Positions 1-64,000 of a stretch of DNA of 64,000 nucleotides are shown here, in pieces; position 1 is the stretch's first letter, and each line of letters starts with the position of its first letter. Position numbers and translations under genes: made by a program. The DNA is from Polytrichum commune (lineage: Eukaryota > Streptophyta > Polytrichopsida > Polytrichales > Polytrichaceae): assembly GCA_950295325.1 (NCBI GenBank), contig OX485809.1, forward strand, positions 28,644,001-28,708,000, given 5' to 3'. Under the pieces are notes generated by a model. It was not told the DNA's origin and ran no database searches. It worked only from the letters and a program-made list of their open reading frames with translations.

Positions 1-924
1 AGCTTGCGTTTGACATATGTAGAATGGGGAGGATGTCTTTGGGGTGTTTCATTTTTGTATTTTATTTCCTCTTTTCCCGTCTCCTCTTTGATGATGTATA
101 TTTAGTCTCTAACCTTACACCAAAAGGAGACAATACACATGCATGAAGAAGCTCTTCATTTCTGCTTGCTCCCATGAAGAATTTTTTGATATAATTTAAT
201 CTATCTAGTCTTAAACAATAGAATTGTCTGTAAAATCTCCATGTCAAACTTTGGGTGGGTTCACTAAAGGTGACATTGAGCTTCTACATAAAGTGGCCCA
301 ATGTTATGAAAGTTTGAAGTGACATGTTAACAAACGTATTTACATATACCAACTTTCTCATTTATAAACTGATTTTTCTCAACATTTTAAACCCTAAAAT
401 TCTGTCAAAGGAAATTTGTAATCAAAATAAATTCCAAGAAGTTTCACGCACATTCCAAGAGCAGTCTCTCACACAAGAAGCTCCAATGAATCTTTATTTA
501 CTCTACAAATTAAAGAAGTCCTTCAAAGACCAAAGGTGACGAGGCTTTGGGAGACTTTTGTGAACTTCCTAGGCTGATGGCTGAAGCTTGGCAAGTCTTG
601 AGAGTGAAACAGTCGAAGTGCCTGCAAATTAATCAAGCAATCTGTGGTGGTGGACCTACACATCCATTCTAGAAAGAGGACTTTGTCACGATTTCAAATG
701 CTGCTTGAGCACTTTGAGTCGATCTCTTCAAAAAGAGAATGTCATGGGTTATCTAAATTATTTGCCTTTGACCTTACACGCCGAAAAGGCTTTGCCGTGG
801 ATCCACAAGTGTAGTGTACGTAGCTGGTTCAACCACGCAAACTTGCAATTGGTTGTTGACTCCACTGTAGTAAGGTAGAATAGATGGGTATGGTATGGTT
901 CCTTTTTCCAATTAGCCCAGTTCT
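1..924. other. AT-rich intergenic stretch, no gene seen
   Basis: Short open frames on both strands have no recognisable motif and no supporting composition. I see no RNA gene or clear repeat boundary here. Confidence 0.6.
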
Positions 925-1020
925 CCTAGGATATGAAGCACGTGATTAGTACAAGATGATTAGCAAATCCATATCAAGGTCATAGCGACTTTCATCATAA
1001 GTTTTGGAGCTCATATGAAT
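925..1020 (+). repeat. Dispersed repeat R1, copy 1
   Basis: The text around AGGATATGAAGCACGTGATT, followed by an AGTACAAGATGATTAGCAAA-like block, recurs in diverged form at about 24085-24200, 34515-34600 and 36265-36345. The copy at 24085 also shares the downstream phrase 'TTTTGGAGC(T/C)CATATGA'. This is an interspersed repeat of unknown class. Confidence 0.65.
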
Positions 1021-1124
1021 AACTTAAGGTAAAAAAATATATCACGGTTTGAATAAATCGCAACGCCTAGAAAGAGCGGTTTGAGATTTATGCAATATTT
1101 TTCGGAGACATGGTAGGGGAAATG

Positions 1125-1240
1125 ATGAGGAATGCAAGTTGTTTCATGATTGTTATTCCCTGTAATTGATTAGTTACATTTCCCCAAATAGGCAAGTAAG
1201 TCAATCCCCCTACTTGTATAGTAGAGTCTCCGTAGTTTGT
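1125..1240 (+). repeat. Dispersed repeat R2, inverted partner at 15875-15985
   Basis: A block of about 105 bp that includes GAATGCAAGTTGTTTCATGA and CAAGTAAGTCAATCCCCCTA reappears as its diverged reverse complement at 15875-15985. The two copies may be ends of one repeat family; no coding capacity is visible. Confidence 0.65.
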
Positions 1241-2203
1241 GCATCAAAATATCTCACTATGCACACAAAACAATTAACTCAATGGCACTCAACATTGATC
1301 CCTAGTGGAGTGAAACAAGACCTATCTGGCCAATCATTACATTTGACCTATCGTTGCATCCTTTTTGGCCACCACTTTTACAATTAGCCACACAAAGAAT
1401 CATTCTACCTCTAGTCTAGTGCACCAACATTGGTCATTCACCGTTTTCCACTTTTCTACCTTATTCATTATCAAAGTGAAGATTCGCATGCTCATTAAAT
1501 GGTCATATAGCCCCCCCCCCCCTTCCTAACTATTGAGTTTGGATTGATAATTGTATTTTGAGCACACAATCCAATATCTTCAAAACACATTTCTTTTGGA
1601 TAATCATTTTTGGAACCACGCCAAACCACATGTTGCTCAAATATAGGTATCCTAATAAGAACAATAACCAAATAAGGGTTGTTTACCTTAACCTAGCTTG
1701 TGGTCATCAACACATTTGTTCAATAGACACGAGAGAGGCAATATATACCAAATGAAGGTATAAGGGTGTTATAAGGTAGATGTTATTACATTGTTGTTTA
1801 TGTTCTCCAACTTCTACCAATCAGATGCACACTGCGAAACTTGTGTGGCATTAGTAAATCTATGATGAAGCATCAACAAAAATCCTATTGAAAATTTGGA
1901 CCTCCATTGGTTTAGTCATGGTTATCAGAAGTGCATGTTTGTTAATTACTTAACTAAATCCATAGGTCCTTGCAAATGTGTTCACACTTGAGTGCGGAGC
2001 AGTTCACAAAATTCAAAAAATGTAGTCCAATTTCTTTTTGACATATGTCTTTATGGCATTGTAGTGGAAATTGTAGTGGAATTTAGTGGTTATTCAAAAC
2101 ATTCCATAATGAAGGTTACTTTACATTCTTAAATGATGACAAGATACACATGTGTCTTGGTACCCATTCAAATTGAATGCATTAATGTATAGTTTACACA
2201 TAG
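1241..2203. other. Non-coding stretch with a 12-C run
   Basis: No gene is supported. The C run at 1511-1522 and the text after it ('GTATTTTGAGCACACA' at about 1553) partly recur at 14497 and, more diverged, at 24240-24300, so this is old interspersed repeat DNA. Confidence 0.5.
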
Positions 2204-2520
2204 TTAGGGCCGGTTCACACTATGGAACATGAAGTTGGACCAAGGCTCTGCAAGGCAATCAACTGCCTTGAATAAGACTTCAGCAGCCAAATTTTAAGGC
2301 ATGTGGTAGTGACCGTGGTATAAGTTTTAACGTACATGGTTCTTCATCCTAACTTATGACTTCTTTAAGTCGCTACCACATGCCCAAAAAACAAGACTTA
2401 AAGAATTTATAAGTTAGAATGAAGAACCCTGTGCGTTGACGCACAGGGTTCTCCCTCCTAACTTTCAAGCTCTCTTATTCGCCTTACGTACCATGTGCAT
2501 TAACGCACATGGTTCACTTC
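2204..2520 (+). repeat. GGGCC-type MITE end followed by nested palindromes
   Basis: TTA followed by GGGCCGGTTCACACTATGG (2204-2225) resembles a PIF/Harbinger (Tourist) terminus with its TWA target; a near copy starts at 21015 after TAA. Downstream are several inverted pairs: 2298-2313 with 2369-2384 (15 of 16 match), 2339-2358 with 2409-2428 (19 of 20), a perfect 14-bp palindrome arm pair at 2423-2452, and another at 2490-2513. The right end of the element was not found. Confidence 0.55.
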
Positions 2521-3612
2521 AGTAACATTTTTATCATTTTAAACCGTTCAACAATTTCTACTTAAATGTAAATGTCATATTCTACCTCATTTTCATTCAA
2601 TGCACTATCAAAGTGAAGCTAACTTACCTTTTTGTTTGTTTTATTTTTTGAACTTGTCTTCATTTCCGACTCCAATATACGATTGTCTGCATGCTCTTTG
2701 CTCTTTGCTCTTTGCTCTTTGCACCTTCATCGTCCTCCATCGCCAATGTCGATATTATATCAAAATCCAGTGTCTTAACAGTTTATTCCATCGTACTCAA
2801 AAGGAGATTTTTCCCTTCCCCACTTGCATTTTTCTTTCCTACACTCAGTCTGAACCTCTCTTTCTGAGAAGTAAAATACAAAGCTTTCCTACACCTTCTC
2901 TTCTGCCTCAATGATGTTCTCTCTACATCCTCCACTATCATTGGTGTCTATGATATGTCCTCTACCACTCCACTTTCATACATTCGTCTAGTGCTTATAT
3001 CTCACATAAACATGGCGCATATTACGATCATCCGTGTTGCAATTAGCGTCCAATGACCGAGTTATTTCAACGCGTCTTTTATTTTTATTATATCCGCCAA
3101 ATTTTCTCTGATATCCCAACCTCCCACATCTACTTTGTTCTATTTATAATGACCAATTATTTACTTTCTCAGCCAAATTTAATTGTTCATACATCTACAT
3201 CCAGCCTACATAGTCACATTTTAAAACCCTGCCAACTTGTTTACTATTTGACGCCATTTTCTCCATGATATCTATACCCGCATTTCTCCCATGTAGTAAT
3301 CTTATACTACACAACTCCTTTGTGGGTTCGAATTTCCTATGGCATACATTTAAAAGGAGATATTTTTTAGAATCTAGTTTAGGATTCTATGCCTTGCTTG
3401 CAAATATTCTCTGACTAATATTATGATTTGTCTCCTTATTTTTTATTAGATGTTATGGTATCACATGTTTTCATTTCTATCTATTATTATATTGTACATC
3501 ACTCAATGCAAAAGGGACATTGATCCAATATTATTATGATGTGTTGTTCATTTATTCCTTGTTTTCCATGGCTATTATTAAAGCTCATGGATCTTTTGTT
3601 ACCTTTATATAG
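2521..3612. other. Non-coding stretch with a (CTCTTTG)4 tract
   Basis: A 7-bp unit repeats four times at 2694-2721. A short GGTTCGAATTTCC segment near 3328 resembles a tRNA T-arm, but nothing around it folds as a tRNA. No gene is supported. Confidence 0.5.
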
Positions 3613-4368
3613 TCACTTCATGATGATGGTCATATGGGTGTCTCGGAGGATTTGCTTAGTTTGAGTTTCAACCTCCAGATAGAAACCACGTATTTAGAGC
3701 AACATATGTATTTTGCGGATGGAGAGGTGTGTGAAACAATTTTGGTTCAAAAAAACAAAACTGGGGTTGGTTTTATGTGAATCTTAGAATCTGGTTCATT
3801 TAGGGTGATAGGTCTTTCTGAGTCTCAGATGCAAGCTTCAATTGTTATATTGACAAACAAATCGGGTACATCCACAGTTCAAATTCCCTTTGTCACACCT
3901 GTTAAATTAGAACCCACTGATGACAATATGTTTGTACTATCAGATTCTGAAGATAACATTTGTGCATTTGTAGAACTTTCAGACATGTCACCATTTCCAT
4001 TTAGAAGTGTTAATTCTACTCATTGACAACTTCCCATGCATATAGCCAAATTATCATGTAGTCCTATGTACGGGAGGTTGGTTTGCTAGAACACACCTTC
4101 TCAACGTACTGCACTACACCCTTCACCTTCATCTATAGGGTTGACTATCGTTGAAGCCTTGAAGCTCACAAAGTCGAGAAAAATATCAAAGTCAAATTTC
4201 GCATCTATTGATTTTGACAATATAGATATTCGTGATATCAAGTACTTACCATCTTATTTTAATGGCGACGTTTTGTTTCTCTTATCTCATATGGCCACTC
4301 AATGGATGGCATGGATAAGATGTGAGACGGTCACCCTTGGTGCACCACCGAGGAAAGCTATCTTATGA
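3613..4368 (+). pseudogene. Decayed reading frame of unknown family
   Basis: One frame stays open over about 250 codons except for three stops (TGA at 3778, TGA at 4024, TAG at 4087), far fewer than random AT-rich DNA would give, so it is probably an old coding exon. The two longest pieces are 3805-4023 and 4141-4365. The middle is acidic and serine-rich ('FVLSDSEDNICAF'); the last part carries a lysine-rich stretch and 'DIRDIKYLPSYFNGDVLFLL'. I do not recognise the family. It runs convergently towards the MULE-type transposase relic that ends near 4680, so it may be an accessory frame of the same transposon. It could instead be a captured host exon. Confidence 0.45.
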
Positions 4369-4534
4369 GCGTTGAGTGGTGAGCAGTAACACATGAGCAA
4401 TGAACAGTAACATATGAGGAATGAATCCAAATTTAGTAAAGACACAAGGATTTAGGGTACACAACCAGCATTTTGACAAATTAATTGCATATTTTCAATT
4501 GTAAATTGCCAGTATTTTAAATGAAGCACAAGTG

Positions 4535-4795
4535 AAAGGGCCCTATTGTCATGGATCATTTTAAACACTTTCAATCCATTGCTGGTTTTTATTATAATAA
4601 TCCAAACCAATACATGTCATTTATTGACATCCTTATACATGTAGTTACAACCAACACTTACACAACTACTCACATTCTACAACACCAGCAAGTTCAAGTA
4701 GGTGCATAATTTCATTATACGTATATGTAGGTGGCATAATTGTAAGCCACTCAAACCGCTCACGGGTTGAATTAAGGCCCACAATCTTCAAAAGC
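4535..4795 (-). pseudogene. Duplicated 3' end of the MULE-type transposase
   Basis: Read on the minus strand, 4676-4740 encodes 'PPTYTYNEIMHLLELAGVVE', a second copy of the transposase C-terminus found at 5242-5320 ('APTYTYNEVMRLLELAGIIE'). The flanks are duplicated too: the block with 'ATTATAATAATCCAAACCAA' occurs at about 4590 and 5170, and 'TCAAACCGCTCACGG' at 4746 and 5076. The duplication is direct, spans about 200-250 bp per copy, and is split by the tRNA-like element at 4851-4992. Confidence 0.65.
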
Positions 4796-4850
4796 AAGGA
4801 AATTAAATATTAGAAATAATCAATATGTAGGTAGCTACTAGATTTTGAAA

Positions 4851-4992
4851 CATCCGCCTGTGGATGCGAGTTGTGTAAGAGACTGGTATTAGGTCTAGAT
4901 TAACCCGGATCCGAATCCGGTTGGTTACATTGACTGGTGCTCTCCTAAATTGAGCTAATGATAAAACATGAATAATCTACAGGCGGATACCA
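4851..4992 (-). repeat. tRNA-like (SINE-type) unit between short inverted repeats
   Basis: On the minus strand, 4936-4960 reads TTAGCTCAATTTAGGAGAGC, a good polymerase III A box and D-arm. The segment at 4903-4920 gives a self-pairing T-arm-like CCGGATTCGGATCCGG. Spacing between the D-arm and T-arm (about 54 nt) fits a tRNA, and a TGT triplet lies where an anticodon would be, but the anticodon stem does not pair. The unit is bounded by ATCCGCCTGT (4852) and its inverse ACAGGCGGAT (4979). It is probably a decayed SINE or tRNA-derived MITE, not a working tRNA gene. Confidence 0.5.
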
Positions 4993-5117
4993 AGAAGAGG
5001 TTAGTACGCGAGTGTGCGTAGAATCTTCTCGATTATTTTTTATCTTTAGAAACTTATTATTATTTATCCATGTGAATCAATCAAACCGCTCACGGTTGGG
5101 TCGTAGTCTAAATAAAA

Positions 5118-6590
5118 ATGAAGTTATTGAATCATTTGAAATATTTTCAGTCCATTGCTAATTTTTATTATAATAATCCAAACCAAAACATGTCATTTAT
5201 TAACATTCAAATATATGTTGCTTAATAGAACACTTGCAATACTATTCACATTCTATAATACCAGCAAGTTCAAGTAGTCGCATGACCTCATTATAGGTAT
5301 ATGTAGGTGCATGAATAAACTTGTCACTCTTGTAATCCACCTTACATAAAAATCTAAACACATAATAAAGATGTTTACAATACACCCATTTTCCTTTCTT
5401 TCCCAATGCATAAGAAAATATTTTCGTAAAATCCGAGCATATGCAATGCGGGATGTCGCCAATTGTGACATGGTAGGTGATATCCTGCTTGGAAACAATG
5501 TTGATTATCACTCCAAAGCCCGGATATGAAATGGCAGTGATCCCACCCACCTAGTAACCTTCCATGAGTCCGGCGTTCTTCCATTTGATTTTGTGATCCG
5601 CCAGCGGTGCTGTTGGATTACGACACACTATCTTCCCAAACCTGAATGTAGGGTGGGCAGCCGGGTTTGGTGGCATACAAAAAAGCGAGCGAAAGATAGA
5701 AAGAGTTGCGATTGTTGAAAGCCTACAACGAGGGGATGCTTTCTTCCGAGGCAGCTCTGGATGACAACCACCAAAAACAAATCACATGATACTTAGTCTC
5801 GGCGTCATCCATCGTTTTCGCGTCTTTGTAATCCTTGCATATTTGTTTGTGTTGAAACTGCAATGATGGTTTGATAGACTTTTGGGTCACCTTATCCAAG
5901 CTCGCAGACCAATGGAAAAGACATGTACGCTCACGTGCAACCATGGATAGACTTGGGTCACCATCCCTGTAAATCGTCCTCACCGCATTCCAATTAGATT
6001 GAGCATTATCAGCCATAAATTCTTTGAAATTTATGTTTGGTACACCATTTTTTGCCATGACAGAATTCAAATTCTTCCAAAAGAGAATTTGTACTTCATT
6101 ATCTTCGGATCACATGTCACAACACGCAATGGTTAACACTTTACAATATCGACTGTCGTACACATGGCAAGCCATTGTCGTCCAATCTTTCAAACATTTG
6201 ACATGGTCAAACGTAATCCATGAATTTTCCATATGCCCCCGACTTGCGTCTTCTTCACAAGTTCCACACTACTACCTGGAAGGTCTACAAATATCTTGAA
6301 AACAAACATTTTATCTTTTTATTGCCCTGGGAATCGACTACCATGGACGAACTTAAAAGCAGAATGGTCTTTAAGTGTCATAATACTATCCATAGTCTCA
6401 TTCCACTACGCAAAAAACCCTTTCATCCATATACAAAATTACGACAATTTGGGAACGCAAGAGTGCTGAATTTGTCCATGGCCACCTCTAAAGATAAACC
6501 AACCAAATGATGGTTTTCACCACTAGCGGGAGATTTAAGAAGGTAATCGGCCAGAATTTGTTTGTTCGCTGCCACAACTATGGCTGAATT
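5118..6590 (-). pseudogene. MULE-type DDE transposase with SWIM zinc finger, decayed
   Basis: Read on the minus strand from about 6590 downward, the frame shows in order a segment like 'KDHSAFKFVHGSRFPGQ', then 'DLPGSSVELVKKTQVGG', then 'GVPNINFKEFMADNAQ' (a conserved acidic core motif), 'RERTCLFHW', 'QHKQICKDYKDAKT' and 'KYHVICFWW'. A SWIM finger follows (CIC...CKH, coded near 5380-5460) and the end is near 5242. This order of DDE core then CxCx(n)CxH is typical of plant Mutator-like transposases, which cut and paste DNA in the nucleus. Frameshifts and stops (for example near 6109 and between 5540 and 5720) mean no full protein can be made. The longest open pieces are 5723-6070 and 5242-5550. 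It faces away from the frame starting near 6590, and its C-terminal end is duplicated at 4676-4740. I am sure of the family at the MULE/SWIM level, not of the exact lineage. Confidence 0.8.
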
Positions 6591-6868
6591 TTTTGTTTGA
6601 AAAAATTATGTTTGAATATCAATTGGATTCAGACCCTTTATTTAAATCATACAAGAACAAAATGTTTTTTATATGGGATGGTAATCACAGATTTTTTGCT
6701 CGGAAAAATTACATTGATCACTTACATACCGAAGATTATGAGCGTCATGTCTTCGTTGATTCTATCATTTTGGCGCCCCAACCTAATGACATTTCAAGTT
6801 TGCTGACTGCTATGCACGACATCAACAAGTAATGCTCTTACCTGTTAGTTTTCTTGCAATTATTTCTT

Positions 6869-6914
<46 letters not shown>

Positions 6915-8833
6915 TATATCATCATCAATTTAATCAATTTAATGTTTTTTCATGTCGACCGAGACCTCTCACGTATCCACCAATTTGGTGCATATTTTGT
7001 ATCGGATGCAAAACATTGGCACCATGTCTTTGACTTCCTTCAAAAAACAATTAGATCCCAAAAGTTATAAACGATGTGAAGAGAAGTCCATCGAAACTTG
7101 ATATTCTTTTACGCGACCAATTTTTGTAAATTATATGTACATTGTAAGTTCATATAAACTTTTATATTGTGCTCTTAATGTTTATTCATCTTCATTCACA
7201 TTATATCTATATGAACTCATAAATTTTCAATTTTGTTTTATTTTTCAACAAAAACTTGTTGAGGCTAGCGATATTGCTCTCAACCATTACAATGAAACCC
7301 ATCCCTTTGAAAAACATCAGAAGGAGTTTCAAAAGCAATGTCCACAGTTGTCAACAAAAAACGTGCAATGTTGTCTTCTGGTTTTACAAAACAACTAGCG
7401 ATTGCCGATATCAACCTGACACATGATTTCCTGAAAGAAGTTAAATACCATTGGGGTTCATTTTCGGAGCCTGAAATGTTACAAGAAAAACTTTATCGTG
7501 TCGCTTTCAGTAATGTGGATGCAGAAGTCAAAGTCGGATGGCTCAAATTTTAGAGTGGCAATAGGTTTGAGAAAGATGCATTACATTTCCCGAAATTGTC
7601 CCTTTATGATTATACACTTGATGATTGGTTATCAAAATCCACATATTGGGCACAGTTGGAAAAAAAAACTATTGAGGAACTTCATAGTATTCTTTCTTCT
7701 CCTCTTCAATTGCCAGCAGATGTGCCTACTCTTTCCGAGTATATCCAAACCTAGAAGTTTGCGGCTTTCAATTCAATATTTTATCGTGAATTCAAAAGCG
7801 GAAAAGTAAAAAAACACAACGCTTGGGATGAGCAACCTAATATTGGTCTTGTTATGAAACGTGTTTTATACAAATACAACCTCATTTTTACTATTTGTTT
7901 GATTTTTTATTACATATATTAAATTATCATTCAATATTTGGCTCATAATATTTTTGTGTGTAGGTATTTTTGATATGTTTTGATCCCGCATAAATGCGTT
8001 ACAGGGGAACCTCATTTCTTTCCAAATTGGCGTGATACTAGTGCAAGAGATTCATGCATGTTCACTACTGATATTTGATTAGATTAGTCGTTCTCACACT
8101 ATGAGGATTGTGGTTGGTATCTTGATTGTCCTAAGAATGCATGTCCGCCAAGTGAGAAGACAATCCGTCAAATAAATTATACAAAAAATAGATCCTCGTG
8201 ATACTGCAATTTTGCAAAGACAAATTGTGCAACTCAAATTTAGAGAGTCTGAACCAAAAGAGACAAAACGTCGTAAAAGAAAACTGGTTCATGAAAACAA
8301 AATATAAGGTCAATTAAAAATTTCACAACATGAAGATTTGCTTGTTTTTTCCAATGATTTGGATAAGAATACATTTGGAGGCGAAAGTTTAAAATCTGGG
8401 TGCGATATATTGGAGTTTCATTACTCTAGTACCTATGATGCTATTCATCGTGCGCCAACGAATGTTTTGAGAAAAAAATTATTTATACTGAGGAACTTTC
8501 TCACGTTCTCTTTTGTTCGATCTACTGCTGTCAAGAACAAGTCTGGAGGGGTGAATATAGGCCCTCCTCAATGGATCCAATGGCGGGCATTTATTGAAAA
8601 CGTAAGTGATCTTGATTTTGTATTTTCTCTTTTTTTCCTACTTTTATTTGGGCCCACAAAGTGGTCTCATATGCATGAGTTGTTCCCTACCAATTTTCCA
8701 ATATGATCTAAACTTCCTTTCATATGTCCGTGCCCCGCCTCTTGTGGATGCAAGTCGTTGAACTTCTTAGGAGTCCAATGAATCATCATCAGAAGGTGAA
8801 TGTTCATTTTTTGAAAGCGGGTCATTCACTTGA
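6560..8833 (+). pseudogene. Multi-exon relic with ParB/Srx-like DGNHR motif
   Basis: A set of open segments on the plus strand reads as exons of one decayed gene. Exon 1 (about 6560-6831) carries 'FFIWDGNHRFFARKNYIDH' and ends 'AMHDINK' at a GT donor. An (TA)n-bearing intron follows, then segments with 'RDLSRIHQFGAYFVSD' (6957-7070), 'QKLVEASDIALNHYNETH' (7250-7398), 'KEVKYHWGSFSEPEML' (7430-7553) and 'LSLYDYTLDDWL' (7596-7640). A lysine-rich region sits near 8200-8305, then 'GGVNIGPPQWIQWRAFIEN' (8545-8602), and an acidic serine-rich tail ends with a stop at about 8831-8833. The DGNHR motif with the pattern hydrophobic-DGxHRxxA is what ParB/sulfiredoxin-fold domains show; assigning it here is inference. 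Several frame breaks exist, including stops at 7551 and 8305. Its divergent position beside a MULE transposase suggests a transposon-borne accessory gene. I do not recognise a named gene. Confidence 0.5.
6872..6909. repeat. (TA)n microsatellite
   Basis: About 19 TA units lie inside the presumed first intron of the DGNHR relic. Confidence 0.9.
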
Positions 8834-10209
8834 GTTTGTGATGCAATTGTACAAACTCATCCTTGATTAATTAAAGCATAAGAAAATAAAAACTAAAAAA
8901 ATGAAATCATACAAAGCAAAAGAACAATGCTTTAAGGAAACAAAACTCATAGAAAACTATTTTTCTAAGTAAGAAAATACAAAATACAATAAAGTAAAAT
9001 ATTTTTGGATATTATTCACAATTCAATTATCCATATATACAAATATACATAGTCAATAACTTCAAAACTTACATAGCATAGAGGAAATGATTTAAAATAT
9101 GTACCTCTTTAAAAGGTTCATGTCTATGCGAACCTTAAAAACCAAAAGATGTTATGGAGAGTTGGTGACCACCCTTCCTTGGTGTACCTAACCTTGAATT
9201 ACTTTCCAATGTCATTTTGAGGTTGATTTGATAATCTAGGTTGATAAAAATACAAATGAAATTTAAGATGCACTCATGTATAATAACTTGGTATCTCATA
9301 GATACATGTGCATTTCTTTATCCATCTTTCCAAAAAAATAATTTGTTTTTTCTACCGGAACCCCCATAAAACGATCCATACTCACAATTATCTTGAACAA
9401 CTACTCTAAACCATGATATTATACTATTGTCACAACAAGTGACAAACTACTAACACGTGAGCTATTTTCCCATGTGTAGAGAGGCACCCACACACCCACA
9501 TCTAACGCAACATGAGGGCAAATAATTATTTATTAACTAGACAACCAACTAAAGATGGAACTACCTTCCCTAGGAAAGATGAAAAGTTCCATAGAAGCAA
9601 AGAGGTAAAATACCTTAAGTTGCATCATGGACAATTGTGATCGACATTAGGTTAATGGGCTCATATTCACGCTGGTACCAGGTTATGGGCGTTATCTTTT
9701 TCTTTTTCTTTTTCTTTTCTTCCATAGAAGTCAACGGATTCCACTGCAAAAAAAACATTTGCAAACATATGGTTCCTCGACAAAATGTTTGCAAACAAAT
9801 ACGTTCATGGACAACAATTATGTTTTTAACACTTAATACTCAAATCGCTCCAAGCTCTACATGTTTATTACTGTTGAGTATAGTGGATGTGAAATCCAAG
9901 AAATATAATTTGATCAACGAGGGGTAGGCCAGGAGATTGTAGGGAAAATTTGTATGAATACAAGATGTAAAAAACTACAGTTGTAGTAGTTGACTTGTAT
10001 CTCCTAGGTCAATGTGATATTAGAGATTGGCTCACATACTATGACACACAATGTTGTATGCTCATAATTATGGGATATGGTTGACAAGTAATGATGAAGG
10101 AGACATTTCTTTTGATGGGTTGGTTGTTTTTTGCCATTCCTTTATTTATTTTTCCTTGTGATGGGTGCATAAAGAGCCTTGGCTAAATGTCTTATCCTCT
10201 CCCCCAATG
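8834..10209. other. Non-coding stretch
   Basis: No gene, RNA or transposon protein is recognisable. A pyrimidine tract of T4-5C units lies at 9695-9720. Confidence 0.5.
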
Positions 10210-10390
10210 AACGGGGAGAAATGGCCGCTAGTTATAGATGAACTAGTTGAGTTTGAAAAATAACCGGTTGAAGTTCAAGATTTCAAAAACCTACCAACCA
10301 TTTCAGAGGAATCTATAGGACATACCTCAAATTAATGAAGAAAAACCAAAGATCACAACATGTAACCGGTTGGACCAGTAAATACTAAAT
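10210..10390 (-). repeat. AACCGGTT repeat family, copy 1 (reverse)
   Basis: This matches, in reverse, the units at 21343, 22188 and elsewhere: GAACTAGTTGAGTTTGA, then TAACCGGTTGAAGTTCAAGA, then ACATGTAACCGGTTGGACCA. The family ends in a block like ATGCCCAAAAATCTCCCC, lost in this copy. Confidence 0.75.
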
Positions 10391-10734
10391 ATGTGCCAAG
10401 TGGCTATTACATTTCAACCTTCCTTTTGTATGTTATTAAGATGCTTCAATGTAGTATTGGATGCTCTCGGGGGAGGGAGGGATTCATGCCCCAATCACAC
10501 CAAACTTTCCGTCCAGTTTCAAGCCGCGAAACTTGTTGGGGATTATGTTCAGAAATAGATGTTGGCGCACCACTTTTCACATTATTACAACAATAGATGA
10601 TGAAGGATGATGTTAAAAGTGGTTGATGTGATCAACCTCTCAATGTAGCATGTACAATACCATGTAGGTATACAAAAAAGGGTATCTAATGAGAATTTGA
10701 ATTTTAAAATATACATATGGGATTTCATGTGTAT

Positions 10735-11312
10735 CCTCATGACACTTGGCGTTTAAGTGTGCTTACTAATATCTTGGCATGAGTATGTTAATTAGTGGTA
10801 TGAGGAGCATGCCTATGTCACACAATGGTCTACAAGTTGATTGAAATGCACACGAATGACACTTGCCATTAGTACATTAAAAAAGTCATCCCTTTGCATA
10901 CTAAAGCACAATACTATCATCTAGAGTATCCCAATGTACTACTCTAAATGTCATAATGTAGATATTTTCACTTAAAGAAATTATCCATGTTGACGAATGG
11001 AATCATATTGGCAATTAATGGCGAGACGGTTTGAGACCTCTAAGGCATCTAGTTTAGGCCCTTCACAAATAGTGGATATGACATTAAAAACCATAAACAA
11101 TGTGGTGTTACATGATGTTCTCACCTTGGAAGTAACGAATTTGAGTTAAAAGCACTTAACTCCACCCAAAGGCATGAAAGGAGAGCCAATTAAGTATATG
11201 CTTGAGGACTAGTTGAGGGGAGCTTCAACTCTTAGTTCCTACAAGTATATAAAGCTCAAGGTTGGGTGGATCATGTCTCTTATTTTTTTCTTTCTTTTTG
11301 ATAGAGGTTGCA
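10735..11312 (+). repeat. Probable 5' LTR of the Ty3/gypsy relic
   Basis: The stretch ends in CA exactly before a TTGGTATTAGAGC primer-binding-like site, and the gypsy pol relic follows in the same orientation. Blocks such as GACACTTGCCATTAGTA and TTGCATACTAAAGCACA recur in diverged form at 41020-41460, as expected for another LTR of the same family. The LTR 5' edge is not resolved. Confidence 0.55.
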
Positions 11313-11313
11313 T

Positions 11314-11325
11314 TGGTATTAGAGC
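11314..11325 (+). other. Primer binding site, initiator-Met tRNA type
   Basis: TGGTATTAGAGC differs by one base from TGGTATCAGAGC, the usual plant LTR-retrotransposon primer site complementary to the 3' end of initiator methionine tRNA. It lies just after a CA-ended LTR and upstream of gypsy pol. Confidence 0.65.
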
Positions 11326-11365
11326 TCCAAGATCTTGTACCTTGGTGTTTTGGGTGTTGTAATTT

Positions 11366-11902
11366 TTGCATTGCGCAACATTTGTGTTTCAGGTTGGGGA
11401 GACAAATATAGTTATTTTAAGGAGGAAGGGAATGAGTTGGTTAAGGGCTGCTTTCCGAAGTATAAGGAATAGAGTTTATCTTTTTTTAAGGGAGGTGAGA
11501 GGAGCACTTAAGGCATGCTTGGTAGACATTTTGTTGCAAATATTTGGTGACTAAGCTAGCATGACATATGCAAAATTTTAGTTTTTTTGCTTTTCAAGGT
11601 TTTTTTAAGAAATTCAAATGCTTCCTTTTGAGTTATGATGTTTTTCCTTGAAACATTAGGACTTGTCAAGCTTTTGAATTAGGACCTATGGCTCTTTTGG
11701 GGTATTGTTTCCATACGTGGTGTGGGACACCATACATGGTTTTATACTTTATTAAGGGCGTATTTGCATGGTAAAAAAAAGGTACCCTATGATACCAATG
11801 CATGCTTTGTTGTTGAAAAAACATGAGGCAAAGTACCTTTAGAGAACTTTAACAAGGTTTCAATTGTTGCATCAATTCGAATCTAATTCAAAACTATGGC
11901 AA
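11366..11902 (+). other. Expected gag region of the gypsy relic, not readable
   Basis: This lies between the primer binding site and pol. Small open frames (for example 11366-11551) show no recognisable gag or zinc-knuckle motif, so only the position suggests gag. Confidence 0.3.
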
Positions 11903-12244
11903 GTACATCTAGATGAGGATATGCACATGTTTTGCATAAGATCACTTTGTCATCTCAATTGATGATGAACTTCTTAGGACAAGTACACATCAAGATGAGG
12001 ATATGCACATGTTTTGCATAAGATCACTTTGTCATCTCAATTGATGATGAACTTCTTAGGACAAGTACACATCAAGATGAGGATATGCACATGTTTTGCA
12101 TAAGATCACTTTGTCATCTCAATTGATGATGAACTTCTTAGGACAAGTACACATCAAGATGAGGATATGCACATGTTTTGCATAAGATCACTTTGTCATC
12201 TCAATTGATGATGAACTTCTTAGGACAAGTACACATCAAGATGC
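11903..12244 (+). repeat. 82-bp tandem array, four nearly identical units
   Basis: The phrase AGATGAGGATATGCACATG starts at 11911, 11993, 12075 and 12157, with the fifth partial start at 12239, an exact 82-bp spacing. The units look identical apart from the first upstream edge. 82 is not a multiple of three, so the array is not a coding repeat in one frame. Its identity inside a heavily mutated retrotransposon implies recent expansion or homogenisation. Confidence 0.95.
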
Positions 12245-12599
12245 ATATATTACAATACATATGTTTTAATGGTTGTTCGGGGTTCAAAGTAAAGAAGGGC
12301 AATTACACTTTGGTATTCCGCAATGGTGCTTGAGTTCCTATGGATGTGCACATTAAAGTCCATATTAAGATACAACAATATCAAAGTCAAGTTAATTACC
12401 TTGTCTTTAAGTTGAGCGATGATTTATTGACATGATATTGGGCAACAATTGGTTAGTACAACAAAATGCATGCTAGGATTTTTAATTTGAACGTATTGTG
12501 TGTTATAAGAGCCATCATAAAATGATTGTGTTTGTGAACCCAATACAAAGTCAAAGTTCAAATCCCCATAGACTCATTGTCATGCAATTCAAATGGCCA

Positions 12600-14390
12600 A
12601 TTTGAAAGGGGACAAACTCCCTCCTAGTTCGATTAACTACGGTTGGAGATGATGTAGAGATCACAGTGGCACCACCTTATAGCACAATGTTGGAGGAATT
12701 TGTTGAAAGTTACAACCTTTACCAAGTGGAATACCTCTAAATTGAGAAATGACCCATACTATTCTTTTTGAGTTGGATGGAAAACCACGTTTCAAGCTTA
12801 TCTATATGTTCAATCCTCTGGAGTTGTAGGAAACCAAAATGCAAATCAATAAATACTTGGAAAAATGATAGATTGAGCCCAATTTATCACCTCGTGGGTC
12901 TCCTAGATGATTTGTCAAGACAATTGATGGAGCATTGCAAATGATGATCAAGTTTTCATAAGCTTATCGAGAAGTTTGTGTTGATGTATCTTGATGACAT
13001 CATAATTTTCTCAAAGAGTGAGGAGGAACCTACACAATATTTAAAAAGAAATTTCCAAGTTTTAAGAGATAATTAATTTATGTCAAGACAACTAAGTGTC
13101 ATTGGAGGAAAAAAAAATTACGTTACTTAGGCCATGTTGACAGCAAAGAGGGCAATAAGGTGGATCCTAGGAAAACTAAAATTGTTACAAAGTGACATAT
13201 ACCTCTTCAAAATTGGACATATATGGTCTATCTTGGGGATGTGCAACTACTTTCACATATTCACCCATGGATATTCTACTTTAGTGGCACTTTTGACATC
13301 TTTGACACAAAGCAAGATTAAGTTCATTTCGATAGAGGATTGTGAACATGCCTTTGAAAATGTTGATTTTGCTTGAACACATGTGCCAATTTTGACCTTA
13401 CCCATGTTAAGGGAGTCATTTGAGGTCATTAGTGATGCTTCGTTAATAAAGGCATGAGCAGTTATGCTTCAAGGGGGAAGACCTATTGCCTTTGAAAGTA
13501 ATATTTTATCCCTTCCTAAGAGGAATTATATCAATAAAGATAATTAATTAGTAGTTGTTGTGCATGCACTGCGAACATGGCATTGGTACTTAAATGGGAT
13601 TGATTGCACTATGGTGACATACCACAAACCACTCGTGATTTTGAAGACACAACATAATTTATCAAGGCGTCAAAATTAATGGTTGATATTCTTGGAGCAT
13701 AATTTTGTCTAAAAAAGAGTATACCGCCCAAGATGTATCAAATGGTTGATCCCCTTAGTAGGAATCTACTAGACACGGGTGTTCTAAAGGCCTTGATGAC
13801 ACCCAAGGTAGTTTCAAGTGATTTGGTCCTTCAATTAGTGGCAACCGACATTATGTGAAAAAATCCCAGATTGTTAGATAATCAACCTAAGGGGGTATCA
13901 TGAGTTCGATAGTGATCCTAAGTTATATCATGCAATCATTGCAGGCATGTTATTGATCCTTGGTTCTCAAACACATACAATTCAAAACATTTTATTTTTG
14001 AAAATCACATATGGTGGCATGAGAAGGCGATGGTAGGTTTAAATGTGTCTTTCAAAGAGTTGAATATTAAGTCTTTTCTACTCCAATAATATCAAGACAC
14101 AATGTATAATGGTTGTGTTGGGCTAACCAAGACTTGGAAGAGGCTGCAAAAAAAACTTATGGTGGTATGAGATACAAGGGTCCATCAAGAGCTATATAAA
14201 ATCTTGTGAGATTTGCCAATGCAATAAAACTCATGCTCTGAAGCTAATCGGCCTATTACGACCATTGGAGATTCCCAAATGATCTGGTAGGTGGTTGACA
14301 TGGAATGTCCGTTGCATATCATTGTACATACTTCCACTTTCACATACAACTTTGACCATTTGGATCGATTCAAGAAAAATTTAATTTGGC
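12600..14390 (+). pseudogene. Ty3/gypsy pol relic: RT, RNase H, integrase N-terminus
   Basis: Motifs appear in the correct order across shifting frames. The reverse transcriptase start is near 12740-12960. The catalytic 'YLDDIIIFSKS' is at about 12988-13020. The connection region has 'HIFTHGYSTLVALL' and 'HAFENVDFA' (open piece 13134-13373). An RNase H domain with 'SDASL', 'RPIAFES' and 'ALRTWHWYLNG' lies at 13430-13600. An integrase zinc-binding region with 'SCEICQCNKTHA' followed by 'GLLRPLEIP' lies at 14190-14280. Stops and frameshifts run throughout, and the integrase core, 3' UTR and 3' LTR are missing or unrecognised. In life it would copy element RNA into DNA and insert it. The class is certain from domain order; the lineage is not. 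Confidence 0.85.
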
Positions 14391-14399
14391 TAATAATTA

Positions 14400-14790
14400 T
14401 GAAAAGTTATCGAAAATCAAAGTAAATATTCCCATTCTCTTTAAGTAAGCACACACAATCCCTTAATGAAGTGTTGAAATGTGATCTTAGGTATTTGTAT
14501 TTTGAGCACACATTTTAGTCTTATCATAACTCATACGTTGGACCCATGCCATCCCAACCCCATAGCACCCGTGCCTATGAATAAAGAATCGTGCACCTAG
14601 CATTGCTAAGCTTTGGGTCCCTCACCCATTTCAAACAAATAAGATGTTTGTGTTTCCATAGGGAGCTTGCCGCAACACTAAGACTCGAGCCATCGTTTTT
14701 TTGGTAATCACAACATGTAAATTCTCATGTCCGAAGATAAGTGGCGAGTGGAACTTACCAATGTTATGGAGGATGTGCAATCCACATTTC

Positions 14791-14821
<31 letters not shown>

Positions 14822-15874
14822 TCCTTTTTCTTACTAATCTCAATGGATGATTTTATCCCTTGACTAAGTGCACAACTTTGTAATTTTTATTTTTTAAATG
14901 TTAACTATTCTAGGATGAATGATGAACATCCTTAAAATAAACTATATTACAATCATTAAAATAAAAGCCTAATCTTTGCTTTCATTACAATTTGTTAGAA
15001 CTTTCTGACAAGTGTTTAAAAATATATAGTGATTAAAAAGAAAGAAAATACCCTCCTGCTAAGGAAATAAAAAATCCTACCCTCTAAACCCCCCGAAAAA
15101 GAAAAAGAAAAAGAACCCAAGCCTAACCTGGCCTCCAACCAACCTAGCCCCTAGCCCCAACCTAGGCCCCGCCCTAGCCTTTACCGCTCTACATTACCTC
15201 CATATGCACCCGGGTATCTTCCAGCGCAGAATCCGGGTATCTTCCAGCGCAAGACCCGGGTATCTGTTGCCTCCCTTGCAATGGCCTCCCAACTCCTATT
15301 GCACGTGGCACTGTAGCCCACCTCCCCTGTACACGTTCTTCCATAAGCCAACCCTGAAGACCCACGTGGCACTAGTCAGACGGGCTCTCCTCCTTTTTCA
15401 AGTAGCTTAGAAGAACGGGGAACGGCCAATGACCATGGCTACTCAATACACTAGGAGTGGAATGATTCTTGTTTGGACCCAAATGGTTAATTGCAAAAGT
15501 GGTGGTTTGAACACGATAGGTTAGATGCAAGGGTAGGTTAGATGTTGTGATTGGTCGGAGGGAGTGATTGGCTGGATAAATCATGTTTCACATCACTTGG
15601 GACCACTTTTTTGGGTGTCATTGGTGCCCTCCACTTGCCTAATGATGGGCCCAACTAGTGGATGACTCCCACCAATATGCAAGACTTTTCCAACGAACGG
15701 TTGAAACTAACACATGTGACATCCAATCTCTGGCTTGAAGTGACGGAAAAGCCCTCCATACTTGTTGGGAGTTGTCCGTTGGTTGTGCCCACCATCAGGT
15801 GTGTGGCAAGGTATGAGTTAACCGTTTTATCTGTGTTTGTGTACAAGATTATGATAAGTTGATGCTCAAATGAG
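14400..15874. other. Non-coding stretch with simple repeats
   Basis: It holds an (AT)n tract at 14795-14821, an A/G-rich tract at about 15090-15115 and a C/T-rich segment to 15180. Open frames near 15181-15584 arise from the GC-rich 23-bp repeat and lack motifs. Confidence 0.5.
15209..15265 (+). repeat. 23-bp tandem repeat, 2.5 units
   Basis: CCGGGTATCTTCCAGCGCA begins at 15210 and 15233 and starts again at 15256, a 23-bp period in locally GC-rich DNA. Confidence 0.9.
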
Positions 15875-15985
15875 GGAGATTCTACTATACAAGTAGGGGG
15901 TTGTTACTTACTTGCCTCTTTGGGAAAACATGAATGATTTTCTTTCCGGGGAATACAATCACAAAACAACTTGCATTCTTTCTTG
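15875..15985 (-). repeat. Dispersed repeat R2, reverse copy
   Basis: Diverged reverse complement of 1125-1235, including TACTATACAAGTAGGGGGTT and AAAACAACTTGCATTC. Confidence 0.65.
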
Positions 15986-16449
15986 TGTTCCGTGCTTCAT
16001 TACAAATGACATTTGCTTCTCTTTTTAAATCCCTAAACTTGCATGAATGTTGAACTTGTATAATATGTCATGTATTGCATTCTGCACTAACCTTAATTCA
16101 TCCACTCTTTGGTCAAGCATATATTACACTTGTAGAGACAATCCAAGTCAATTTACTAATACCTACAAGTATTTTTTTAAAAGAAAAATGAAAGTAAACA
16201 TAAAATAAAAAAATAGAATTAGGCTAAACTAGGCTGAAAAAAATTGTGCTAAATGCCCAAAATTTACCACCTCCAACCAAATAGTCCTATCATGTATACT
16301 AGATGTGATTGATGATCACCATTGAAGGTAATCAATGTTTTAGTTTTTAGGCATTGTATACATAAACTATGAATCTTAACTATGTGTTGATGATAGGTGT
16401 GTCGAAAATTGACCCTAGGCTCTCATTGTCAAGCCATGTTCACTTCTAG
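15986..16449. other. Non-coding stretch
   Basis: No gene or repeat boundary is recognised. Confidence 0.5.
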
Positions 16450-17425
16450 AGTCCGGGGAGGATTTTGGGCAGAATCGGTTAAAATGCTAGCATTTTCAAG
16501 TCTTACCAGTTACATGATGTGCAACATATTCAATGTTGTGACAAATTGGACCTCTTTATCATAATAACGAGGTAATTCATGAAAACACACAATAGATATT
16601 TTGCCACATATACAGAATAATTTGTCTTTCAAACGTCTTTACAAATATGCATATTTCTCTCATGAAATTGATGTGGACTTGGAGAAGGAATCAATAGTCC
16701 ATGATGTTGGTGAATAATAATTGCAAAAGAGACAGAAGCTAATGAGTCTCTTGATTAGGTTTTGAGATAGAGAACCTAGTTCCCTTCGTTCCCATGTTTT
16801 AACATCATCTCACATTAAATTATCCACATTTCATTTGTGAAAGATACATACTATTCGTTATGTCTCAAATTAATATATGGACCACAACAACATGGTCTAA
16901 TGTTTGGGTCGTCCTACCTAAACCATCTTGATATGAGTTCTTAATTTGGTGCTTGATATGAACACCCGCTTCAAAGTATTTGCATCTTACAACATTCTCC
17001 AATATCTGTGTGATTTTATCCATGTTCTTATATTTGTAACTGTCTCAAAATGCCGAAAAAGTCCCAAATTAACGAATATAATGATATATTAGTTCAATAT
17101 TAACTATGTACTTATACGTGTGTGGGACATGTTATATATACATTTATAACCTCTATAATATGACATTTTGGGGGTTCAAAAGTGTCGTATTAGCAATGTC
17201 ATAGTTGTATCATAGAGGTAGATTTCAACTAGAAGGTTTCGTTTACAAAATTTGTGTCATTATATCGAGGTTGTCGTTTATCAAGTGTCGTATTAGAGAC
17301 GTAGGATTGTATTCCATAGATTCCTCTTAAACAATTAGTATTTTTTGTGAAGTCTTGAACTTCAACCCGGTAATTGTGGATTTGAATTGATTCACGTGTA
17401 ACTCGCGGCCGTGGCCGACTCTCCT
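16450..17425 (+). repeat. AACCGGTT repeat family, copy 2, split by about 780 bp
   Basis: The left part (16455-16528: GGGGAGGATTTTGGGCAGAA ... CCAGTTACATG) and the right part (about 17308-17425: TTCCATAGATTCCTCTTAAA ... AACTTCAACCCGGTAA) match consecutive pieces of the copy at 22188-22410, where they are only about 55 bp apart. The intervening stretch is foreign to the family, so something was inserted or rearranged here. Confidence 0.6.
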
Positions 17426-17452
17426 TGTTCATTGTTCACTTCTTGGGTCCGC

Positions 17453-17469
17453 GGGGGGGGGGGGGGGGG
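17453..17469 (+). repeat. G17 homopolymer
   Basis: An uninterrupted run of 17 G immediately follows the repeat copy. Confidence 0.95.
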
Positions 17470-19869
17470 TGCATCAAATGAAATGAAATTGATTTTGAAG
17501 TCAAGGAAGCGGAAAAGGCTAATGGGACTAAAAGTACATCATGATGGTTTCAAACTAGCTAATTCTCTAGAGTGATGGAGTGCGGTAGCCTCTGTGAGAT
17601 AGAGGCTAATGTCAACTTGATGGTCTAATTAAAAGAAATACTTGAGGCTCCCTAGAACTACATCCTCAAATAGTGATGGAATCTCATCTCTAATTGGGTT
17701 ATAGGGGAATTTCCAACACAAAATATGCCTCATTTTCAACTGCATCATAGGAGGAAAAATGGCATAGTCTAGTATCTCTGTAGATAGGGATAGTCATCCA
17801 TTGTCCAATTTCAATTGCAAGTCTATGGTTCAAGTTGCGGTAGGCAACAATGATCTTGTGTTGAGGTGGAGGTAATCTAGCTTCTTCCCTAAGAGATAAA
17901 GAGTTTCACTCTTTTGCAAGAAATACCTCCTTAATATCATCATATATATATATATATTTATATTTAAGTGGTTGGGTTTTCATGGGTTTCCTAGTAAGAT
18001 ATACTCATGATGTCTTCCATATGGTTGTCAATGTGTGCCATGTGTTAAAACCTTGTGTCAGGAAAGTGAGGTTGCTTTATCGGCTAACTAAGAGGGGGGT
18101 AGATGGGCAAGTTGTTGTTGAAAGTCCGTAATGACCTTGAGAGCATATAATTCTATGGGAAGGATCCGACCAATAAAATATGATAAGGAGTCAAAGAATG
18201 CACTTCGATGTGAGTCATCATATGCATCTTCCTGCCATCTTCAAAAACATTCTAATGTAGCCCATACAATACCACATGGGTGTACAAAAGAGGAGTTTGG
18301 CTTACAAAATATACATATGAGAGGGGTTTTGTTCCACTTAGTATTGTACAAAGACATAAGGTACCATAAATTTTTGGGGAGAGTAAGTACTTAGTATACT
18401 CTAAGGGCCTCCTTAAGGTTTCTCACATGAGGAGTTTAGTTCATTCATATAGACATGATAGCCCCCAAAAGTTTGTAAATATTAATCTACAAAGCAAATA
18501 CTTATCATCCCATGCAATCATGCTTTATTGACTTTGTCAATACATAGATTTATAAGCATGTATTCAAGGAGTGCCAAGGAAAACTCCAATTGATTGTATT
18601 TTTGTATTCATACTTGAGACAATTTAAGTAGAAAGAGTTCAAACTTGACACAGACAAACACACACACACATGAAAATATTATGTAGTGTAAGATTTTTGT
18701 GAAGTCTTCTTTTTTGTCTTTGCAAAATTTATATACATGAGGTTTAAATAAGGGTTCCTGCCCTTCCCACATGTATATAGCTCTGACTCTCAAAAATTAA
18801 AGTGCCCCCCCACTCCCCATTGGTTCACTCTACGCAAAATCATTACGGGTATATTCCTTACTTTATGGTTCGAATAAAAGCATTTCAACACATGAAGGCC
18901 ATGCCACAATAATAGTCATATGAACTCTTAAATTGGTTTAGAGAGCAAGCATGATCAAATATACAGAAAAATGCTCTAGAATAGTAAAACCATTATGATG
19001 TTTTTGGTCAAACATCTAAAAATAATAGCAAAGTGTTGTTTAAATTGGATTCTTTTTCATGGTGCCCTCTATTGTTGGGTTGGGCATTCAAATATAGAAT
19101 ATAAAGATGAGGTCTTCAAAAATTGTCATTAAAAATACTATTCAAAAGGTAATGGCTATATATGGTTTGGGCGTAAATTTCATGACCTTAAATACTTTGA
19201 AGTTGGAATTTTTTCATATTCCTTGAATTCGTTATAAACTTAAGGGCACCATTACAAAAATTTGTAGAAAAACATAAATTTAATGTATTTTTATCATGTT
19301 TCAAACACATTTTAAACAACTATGTTATCAATATATCTACTTGCACCGTCTTTTAAAGTATGTACACTTTCCCTGGAGAAAAACTTGTTAACATAAATCA
19401 ATTAACATAAAGCTTTGTAGATCAATGTGTTTCTCAAATTTTTATGATTTTTGCTTCACAAAATTCAAAGTTAATGTATAGTTTTGAATCACTTTCACTT
19501 AACCTATGTAGGGTAACGGAGTTGTGTACATAACCATACTTGCACCCTTTAGTAGGAGGGCCACTTTAATGTCAATGTTCCAATATGAGGAAAAGTGCAA
19601 AATAACCCAGAGATAATAACTAAGAAGGCACTTGTTAACAAATGTGAGAGTCTTCCTTCAAATATCTAAACAACCTAAGTGGTCATGTTAGTACATAATG
19701 GTCAAAGATAGCCTTGAGATAGGGTAGACCAAAAAAAATAAAAAATAAAAAATCGTCTATGCCTCAAGTGCAAAGGGGAAGTCTTTGAGTAGTCTTCTTG
19801 AAGAAGGTTACTCTCTTACATGTGTGCACACAACCGCAAGCATCTAGGTGTTGGGGTGACTTGTGTAAC
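17470..19869. other. AT-rich non-coding stretch
   Basis: No coding, RNA or transposon motif is seen. A short (AT)n tract lies near 17941-17956 and a (CA)n-like tract near 18655-18669. Confidence 0.5.
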
Positions 19870-19873
19870 CACA

Positions 19874-20319
19874 GGGGGGGGGGGGGGGTCACTCCATTGT
19901 CAAGTTGAACACCACGTGCGACCAAAAAAAACTTCTTTTGGTAAGTTGCACCACCAAAATGGGTCAAAATTTTATCAATTTTTTTCATGAGTAGATATAC
20001 ACAGTACCTATGACATAGTTAAAAGTGGTAACTAAATTTGATGATTTGTTTTTTTCATAAAACATACCGTTTCTAACTAGAATGACACAAAATTGAACTA
20101 AAACAATTACTAAAAAAAATAAAGATGACTAAAAATTTCAAAAAAATATACAAAAGATACTATCAATGGTTATGTGTATGTAGAAAAAATATCATAAATT
20201 TTAAAATTATATATGGCATGTAATATAGGGGTAGCAAACTTTGTCCGCATGTGGTGTCAACTTGACAATGAAGTGACCTCCCCGTGTGTGTAACCCACTT
20301 GACAACCCCCCCCCCCCCC
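19874..20319. repeat. Fold-back repeat capped by G15 and C14 runs
   Basis: TCACTCCATTGTCAAGTTGA (19889-19908) is the near-perfect inverse of TCAACTTGACAATGAAGTGA (20257-20276). The left arm follows 15 G (19874-19888); after the right arm lie a short C tract and a C14 run (20306-20319). A non-autonomous inverted-repeat element is likely. Confidence 0.6.
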
Positions 20320-21011
20320 TATGTATTTAATTAAGAAATTAAAGAACATGCACTTTCGATAACCATAACAAAATAAGGGTAGATCTAATTTTCAATCCAA
20401 TTATTGCAGATGTTTTATTATGGATTTGCTAATGCACCACAAGTTTTGTTGTGTAAATCTAATGGGTAGAAGTTGGAGACCTTGAAGAAAACCAAATAAC
20501 ACCCACAATCTAAACCTCAATTTTTTTGGAGTTTTCCATTACACTATTTTATAAACCTCGATTTTTATTGTACCTAAAAGGAAGGATGTTGCTCATGATT
20601 TTAAGATCACATCAATATGGCATGAATATTTAGTGATTTCATGATTTGTTTATAATCGATTTAGAATCATTAAGCTTCAAGAACTTGTGATACATATATG
20701 CAATAAAATCACGGTCCAATCTTTCATGATTGTCTTAAGAAAAAGCTATGCACTTTGAGGTAAGAAAAAGAATCCATACAAAATTGACAATTGTCAAAAT
20801 GAGTTCACATTACTATATGTAGTAATTGATCAACGAAGGGAAAGTTTGTTCATTCTTGACTTTAAAAATCTATTGTGAACAACCATCTTATCATATGGGA
20901 ACGGGATTATCGCCACTCACAATAAAACCTCACCAGTAATACGGATGATACCTATAATCATGACCATGCTAGTACCTTTCTTATGGACGAAATTGCAAGT
21001 AACCAATGAAC
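20320..21011. other. AT-rich non-coding stretch
   Basis: Nothing recognisable beyond scattered short open frames. Confidence 0.5.
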
Positions 21012-21340
21012 TAAGGGCCGGTTTACACTATGGACCAGGAAGTCGTCCCATGACTCTGTAAGAGCACTGATTAGCTGTAGACCATGTTTAACATTTGTGG
21101 ACATTCAACTTCTGCTGCCGGACTTCGCAATAACTGGGCATGGCCTTCCCTGTTCTGCATCGTTGATTACCTAATTAAGCAGCCTTACGACTTCTGGAAG
21201 ATCAACCTGCTTGCCATAGTACAGCGTGATTTAGCTGGCCTTCATTTGAGGAACAACAAATGAATTCTTCTTCACTTGCATCCACAATGTTTCGTACATC
21301 AGCAGCGTGCACAAACATTCTGGCAGTCTAGAGCAGTGCC
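21012..21340 (+). repeat. GGGCC-type MITE end, second copy
   Basis: TAA followed by GGGCCGGTTTACACTATGG (21012-21033) matches the end at 2204. A TWA target next to GGGCC is the PIF/Harbinger pattern. The other end was not located. Confidence 0.5.
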
Positions 21341-21342
21341 GC

Positions 21343-21945
21343 CGGGAAGTTTTTGGGCATAGTCGGTCATGATCCTAGTGATTCTAAATCCAGCCGGTTA
21401 CATGTGGACATCTTCTGGTTTTGCTTTCATTCATTTGAGGTATATTCTATAGATTCCTCTAACATGATCGGTAATTCTCCTGAAGCCGTGAACTTCAACC
21501 GGTTATTTCTCAACTCAACCGGTTCATCTTAACTAACTGCCGGTTCTCCCTGGACATAGGTCTAGAGTGTTGAAGGGTTGGAAGATGCGACATGTGCTTC
21601 TCGTGACTTGGGTTATGTACCAGGAGGCATTCCCATCCAATTAAAGTTATGAAAAGTACAGACTCTTCGGTGGATGCGAACTAAAAGAGATGTTGACGAG
21701 GAGGAAGTGGCAGATACAATGAACCAGGAGAACCGTCCACTAGTTACAGATGAACTAGTTGAGTTTGAGAAATGACCAGTTGAAGTTGGAGACTTCAGGA
21801 AAATCATTGAAGAGGAATATATAGAATATACCTGAAAGTAATAACAATTAACTGAAAGATCACAAGATCACGTAAACCGGTTGGACTTGGAAACACTAGG
21901 ATTTTGACCAATGATGCCCAAAAATCTCCCCGACACTGGACAGCT
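21343..21945. repeat. Inverted pair of AACCGGTT repeats, copies 3 and 4
   Basis: A forward unit (21343-21557) and a reverse unit (about 21722-21945) face each other across about 165 bp. The forward unit runs from TTTTTGGGCATAGTCGGT through AACTTCAACCGGTTATTTC to GCCGGTTCTCCCTGGACAT. The reverse unit mirrors it and ends ATGCCCAAAAATCTCCCCGA. The pair could form a long hairpin in RNA. Confidence 0.75.
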
Positions 21946-22187
21946 ATTCCTACCAAGTCTGGCATCGTCAAACACAGTGCCTCTTGCTCTCAACCCTGGG
22001 TCAATCTGGAGGACAAGGGTGGATCTCGCAGGCCATACTAACGAATCACAAAACTAGTTATGTTCTGGACAGGCAGTGGCTCCCCAAACGGCTGTTGCAC
22101 CGAGGAGATGACATTGTATCGTGTTGGAAGTCTGCAACTACTCACACAAAAAGAAAACTGGGGAATCAATGCTTACCTGCAGCAGTG

Positions 22188-22412
22188 ATCGGGGAGATTT
22201 TTGGGCATAATCGGTTGAGATCCTAGTGTTTGCAAGTCCAACCGGTTACATGTTGACATTCTTCGGTTTTCCTTTATTAAATTGGGGTATATTCTATAAA
22301 TTCCTCTAAACTGATCGGTAAGTTTCCTGCAGTCTTGAACTTCAACCGGTTATTTCTCAAACTCAACCGGTTCATCTGTAACAAACTGCCGGTTCTCCCT
22401 GATCATAGACCT
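22188..22412 (+). repeat. AACCGGTT repeat family, copy 5
   Basis: This is the fullest copy: TCGGGGAGATTTTTGGGCAT, then CAAGTCCAACCGGTTACATG, then AACTTCAACCGGTTATTTCT, then ACTCAACCGGTTCATCTGTA, then CTGCCGGTTCTCCCTGATCA. It carries several AACCGGTT palindromes. Confidence 0.75.
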
Positions 22413-22803
22413 GCAGTGTCTGCCAATCCACACATTGAAGACAATGTGTCGAATGGGTTGTAAATCCAAGCAATGGGTGTCCATGTATGGCACATGCATG
22501 TGAATAAAAGTTCAATCACATGTGATCATTCTTGGCATAATACTACTAAAATTCCATTCTCACGGTCCATAGTCACGACTCCCAATCATCGAGATGGAAT
22601 TTCCTTAACATCCTCCGGCCTGCCAATTTGAACGACGTTCACTCTGAGATGACTCACTGTTGTTCGTATAACATCATGCTGCCACTCAAATATTCTGCTT
22701 GTTGTAATCAAGAATCCTGCTTCAGAAGAAGGTACTGTAAGCAAACGTGAGCCCCTGCATTCTCCTTGAATGCGATTATCATCACTTCGGAAAATGGTGA
22801 TTT

Positions 22804-22824
22804 GGGGGGGGGGGGGGGGGGGGG
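22804..22824 (+). repeat. G21 homopolymer
   Basis: An uninterrupted run of 21 G, the longest in the window. Confidence 0.95.
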
Positions 22825-23157
22825 TTATTAACATATTTGGTGTCACCTGGTGTCACCAACACTAAATGTTAACCCAACATTATTTGTCATTCCTTGTAAA
22901 TTTTTTGGGGGATTATAGATAAATTACAGTGTTACAATTACTATCACTTATCAAGTGATTTTTCATCCAAATTGGAATCGTCCATGACAATATTTCATCA
23001 CAAGTTGCTGACAAGAGAAGGTAGGGTTTTGGCCAATGCATGTACATCCATGACAACATCTGTTCACTTATTCAGAAGAAGTGGCATCCGAAAAGTTACA
23101 ATAGTGACATAAAATACCATATGACACTAAATATCATATTTAGTTTAGTGTAGTTAC

Positions 23158-23335
23158 AGTTGAACCAATTGAGTTTGAGAAATAACTGATTGAAGTTCAA
23201 GGCTACAGGAAAATAATTGATTATCTTAGAGGAATTTATGGGATCTACCCCAAATCAATAAAGAAAATCAAAACATGTAACCGGTTGGGCTTGGAAACAT
23301 TAGGATCTCGACCAATTATGCCCAAAATCCTCCCT
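23158..23335 (-). repeat. AACCGGTT repeat family, copy 6 (reverse)
   Basis: ACCAATTGAGTTTGAGAAAT through ACATGTAACCGGTTGGGCTT to AATTATGCCCAAAATCCTCC, in reverse relative to copy 5. Several CCGG sites have decayed (for example TAACTGATTG for TAACCGGTTG). Confidence 0.7.
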
Positions 23336-24713
23336 TGACATTGTCTTGGGCTTCCATATATAGTTAATCAAATTCACTATATTTGTTAATCGGAGACTTT
23401 GGAAAGTCTTAAAATAAATGCAAATGGTTTAATATTTGGTCCAATTTCTTATTATGATGACATGTATTTGTGCCAAATTGGTTAGTGCCGCCCATGTGAA
23501 TGGGTTTATTAAGTCACATTGAATATATATATATATATATATATTTGTGTTTTGAATGCCTTGTTCTTTATTTGAAAACCATGTCCTAAAGTAGTCTCAA
23601 AATCATGAAAAAGTCTCCAATTACCGAACATAGTATGTGAGGGTACTAAAGAGGTGTGAAATTTGAATGGCACTTAATAATGTCTAGTTCCCACTCCCGT
23701 AGCTTGAAAACCATGGTCCTCCAAGCCCTTGTCGTACAAGGGCTACTCTACACTAGAGCTTGAGGGTCCGTGACCATTGACATCATGAATTTGTCATTAG
23801 TCAAATTTTTGGATGAAAAATTGGAGATTGTCTCATTTCACTTTAAGGTACCCAACACCTTGAGGGCCTAAGGGATCAAGGGAAATTGAATGGAGGGTAA
23901 ACTTTAGATGGAGTTCTACATGGCAACAAAAGGATAATGTTGCCTCAGGATATTGCCTCAGGTGTTGGCTTAGAGGTAGACTATGAAGGGTTACAAAGTT
24001 GGGAATTGGATGTTGGGGGTTGCTAACCATATTGTTCCGCGCTTGACGTAATATCCAATTCCAACTAGATAAGCATTTTAGCTATGCATCCACAAGTTTT
24101 CATTGGATGTGAAACATGAATCATTGTAAGATAATTAGCAAATCCAAATGGTGTTTGTATCCATTTCCTTTATAATTTTGGAGCCCATATGATATTCTTA
24201 ATCTTTGTCAAAGAGAATGTTATTTTCCGCCACTAAATGAACATAAAGCCCCCCCCCTTATTATATTGATTGTTGAGCTTACACTAGTTAACATATATGA
24301 GAATGTGATTTAGTCTCTTTTGAACACATGTCTTTCTAGTGTCCATTCTTAGATCCACACCTAATCTCACACCACCCAAATATAAGTGTCCAATTAAGGA
24401 AAGTAATTGAGTGAAGCATGCACACCTTATGCCCCCTTCCCACATGACTTTAGCTAAGAATAAAAGTTGGTTCTAACAAACCGGCCTTCACACCATCGAC
24501 ATTATCTAGTGCCGAGCCTAGTTGGCAAATGATGTGGCATGGCTTAAAGTGGAGGTTTTAAGTGTCAAGCACCGACCCTCTCATTGGTACCTAAACATGA
24601 GGCAAGAATGTAGGACCTTTTAAAGTGTCGCCTCCCGCCCTTGTCATTGGTTGTTTTTTAGTCTTAACTATGATGACACGACCCAACATTCATTGCTTGG
24701 TTGATAAAACAAT
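23336..24713. other. Non-coding stretch with (AT)n and an R1 copy
   Basis: (AT)n lies at 23523-23544. R1 dispersed repeat sequence covers about 24085-24200, and the C9 run at 24249-24257 sits in text related to 1480-1560. No gene is supported. Confidence 0.5.
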
Positions 24714-26116
24714 AGGGGTTGTTACACCACTTTCTTCCCATTCTCGGAGAATGGAGAATGGGGACGTGGCACGCTCTCCTTGAATGGCGGAGGGCCCATT
24801 CTCGGATAATGGAGAATGGAGAAAACTTCTTGTGAGAAGGTTTTACTGTTTTTCACCTGGGGTCGCTTCTTTCACATGGGGTCGCTTCTTTTTGTTGCGG
24901 CGGGGCTATAGGGTCACTTTATACTTGGGGCCGGATTGAGGACCGGCCGGAACTCTCAAAATTTGGGCCAATAGGATCGCTCGATAACAACGCATCAATT
25001 AGCTAAAATGTGATAGCATTAGGCTAATAATACAACAATTAGGGTGCTAATCACACATTTAAGATAAAAATGAAACATTGAAGTATTTAATCAAGCACAT
25101 AGTATGGCTTAGGCTATAGGTTGGTTTAATAAGGCAACAATTAGTATAAATATGTTAGCAATAGGGTATAACACAACAATTAAGACGCTAATCATACATT
25201 TAAGATAAAAATGAAACATTTTAAGTTGTCAATCAATAATTTGGCGTACATTATTCAATGGGTTAGTCCACTAACACAATAATTAGCACAAATATGGTAG
25301 TTAGGCTAATAACACAACAATTAGGATGATAATCACACACTTAAGATAGAAATGAAATATTTAAGCATTTAATCAAGCATATGGTATGGCTTAGGCTATG
25401 GATTAGTCTAATAAGATAACAATAAGTGTAAATATGATAGCATTAGGCTAATAATACAACAATTAAGGTGCTAATTATGCACTTAAGACAAAAATGAAAC
25501 ATTTAATCCGTTAATCAAGAATATGGTGTGCCTTCTAAACCACGCCCATCGGTGGTCAATCCATTGAACATGGTAGATAAATTTATAAGAGCATTTTGAC
25601 GCTGGAATAGATTCAAAGGCCCCAATTTAGTCTAGTGGGACCCAATTTCGATTCGCTAACCACAACCCTATAGATGTCATCCCCCATAGTATTAAGTGTC
25701 ATGAAACTTAATTGTCGAGAACACCGGGCATTGACCACAGTAAGTTCTGTGAAACTTAACCCTCAAGACCATCGGGCCCTAAAATCAGGCCTCACCACTT
25801 TACATGTGACAAGGTTAGGCCCCAAAAAAGTTCATAAAGTGGGGCCGGATTGAGGGCTTAATCAGGCCGGTGCTCCGGGCGGCCCCAACCCGTGTATAAA
25901 GCCGCCCTTAGTTGATCGAACTTCAAATCCGAGCATGTGAATAGAGCACAAATTCTTACCACATGCAGGCGGCAATGGTAATTCTCATTCTCCATTCTCC
26001 ATTCTCCACAGGCCACAGAGGGGTGTCACACCTTTCTCCATGGAGAAGCTATTCTATTGGCTCCTCTTTTTCCTCATTCTCCATTCTCCATTCTCCGAGG
26101 AGGTGTGACAACCCCT
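24714..26116. mobile_element. 1.4-kb terminal-inverted-repeat DNA element
   Basis: The ends AGGGGTTGTTACACC (24714) and GGTGTGACAACCCCT (ending 26116) are inverse copies with one mismatch. They are flanked by AAT on both sides; a TA duplication with GGGG termini is the alternative reading. Both sub-terminal zones carry GAGAATGGAGAATGG or its inverse (24740-24830 and 25985-26100). There is no coding capacity. The interior holds a 141-bp tandem array and two copies of GGGGCCGGATTGAG (about 24929 and 25846). It is non-autonomous; the superfamily is unclear. Confidence 0.7.
24990..25540 (+). repeat. 141-bp tandem array, about four units
   Basis: The phrase AGGCTAATAATACAACAATT or its variants starts at 25021, 25163, 25303 and 25445, a 140-142-bp period. 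Units also share TTAAGATAAAAATGAAACAT. They have diverged more than the 82-bp array at 11903. Confidence 0.85.
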
Positions 26117-26239
26117 AATGAACATGTGTGAAAGCTACTCAACTAAGGGCTTGGCTGCACTTGGAACGGGTGCGGTAACCGGCCTTAAGGCAGCTCCGGC
26201 ATCCGTATCCGGTGGGTCCATGCCGGATAGCCTGTAGGT

Positions 26240-27115
26240 GTGTCGGGGATTGTCGGGGCCATGTTCCTCCCAGAAAACGGAGCGAAGCACCAAAACATGA
26301 TGATTTTCAACCGATCCTCTCAGGCAACGTTAGAGGTGAGCTTGGATGAGAACGCGCACTTCGGTGGACATAATTTGTTGTTGAGTCTTCAAGTGACAGG
26401 GTTTGCAGTTTTGTCCTTAGCTTGCTTCTTTAGCTTCGGTTCTCCCCGCACACTGTGAGGACCCAAATTTATCTCGTGAGTGGGCCGTTGCTTTCGATGT
26501 TTTGGGGGTGTTGGTGGTATCATGCAGTTTTGATGACTGCTTCTTGATATTAGGGTTTCCGGCTTCTTACACTACTGCTCAAACGTATAGTTTTGGGGAG
26601 TTTGGTGTTTGCATTTGCTGGCAATCTTTCGTCCTTGGCTCTGAAACTGTTGTGAACTTCACAATCGGGAAAGCTTATGGCCCCGTGTTGGCAGGAGTTC
26701 ACCTGCAGAGGTGAGATTTCTCGTTGTGTTGGTTCTGTGGTCGAATACTGTTGTGGGTTTTTTATTTCCCTGAAGGCTGTGGTGTCACTTTCTGTTTCTG
26801 CTTCGCAATCGGTCAATCTTGTGGCAAAGTTAGAGCTCCCCTCTCCCCTCCCTTTACACTAGAGCTCAGCCTGCCACTAACTCGACGCAGGTATCCTTTC
26901 GGAGATCAGCTGAAAGCATCTTTAGATGATCTTCCACCGAAAGTAGACATGATGCTTTCTGAATCAGATGATGGTAAAGACCAGTGTATTCTCACGCTTA
27001 GGCGGGCCTCCGCATCACGTCTGTCAACCAAGAAATTTCATGTGGCCGAATTGGTCAGTTCTCAAACCGGATTCATTTGCAATTTGAATGGTCGGAGTAT
27101 GCAAGAATAACGCTG
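26240..27115 (+). other. Gene-like segment, possible captured host exon
   Basis: This stretch is richer in G and C than its surroundings and has plant-like splice signals. A CTAAC branch-point-like motif sits just before an AG at 26889-26890, followed by an open segment to 27108 reading 'YPFGDQLKASLDDLPPKVDM' and ending in TAA. I do not recognise the protein. Lying between the left terminus and the trihelix gene, it could be a host exon captured by the element, or part of a trihelix 5' leader. Confidence is low. Confidence 0.25.
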
Positions 27116-29125
27116 CTGAAGGAGTCTTCAACATTAAGGTCATAAGTCATTTGATATCCCCCCGCATACATATGAAGATGTGAATAAGTGCAAATTGATG
27201 ACAAGACTAAATTTGATACTTTTGAGTGCTCAATAGTGAACCACAACAACAACCATACCGCAAGAAAAAAACAAATGCAATGCCAGCAATGACTTGTACA
27301 TCTTTGACACAGAATAATGAAAGCCAATGCTATCAGGTTCTAGTCTAACCACGATAATGCTTATTCATTGTCACCTTCTAGCTCATGTCACATTGATCGA
27401 TTCTCTGCCATTGTTACAATAAGGGCTGAGTCAATGGCGAGGTCAATGGGGGAAGTCACACTATTAAATTGTGACCTCTCAAAGGAAATGTCCAACAGAA
27501 GGACAAGAGACCTAGATAAAGGATTAGTTTCCTGATAAGTTGAGGTTATGAACATGAGACAGATATATGAATGGGACACACACCTATGCTGACTTGAAAC
27601 TTGCAATTACTTGTTGAGGCTCTGATTGACCGATTATGCCCAAAAATCTGCTTCCCACAGTGGGAGGCTCATTATTCTTCTTTGTTCTTTGTGCCCTGGA
27701 GATACCAAGAATTCTGTAATTTTTTACACTCTGGGCCAGTGTCAATGTTTATTGTGCAGATATTTTTGGAAACTCTGCTTCTATTCGAGAATTTGGCTGC
27801 ACAACGTCTTCCGTCTTGGTCTTTTGAAACCTCGGGAGCAAATTGTTCTAGTGAGCAAACTGGTGCTTCCTTGTTCTTGGGAAGCAAGTTGTCGGAGTTG
27901 TTGTATGTTTAGAAGGCCATAAGTAGACAACAATTCAGCCCTCTTGTGTGGGAGCAAGTTTTTGCGAGCCTAATAAGTCAGCATATGCATTGTCAAGAAT
28001 GACACATCGCACGCAGTGTTTGTTCACACCTAGCCTTGAATCCAAAAGAAACTGCGAGCATTCATTGGTCCCCCAACTTGCATCACTATATGTGTTTATT
28101 GAACGTACATGGCCATGCCTTTCATGGTTCTTGGACCATCTATAGATGATTTTCCTTTTTCCTGACATGTTCGCACCTTGACTTTGGCGTGAAATCAAAT
28201 TGTTCCTTTTCCATGTGTGTTAATAGGGTTCTTTGTTAAGCGATGGATGACATCGTGGATTTGAGCGAGAGCTCACAATGTCCATCTACTCAAGTGCCCA
28301 TTGACGTGAATTTTGGCTTTAGGTCGGAGTTTCTGGACAACCAAACATTGGCTTCCTCTATGCCAACCGCTACAAAACGAGGTGAATCAAATACTGCACA
28401 ATCATTGTCGGTTCCATCGGTATCACAAGCTGCACTTCCCCACAAGGTTTGAGGGCCCAACTGGACTGAGGCGGAGATGCTTGTCCTCATTGGCCAAAAA
28501 CATATAGAATGGGACGGGAGGCACAATTCCAATCATCCTTCTCTTGCCAAATTTGTATATGGAACCACGGCATGGAAAATGGTCTTGGCGAGATGCATGA
28601 GTGTGGTGGGTTTCGGGGTTAGGAATGCCGACCAAATAACCAACAAGTGGGATGGCTTGATCAAGGACTACAAAATAATCAAAGAGTACATAGAAGGGAC
28701 ATGTTCCGCCAATTGGTGGGGGATGAGTAGGGATGAGGAGAAAAAATTGTCCAAAACTAGAAAAATGTCATTGGAGTTTAGTGAGTCTATGTACATAGAA
28801 ATGGAAGGCTTTGTTGGGAAGAGACAAATTTTGGACCATACAACGGATGTGGTGGACTCCAATAGGTTGACTCCGCCGGTTGCAAGGCATTTTGGTCACT
28901 CCCCTCCTACTCCACATGTTCCTTATGTTGGAATGGAAAGCCCTGCGACTAGTGCCGCGACTGCACCCGAGTTTCCAACGGAGAGAACGCCCAAAGACAA
29001 TATACATGGCTCAACATGCCGAAAGTGGAAAGCCGTGGGCACTGACAACTTGGTGGACTTTCTCAAAAATTTCATTTACGAGTACCTTGCACATACAGAG
29101 ACACAAGACAAAGACAAACGCGTTT

Positions 29126-31255
29126 CACTAGTAGAAATTATGCGTCCGGATCAACAAAAAATCAACAAAAAGGCGTTGGTCGCGGTTGTTACTTAGGACG
29201 CGTTGACCTGGACATGATGTAACACAGTTTTGTTGATTTTTTCTGTTGATTTGGTCACAAACTTTTTTTAAAAAAACTTTTTTAATTTATATATATATAT
29301 ATTGCTCAGACGTCATTTAATTTAATTATATATATATATATATATATATCATTAAAAATTATACGTGGATGCTTGGTAGGTCCGCACCTTCTAACCCCTT
29401 CCAAGTAACCCTCAACCTATACACCACCTTCAAGGATAAATTACCCATCACTCACCTAGGTGGTAAGGCCAAGGGTGGCGGCCAAGGGGTTCGAACCTTG
29501 CACCTAGTGACACCCACACATGTGCCTTCACCACTACGTCATCACATCACATATGACATACATGGAGTGCTTCAAACCTTTCTAGACTAAGGCCACTATT
29601 TTCTCTCTACTACCTACTTGATGTATATATTTATTGTAAATATATACTGTAAATATTGGGAATTGATATTTCTACATCTTTTTTAGCTAGATTCACATAT
29701 TTTTGCCGGTTCGGTTGTTATGTCACTGAGGCGCTATATATGAGATTCTTCGTGGTGCATCTGGACCGTTGATCCACCAAGGGCCTCAATGATCCTAGGT
29801 GGCGGTGGGATGGGGGGCGGGGGTGGTGCTTGCCACCAAGGCGGGGTGGGGCCGTGGGCCTCATGTCTTTTTTGGGAAGGCCGGATTTAGGGTGGTATCG
29901 GGCCTAGTGGCTAGGTGGGCCCAGTGGCTAGGCCTACTTATTATATAACTAGTTGGTTACCTTTACTCTACTTACTAAATGACTAGTTGGTTACCTTTAT
30001 TCTACTTACTAAATGACTAGTTGGTTATCCTTCCTCTACTTACTAAATGACTAGTTGGTTACCCTTCTTCTACTTACTAAATAACTAGTTGGTCATTTTT
30101 ACTCTACTTACTAAATAACTAGTTGGTCACTTTTACTCTACTTACTAAATAACTAGATGGTTACCCTTACTTGGTATTTTGATAGACTATCATATTACAA
30201 CCATTGCAAAGAAGAAGACTATCCACAATCATATAGCATAGAATTACAACATAATAGTACTGTCATTAGAGGTATTACATTTCCGGATGAAAATATTCGA
30301 TTTGCTTGACAATAGCGATGATACATAAATTATGTAATATCATGTCATACCTATTTGTTTCATATCATACCATAAGTAGGCTAGTTTGAAAATTAACCAT
30401 TTAAGACCCATCTACATTAAGAGTAAGGCTAACCAACTAGTTATTTAGTAAGTAGAATAAGGCTAACCAACTAGTCATTTAGTAAGTAGAGTAAGGCTAA
30501 CCAACTAGTCATTTAGTAAGTAGAGTAAGGCTAACCAACTAGTTATTTAGTAAGTAGAGTAAGGCTAACCAACTAGTTATATAATAAGTAGGCCTAGCCA
30601 CTGGGCCCGTCTAGCCACTAGGCCCGATGCCACCCTAAATCCGGCCTCCCAAAAAAGACATGAGGCCCATGGCCCCACCCCGCCTTGGTGGTAAGCACCA
30701 CCCCCGCCCCCCACCGCCACCTAGGATCATTTTGGATGCACCATGAAGAATCTCATATATAGCGCCTCAGTGATACGGCAACCGAACCGGCAAAAATGTG
30801 TGAATCTAGCCAAAAAGGTGTGGAAATATCAATCCCCTAAATATTTACTGTATATATTTATAGTAAATATTTACTAAATATTTATTGTATATATTTACAT
30901 TAAATATTTACTATATATAATATATTGCCTTTCTTTACTATATATTTACTGTATATATTTATTGTATATATTTACAGTAAATATTTATTTTTTTATAAAT
31001 ATTTATTTACTATATATATTTATAATAAATATTTAATATAAATATTCTAGAATATTTCTAAAAGATTCTAAAAGATTCCACATTTACTGAAATTTTGTTG
31101 ATTTGGTCATTGTACTATTCAGATCAACAAAAAAGTAGGCAGCAAACTGTTGATTTCTACAAAAATTCAAAAATCAGTGAAATCGGTCATTGCAGTGCCG
31201 GATCAACATAGATCTGTTGATTTTTTGTTGATTTGGTCATGATTTTCTAGTAGTG
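29126..31255. mobile_element. Non-autonomous CACTA-type element inside the trihelix gene
   Basis: The left end is CACTAGTAGAAA and the right end is its near-inverse TTTTCTAGTAGTG. Both are flanked by TTT (29123-29125 and 31256-31258), the 3-bp duplication expected of CACTA (En/Spm) elements. Sub-terminal zones repeat GTTGATTTGGTCA or its inverse. No transposase is present. The interior is dominated by a long inverted repeat (29620-30870). Deleting the element and one TTT copy rejoins the trihelix frame exactly. Confidence 0.85.
29620..30870. repeat. Long inverted repeat with 34-bp tandem units in both arms
   Basis: The left arm (about 29620-30165) and right arm (about 30425-30870) are inverse copies over about 450 bp or more, including TTTTTGCCGGTTCGG with its inverse and the GGCCTAG.. 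blocks. Near the loop each arm carries tandem 34-bp units with ACTAGTTGG: starts at 29948, 29982, 30016, 30050, 30084, 30118 and 30152 on the left. CCAACTAG starts at 30433, 30467, 30501, 30535 and 30569 on the right. The outer right flank is rich in TAAATATTTACTGTATATAT units (30830-31050). A transcript would fold into a very long hairpin. Confidence 0.85.
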
Positions 31256-31474
31256 TTTGGAGGAGTGAAGTGTTGGTATTGGATACGGCACGTGAAGGAA
31301 GAATTATACAAAAAGAAGTACAAGTTGTGAGCATAGATCAAAAAATTTATGAATTGAAGGTGGAGAGGACAAAAAAATTGGGAAATTTAACTAACAGTTT
31401 GTTGATGTTGGCGTCGTTTATGGATGTTGTTACAAGGTTTTGTACTCCACCATCCTCCTTTGAATTTTAGCTTA

Positions 31475-33204
31475 TTCTTAAGGTCTTGGTCTTCTTGGAT
31501 GTCTTGCTATATAGTTGGCATTTTGGATACGTACTAGATAATCTAGAAAATACTCATTTGCCATCTTTCCTTCTAGCAAGGTTTTTTCTTCATTCATAAG
31601 GTCCATTGGTCTTGGGGATTGAAAGACATTTTCTTCGTATCTTTGTAGCAAGTTATTGTCGTCCATTGGCGGAAGATGATAATCTTCCAAAATTTGATCC
31701 AATGTCCGGTCATTGCTAGTAAGTAGTATGTTGTATAAGACACAATAACAATGAACAACCGTATGTAGAAAATCGAGTTTTAAGAAGGATTTCGTTCCAA
31801 TCTCTTTGAATCTTGCTTTAAGTATGTCAAATGTTCGTTTGACGTTCGTTCACTTAGTTGAGTGTTTTTGATTGAACCAAACCTTTTTTTTAAAGAGACA
31901 ATCCCATAGGTCTCATCTTGTATGACGTAATACACCAACTCAAAAGAGGGTATCCACGGTCCGCCACAATGTATGAAAGACTTGAAAAACCTACCGGCCA
32001 AATTAATGGATCATCATAAAACCTACTCATAATTCCCTCTTTTATTTTTTGGTATAATTCTGTGGTTCAAAGTGTATGATATCATATAAGGATCCTGGCG
32101 GTCCAGTGTTAATAGATATAAAATAACATTTGCTATCTACAACACCTTGTGGTAGAATAAAAAATTATTTGTGTTGGTTGCGGTGATCAGCTACCACAAT
32201 GGTATTTGATGGCGCCGCAATATAAATATGTGAGTCGTCTATAACACCAATACAATTTGGCATCCACTGCTTGGCTTGGAACGCAGACGTGATTTTAGCC
32301 AACCTTCAGCTTACCGACCAAGCAATGAGATGTCCAAAATTATTGCTTATGACTGAGCACATTTGTCGAATAATCTTATGTACGGTATATTTGTCTAATG
32401 TTGTTTATTCTGCAACCAGATATATAGAGACACCATGCATAAGCTTGAAAAGCGTGACTACCATTTTTTTCTCCACTCCAATTGATTGTCTTTAATGTAT
32501 ATGTTGTCCTTGTATGAACAGTCGAAGGTTATGTACCAATATGTTAAAAGTCTTCTTCCTCATTCGCAAGATGTCATAAAATATATCCGAGGTTTAGATG
32601 TTGAAAAATAATTCTTTAAACCGTCATGTGGATCTAGGTTAAACATACCATTTAGCATCCACATTACTATTATGTCAAACAAGAAAGTCAAAAAAATTTG
32701 CTTCTCATGTAGGTGTTCTAATGGATCCTCCTCGGACTCATGTCTTTCCAATGTTTTATGCATTGGGCCAAAACCATCGTAATCAACCTTACTTTTCAAA
32801 AAAATTCTATATGCAATATGAGCTTCATTTGTCTCCGTTAATGTAATGTATATGTGTATCATAATTACAAACATGTCGATCATTGTTATCACAATGAGAA
32901 TGACGGAGACAATATCTAATGTGGACATTGACCTTTGATGCAGTGCGAGATGTAGGGGAATGTTGGTGGGTCCGCCGCAACGGAACAATGGTGGAATACA
33001 TGGAATCGTTGGTGGTGATTGAGGTGAAAATCGTGTGCCGACAAAAAACTCCCCTTGAAGGACAAAAAGTGTCGGCATTGAAAGTGGAGTTGGGACCTCG
33101 AGCTCATAAGGAAAAAAATCAAGAGGTGGAAAATACACAGAGAAAAAATCTAGTTCGGAGTCGGATTGAACTATCTCTTCTTCACGTGATTCTGCAACCT
33201 TCAA
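31475..33204 (-). pseudogene. PIF/Harbinger DDE transposase, decayed
   Basis: Read on the minus strand from 33204, the N-terminal open piece runs to 32560 and ends near 'DPHDGLKNYFSTSKP'. The frame then shifts into segments resembling 'VEKKMVVTLFKLMHG' (near 32450). 'NCIGVIDDSHIYIAAP' (32215-32262) follows and contains the first catalytic Asp, then 'VVADHRNQHK' and 'GPPGSLYDIIHFEPQ' (near 32060-32110). The C-terminus has 'TFDILKARFKEIGTKSFL' and 'VVHCYCVLYNILL' (31730-31840), and the last piece is 31478-31702. The order matches DDE_Tnp_4 transposases. Where relatives have V-E-R-A-F before the 'LKARF' helix, this copy reads V-K-R-T-F, so a catalytic glutamate appears changed. Multiple frameshifts make it inactive. 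It lies tail to tail with the trihelix gene. Confidence 0.8.
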
Positions 33205-34514
33205 TTACAAAAAATATGATTAAGGTTACATATCAATGTATATTGGAGCAATGTACGTAACATTATGCACAAAATATGAATTACTGTCATAGTGTTGGCA
33301 TTTTGATTTTGAATAGCTTTCAACAGACACGGAAATGGACTTTAATGTGACGCCAAATCATAGTTAGAAATGAAAGTCATCTTAAATGTCATTGGAAGTG
33401 GTATGTGAACTTCAACATTGTTTTATGTTTTCATGTGAGCTCCTACATGGATCTCAATGTCAATTTAAGTTGTGAAGTTGTTAGGTGATTTAAGACCAAA
33501 ACCAAATTGTTTCACAATCAATTTAGAAGTCATGCCAAATGGCATTCGAATTGAATGTGAAGATGTTTATATATTATAATTATATGCATGAAAAACAATG
33601 TGTTTCTCACGTTGCCGACAAAGACGAAAGAAAAGTAAAAGTAAAGCAAGACAACCGTGAAACTGTGGAATTTAGAAAAAAAAAACCTATAACTACGTGC
33701 ACTTGTGGATGAAGTTCTCAAAATTCCAAATCAACCTCGGCCAACCTCTTCCTAACGACATCAAAAGGGTTGGACATCGCAATGAGGTTATCGCGCCGTG
33801 GCAAACTATCAAAGCCAGCATCACCGTCATGGACCATGAACAAAAGCGAGCGGCCCAACTCATGCGACTCCAAATCTTATTCAGAGTCGAACCGAAGCAT
33901 GAGAGCTCGGAGATTGGTGCAATCTTCTTGCAACTCCCACTTGTACATCTCCACAAGAGAAAGAAGTTGCATGCATGTGATATAGATCACATGATGGGAA
34001 GGAAGAAGCAACCGAACATGACAGCGCCATACAAGTTGCCATGTGCAAACACAACCATTGCGGAAACCTCAAAAAACAACACACAACATCCATGCACATA
34101 AACTTCCAACGAAATAAAATAATAAATAAATTTGGATTGACGAAATTCGGTCTCATGTCGCAATGAGTGTGAATAGTGAGCATAGCAAAACATCTTGTAC
34201 CCTTGCCAATAATCCTCCACCCTACACACATATTTCCGGAAGTTGATGAACCAAACATTCATACATGTGAGCATGATGAAGCACTTCCAAAGCACGCTAC
34301 CAACGACCGAGTGATTCCGGATACAAAAATGGCGAACCAACCCATGGTATGCCAGCCATTAGCTTCGAGAGGTGGATTGACCAAGACGAGGTGGATTGAC
34401 TTGCGAACATGGGTGGGACTTGAAACTCCATGTGAACTTATTGATGGATAGAGTAACCGCAATTCAAAGATATGCAAAGTAGAAAGGCATTTGAATAAGG
34501 CAGATGGGTCTTTA
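33205..34514. other. Flanking DNA of the transposase, no gene confirmed
   Basis: Open frames on both strands at 33690-34450 overlap each other without family motifs. The minus-strand reading near 33740-33830 ('FDSLPRRDNLIAMSNPFD') looks somewhat protein-like but is not recognised. Confidence 0.4.
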
Positions 34515-34600
34515 ATGGATATGTTTTCCTAATAGCCCACTCCTCACAGGATATGAAACACACAATTAGTACGAGATGGTTAACTAATCCAAAGCACATT
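34515..34600 (+). repeat. Dispersed repeat R1, copy 3
   Basis: AGGATATGAAACACACAATT and AGTACGAGATGGTTAACTAA match copies at 925, 24085 and 36265. Confidence 0.6.
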
Positions 34601-35065
34601 GCCTCATGTTTGAAGTTGCATCGTGATTATTTAGACCTACAATGGTCTCAATACTATTTGATCTCTCTGAGGGCAAATATCATTCTTGGTTTGAAAAAGA
34701 AATGACAACAAATGGCAAAAACTCCATCAAAATGACTACATTACATTTTTGAGTGTCGTCTTTGTGAGGGAGCAACTAGAAGACGATATTGATCACATTG
34801 TGTTAGTGTTGTAATAATGCTCAAAACGGGGTACGAGTTCTCCTTCAGTGGTGGACTGTGATGAATTCAGAGCTGCAAAAATTTGAAGATTGCTTAAATT
34901 TTTTGTTCGAGAGGGAGGCAAGATCTGAATTTTCCTGTAGTCAGGACACATCCATCTCCTCGAACTGGAATAGTGAGCGAGTGCTCAAAGCTGGGACAGA
35001 TGTGTTGTAGAAAACCGGCAAACAAAAATGTGTGTTTTTTTTTTCCCCATTCAATGGAAACTGTA

Positions 35066-35130
35066 ATTCCCACCTCTAAATTGTGTAACCTTGAATCTAG
35101 TCAAAGCAGTTCCGAACAAGGGACCAGAGT
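35066..35130 (+). repeat. Left copy of a 50-60-bp direct repeat
   Basis: TTCCCACCTCTAAATTGTGT through AACCTTGAATCTAGTCAAA to AGTTCCGAACAAGGGACCA recurs at 36169-36240 and brackets the tandem array at 35205-36090. Confidence 0.85.
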
Positions 35131-35204
35131 CTCTCTGAGCACTGAACCATCTACAGGGATTGCATAAATCCAAAATTACTGAAATAACATCCTCACATGT
35201 CACC

Positions 35205-36090
35205 TCCAGATATATGCTCCTTCTCTCTCACTCTAGTTTGTGACTGCTTCTTTCTTGGCGAATCAGGAGAGATCAAATTACAAGTGCGCAATGCATTCGC
35301 TCTACCTGTCGGTCATCTACTTGAAAGAGAAAACAGACTCCTCATTGACAATGTTTCCCAAGCACTAAGACTGCAAACATACATAAATGTTTTTACCTCT
35401 ATCTTCGTCGCTCACTCAGCGTTTTCCGCCTCTGACTGCCTCCGAATGATCAAATTTCCTGAGTTATACCTCCCTTCCTTCTCCCTCACTCTAGTTCTGA
35501 CTGCTTCCTGCTTGACGACTTACCAGAAACCTACTTCTTCGCAATGTATCCACTCTCCCTGTCGCTCTTCTACTTCTCTTTCTCCCCCTAAACCACTTCA
35601 GAGAAGCAACAAATACCTCGTGTACATTGTTTCGCCTCCACAAGGAACTGGAAATATGTACAGTCGATTACGATGTCGCTTAATCAGATATTTCCATCTC
35701 CGACTGCCTCACTTTCTTCTCCCGCACTCTGGTTCATGACTCCCTCTTTCTTGGCGAATTAAAAAGAAACTACTTCGACGAAATTCGTTCACTCTCCTTA
35801 TAGCTCACCTACTGCTTATCTCCCTGCAAATCTGCTTCAGCGCGGAAGCAAATTCCTCCAGGACATTGTTTCCCTTGCACAAGGAACTGCAAATATGTAG
35901 AGAATTCCCTCTCAATCAGACAATTCCATCTCCAACTGCCTCACTTCTTGGTGAATTAAGAAGGAACTACTTCGATGAAATTCATCCACCCTACCTGTTG
36001 CTCACATGCTGCTCGTTCTCCCTGCAAACCGCTTCAGAGAGACAATATCGAATTCCTTGTCGACATTATTTCGATACCTCAAGTGTGTAG
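35205..36090 (+). repeat. Degenerate tandem array, about 3.5 units of 210-260 bp
   Basis: Phrases like CACTCTAGTTTGTGACTGCT (35229) recur at 35488 and 35725 and in part near 35933. GACAATGTTTCCCAAGCACT (35346) recurs as variants at 35622, 35860 and 36062. The open frame at 35197-35736 is a by-product of the array. Confidence 0.8.
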
Positions 36091-36168
36091 AGTCTGAAAT
36101 CAGTTTACATTTCTGTGAATGAGTAACTTCGCAGAATACTAACAAGGGACCAACATGGATTGGCGAAA

Positions 36169-36345
36169 TTCCCACCTCTAAATTGTGTAACCTTGAATCT
36201 AGTCAAACCAGTTCCGAACGAGGGACCATTCCGAACGAGGGACCACAATAATGTTGGGCACTAAGATAGATAGGGTTACTTTCTCCAACCAGCACACTTC
36301 TCTTAGGATATGAAATCATGATTAGTACAAGATGGTTAGCAAATG
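36169..36345 (+). repeat. Right copy of the direct repeat plus R1 copy 4
   Basis: TTCCCACCTCTAAATTGTGT to AGTTCCGAACGAGGGACCA repeats 35066-35130; the tail CCGAACGAGGGACCA occurs twice in a row. From 36265 the R1 phrase AGGATATGAAATCATGATTA follows. Confidence 0.8.
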
Positions 36346-36935
36346 GTGGATTTTTGGGACTCCCGTTCCAACGAGCTTCCAACTTAACCCTGAAGAAATC
36401 CTCAAGGATACAGACAGACAGACACCCGGGGTCCGGATCCAAGAAATCTAACTTTCAAGCTTAAATGCACCTTAGTATCGCAATATTGCTTTTCTGTAAG
36501 TTCGCTTCCATTCGGTCTCCTCCATTCAGGAGATACGGAGATTGAAGCAAGGGAGGGTTCACCGAAACAAGAGGAGATGGGAGGAAAATGAGACATGCAC
36601 ATCCAACGATCCCTTGCATATCAGATCAAAAAGGGGAAGGTTATCCATGAAACATTACAGCTCTCGGAGCTCCCTCTCAATCGCAGTCACATGCTCCATC
36701 AACCTCACTCAACGCGGATCTTGGAGCGTGGGAGCTAGGAGAGCAGAGCCTGGGAGCCGACATAAAAGTGTGGATGAACGTGGAAGGCTCTCCGGCACAT
36801 ACCCAGCCGGTGCAGCTTCCGAGCCAGACCCGGCACTAGGGGTTGGCTAACCTTCTTACCCGGTTGGGAGCTTCTGGGTAGGCCTTGGTCAAATCCGGTT
36901 CCGGGCTGGCACCTCCACGTGCGGCCAGGCCCTAA

Positions 36936-37451
36936 GACCCACTTGAAAATCTCCGGAGCAAGTTTTTGTAGGTGCATTGGGATAGCCGGATGCCTCCGCT
37001 ATAACCTTTACCCGGTTTTAAAAAATACTTTGGTTATTTGGTAAAGTCAAGTGGGAAGGGGGCATTAGAACCATAGGATTTGTAAATTTAGTTTTTGGAC
37101 CTAGGAACCACCACTTGAGTTCAACCTAAAAGGTTTGGCATAACTCATTTACCTTAGGCAAGTTGATATTATGGAGTTCAATCGTGAGTTCAATATTTTC
37201 ATAATACGGCTCTCTACTGTTTTCATTACTAGGTGGTCATAATCCCAATATATGGTGGGATAGAAATATGCTATGTCACATGGGTGGTTAAATTGAATGA
37301 ACCAATTTACCTTAAATTAATGTCTTCACGTCTACCCAAGCCATGCTCACCAAAATACCTTGTATTACCTTATAATCCTTATATGAGCAATGCATATCAA
37401 ATTCCATTCAACATCGAAATTGGGATAAGTGAAGCAATAGCATGCATACAT
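36936..37451. other. Non-coding stretch
   Basis: No gene or repeat end is seen. Confidence 0.5.
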
Positions 37452-37602
37452 AACAGTATTCAGATTCATAACAGTGTTCCATGGGATTGATATTATTTTC
37501 ACATAATATTCTTGAATATTATTATATTCAGACTGAGCTTGGAAGAATATTTCACGAAATCATATCAGTCCCACATAACATTGTTATGAATATGAATAAT
37601 AT
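37452..37602. mobile_element. Fold-back MITE, about 150 bp
   Basis: TTCAGATTCATAACAGTGTT...GGGATTGATATTATTT on the left is the inverse, at roughly 33 of 40 positions, of the right end that reads back as TTCATATTCATAACAATGTT...GGGACTGATATGATTT. The stem is about 40 bp around a short AT-rich loop. The target duplication is not clear. Confidence 0.65.
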
Positions 37603-40600
37603 TATATATGTGAGCTCAACAATGTTTTAATCACGAGGACGGAAGATGCAATGGATAGGTATAACGAAGTGCAAGTGGGTGTGATGAAGGGAATCACTCG
37701 GTGCAAAACATGGGCCCACATGACTATTCTTGAAAGGTGTGCAATCACGTCATCATCGCACCCAACAACATGTGCTCCCAACTACAAATCCTATCTCAAC
37801 ATGCACCCCTTTATCAAACTTATACAAAGGTTCAAACGAGGTGTGTGACTTTAAACCTTTTCACACAAATTAGATTTGCTCTGATTCATGTGTTTTTGGT
37901 GCCATTGTTGCTTTAACACGATTGCTTATTAAAATATTTGATGTTTGATAGGGAACTACGATGCTCAAAGCGTCTCAATGACCATGGCAAAGACTTGATT
38001 GGCATTGGACCCTGGTATATTCTATCGACTTGTTGGGCCATACCTGGACTCAAGGCCTTGGGACTCCCACCAAACATCTCCAAAGAGGAAAGTTGCCGGA
38101 ATTGTACTGAACTCAACCCCCCAATTATTCACTATGTCTACTATGTTCACTACGTTGTCCTTCTTGTTTCCGATGCACGATCGAAATCTTCTGGTATTTG
38201 CATGGTTTTTAACATTTCATGTCAATGCTGTGTATGTGCATCCTTTTAGGACCTGCAAGATGTATTGTTTTTTTTTTTTTTGTAGTAGTTCTCATGTAGG
38301 AATGAATGAGATAAACCTCTAATGTCCCTTATGGATGGTTTTGTCCAAATTACCACCTTCGAAAGGAAGATTTCATTTGCATCATGCTTTTTGATATGTC
38401 CATAAATCATGCATAAGTCTAGATCTAATTAAAACACATTTTAATGCGGGTCATGAATATGACAATATGCCAAGGGGCATTAAGACAAAAAGATTATAGT
38501 AAATTATGACAAGATGACACATCAATTTTTGGTAGCTAAGATATTCATCTGGTCCATGATAAATATGTGACCCATCAATTCTAATATTATACTAATTTGG
38601 ATATATGATGTACCATTTCAGAGTGTCCAAAGATTAGGTTGCAATCTCATTGTAGTTCCTCAACATAGTTTACTTTCACTTCATACAAAGGGTGTGTTTA
38701 TGACAAAGACCAAGGGTCGTTGCCATGGCTTTCTAACTTCCCTCATTGGTTGGAAAATGAGTGATGGACCTATTTTTCTTGACACTAGTCTACCCCACAT
38801 TAGGTCATCAAAAACGAGGTCGACCGTGTCAAAAGATAGGATCATAACGTACATGGAATGCTACATGTCATGAAATGGATAATGTTTGGTAATTGTTTGG
38901 ATTTTGCAACTAGACCACCCTAATAGGTTGTCTCAACAAAGTAAAGGTGATTGTCCACTTTACATTATGTCATGTGACCAAGGCTTTTAGAGAATGTTGT
39001 GGATTCCTCTAGGTCGTGGCTATGGACCAAGGACCAAGACCATGAGAGATCATAACCATTTGGCCTTCATTTGGTGCACGAGGTGGCATTTTGTGATTGG
39101 GAACAAAGACGACCTCCTCAAAGCATAACCCTCTCCCTCCCCTAGCCTTAAATTGAATTTTTGATCTCCATGAGTTGAGAGTCCAAAGAGGAAATTCGCT
39201 AAAATGGTTTACCTCAAGTAAAATCTTGCTCGGGTCTCTCGGCCCCTGTGCCCCTCCCCCCCATGAGTCTAGGTTGACCCTAATTCTCTTAAATCATTTT
39301 TCTCCCCATCTTTAGTCACTACACCATTATGTTATTTAGTGTTACACGTGTAATATTGTCGCCCACTCTATTATGAGGCTTATCCTAGGCTACACTAATG
39401 ACCAACAACCAGGCAACAAATTTAACCATTAGTGTAACTATAGTTTTGATTTTGAATAAAAAAAAACCTAAGAAAACACTTAGGGAATACTTAAAAGGTT
39501 ATCTTTGTATCGTCTAGGTGTCTCATATAAGTTCTATTCGGTCAATTTCAAGTTTATTTCAATTTATTTAGGATTTTGGGTGGACAATTCATACACTCAA
39601 ACATAAGGGTTTAGGAGTTTCTTAGCCATAATACATGCATTTGAAGACAGTCTCTCAATCTCACACTATTTACCCAAACAATAGTTTGACAGTGAGTTCA
39701 TATTAATTGGACCTTGTGTTGTGCACAAGCATAAGCACAACCATTGGTGCATGCAGTAACATTGTAAGCATACCCAAATGAATAGACCTTGAATGTTACA
39801 ACGACACCCAACGATAGACTATCACAATCTCTAAATCCATTTCAACAATATTCCCAGTTTCCTCTTGCTAATGATAGTGCACTCAAGGAAGATAGTCAAT
39901 AAATTTCAAATTCATAGACCATGGCCTAGGTTTTTGAATTGGGTATTAAACCAATTACTCCTCACACTATGAACTTATATTTTCTCATTAACTGAGATCC
40001 TTGACATGAAAATGTAATCTCATACCCGTTTATCCTTACAACTCCTCCATCTATTTACAATATTCACACAAGTCAAAGGTCGTTGAGCTTTTCTCAGTAA
40101 ACAATGACAATCTTTTAACATCTTCTTTCGATTGATGTCAATTTACTTACATATCACGGACATCAAAGATACCATCTTATTCAATCTTCCATTCAAGTTG
40201 ACCTATATCTCTCATAGATAATAGGCTTAAAAGAAGAAATCAATCCTTTTCATTTAAGGTAGGACTTGATCTTATATTTAATAATCACCAGTCAAATTGA
40301 CTTCTCAATTCCACTCTCTTGCAGTTATGCTTGTGCATGTGGATAGAAAAAACTACAAGGATTGCCTTTCTTTTGTTCATTATTACTTGATAGCTAGTAT
40401 GTACTCCTTGGTGCTCCACAAACCAAAATTACACCTTCATAGTCAATAGCCTTTCTTAGTATAACTTCTAGTTGAATTTGTCACACTAAATATGGGTTAT
40501 TATTGAATACCTTATTTCCAGTAAGGACACGCAAGTCCAACACCCCCAATCCATCACTTAAAATAAAAATATAACTTTGATCGTAGACATTACCACACTT

Positions 40601-41019
40601 GGGACTACAGAAAATCAAGATTAGGAAGAACTAGGATGACCGGTACAAACTCCTTGGTAATTCCTCACTTCATTCATACATTAGTTGATTAAAGGTGAAT
40701 CACTTATCTGAATTCACATACATCTTGAGACTACCAAAGGGATTGATCAAATTCTAAAATTCAACAGAGGTTAAGCCTCCAACTTCAAACTCTCCCTACA
40801 TATATATGCCAATGCTTGGGTTGCACACCTTTCTATCGATGACCTCTTTCAATTTTATTTATTTATTTATTTATTTTATGAATCTCAAGTTTATAGTCAT
40901 ATGATTCACATGTTTCTTAAACTTTATAGTTCACTGTAACTCCAATTACACTGCTATTTCCTAAGGAACCAAATTTAGCAAAATAAATAAAACACGATAG
41001 TAACCTCATGGTTCTTGGT
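37603..41019. other. Non-coding stretch
   Basis: No coding region is supported; open frames at 37938-38322 lack motifs. A T-run lies at about 38268-38281 and a (TTTA)n tract near 40855-40876. Confidence 0.5.
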
Positions 41020-41460
41020 GTTATTGTGCTTCGTAATATAGTGGCATTAATATGCTCAATAGTATTATGAAGTCCATGTATAGGTTACAAAATGATTGAT
41101 ATGTTGAACATACGTGTAAACAAATGACATTTGGCATTAGTATGCTTAATAATGTCTTCGTCATGCATATTAATTTGATGTGAACACACAACACTTGACA
41201 CTAGTATGCTCAATCATATCTACCTCTTGCACACTAAATTTTGAACACGTGACACTTGCCATTAATATGCTTAATAATATGTTCCTCTTACATACTAAAA
41301 CATAAAACTACCATCTCGTGCTACACTAAACAACATGCACATGAATAATTATGCACTTCATTTATGTTACTTATGTGAACAAGTGTCATGTTGATAGTTA
41401 ACGGATGTGATGCTAGGTACTAGCCCTCTATGCATCTAGATTAGACCATTCGCTAATATA
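41020..41460 (+). repeat. LTR-like fragment related to 10735-11100, with 62-65-bp sub-repeats
   Basis: GACACTTGCCATTAATATGC (41255) and its neighbours match the probable gypsy LTR at 10870. Within the stretch, (T/A)TGGCATTAGTATGCTTAA-type units recur at about 41043, 41128, 41195 and 41257. It may be a solo or truncated LTR of the family at 10735. Confidence 0.6.
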
Positions 41461-41480
41461 GTAAATGTTGTGTAGTAAAA

Positions 41481-41978
41481 GGGCCACTTCTCACACGAGC
41501 CAAGAGCCGTGACCATGAAATTGTGAGAGCCCAAAAGAAAGTGTCCAAAGGCTGTCCCAATACACCTTCAAATCATGTAGTGTGGTCACAAATTCTCAAG
41601 TATAGTGTGAAGCCATATGTGATTAGGCCCTCAACCAAATGCTATTTCAATGAACTTCTATTCATGCAGGTCTTCACACATCATAAAATAAAATATATCA
41701 AGAGTTGTGAATGTTCGGAGTGCCATGGTCTCGCAGTTTTGTGTTAGACCTACCTCTAAGAGGTGGTTTTTGAAAATAATCCAAGTAACCATGAAACATG
41801 ATCCATTCGATGCCATGTAGGAATCCATGTAGACTTTACATCCATCTTGCATTCACGTAATTAGTTGGTCCCTCAAGCGTAGTGTGATGCGAACTTGGAC
41901 CGGCTCCGCCTTTCCCACCAATGAGAGTGCTTGAAGGGCAATGGTCACGGGCTCTCGGTCTCGTGTGTGAAGTGGCCC
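41481..41978. mobile_element. Tourist-like MITE M1
   Basis: It begins GGGCCACTTCTCACACGAGC and ends with the inverse of GGGCCACTTCACACACGAGA; the inverted similarity extends about 40 bp to the GTGACCAT block. The right flank is TAA; the left flank is AAA, one base off. No coding capacity. GGGCC termini with a TWA target indicate PIF/Harbinger (Tourist) mobilisation. Confidence 0.85.
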
Positions 41979-41981
41979 TAA

Positions 41982-42547
41982 GGGCCACTTCACACACAAG
42001 GCTGAAGGCCCTTGACCATGGCAAGGTAAGAGCTCTCATTGGTCGAAAAGGCGGAGACTGTCCAAGTTCACTTCACACTAGGAGGTGAAGGCCCAAAGGC
42101 CCAAAGAAAAGTTCGTGGATGAAAAGTCTACATGGAGTCCTACATGGCTAGTTGTGGATAAGGGTGCATGGTCTACCGGAATTTGCGTCAGACCCACCTC
42201 CAAGAGGTGGGCTTGACGCAAATTCCGGGAGACCATGACTTTTTTAATAAATTTTCCAGCAGGACAGACTGCATGGCAAATTCCAGGACAGACAAACACC
42301 ACCAAGTAGTTATCTTAAATTGATAAACTTGGAGACATATTATATTAAACCAAATCCTCCCCTCTTTTTCCGCCAACAAAATATGCAATGGTCCCGCAAC
42401 ATGGTTCATTCTCACTTCACACTATGCTCGAGGGCCAAAGACTACATAAAATGGCTTTCCCAACACCCATGGTACGGCCTTTGGATGAGAGTCAAGGGTC
42501 CTCACCATTACAAGGTCACGGCTCTTGGCTCATGTGTGAAGTGGCCC
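41982..42547. mobile_element. Tourist-like MITE M2, joined to M1 through one TAA
   Basis: It starts GGGCCACTTCACACACAAGG and ends as the inverse of GGGCCACTTCACACATGAGC. It is flanked by TAA at 41979-41981 and 42548-42550, a clean 3-bp duplication. Its left TAA is also the right TAA of M1. The interior includes a hairpin at 42168-42236. It lies within 350 bp of the EIN3 start codon. Confidence 0.88.
42168..42236. repeat. Near-perfect 32-bp hairpin inside M2
   Basis: Arms 42168-42199 and 42205-42236 are inverse at 29 of 32 positions (core CCGGAATTTGCGTCA and its inverse) with a loop of about 5 nt. M1 has a related but broken half at 41722-41765. A transcript would give a miRNA-precursor-like stem. 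Confidence 0.85.
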
Positions 42548-42572
42548 TAAGTTAATCAGCGCCTAAGCTTGA

Positions 42573-42696
42573 GGGCCCGTGGGCCGTGACTATGAGAAAT
42601 AGGAATCTTTTGCTTCACATGGTACGGTATACAGTACGGCTTGTGGATGATTTCAAGGGCGTCACGGCCCTTCCTCGGTCCGTGTGTAAGTGGCCC
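42573..42696. mobile_element. Shortened Tourist-like MITE M3
   Basis: The right end, read inversely, is GGGCCACTTACACACGGACC followed by AGGGCCGTGAC. The left end is GGGCCCGTGGGCCGTGAC, which has lost part of the terminus. TGA flanks both sides. At 124 bp it looks like an internally and terminally deleted relative of M1 and M2. Confidence 0.6.
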
Positions 42697-42891
42697 TGAG
42701 CTTACGGGAGTTTACTGTCGCTCGCAATTCCCATGACTCGCTCCGAAGCCTGGCTCGAACCCTAATGCCTTGTGCGTCTCTTCTCTTCTCTTCTCTTTTC
42801 TTCGCTCCAATCCTTCGCTAACGCTCCTCCTTTGGTCTTCAGTGCTGCCTTTTGCAGATTGTTGTTGCGAGAGGATGAAGAAGTAGGCGGG
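42697..42891 (+). promoter_or_regulatory. EIN3 5' leader with CT-rich tract and possible intron acceptor
   Basis: A TCTCTT-rich tract (42777-42806) resembles plant leader or core-promoter pyrimidine patches. TGCTGCCTTTTGCAG ending at 42857 is a good 3' splice site, so the leader may contain an intron whose donor lies upstream in or beyond the MITEs; EIN3 genes of other plants often have an intron in the leader. The same frame is open upstream to 42772, but has no ATG before 42892. Confidence 0.5.
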
Positions 42892-44889
42892 ATGGGCCAC
42901 GAGGGGGGTGGTCCCATGGGGCGGAGTGAGGATATGGAGTCCGGGGCGAACATGGACATGGGGGAGTTCATGGCAGAGACGGAGGACACCGAGGAGGGCG
43001 TGATGACGCAGGAGGACGAGGAGGAGTTGAGTGAGGAGGAGATCGATGTGGATGAGCTGGAGAAGCGCATGTGGAGGGACCGTCTGCGCTTGAAGCGCAT
43101 GAAGGAGGGGCAACGCCCCAAGGAGTTTGGCGTGGAGAGGCCGCGCCTACATAAGCAGTCGCAGGAGCAGGCGCGGCGGAAGAAGATGTCACGGGCGCAG
43201 GATGGGATCTTGAAGTACATGTTGAAGATGGTGGAGGTGTGCAAGGCGCAGGGGTTTGTGTATGGGATCATCCCGGAGAAAGGGAAGCCTGTGAGTGGGG
43301 CATCTGATAACATCCGGGCGTGGTGGAAGGAGAAAGTGAGGTTTGATCGAAACGGCCCGGCAGCCATAGCCAAGTACCAGGCAGATCACGAGCTGCCGGG
43401 AAAACCGATAGGTAATGTGAGCTCTGCCCCTACACCGCACACTCTGCAGGAGCTGCAAGACACCACATTAGGGTCGTTGCTGTCTGCACTCATGCAACAT
43501 TGCGACCCTCCGCAGCGGCGGTACCCTCTGGAGAAGGGCCTGCCGCCTCCCTGGTGGCCCTCGGGGAACGAGGAATGGTGGCCGCAGCTGGGATTGCCCA
43601 AGGGCCAAGGTCCCCCTCCTTACAAGAAACCCCATGATTTGAAGAAGGCGTGGAAAGTGGGGGTGTTGACGGCTGTAATCAAGCACATGTCGCCAGACAT
43701 TGCCAAGGTTAGAAAGTTGGTTCAGCAGTCCAAATGTTTACAAGACAAGATGACTGCGAAGGAGAGCGCGACGTGGCTGTTCGTTCTTAACCAAGAGGAA
43801 GGGCTCGCTTGGCCACAGAAGGGCATGAATGCGGCCGGAACTCCCGGAGGGCACAGTTCTGGGAGCCTGGCAGTGAACAGTGCAAGCGAGTTTGATGTGG
43901 ATGGACTAGGTATTGATCTCCAACAGGGGAATTCCGGAAGCGACGAAGCTGAGGATGTGGATGCTGACGACCATGAAGCCCCTAATGCCAGTAGACCCGA
44001 CTTCTCTGCTCTAACGAAGGGCGGAGTAGAGAGGGATGCGGACACACCGGACTCAGATTTCTCCCTGAGGATACAGGACGGAGATACGATGGAAAGTGGG
44101 AGAAAGAAGCGGTCTTCAGGGGGCGCAGATGCAGAGCAGACGATTTTTATGTGCCGTTATAAGAGATGCAAACACAGCGAATGGCGGAATGCTTTTCCTG
44201 GACGAGAATTGCGCGACAGGCATGTGGAGACCTGCACGATGAGGTCGGAGATTCAAGGATCTACAATGAGTCGACCGATGTCTGGAAGTATGGCACAAAG
44301 CAACGATCAGTTGCAGGCTTTGGGTGGGAACAGTCTTTTCCCGTCGGATGGAATCGCCAGCAGTCACGCCAATGTGATCCAAGGAATGGCAGCTTATACT
44401 CCCCTCCCTCTCCCTGGCCATCTCCAAAGCGTAACCCCTGTGCAGAGCACGCAAGGAGGTAATGAAAGTCATCATCTGCTTCATGACTTGTTTGCAGGGA
44501 TATATGGGTCTAGTGGATTACAGCCAATGGACAATCGGATGGGAGTTGCAAGTATCAGCGGACCAGCACAGGAGCTTGGAGGGGGCCATTTAGGTCTGGA
44601 TAGTGCGATGGACAATCATCATCACCATCGGCCAATGGAGACATCTGACCTTGTTTCCGATGAAAGCTTATTTGGGCATGGGTTCGGGGCATCTGGGAAT
44701 GGAGTTGGGAATTTTAGTAATATGCAGAAGGAAGGGAATGCATTCGAACACACATTCGAGCAACATGGTGTTGAGCTACCGGCAGAGTATAATTTCGGCA
44801 CCCCTTTTGATATAGGAATGGAGGCTCCAGTGCCACTGGGGCCTCCCATAGACTTGGATGAGGACCTGATATGGTACTTCGGTGCTTAG
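42892..44889 (+). CDS. EIN3: EIN3/EIL ethylene-signalling transcription factor
   Basis: A 665-residue protein from one uninterrupted exon. EIN3/EIL proteins accumulate in the nucleus when ethylene signalling blocks their F-box-mediated breakdown, and bind promoters of ethylene-response genes. The acidic N-terminus (residues 24-56) leads into the family DNA-binding region at about 57-305. This holds '[15 protein letters not shown]' (60-74), '[20 protein letters not shown]' (94-113), '[20 protein letters not shown]' (121-140), '[20 protein letters not shown]' (144-163), a proline/tryptophan-rich stretch at 217-243 and the helical '[20 protein letters not shown]' (267-286). A conserved Cys/His cluster follows (C421, C426, H428, H444, C448), then a low-complexity tail ending '[12 protein letters not shown]'. 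Arabidopsis EIN3 is 628 residues, so the length fits. I chose the ATG at 42892 because it is the first in frame, follows a splice-acceptor-like site and starts the acidic region. GC content is visibly higher than in the flanks. It could equally be named EIL; orthology within the family cannot be settled here. Confidence 0.97.
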
Positions 44890-45330
44890 AATTCTGACAC
44901 CAGAAAGTGACATGTTGGTGGTCTTCACTTTGGAAGCCGGCGTGAGGGACTAGATAGAGAAGTGGATTAGAGTTGGGTTGGTTATTAGCTACTGCTGCAG
45001 CAGGCAGTTCCACATAATGCTTATTTTAGCAGGCGTTCTGGGTTGATCGTGCAGTCTACTCTTATCTGGCTGGCCAACCTGTGATACTGAAATGGGCACA
45101 CGACTGCAAGGGAGGTGAGGATGGATTCCAGAGGTGTTGGTGGATGCAGTTGATGCCAGGATGGGGTAAGAATTGAGCAAGTAGACTCATTCTTGTACTA
45201 TATATCACCATTGCTATCAACATTGAAGAGAAGGGTACGCAGCTGGAGTGGGGGATAACAACTTGTTTTCCTGCTTGGTTGGCAACCCTCAGTAGACTTC
45301 AGTGGGATGTAACATAAAGCTTTTATGAAT
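44890..45330 (+). other. Probable EIN3 3' UTR
   Basis: Non-coding DNA of mixed composition continuing from the stop codon without repeats. An AATAAA-like signal is not clear; ACATAAAGC near 45310 is a weak candidate. The UTR end is not determined. Confidence 0.4.
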
Positions 45331-48300
45331 GCAAGTACGGGTGCTTCATCAACTCTCTTTTGTTGGAATAGACTTTAAGTAAACGTCTGAATTTCTAGTT
45401 CATCATTGCATAGAAGAAGAACCTCAAGTAGATTTGAAAGTTGTGTTTGAAGAAATAATATGATTGAAGATGTGCTTCTCTGTAGCCTACCTTGGTGCTT
45501 TTAGGCTTTGGATTCAGTCTCTCAATGGAAATTAGTGCTGCTTGCTGTCCATAATGTAAAACATCTTTTTGTACATTGAAGGTATAGTTATTCATCTTTG
45601 GGTGAAACTGCTCCAATTAGAGTTAAGGAAGATAGTTGGGAGCTGTTCCATTTAGAAGGTCAGTTGGTGACAAGATGGCTGATGCAGGCCTTCTGGGGAC
45701 ATCGTAGGATCTAATGTAGGACCAAAGTGAGGAGCCGATTGTGACAGTTTCTGCAAGTTTTTGTTGCTTTACGAAGAACCTTCTTGTTAACTTCAAAGTT
45801 GGAGTTCTGAGTCAGAAACAACAGTCTGTGCAGTAGCTTTGAATCTGTAGCCTAATAATCTGAAGCTTCTGTGATCCAGCTTTTGGTTTTCTAAGGTTCA
45901 TCTTCAGGCCATCCCTCTCGTCTTGATTTCAGCTGTTGATGGTGAGATATATGATAAGAAGCCTTCTGTTGTTCAGCTATGGAGCTCAGAATTACCTCTA
46001 GCTTCATCTGCTCAGATGTGTGTACACAGAAGAATCCATTGCAGCAGGAATAATGATAACTGATTTTTGGAAAACTTCTGGACACTGGTTAGCTGCTTTG
46101 GTTGTCAAATATCTGGTTTCTACCACCTTATTATATGGATCTGCATAGTGTATTCATGTCATGATTATGGGTGGTTGATTCATGTTTGCCAGATGAATCC
46201 TTGAATTCAATTGGTGAAAACTTTTTATTACAAATATGGCAGTCATATTCCTTCTTTGGCACACTGGGTGACATTGCGCCTGAAGTTATGTTGAATAGAG
46301 GATGCACGGGGTGCAATTGGTGAGGCCTTTGGTCCTTTTTTATTGTTCTAGTTAGACCACCCACACGCTGTCCTGGACTGGGCAAGGGCGGGCATCATTT
46401 AGTTTCAGGGTGCATGTGTGTCCCTCAAGGATTTCTGCCTTTGAATGAATTGATTGCTTCCATATTTTTCACATCAGCTAGTGGGGTTAGCGACCACTTA
46501 CATGTGAACAAAGTTTTCCTTGAACAAGCTCAGAAGGTGGAAGTTGATGGTCAAAAAAAGATCCGAAAATGGTAAGGTCTTTTTGAGAGAAAAAAATCAT
46601 AAAAACAAGTAAGACGGTACTTGAGTATTTGGTATTGATAGCAGCACCAGCTGGTAAGAGGGAAGATTGAATTTGGAAAGAGTCTCCTTGGCGGGAATCC
46701 TCATACAGGTAATCAACATGCGTAATCTGCCTTTATATCTGGTTGCAATATACAGTGTAATTGTTCTTGTCTTCAAGTTCATAATCATCATAATTATTCC
46801 CCAGTTGAGATTTTCTGGGCACTTATCCTGTTCAGATTGTTGATGTTGCCAGGCATGTGTCCTCCTTCAGAAGTGAGGGACAAAAGCTTCTGAAGCAGAT
46901 CCAGCTCTTGACTTTGCTGCCTCCCAGGAATTCTGGGCTGCACTCTTGCTTCACCTGACCTCATGTTTGTGTGTATGAATGTGTGCTTCGCTTTCCAGTC
47001 ATGGTCATGCACTCAAGGAACATGACTCCTACCCATTTCCAGGTCCCAAAATAACTTTCTTTCGCTCAGTTATCGACTTCAAAGTGAACCAGATTTTAAC
47101 TTATATCGTATGGATCTGAAATATTCACTTGGCATGCCTTTGACACTACTAAAGGATTTTGGACTCATTGTGATGATTGTGAAATATTGCGTTATTTAGT
47201 GTTTCATTTTGGAGTGATTTGATCTTGATATTCTACAAGAAACATCCTCTTGGCTTATCCCTAATATTGCAGGAATCGCACAAAGACAGGCGACACTGCC
47301 TCTGTTAACTAAAGTCAGGTCAAGTGCACCAAGAAATGCTTGAAGGTAAACTAGTAAGCAAAGTGCATCGACCAGGCTTTAAACTGTCTATTATATCGAC
47401 CTCAAGAATCTATTGGTAGGGCCTTTCTCCTGCTAAGGTGTCATGGACTTTCATTACTTCCTGTTTTGTCATTGGCATCTTACATAAATGTGTTGGATAC
47501 CAATTCATCAGCAACAGGTATTTACATTACGTGCTAACAAACAATGATGAATAAAACATTTGCACGCATCAAATGCATCCTATTTTCTGAGCTGTGAGTA
47601 GGTAGTTTCAGGCTCTCTTGTGACAGCTATGGATTCACTCTCACTAAGGTATTGATAGCAACTCCCTTACGTCCCTCTCCAGATTGACCTGTATCAACAA
47701 GCTTTACCCTAGAATGTATTCATGGTGTGCAACTAACGACTTATACTGAGTGGTGATGACAAAGGCCAAGACTTGTATCACTGATGCTTGCTCTGGTTTA
47801 TGCAGCTGTTTTCTGTGGCAACATTTCTCCAAGTATCTGATACTGAATAACTGCAGAAGGGTGGGAGCTTAAGGAAACAGCGGATGAGTTTCTGAAGATG
47901 GATTAGAAAGCCAAAGAAGAGGATTGAGGTGTTTTGTTGGAGCTTGAGAGGTTAGAGGCAGAGACTTCATGAACCATGGAGGAAGTAGGGTTAGCTGGTG
48001 CACCAGGTTTTGTTGAAACTTGTAAGCTTGTCGCTGATGGAAAGTGCAGAATCGCCGAGGATGCGGCATTTTACTTTGTGGCAAAATGAAATCTCCCAGG
48101 CCTTTCTCAAAGTACATATCGGGATTGAGCTCCTGTGTCTTACTCGCCTCTTATTTCTCATTCCATTATACCTGCTCCATCCCAGGAATTGTCCTCTCAA
48201 GCTCTCAGTATGTACTTTCCTTACGCCTTGCTTTGTAGTTTGTGAACGGCGATGTCACATTTGATGTAGGGTTTGTGTCTCCCCCACATGAACTACATAG

Positions 48301-51300
48301 ACATTCCCCTGCCTTGAATGATTCTGTTTCCACCATGTCCAGTGTGAAGTGATAACAACTCCTCGGAGGTTCAGAAATATGTTGAACTTCTTGTGTCTCC
48401 ATTCTGCATGGACTACTCATACTTCTATGCAGATGCACACATCGGAGGTGTCTGTATCTCCAATGATCCATAATGTGGCATTTATATCGCCAGAATTGGA
48501 TGTGATGTTGCATAATCTAGTGGAGGACTCTCTTTCTGTCTCTGGATTCTTAGTTGTCATTGATCTGCTCTATAAATTGCATCAGGTTTGGGTGACGAGG
48601 ATAAAGATGATGACATGGTGAGGAGTATATGGATGCAAAACAATCCAGTGAGGAGGAAAGCCGATTACATCTGATGTAATGCCAGCATGCAAGAACCAGA
48701 CTTTGAAAGTTGGTTTGAAAGGTTCCAATCCGCAAAAGACGTGGAGGTGAGTCAAGTATTTATTAGTAGGTACTAGTCTTGTGCTATTCTCTGTTTATTT
48801 GCAACCTTGTCACTGTGTTTTCAACCTCTGCTGGAACTCTCTTTCTTCCTAGTAATGGAAAACATTAAGAGCTGAAAGTGGGGAGAAGATGAAGGTGGAG
48901 CTATAGGCAAGCCACCTTAAATGTGAAGCAGTTTTGTCAGAGGGAAGAATGCCCGTTGAGATTGGAGAGATTGGACAGGAAACATTCTACTGCCAGGCCC
49001 AAAGCAATAGAAAGGTGAAGATTTCCTCGTTTTTGAGTGTGTAGTAAGATCAGGTTTCACCTCAGCTTTGATTGCAAATTGTAGTCTCTAGGATCCAAGC
49101 AGTGACAATATTTTCTAGATTTTTAAGAGACTGCAGACAATCGTGTGTACTGAAGTTGGATTCCATCAGAAGAAATTTTGTGCTCTGTTGAAGGTATTCT
49201 GACATAGTGAACATAAACCCACTGTTACATACATTTGGGAGATTGCTAAAGCATTGCTCTTGCCACAGTTACTAGTGCACGAGAGATTAAAACTTACTCA
49301 TAATCCTTGGCATTGGGAGGCATTATGAGGGTGGCTTGCAGTATTGTAGTCTCAGGCAGTATCGTGCCTAATCTAGTCGAGGATATTTGCAATAGGCTTA
49401 ACAATTATACCGGTGAACTCCTGCAATTGGAAGAAGCGAAACAACACTACTGGGGGAATGTAGTATGTCAGTAAGTTATCCTGTACCCAACCCTACTGGT
49501 TTGAAAGGGTGAAGGTTCTCATACTACTAGTACTGTGGTGCTGTGACATGCACTTGTCTTGACCACTCTGGGTTTAGGATAATTGCATGTCCTAACACAC
49601 TAATCTCCACGTTACTAGGAACCTTCACTCATGTATCTTCCATAATTGCTTCTTTAGTAAACATGAAAACCCTAAGCATTCTGCAGGAATGATAGTGACA
49701 ATGATAATGGAATCCAGTAAAACTATTTTTGTTGGCCTTGAGTATTTTATGTGAACAGTTAGAGCATAATTAATGTACATAAGTGGTGATCATAGAGTAT
49801 CTACGTTTTCTATCTATCGGATTCTCAATAGCTGGTAAAATGCTACCTTGCTTATTTTGATTGGTGTGGATTACCATTTGAAGTTCCATATTTCTAGCAC
49901 TCTCCAGTAACCACAAGCTCTTACTACAATACTGGGCCGGGTTGGGACAGGACGGGATGCACATTGTCTCTGAACCACCTGCCGCAAATTTTATTATTTT
50001 GTGACAATGCTCCTGTTATCAAGTTCCTCTATCAACCCTGCTTGTACAAACAGCTAGAGAACTCCACACTTGCGACCAGTGTAGGAGAAATGAAATTGCA
50101 GACTTTCATGTTTGGGATGTAGCCTTAAATCCATGTGCTCCAAAGAGGTTGTGTTGAGAGTAATCTGCTACTTCATTTGTCTTGAACGTCGTTGTTTTAT
50201 TCTCTGTTACCTTCAGACATGTGTTTATGGAGGTTTCTTCCCATCTGATCCACACCCTCTGGTTCAGTCTCATGTTTGCATCTGGAGTGATCTTCAGCCA
50301 TTTATATTACTAGAAAGTATGAGAAGTGTGTTGTAAATATTCTAACCTCTGGTAAACACCACTATCAGATACACTCTTTTTATCTGTGTCAGAAGAAAAC
50401 TTCGATCAGGTTGACATAAGATCAGGTTATAGATGTGTTTTCTTTTTCTTTATAGCATTTTACTATGTGCAGTATTCCTGATGGGTTTATGCTAAAGTGA
50501 TACAAGGAGGCCTGTGACACGCTTGAGGGCCTTGGCTCCCCTCCAAATGGATGTGATATTACCTGGTTTGACTTATTCTTGGCGTTGGCAATTGGCCTTC
50601 TACATTGATATGTGCAATTATGTTGCCTTTACAAAGAGGTTGCCTCTTTACCCATGCAGATTACCTTGGGTCAAAATCAATTGACAAGTATTTATAACTT
50701 TGTTGGTTCATCTGTCTAGCAACCATATCAAAAAATCAATTCTTGTATTCATACTATGGTCGATAAATTAGCGTAGGGCAACCTAATGGCACATACCAAT
50801 GTACCTATCTAAAAAATGAAGGACAGAGACATGTGTAAGGAGTTCTCCAGCCTAACAATCTTGACCTCTTGTATCTGTCAAAAGAGCAACATTTGGGTTT
50901 TAAGCAACATTTGGCACTTGAAGGCCATCTACATTTTTTGCTTGTGCCCTTTGTGCTCACGATATATGTAACTTGTGCTTTTCATTCTACATTTTAGAGG
51001 TGGTGAAGGTTCTAGAGAGATGCCCTTAATCATAGTGGTCAAGCCAAGGGATTTTGTCGATGTGTTTAATAATTCTCGATTGGACCCAAGGAGATACACT
51101 TATGATGTATCACCACTGCGTTTGGTAATGGATATGTGTTGCCCCACCATTGGTTGTAGTAGGCACCAACATCAACCTTCAAAATCATCATGTGAGTCCT
51201 AGGTAATCGTCCTACATTGGTGAAAGAAACAAGCAAATTAACCACCGTGGTAGATTTGCATATTTTTATGTAAGACAAGTTTCTAATGATGCAAGTCAAT

Positions 51301-52350
51301 TGCCTAAGGCTCATATCCTTGTAATGCTTGCTGCTATTGTGGGTTGGTAGGCTTGGCGCGCACTACACATTGTGGCAAGGCTCCTTATATCCAATAGCTA
51401 ATCTGTAGTGAATGTAGGAGTATAAATAAGCTTGTGCATATGTTGACACAAGAATACGATTGACATTTTCTGGTCACCTGAATAATATTCATGGCGTGAT
51501 CTTCCTTGATGTTTTTGAGCAGGAGGTAGCAGGCTGTGCGACCTCTTGCTTTTCTTTCGAGCTGGTACTGCAAATCCTTGTACGTTCATATCCGCCCTAT
51601 ATTGATTGCTTGTAAAGTGATTGAAGATAAGGTTTCGTTTTGTGATTATTGATGATGTGCAGACCTGGTCACGTTCTTCAAGCTTAAAATTCAATCATTG
51701 TCTTGGGGCAGATATCTATCTGTATCAATTTCGTGAGCACTATTCTCCCTGTTGAGCTTGGTTTTGGCAGTGAATGTTCCACTGATTACTGCTGAGACAA
51801 GCGCACGTAGTAGCTAATAACCTACTCAATAAATTGCTTCTACTACCATCAGACAGAGCCCCCTGGGCTGTCACTTCTGCAACAGTGAATAAAATTTTGA
51901 GACACCTGGCATGGGGAGAATTTGAAAGAAAAATACTTAAATTTCTTTTACAGACAGTAATAGCTGACACTTCCTAAAATGTCATCCATGTCCTACTCTA
52001 GAGCGCATTGTATTTGCAACATTCAAGAAATTAGACCTCTGTTTCTGTGTAATTTTGGAAAAGATGCAGAAGGAAGGATAAGAATAAATGTCGCATCTTC
52101 AATCCCCACTTTCGAGCAGCGATTGCTCCTGGGTCGGCTTGCCGTTTTTCTGGGCTCCTATAAGCACCTTGAGTGTGTCGCGTGAAGACATATTTAACAC
52201 AATCATTGACTGGTTTGCAGCACAATGCACATCGAGTTATAATGTGTGTACTTAAGAAACACTTTTCTTGAATGGTTCCCAAGGCAAGACACTCCTAAAC
52301 TGAAGTAACATGGAACATTTTTAGAAGATTTTTGACAGTAGGTGGCACAT
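45331..52350. other. 7-kb low-repeat, apparently non-coding stretch downstream of EIN3
   Basis: No transposon protein, RNA gene or convincing open frame is found on either strand. Composition is more even than in the rest of the window, and there are splice-like junctions (for example TATTGCAG at about 47273 and TTTATGCAG at 47805). It could hold a long non-coding transcript, an extended 3' UTR with introns, or a very old pseudogene. The minus-strand piece at 46131-46385 ('EYDCHICNKKFSP') hints at a zinc finger, but only weakly. Confidence 0.4.
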
Positions 52351-52352
52351 AC

Positions 52353-52373
52353 ATTATTATTATTATTATTATT
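52353..52373 (+). repeat. (ATT)7 microsatellite
   Basis: Seven ATT units. Confidence 0.95.
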
Positions 52374-52381
52374 AGAGCATG

Positions 52382-52965
52382 TTGTTGTGGCCGGACATCA
52401 TCACAATTGTCATAGAATAGACTCAACACATGTAAATGGGGTTATGTCCTAATGACCTTCATGTCAAATGGAAGCGTGTTCTAGGCCCTACAATCCTAGT
52501 GGTCAATATTGGTGTGCTTTCGCCTTCTGTCTCCCCCCCCCCCCTCAAACCAAAAAAAGAAAAAAAACCCAACAAAAATACGAAACAAAACACAATATTG
52601 ATAAGCTAATCAAGAAGCCATATTTCACACAACTATCAACCATGTTGCAACTAATTGATTAGTAGCTATAAGTTGAGTTTAATTTGTGTATTCCACATGA
52701 GGACACCCTTGTTGTGGCCTGACATCATCACATTATTGGTACACTATGCATAAGCGGAAGAGAGGGGGTTATTGTATAAGAGCATACCTCATCCATCCAA
52801 CACAAAAACTTGACCCCCTAGGTTTATTACCGATTCATCTCAAATGACCTCGAATACACTAATTTGTGGTCCTTTAAAACTGGTTCAGGTGTCAAATCCA
52901 CTAAGAAAATGAACCACCGAATTGCGTACTGTTTCAGGGCGTTTATGTTGGATGAATAGATGATA
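52382..52965. repeat. Short direct repeat and a small inverted pair
   Basis: TTGTTGTGGCCGGACATCAT (52382) recurs as TTGTTGTGGCCTGACATCAT near 52710. A C12 run is at 52533-52544. CATCCATCCAACACAAA (52791) is the diverged inverse of TTTATGTTGGATGAATAG (52943), a possible small MITE of about 170 bp. Confidence 0.5.
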
Positions 52966-53483
52966 ATTCTGTCTCTCTGAATTAGCCTTATATATATTGT
53001 AAGCTTTATATATATTGCCAATTACCTGCCTGTTTGCTTGCTACTGGGATCCTCTGTTGGTGGCAGTGCATACACCTAGTGTTTCCCTAGAAATAGGCAT
53101 GTCGTGAGAAAAGAGACACCAAATCATTGTGAAGCTTCATCATTTTATAATACCACTTAGCCTTGAGCCAGGTCGTTGATACTCTTTAATATTGAGAAGC
53201 CCCAAACATTTGCAAGTTTGTTGGAAATTGGTGTGGTCTAATCCAGGATGACTTGACTTGGCCACTGGCTCACAATCAATGAATGGGTAGTGCCGGCAGT
53301 TAGTTACAAGCTAGCCGGTTGATTTTGAGAATTTCCGAATGCAATTGGAAAGTTTAGGAAGGGGTTCCGGAAGAAAATCAAGGTTTACGGAAATGGGCCG
53401 ATTAGAAGAAAAAAATTGCCGGCATTAAGGCAAGCTGCCCTAGAGTATCCACGGCAAATTACCGATTGAAAATTTATTTTCAC

Positions 53484-53843
53484 GGCGGGTAGTGGTACTC
53501 CAACCTCCTTATTCTTGCAGAGTTAGCTCATGTGCAATGTGTTTCTACAGCGACATGTGAGCGTGCTTTCAGTGTGCATAATTTGATCAAGACCAAAGTT
53601 AGAAATAGGTTGGGTAGTAAGAATCTCGATGCAATGCTGCGAATTGCCTTGGAAGGGCCAGATGAGGAGGTAGATGACATAATTGGTGACGCTATCCCAC
53701 TTTGGAAGAAGGACAGTAAGTACCGTTTTTTGTATGCTAATCCCTCTTCTTGTTTGAATTCTCCTAATACAGTGAGTGTGAGTGATGTGTCTTGTTCGTT
53801 TGGGGCAATTGATACTAACGGCAATGGTACGCAAATTTCATGA
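53484..53843 (+). pseudogene. hAT transposase C-terminal dimerisation fragment
   Basis: The frame reads 'WYSNLLILAELAHVQCVSTA' followed by 'TCERAFSVHNLIKTKVRNRL' and 'LDAMLRIALEGPDEEVDDII', ending at TGA 53841-53843. The signature CERAFS and the following helical block belong to the hAT C-terminal dimerisation domain, which lets hAT transposases oligomerise on DNA. Only about 118 codons remain; a TAG in the same frame at 53481-53483 blocks extension upstream, and the catalytic domain and BED finger are absent. The fragment is otherwise open, so it may be fairly young or a captured domain. A hAT-type MITE lies about 850 bp downstream. Confidence 0.85.
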
Positions 53844-53914
53844 TTTTTCAATACTAACTAGCCTCCAGATAATACTTGGACCCTTTTGTGGTGCTTGTAT
53901 TTTCCGAAGGCTAA

Positions 53915-53968
53915 ATCCTTAGCCCTAATATGGTAGGGGCTTTGCCAGGTTCAACTCCTGCTAAGGAT
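53915..53968 (+). ncRNA. tRNA-like hairpin lacking an anticodon arm
   Basis: ATCCTTAGC (53915) pairs with GCTAAGGAT (53960-53968) like an acceptor stem. Inside, CCCTA...TAGGGG could form a D-like arm, and CCAGGTTCAACTCCTG has a perfect polymerase III B box (GGTTCAACTCC) in a T-arm-like fold. The total is only 54 nt with no anticodon arm, so it is a tRNA-derived relic or SINE head, not a standard tRNA gene. Confidence 0.4.
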
Positions 53969-54387
53969 ATTATTTAGATGAAAAAAAATGGAGAGTGAAT
54001 GCCCACATTATTTAATCCTAAACACTTGAAAAAAGAAAGAATAAATGACAACAACACATCCACCACCAAAATATAAAACCGGCCCCACTTTAGACCTTTC
54101 GGAAATTGCATAAATGAAAAAACAAATGTCGGCTAATTGCCTAAATACATTAGGAAATGGGGGCTATCAACCGATAAATTTTGCACTCTCTAGGCCCACT
54201 TCCGGGTAAAAATTGAAAAATCCGAGCCCCCTCCAGAAAGCTTGGCAATTAGCCGTTTTCTCTACAGAACTCCCCGGACTCTGCTCACAATGACTCAATA
54301 GCAAAGTATATTTAGAGTAATCTCTGTGTTGAACCCCGCCGCTTTTCACATGGTGTTTGGTAGCTTGCAACTTGTAACAAGATGCAC
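53969..54387. other. Non-coding stretch
   Basis: No gene seen. The text near 54060-54250 contains CCGGCCCC and TCGGAAATTG blocks loosely similar to 53300-53420, in inverse sense, on the other side of the hAT fragment. Confidence 0.4.
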
Positions 54388-54683
54388 TAAGAGCATCGTC
54401 AATGGGCGCCTGTCAAAGGCCATTTGAAGGGTCCCGGGGCACTGTGGGCGAGTGGTGTGGGGAGGTACAAGGCAGTAGCCTCAATGCGGCACCCACCATG
54501 CAGTCCCGGTACCCATTCCCGCGGCCATGGTGGCGTGAGCGGGGTAGCCACGGAGGCATGGGCTGGCTCTCATAGAGTAGTCGCACTAATGCAGACCTTG
54601 AATAACTCACCAACTAATTCAATTATTAGTTAACTAGTCGCCTTTCATAACTATAGTTGTTCATGATTTGACTTGCCAAAATA

Positions 54684-55451
54684 CAGGGTTGTCTATTGTG
54701 TCGTGACGGAGGCTAATCCCGACATAATGTCGTGGCGTCACGACACGTATCTGTCACGACATTATGCCGGATGCCGTCTTTATCCTGACGAACTTGAATT
54801 TTACCGTATTTTTTTGTGTAATTACATTATCCCAATCAGGACACGTAGGATTTACGATGTCCACGTATGGTGCCATGTCAGCAAAGTAGAGGTAAAGTGG
54901 GAAAAAAATTACTAGTGCCCGTCCCCCCCCCGTTCCCCCCGTTCCCCCCCCCCCATCCGAACCCGCCCCCCCCCCATCCGAACCCCCTCCCCCCCCAATC
55001 CGAACCCCAATCCAGCCCCCATCCGTACCCCATCCGGCCTCCATCCGGTACCCCATCCGGCCCCCATCCGGCCTCCATCCGGTACCCCATCCAGCCCCCA
55101 TCCGGCCCCCATCCGGCGTTCCCCCCGTCCGCATCCGTTCCCGCCCCCGTCCGCTCCGTTCCCCTCCCCCCCACACCCTCATTTGTCATATTTTACTACT
55201 TTGATTTTAACAGAATGATAAACACAAAGGCAAAATGATTTACCTGGCAAGGGAAATATGCACATCCACGTCGGATTTTTCTGCCACATTGGATGCCACC
55301 TTGGCAAGTAGGTAAGTATTTTACCCACCCTACTAGCTTCCCCCTAGTATGACCCTACGTGGACCCTATTATGTCGTGACGGAGGGGTCCGCCCCGATAC
55401 GACACGTCATGACGTCATGACGGTGGCAGGACGTCGCGATAGACAACCCTG
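54684..55451. mobile_element. hAT-type MITE with perfect 8-bp target duplication
   Basis: The element starts CAGGGTTGTCTAT and ends ATAGACAACCCTG, a 13-bp perfect terminal inverted repeat. It is flanked by CCAAAATA at 54676-54683 and 55452-55459. CAGGG...CCCTG termini with an 8-bp duplication define the hAT superfamily. It has no transposase. Sub-terminal GTCGTGACGG blocks recur in both halves, and the interior holds a C-rich satellite. Confidence 0.92.
54918..55135 (+). repeat. C-rich CCCCCATCCGG(N) satellite inside the MITE
   Basis: Variants of CCCCATCCGGCCCCCATCCG repeat with 10-12-bp steps, with C runs up to 9. Open frames across it (proline-rich on plus, glycine-rich on minus) are artefacts of composition. 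Confidence 0.9.
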
Positions 55452-56499
55452 CCAAAATATGTAGTTAACTATAGTTGTTATAAATTTATTCTACCAAAAA
55501 CTCTAGTTAACTCTAGTTATATTTAGTTAATTAAATATCTAGTTAGTTAAAGTTGAGCACAACATGTTCACGGAATTCTATTGTTTGTTGTAGTGTCACT
55601 AGTGTGTTATTTGTGTTGGTGATGTAAATGGAGATTGTTCTAGAGCCCAACATCGTGACATATAACATTGAGCCCAATCTATTGTATTGATCGTATAAAG
55701 ACGTTTCTTGATGATCCTTAATGACCTGAGCATATTAGAGACCCTCAATTAAAGCAAATCAAGAGGCAACGTTCTTTGAATATATAATAATATTTGGATT
55801 TTTTCTAGTTATCTATAGTTATTCTTCAAATCGGTTTGAATTTTTTCTAGTTAACTATAGTTGTTCCCTAAAATGTATTGAAAAAGGTCTAGTTAACAAT
55901 AGTTATTTTGGCACTTCTCCAAGGTCTGCACTAATGTGACTAATGTGATTGTGATTAAGAGTGAAGATGGGAAAAAAATCAACATAAAGATACAAAACAA
56001 AAAGAAAAAAATCACGCCAGCATGAAGACACGAAACAGAGACCAAAAAATCAAGCCACCATCCAAACACAAAATAAACACCAAAAAATCAGGCCAACATC
56101 AAGACACAAAACAAACACCAAAAAGAGTCCTTGCCCTTCCCGCCTCTACGACTGCCATCCTGGCGTTGACTATGTCTAGCGGGAGGAACAAAACTCACAG
56201 CAAAGGGACAAAACTTGCCGAGACTGGGAGGTATTTGGCGAGACGCGGGAGACTAACGGGAGTCTTCGTGAGCCCGTTGAGGCACGCTGAAATTGCCACG
56301 CCCGCCAAGCGCTACTGGCGGGCGCGTTGCGGATGCTCTAAGTAAGCGCATTCAACCTAATTAAGCGTAATGAAGCCTAAACAAGTGTACTTAAGCACAT
56401 CATTCCTCATATCTGAATTAAATCATGATTAAGTGCATTTTATAATTAATTAGGCTCATTGATAAGCATACTATCTGATTTAATTGGGCTTAATTTGTA

Positions 56500-56990
56500 T
56501 TAATTAGGATTATTTAGACTTAATTACATTTAATCACACTTAATTAGTTTGAGTGTGTATGAATACTTTGTGAAAGTAGAAGGTATTAATTAACATATTA
56601 TTAATTAACACAATTAACATAAAATAAAACATACTTAAAATAAAACACTAATTTTAGTTTCACTTTAGAATGATAAAGACCCTTTCAATGGTAAGTCACA
56701 AAAATTATAACCTCAGTGCTAATGAGGGTTTTGTAATGTTTTTGACTTCCAAGTTAATTACATGCTTTATTGACGATTTCACTTCGAAAAGGAAATCCCA
56801 ATCGATTGCTTATTTACTCAATGGAAGTGAATATATATATTGGATTATGGACCTTGAAAATGAAGTGCACTCAATATAGGTCATATGGATAAGCAACCTT
56901 CAAGAATGCAAGGGTCAAACCAAAGTTGGGGGTTAGGCCAGGATCGGGGGGCCGAGGCTCTGGCTTTTTCGATGCTGCCCTTGCCCGCTG
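56500..56990. repeat. Left long direct repeat (LTR-like) of the copia relic
   Basis: About 450 bp, including ACCCTTTCAATGGTAAGTCA and AGTTAATTACATGCTTTATT, match 61140-61640 in the same orientation. The minus-strand copia genes lie between, so these are best read as its two LTRs; the left one would be the 3' LTR. Confidence 0.65.
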
Positions 56991-57559
56991 CCATTATGCG
57001 TGCAATGCTCGTAGGGGCTTTTTAGAGAGACCCCAACCTCTCAACCGGATTGGTATAATAAAGACAACACCAGAAACTAACCAACAGAGTCGGTCACCGC
57101 AGGTACAATACTAGCAGTAAAGCCAAGGGACTACACTAAATATGACACTTAGTGTCACCATTTCTAATTGTCTTGCTCAATACCAGTTGTTACCAAAATG
57201 AACGATGTTTTCATGAGTCCCAACTGAAGGCTTTCAATCTTAAGTTACCGATTTGAAAAATCTAAAATTCAAATGTTGCCTTGCAAGCACTGCATGACTC
57301 CATGTGAAATCTTGTGGACTTCTCTAGGGTTTCAAGAGACTTTCAAAGAACTCATTTCTCATTTGTAATTCGATTTTCTTGCATTGGTATTTTGTCATTG
57401 GAATTTCATTTCAAAATAAAGATGAAGAAATGTTTTTGGCTTTAGGTTATATCTTGTTGGATAGTTGTGGTTGTTGCTGAACATTGGATTGGGAACAATG
57501 ATGCAATAGAGCAATGAGAATAAAGTTTATGATGGGAAGATGAGCAAAGCACTTCAAAC
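56991..57559. other. Copia 3' region, RT and RNase H missing
   Basis: No reverse transcriptase or RNase H motif is seen between the integrase remains and the left repeat. The phrase CCAACTGAAGGCTTTCAATC at 57220 recurs near 63755. Confidence 0.45.
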
Positions 57560-59872
57560 ATCGGTTTAGTGTATTAACCGTATTTGCCACTACTTCTACC
57601 AAAAATAATTTCTCAAGTTTTTAAGCTTTGAGCATATGTTTTGCCATTGTGACAATGGTTTGATTTGCACACTCCGCTGGTCCAATGTCTTGACATGTGC
57701 TCTCAATGTTGTGTTCCATGAAAAATGCTTTAAAATCTTTTGAAATGGAAACCCATGCGCTCATCCACTGAAATGCCTTAATTTTGTACTCCGATTGCGT
57801 TTTTATAAATGCTCAGAACTCCTTAAATCTCTCAAACCACTTTCCCTTGGGTTTCATCATGTAAACTGCATATTCTTTAAAAATATCATTAATAAATTTG
57901 ACAAAATATTTCGCGCCTCCCATGGACATGTTCCTCATGTGGCTACAAACACCCAAATGTACAATCTCTAAGGGTTTTGTTGCTTGCCCCTCCCAGGGAG
58001 TGCACTGTTCAAGTACTGTATTTATACACGTGGGTGCACAAAAGGGGTATTATTTAAAACAAGCATGTACAAAATGTACGTACAAGAGACATATTGCTAT
58101 TAAGCAAGAAGTAGATATACATGAGGCTATAGAAAAATATATGTAAAGTACGCATTTACGCGTTTACGCGTTCAAGTCAGACCTGGACCAAGAATCATGT
58201 GTTTTTTCATCCACTAAGTAACGACTTTATAACTAAAAATCCATGATTTGATATTATACATATAATAGGGCCATATTTTTGCATTTCCAAACATTTGTAC
58301 ACATGTTATATACAATTTATGTATTTGTTTTTGGATCCTTGTGTACGTATGGAAATGCATTTTGAAGCAATGAGATTTGTAAGTATATTGCTTGATTTTA
58401 GCAAAAATAAAATGTATACAGGGGTATTTTAATAAGGGGCATGCACGCACGTGATGCTTGGTTTTAATGAATAGTGCACTCCATGAGTTGCCCCTCTGCA
58501 TTGTTACCCTAAACCCTAAACCACATATTGCATACCCTCCGTACGTGCTTCGCAAACCAATGTAGAGGGGGGATTAGAGGTTTTATCTAGGTTCATGCCC
58601 CTCACTATGTTTTGGAATGCATAAATGCTCCTCACATTCAAATGACCAAGTTGGCGATGCCAAAGTTTCACCAGACTACCTCCCGCATGTGAACGCACGA
58701 AGTTGGCCTCATCCGCTCCACATACCTCCGTAAAGTTCATTTGGTACAAATTCCCTTCACGTTGAGCTATTGCAACCATAGCGTCGTTTGTACCTCCCAC
58801 GATGCATCGTTTATGTGAAATTACACCTTCAACCCTCTGGATGAAAACTTGCTCACCGAAAGCGGATTGGCTTGCAATTTTGGCACATGAAGCCCATTTG
58901 TGATGTGAATTCTAGTTTATTTGCCTCTCATTTTAACTCCATCGACAATAGATCCCATTCCAATGGCTTCGCCCATGATATCATCATCCAAACGCACGTT
59001 GTGTAGAGAAATTACCTTGTACGTGTCGAATATCGCCCTATGCGAAATCATGTGTTGTGTGGCTTTCAAATGCATGATTCATTTGTAAACGCTCATCGAA
59101 TGCGTTTTGTGTTCCGTTGCAAATGTAAATTTGTCATTGTCCTTTGCATTTTTTATATTTTCCCTATCTTTGTTCTTTGCTTTGTAGTAAATTCACACAC
59201 CGTGGCCCGGTTTGCCTTAATAAAAACACGTGAAGGTAGATTGCTTTTGCCATGAAGGTGGATTGCTTGTTTTTCTTGGACACGACACCATTGACGTATC
59301 TTCACCTTGGGGTTTCTTCTCCTTGCACTTCAACATCTCATGCATCAAACGTGCCATCACATTCTTCATAGTCAATTTCTGCATCGACGTTATTTCCAAA
59401 GCGGTGATCAAGAATTTATGATAAGGCCGGTAAATTGTCGAGCAAAGTTATGACGATGTCTTCATCTTGCATGGGTACCTCCAAATACACGAGCTGATCC
59501 GCAAACACTTTGACGTTATTAATGTGGTCTAACAAGTCATTGCCTTCTTGCATTGTGCACGTGAAGAACTTGCAATGAACGAAGAGGATGTTAGACAAAG
59601 TCTTCGTCTCATGGATGTTGCAAAGGGTCTCCCACGCCTCCGCCAAGCCTTTGCAACTTTTGATGTGCGCAAGTTAATTGTTTGCCAAGTTGAGGCCAAT
59701 GATGGACATGACCTTCTTTATGTGCCTTTGGTACTTCAACACTTTGGGATTCACATTAGAAGGTGGAGCCTTTTTGGATCAGTTCACAATGTCCTAAAGG
59801 TTCATGAAAGCCAAAACCATCTCTATTTTGAACTTTCAAAGGCTAATTTCTCTATGTCGAAGTTGTCCATAA
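57560..59872 (-). pseudogene. Ty1/copia gag-pol relic
   Basis: Read on the minus strand from the ATG at 59872, gag begins 'MDNFDIEKLAFESSK'. The copia gag core 'EAWETLCNIHETKTLSNILF' and 'EGNDLLDHINNVKVFADQLV' follows (59416-59646), then 'KNVMARLMHEMLKCKEKKPQ' and a broken zinc knuckle near 59200. Next are a protease-region segment with 'LHVPKLQANPLSVSKF' (near 58840-58890) and the GAG-pre-integrase signature 'LWHRQLGHLNVRSIYAFQNI' (58516-58800). The integrase core lies at about 57640-57990 ('MRNMSMGGAKYFVKFINDIF'). A 495-bp insert breaks the integrase after the EGQ codons. Stops and shifts occur throughout and RT/RNase H are absent, so it is dead and internally deleted. The copia class is secure from the domain order. 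Confidence 0.85.
57993..58487. mobile_element. Mutator-like non-autonomous insert in copia integrase
   Basis: TTGCCCCTC stands on both sides (57984-57992 and 58488-58496), a perfect 9-bp target duplication as made by Mutator-like elements. The ends carry inverse copies of GGAGTGCACTRTTCA (about 57997 and 58467-58482). Removing the insert and one TTGCCCCTC rejoins the copia integrase text. No coding capacity. Tandem ACGCGTTT units lie near 58160-58172. Confidence 0.85.
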
Positions 59873-61139
59873 CTCTAACCTCTTTGCACTTGAGATTTAC
59901 CATCTTATGCTTAAATAAGTTCCCTCGCTATTCAAATGTCTATTTGGAACTCAATGCATTCAAATGACACATTTTCAATTTCCGATGAACCTTTTTGTCT
60001 TCTAATTTTGTGTTTCCACTCCATTCCACTTAAATAAGTTCCATTCAATTTCAACTCAAAAATGCTCTCATGGCATCAAAAGGGCTTTTGGTCAAATGAT
60101 GTGAAATCATTCAAGTCAGATGTTATTCACCACCAATAAGAGCTTATGCTCTCAAATATGCCCTAGAATTATCAAATCACTCAACCTACATTTTCTTCAC
60201 CTCAAATGAGTCCACTCCCACTCCAAAATGCCTAAAGACACTCTTTTCACTCGACTCAGATCTCTCATACCTCAAATGAATCCACTTGTTTTCAAATGTG
60301 TGTTAGGACTTTTTAATTACTTAAGTTAAATATTTTTTAATTTAAAAGAGTGCATTTTTCTTCTTCTCAAATACGGATTGCATTCTCCAATTATTCAAGT
60401 TATATGCTTAAAATCTCAAATCACATTCAATGCACGCACATAAGTTTTTCCACCCTCAAGACATTAAAAAAAATACTTCCTTTGTCGCAAGTCTTCCTAG
60501 TGCCCCTTAACTTATCTTGACTGCTTCGCAACTCAAGCAAGTGTCATGACCGCTAACTTGCACATTCCACACACGTGCATGATTAGCTCCCCATACCGTG
60601 GACCTCTAAGCTCATGACTTGGTAACCAACCCTCCTACACATGCACTTGGGACTCTCCCCTTAGTAGGTAGCCAATGATTAGATGTGGACTTCCATTCAT
60701 GGAAATCCAATTTTGAATTGATCATTGCATTGCCAGAGCAACATTACAACAACCCCAAGCATAGTTGCCAAGTATGCTTTGGGTGTGGTTGGTTGGCAAC
60801 GCCACCTCACCCATATAAGCTTCTAGGACTTTGGGCAGGGCCTTTATTCCACCGTCAAGTATCCTTTTGTCTCTCTCCTAAGAGTTGAGGCTAAGTAAAC
60901 ATTTTTCCCTAGGCGTTGGGGCTTGGAGCCCCTAGCAGCTTTGAACCATCATAACTTCTTTGTATGATCTTTGATGTACTAAGGAACCACTCTATTGACA
61001 TCTACTTGTTGCGTGGATGCCGATGAACTCTTCACGTGCCTCATTCAGGCAAGTTTTGAGGAAGTTATGGTTGTTCTAACCTCAGTAGTCTCGGACACCA
61101 CTTCCAAGGTGTTGTCTCTAGGCAACGCCCCACTCAAAT
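59873..61139. other. Copia 5' region, non-coding
   Basis: It lies between gag and the right direct repeat. It holds several CTCAAAT(G/A)-type phrases (60080-60420) of degenerate repeat character. No primer binding site could be recognised at the inner edge of the repeat. Confidence 0.4.
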
Positions 61140-61640
61140 TGCCATGATTAGGATTAATCACACTTAATTACATTCAATCACACTTACTTAGTTTAAATGC
61201 ATATGAATACTTTGTATAAGTATAAGGTTCTAACTAGACTATAATATTTAACATACTAAAAATAAAATAGTAAAATTTAGTTCCATTTTAAGAATGAAAA
61301 AGACCCTTTCAATGTCAAGTCACAAAAATAATAACCCCAATGCTAGTGAAGGTTTTGTAATGCTTTTTACTTCCAAGTTAAATACATGCTTTATTGACGG
61401 TTTCACTTTGATAATGAAATCTTAGTCAATTGCTTATTTACTCAATGGAAGTGATCATATATATTGGATTTTGGACCTTGAAGGTGAAGTGCACTCAATA
61501 TGGGATTTGTAGATAAGTGGCCTTCAAGGATGCATGGGCAATGGTTTTTTCAAAGTTGGGTAGGCATGCAGAAGTTTTCGGTCGGGTCTAGAAAATCTGG
61601 AATTCTCTCTGGGCGGCTGCCCCTGCCCGAATCTACCTCC
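61140..61640. repeat. Right long direct repeat (LTR-like) of the copia relic
   Basis: Matches 56500-56990 (for example ACCCTTTCAATGTCAAGTCA and AGTTAAATACATGCTTTATT). It would be the 5' LTR for the minus-strand element. Confidence 0.65.
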
Positions 61641-63740
61641 CCATAAAAGTTTGTTGGGGGGGGGGAGTTTAACATCCCCCGTTATTCAAGGTAGAGGCAA
61701 AGTAATTTATAACATAGACACTATGAAGTTGAGAAGTTGTGCTAGAGAAATTTCCTATTGCTTTAAGAGTACTATGTATAGAAACTTACATAAGGTGAGA
61801 ATAGTTGCATAAGTTGACGTAAGACATTTCATAATAGAAATTGATTGTAGAATTGCAAAGCAAGTGAGTGAGAGTGGATACTCGAGAGCCTTGTACAAAA
61901 TTGAGTTTCACACATGAGAGTGATTAACAATTGGAGTAGAAGTGAGAGTGAGATTTATTTGAATATACCAAGGCAATTTGTGAGAGAGAAAATACAAATC
62001 AAGAATGTTGGTTTAGAGAAGAGTTGCAATAGGAAGAGTGAGTGTCCAAAACAAGATTGCGTGGTAATTGAGCATATATATATATATATATTTCTAAATT
62101 GACTTGTTGCAAACAAGAGATATAATTACTCAACATGATTCAAACATGATTTCCTTGTATATCTAAGTTATTCTTCTAACATTCTCTTTTTATAAGGATC
62201 ATTTATCCTATCATATCTAAGTCACAAAAATAATTGATTGCCTATGTATTGGAAGACTTAGGGATAATGAGAAATAACATGAATGGAAAGCAAATTATGA
62301 TGTATTGTTTATTGGTATGATTATATTATATAATGAGATTGCTACCCAACAAGTATTTATTGATTTCTAATATTCATATAAATATAATGGCTATGTTTAA
62401 AAGTACTCTATAACTATTATAATACAACTACGTGCTAACACTTTATGTCGGAAGTTATCTTTATGAAGAGAGGTTAAGGAAAATTGATAAATATGATAAG
62501 TTTTGAGAGAATGATTTAAAGATGCCTCCTCAAGAGTTGACAAGGAAGTTGAGAGTTAGTAGATGTATTGTCACACATGTGGAAGGGAGGTCTTTCCTAC
62601 ATGGCAAGAGAGTACCCAATAACAACTTGTTAGTTGTTAAAGTGATTGTTACCTGTATCATACCGAGAGGTGACTCTAATAATGGGAATCAACAATAAGA
62701 GGGTAGATAAAAAGCCAAAGAAGGGAGGATTAGTTTGAGAAGCTAAGGAGAGAAATGTGAAGGTTGATTATTGAAGGAAGGTCAATAAGAGTTTCTTGGC
62801 TACTTGGCTACTTGGCTTCATGTTATATACATAAGAGAGACTACAAAAAATCATTGGTTGCTCGGTTACTCGGATACTTGAAGATAAGTTATTAGAAATA
62901 ATTACTTGATCACTTGATTGGTTGGATACTTGAAGAAGAGTTAAAAGAATCATTTGGTCACTTGATTACTTGCATACTTGCAAAAGGGTTACTACAAAAT
63001 ATTACTTGGATACCTACAAAGGATTATCACAAAAGACTACTCGGGTACTCATTTATTTGGAAACTTGAAAAAAATTACTTGGAATGATTACTCGATACTC
63101 ACAAGGGATTTTATAAAAGACTACCGAAGCTATTTGGAGGAAAAATTAACTAGTTACTTGAAAGATAAGAGCACTGACAGCTTGGAGGAAAATATAACCA
63201 ACTACTCAAAGGAAAGAGATAACAAGCTAATTGGAGACAATTGTTGCACCTGAAGAGTTGCAACATACAAGGGTTTGCATGACAATGACCAACACTAAGT
63301 AGTAACATTTGAAGCAAACAAACAACTACAACACATAAAGAGCTCTGACACACGAAGGGAGTTCAATACAACTAAGTTAAAAGATTAAGAGTTACATTTG
63401 AGTTGGTAGGAATCATTTGACGAGATAATGCTAAGAGATGGATCCATCTCAACAAAGAGCCTTTAAGTGAGATTGAAGGTTCCATCATGAAAACTACAAG
63501 GTAAAGAAACTTTTGAAAAAAAATCTACGTCGCCAAAAACACAAAAGAAGTCTTTGATAGAAGCTTGAAAGAAACGATAAGCGATTGACAAGGAATACAA
63601 GTAATTAATCATCTTTATTTAGAAAATGCTCTTAGTCACTACAATACAATTAACCTTAGAAACAATTAGAGGTAGTTGAGCTCTATAATTGATTTTTTTA
63701 TGGTTTGGGGTTTGGCAACAACTTCAAACTTCTTACTGAA
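61641..63740. other. Non-coding stretch with degenerate ACTTG repeats
   Basis: A G10 run lies at 61656-61665 and (TA)n at 62076-62091. From about 62795 to 63120, variants of TTACTTGGATACTTGAAG repeat at irregular 35-50-bp steps, giving partly open frames without recognised motifs. No gene is supported. Confidence 0.45.
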
Positions 63741-64000
63741 TTGGACATTCTCTTCATCAGTCTCAACTGAAGGCCTTCAATCCAAGTTACTTTTGGGTTG
63801 AGAACAATGTGTTGTCATTAAGAAATCACTTCAACTTTGATGGCAAGTCCAACTTTCTCGGTGTGTAAGAGACTCTAGGGCAACACATTTAATTTTTTTT
63901 AAAGCCCCAAATCTTTCATCGATTTCTGCATATTATTTGCATTTGAATATTTACATTGAAATACTAGACTCAAATGCATTGTATTATGTGGGGTTATGCA
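63741..64000. repeat. Fragment related to 57200-57420
   Basis: CTCAACTGAAGGCCTTCAAT (63761) and some downstream text recall CCAACTGAAGGCTTTCAATC at 57220, so it is probably another part of the copia-associated repeat, cut by the window end. Confidence 0.4.

Follow-up and report, generated by a model that had tools for sequence, protein, structure and literature searches.

The window, a 64-kb stretch of Polytrichum commune DNA from an assembly of 407.8 Mb in 64 contigs (seven large ones of 42–78 Mb), contains at 29126–31255 a composite insert of 2130 bp, in which a 942-bp CACTA element carries a 1180-bp Mutator-like element. With the locus that it interrupts, this insert very probably makes up a nest of three layers, a PIF/Harbinger-like host, a non-autonomous CACTA element and a non-autonomous Mutator-like element, each a cut-and-paste DNA transposon type. 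The first-pass annotation had described the insert as one CACTA-type element. Its bounds, the length of 2130 bp, the termini and the TTT on both sides all proved exact, and the CACTA assignment holds for the outer ends, the 3-bp duplications, the subterminal repeats and the family copies; 1180 bp, more than half of the total, belong instead to the nested Mutator-like element. The insert and its borders are as follows:

29123–29125, unstranded: left 3-bp target-site duplication TTT; the three nearest trihelix relatives have GTTT there
29126–31255, + strand: insert, a non-autonomous CACTA element of 2130 bp with the nested element, recognised by termini, family copies and subterminal repeats
31256–31258, unstranded: right 3-bp target-site duplication TTT of the CACTA element

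The insert starts with CACTAGTAGAAA and ends with TTTTCTAGTAGTG; CACTAGTAG has a single occurrence in the 64-kb window. With the 2130 bp as a genome query, the only full-length match among the best 40 of 775 candidates, which were scored, was the place in the window itself. The partial matches among the same 40 fell into two sets, one covering query positions 1 to ~530 together with ~1900–2130, and the other ~525–1714. The 2130 bp are two elements because the segment 29658–30837 has its own ends, its own 8-bp duplication and free-standing copies; when this segment and one of the 8-bp duplicates are taken out, the CACTA copy measures 942 bp.

The locus that received the insert consists of a trihelix gene and the remnants of a second gene:

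28243–29125, + strand: 5' part of the trihelix (Myb/SANT-like) frame of a decayed PIF/Harbinger-like locus (PF13837), with an in-frame TGA at 28450–28452
31259–31470, + strand: 3' part of the trihelix frame, with its stop at 31468–31470
31478–34365, − strand: remnants of a decayed DDE transposase, tail to tail with the trihelix gene, recognised by homology and by DDE_Tnp_4 in relatives

A search with the 5' part of the trihelix frame returned 47 matches at 40 scored places including the window (of 99 candidates). Twenty of the other 39 places were fetched, in each of which a match extended at least as far as query position 870 (of 881); another 11 matches that extended so far lie outside the fetched set. 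All 20 relatives, which are paralogous copies and not alleles, align with the joined window sequence over the junction that the first-pass annotation had predicted, and all 20 lack the insert. The order given there, Harbinger first and CACTA second, is thus correct, since relatives of the host gene cross the site uninterrupted. The target site is GTTT in the three closest relatives and differs in the more distant ones; indels of 1–2 bp lie near it in five of the 20 (L018, L019, L020, L021 and L024), and the local alignment of L022 ends early. The second-closest relative, L006, is open through the site, where it reads ...DKDKRVWKSKVLALET..., and its protein continues like that of the window; in L005, which is closer still, the junction codon itself is TGA.

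The trihelix frame of the window runs to 29125 and resumes in frame at 31259 once the insert and one TTT are removed, with ...DKDKRV before the junction and WRSEVLVLDT... after it, and continues to the stop at 31468–31470. This exact restoration of the frame, to which the first-pass annotation had appealed, was dropped as evidence and carries no weight beyond the empty-site comparison. The argument adds nothing because removing any insertion together with one duplicate restores any frame, and any insert with a target-site duplication does likewise. The window copy is a pseudogene for a second reason, since the TGA at 28450–28452 lies in frame upstream of the insert.

PF13837 is a domain found in host trihelix factors as well, which would fit a reading of the interrupted gene as an ordinary member of the plant trihelix family and not part of a Harbinger element. 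On 28453–29121 the domain scored 27.5 bits, barely over the cut-off of 27. The same reading gains from the host ends: neither inverted ends nor a 3-bp duplication of the host was found in the window or in any of three extended relatives, and comparison of L086 and L087 with each other and with the window and the three relatives revealed no Harbinger inverted ends. The endpoints of the host homology vary from copy to copy. Against an ordinary trihelix gene, however, stand the ~2.8–3.1 kb of homology that the three closest relatives share with the window downstream of the site, and the DDE_Tnp_4 matches found there in two of the relatives. The Pfam run covered eight selected minus-strand pieces from downstream of the trihelix gene, two of them from the window; the piece from L006 scored 37.9 bits and that from L005 25.6 bits (cut-off 24.8), and of the window's own remnant pieces one scored 12.8 bits, below the cut-off, and the other gave no match. 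The 40 scored places (of 99 candidates) are moreover scattered across the seven large contigs. An ordinary trihelix gene is accordingly very unlikely. The assignment of the host as PIF/Harbinger-like is supported by its two genes, the trihelix gene and the DDE_Tnp_4 gene of the relatives, and not by its ends, so that the Harbinger label of the first-pass annotation stands on its coding part, with a trihelix domain just over the cut-off, and lacks the ends and duplication.

The homology between the host and its three closest relatives breaks off abruptly at position 34365 of the window, beyond which the relatives have further sequence that includes GTTTGG or GTTCGG. This break suggests either a truncation in the window or an insertion that an ancestor of the relatives received later.

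The terminal inverted repeats of the outer element begin with CACTA, the left one reading CACTAGTAGAAA and the right end, as reverse complement, CACTACTAGAAAA. The 942-bp sequence was compared with 20 fetched relatives and is 86–92% identical to them over aligned columns. Two ends are present in 18 of the 20 (948–1370 bp), with an exact 3-bp duplication in 16 of the 18, the exceptions being L027 and L040; the stretches fetched for L032 and L043 showed no second end. Four more two-ended copies, two in L092 and one each in L093 and L094 (1719, 2680, 644 and 2424 bp, respectively), all have exact 3-bp duplications. This count excludes two cases in which ends of different copies had been paired, and also the copy in L082, which is that of L036 and had already been counted. 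The search for other copies with the same termini, proposed in the first-pass annotation, thus gave an exact 3-bp duplication in 20 of 22 two-ended copies besides the window. The two copies in L092 (G000:C6:37803400-37808600) are complete, adjoin each other and are internally enlarged (1719 and 2680 bp), each with its own exact duplication.

The motif ATCAACA/TGTTGAT occurs 5–10 times per element in all 19 elements (that of the window plus 18 copies). Every occurrence falls in the leftmost 180 bp or the rightmost 200 bp and none in the middle; mononucleotide shuffles gave 0.24 matches per element. The middle is an AT-rich tandem repeat that varies between copies, and the empty site of the inner element is for this reason unreadable letter by letter in the CACTA copies. 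A 3-bp duplication, CACTA-type termini and clustered subterminal repeats are named as hallmarks of CACTA elements in a published account (PMC8978399). The CACTA identity of the outer element is supported by its termini, the 3-bp duplication, the subterminal repeats and the family copies. The family is placed in the superfamily by structure, since none of the copies read has a recognised transposase. PF02992 transposases are abundant in the genome, with at least 150 matches (150 of 643 candidates scored), and none of these genes was linked to the ends of this family. An autonomous partner was sought in L082 and L092–L094, where just enlarged, shortened or paired copies were present; their long ORFs lay outside the Pfam search.

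The nested element and its parts are the following:

29650–29657, unstranded: left 8-bp target-site duplication TAAATATT of the nested element
29658–30837, unstranded: nested non-autonomous Mutator-like (MULE) fold-back element of 1180 bp with GGGA.../...CCCC ends (GGGG/CCCC in relatives)
29658–30105, + strand: left fold-back arm, pairing with 30420–30837
29934–30171, + strand: 34-bp tandem repeat of the left arm, 7.0 copies
30420–30837, − strand: right fold-back arm, pairing with 29658–30105
30420–30591, − strand: 34-bp tandem repeat of the right arm, 5.1 copies
30838–30845, unstranded: right 8-bp target-site duplication TAAATATT of the nested element

The fold-back arms, ~420–450 bp long, are long terminal inverted repeats, identical at 389 of 418 aligned positions with gaps excluded. 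Twenty relatives were fetched, 14 of them two-ended and 12 of these with an exact 8-bp duplication; the duplication has one mismatch in L064 and is missing in L055. The other six show one end in the stretch fetched, among them L049, which was completed as L088. Five longer copies include three with exact duplications, a 12-kb copy with one mismatch and L065 with none, and exact duplications also border L088 and both copies in L081. In all, 18 of 22 two-ended copies besides the window have an exact 8-bp duplication. A 29-base terminal pattern gave 191 exact matches genome-wide versus 0 for its reversed control.

An earlier reading took the 2130 bp as a single CACTA element with the internal hairpin as its own sequence, and it is true that the outer ends and the TTT duplication enclose the whole length and that one place alone among the 40 of 775 candidates scored matches all of it. 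That reading is refuted by the inner 8-bp duplication and by the free-standing inner copies, and retains practically no probability. The inner 1180 bp have ends of their own, and CACTA arms lie beside none of the 20 fetched relatives of the inner element (L045–L064). Conversely, the 18 two-ended CACTA copies of 948–1370 bp are too short to accommodate the inner element, and in L088 a MULE transposase is encoded between the same inner ends.

The relationship of the inner family to Mutator is seen most clearly in L088. A genome search with PF10551 returned at least 142 matches (150 of 271 candidates scored), and the best-scoring one among the candidates scored lies on C1 inside this copy of 2761 bp, which has the same GGGG ends, an exact 8-bp duplication and arms 80–87% identical to those of the window. 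Its ORF of 458 aa matches PF10551 with 85.6 bits (cut-off 27.6); the inner copy of the window itself encodes no MULE transposase. The inner family is Mutator-like, as L088 has an 8-bp duplication and encodes a MULE transposase between the ends and arms of this family. The second-best match, in L089 (80.9 bits), is situated inside one GGGG-type end, the other end being unseen in the stretch fetched; the third, in L090, has no arms, and the fourth, in L091, lies between diverged arm-like stretches. On C1–C3, 1 of 77 MULE matches has one of the listed exact ends no more than 5 kb away, versus 0.37 expected, which is uninformative, so the link to MULEs rests on anatomy, chiefly that of L088, and not on counts.

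MULEs produce target-site duplications of about 8–11 bp, and an 8-bp duplication is also a hallmark of hAT elements. For the MULEs of Aedes aegypti, duplications of 8–9 bp are given in their description (PMC5225508). The inner element might on this feature have been a hAT element, the more so as one copy, L076, contains an ORF with the hAT dimerisation domain PF05699. The hAT-type piece of L076 has, however, its own ends (AGGGCATAAA/TTTATGGCCT) with GGTGCTTGCC on either side, and L078 and L079 carry the piece without GGGG ends in the 3.7 kb examined. The transposase found between the inner ends, in L088, is that of a MULE, and no hAT transposase was found between ends of the inner family other than in the piece of L076 and L081, itself bounded by separate ends and a flanking repeat. 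A hAT identity of the inner element was rejected on the strength of those separate ends and is extremely improbable.

The hAT-type piece occupies 340–1443 of L076 (G000:C1:6463300-6465900) and 3131–3929 of L081 (G000:C1:29715300-29720100), and has at least 50 further genome matches at 92% identity or more. It lies at an identical inner position in the GGGG-ended MULE copies of L076 and L081, which have differing exact 8-bp duplications (tatttata and tagacata) and whose flanks are unrelated except for one weak 70-bp match (79%). The same inner position combined with different exact duplications indicates that this MULE/hAT composite moved as a unit after it had formed.

A 12.25-kb GGGG-ended element on C3 (L068 and L069; G000:C3:14021500-14034000) was considered as an autonomous partner and rejected, its interior being up to 97% identical to L085. 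The homology to L085 starts immediately inward of the left arm, and the 9.9 kb of L085 showed no GGGG end; the interior is most likely a separate element, with its right boundary beyond L085 as fetched. The two longest minus-strand ORFs of the 12.25-kb element match no Pfam family, and one of the two has at least 106 genome matches (106 scored of 2655 candidates). Another GGGG-ended copy, at 1588–3042 of L065 (G000:C1:44834400-44838350), has no 8-bp duplication and contains an ORF of 485 aa with the NAM-associated domain PF14303, which may be either captured or nested.

Both sets of ends, both duplications, the host site free of CACTA, the CACTA relatives too short for the inner element and the free-standing inner copies were observed directly, and the succession of events can largely be read off directly because each insertion has its own exact duplication. 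The CACTA element already existed when the Mutator-like element entered it; this entry may have come either before or after the CACTA element landed in the trihelix gene. In the proposed course of events, the decayed PIF/Harbinger-like locus, with its trihelix gene and tail-to-tail DDE transposase, would have been present first. A 942-bp non-autonomous CACTA (En/Spm-type) element would then have inserted in the trihelix frame and duplicated TTT, and an 1180-bp non-autonomous Mutator-like fold-back element would have entered this CACTA copy in its AT-rich middle, duplicating TAAATATT. Each presumably owed its mobility to a transposase supplied in trans from another locus, a CACTA transposase that would act on ends with subterminal ATCAACA-type repeats and a MULE transposase that would act on the long inverted arms.

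The alternative, entry of the Mutator-like element into the CACTA element at another place and later transposition of all 2130 bp, as one CACTA unit, into the trihelix gene, is consistent with everything in the window, and composites do move in this genome, as in the case of the MULE and hAT piece of L076 and L081. No second CACTA/Mutator-like composite was found, a weak objection with 40 of 775 candidates scored. Transport of the ready-made composite is on balance unlikely, if far from negligible.

Nested DNA transposons whose parts are all of well-known kinds are ordinary plant-genome biology. The locus is a clean worked example, in which 2.1 kb record two insertions and the exact duplication made by each. 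For annotation it matters that a naive reading yields one 2.1-kb CACTA element where there are really two, and that an abundant fold-back MULE family is thereby overlooked. Fold-back MULEs with GGGG ends (PMC4486113), or with subterminal tandem repeats and 8–9-bp duplications (PMC5225508), have already been described. A limited literature search, in which the terminal sequence was not among the queries, found no description of this particular family. It is conceivable, though we propose it with some reserve, that the inner element represents a hitherto undescribed lineage of fold-back MULEs, with a target duplication fixed at 8 bp, GGGG ends and arms of 34-bp repeats, which is widespread in the genome and has repeatedly taken in and carried other transposons.

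Each of the three layers has a counterpart among known systems, compared here with published accounts. The host resembles the PIF/Harbinger-like elements of Medicago truncatula (PMC2213677), where a two-gene locus likewise served as the target of nested insertions and empty paralogous sites as the test; the guests described there were gypsy-like retrotransposons and an element with a 5-bp duplication, whereas here they are CACTA and Mutator-like elements. The outer element is similar to Jozin of Chenopodium (PMC8978399) in its terminal inverted repeat starting CACTAGTAGAAA, its 3-bp duplication and its clustered subterminal repeats. Unlike Jozin, with which it was compared over the terminal 12 bases alone, the moss element is short, has no transposase seen in it, and possesses an ATCAACA-type motif and an AT-rich centre (PMC8978399). 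The inner family shares GGGG termini, long fold-back arms and AT-rich targets with MuTAnT of M. truncatula (PMC4486113), from which it differs in its 8-bp duplication, compared with 9 nt, and in a terminal sequence that diverges after GGGG. With Muta1 and Muta5 of A. aegypti (PMC5225508) it has in common the long fold-back arms and the subterminal tandem repeats. The 34-bp repeat unit sets the moss family apart from MuTAnT, Muta1 and Muta5, and common to all of them is a MULE transposase in a longer relative (PMC4486113, PMC5225508).
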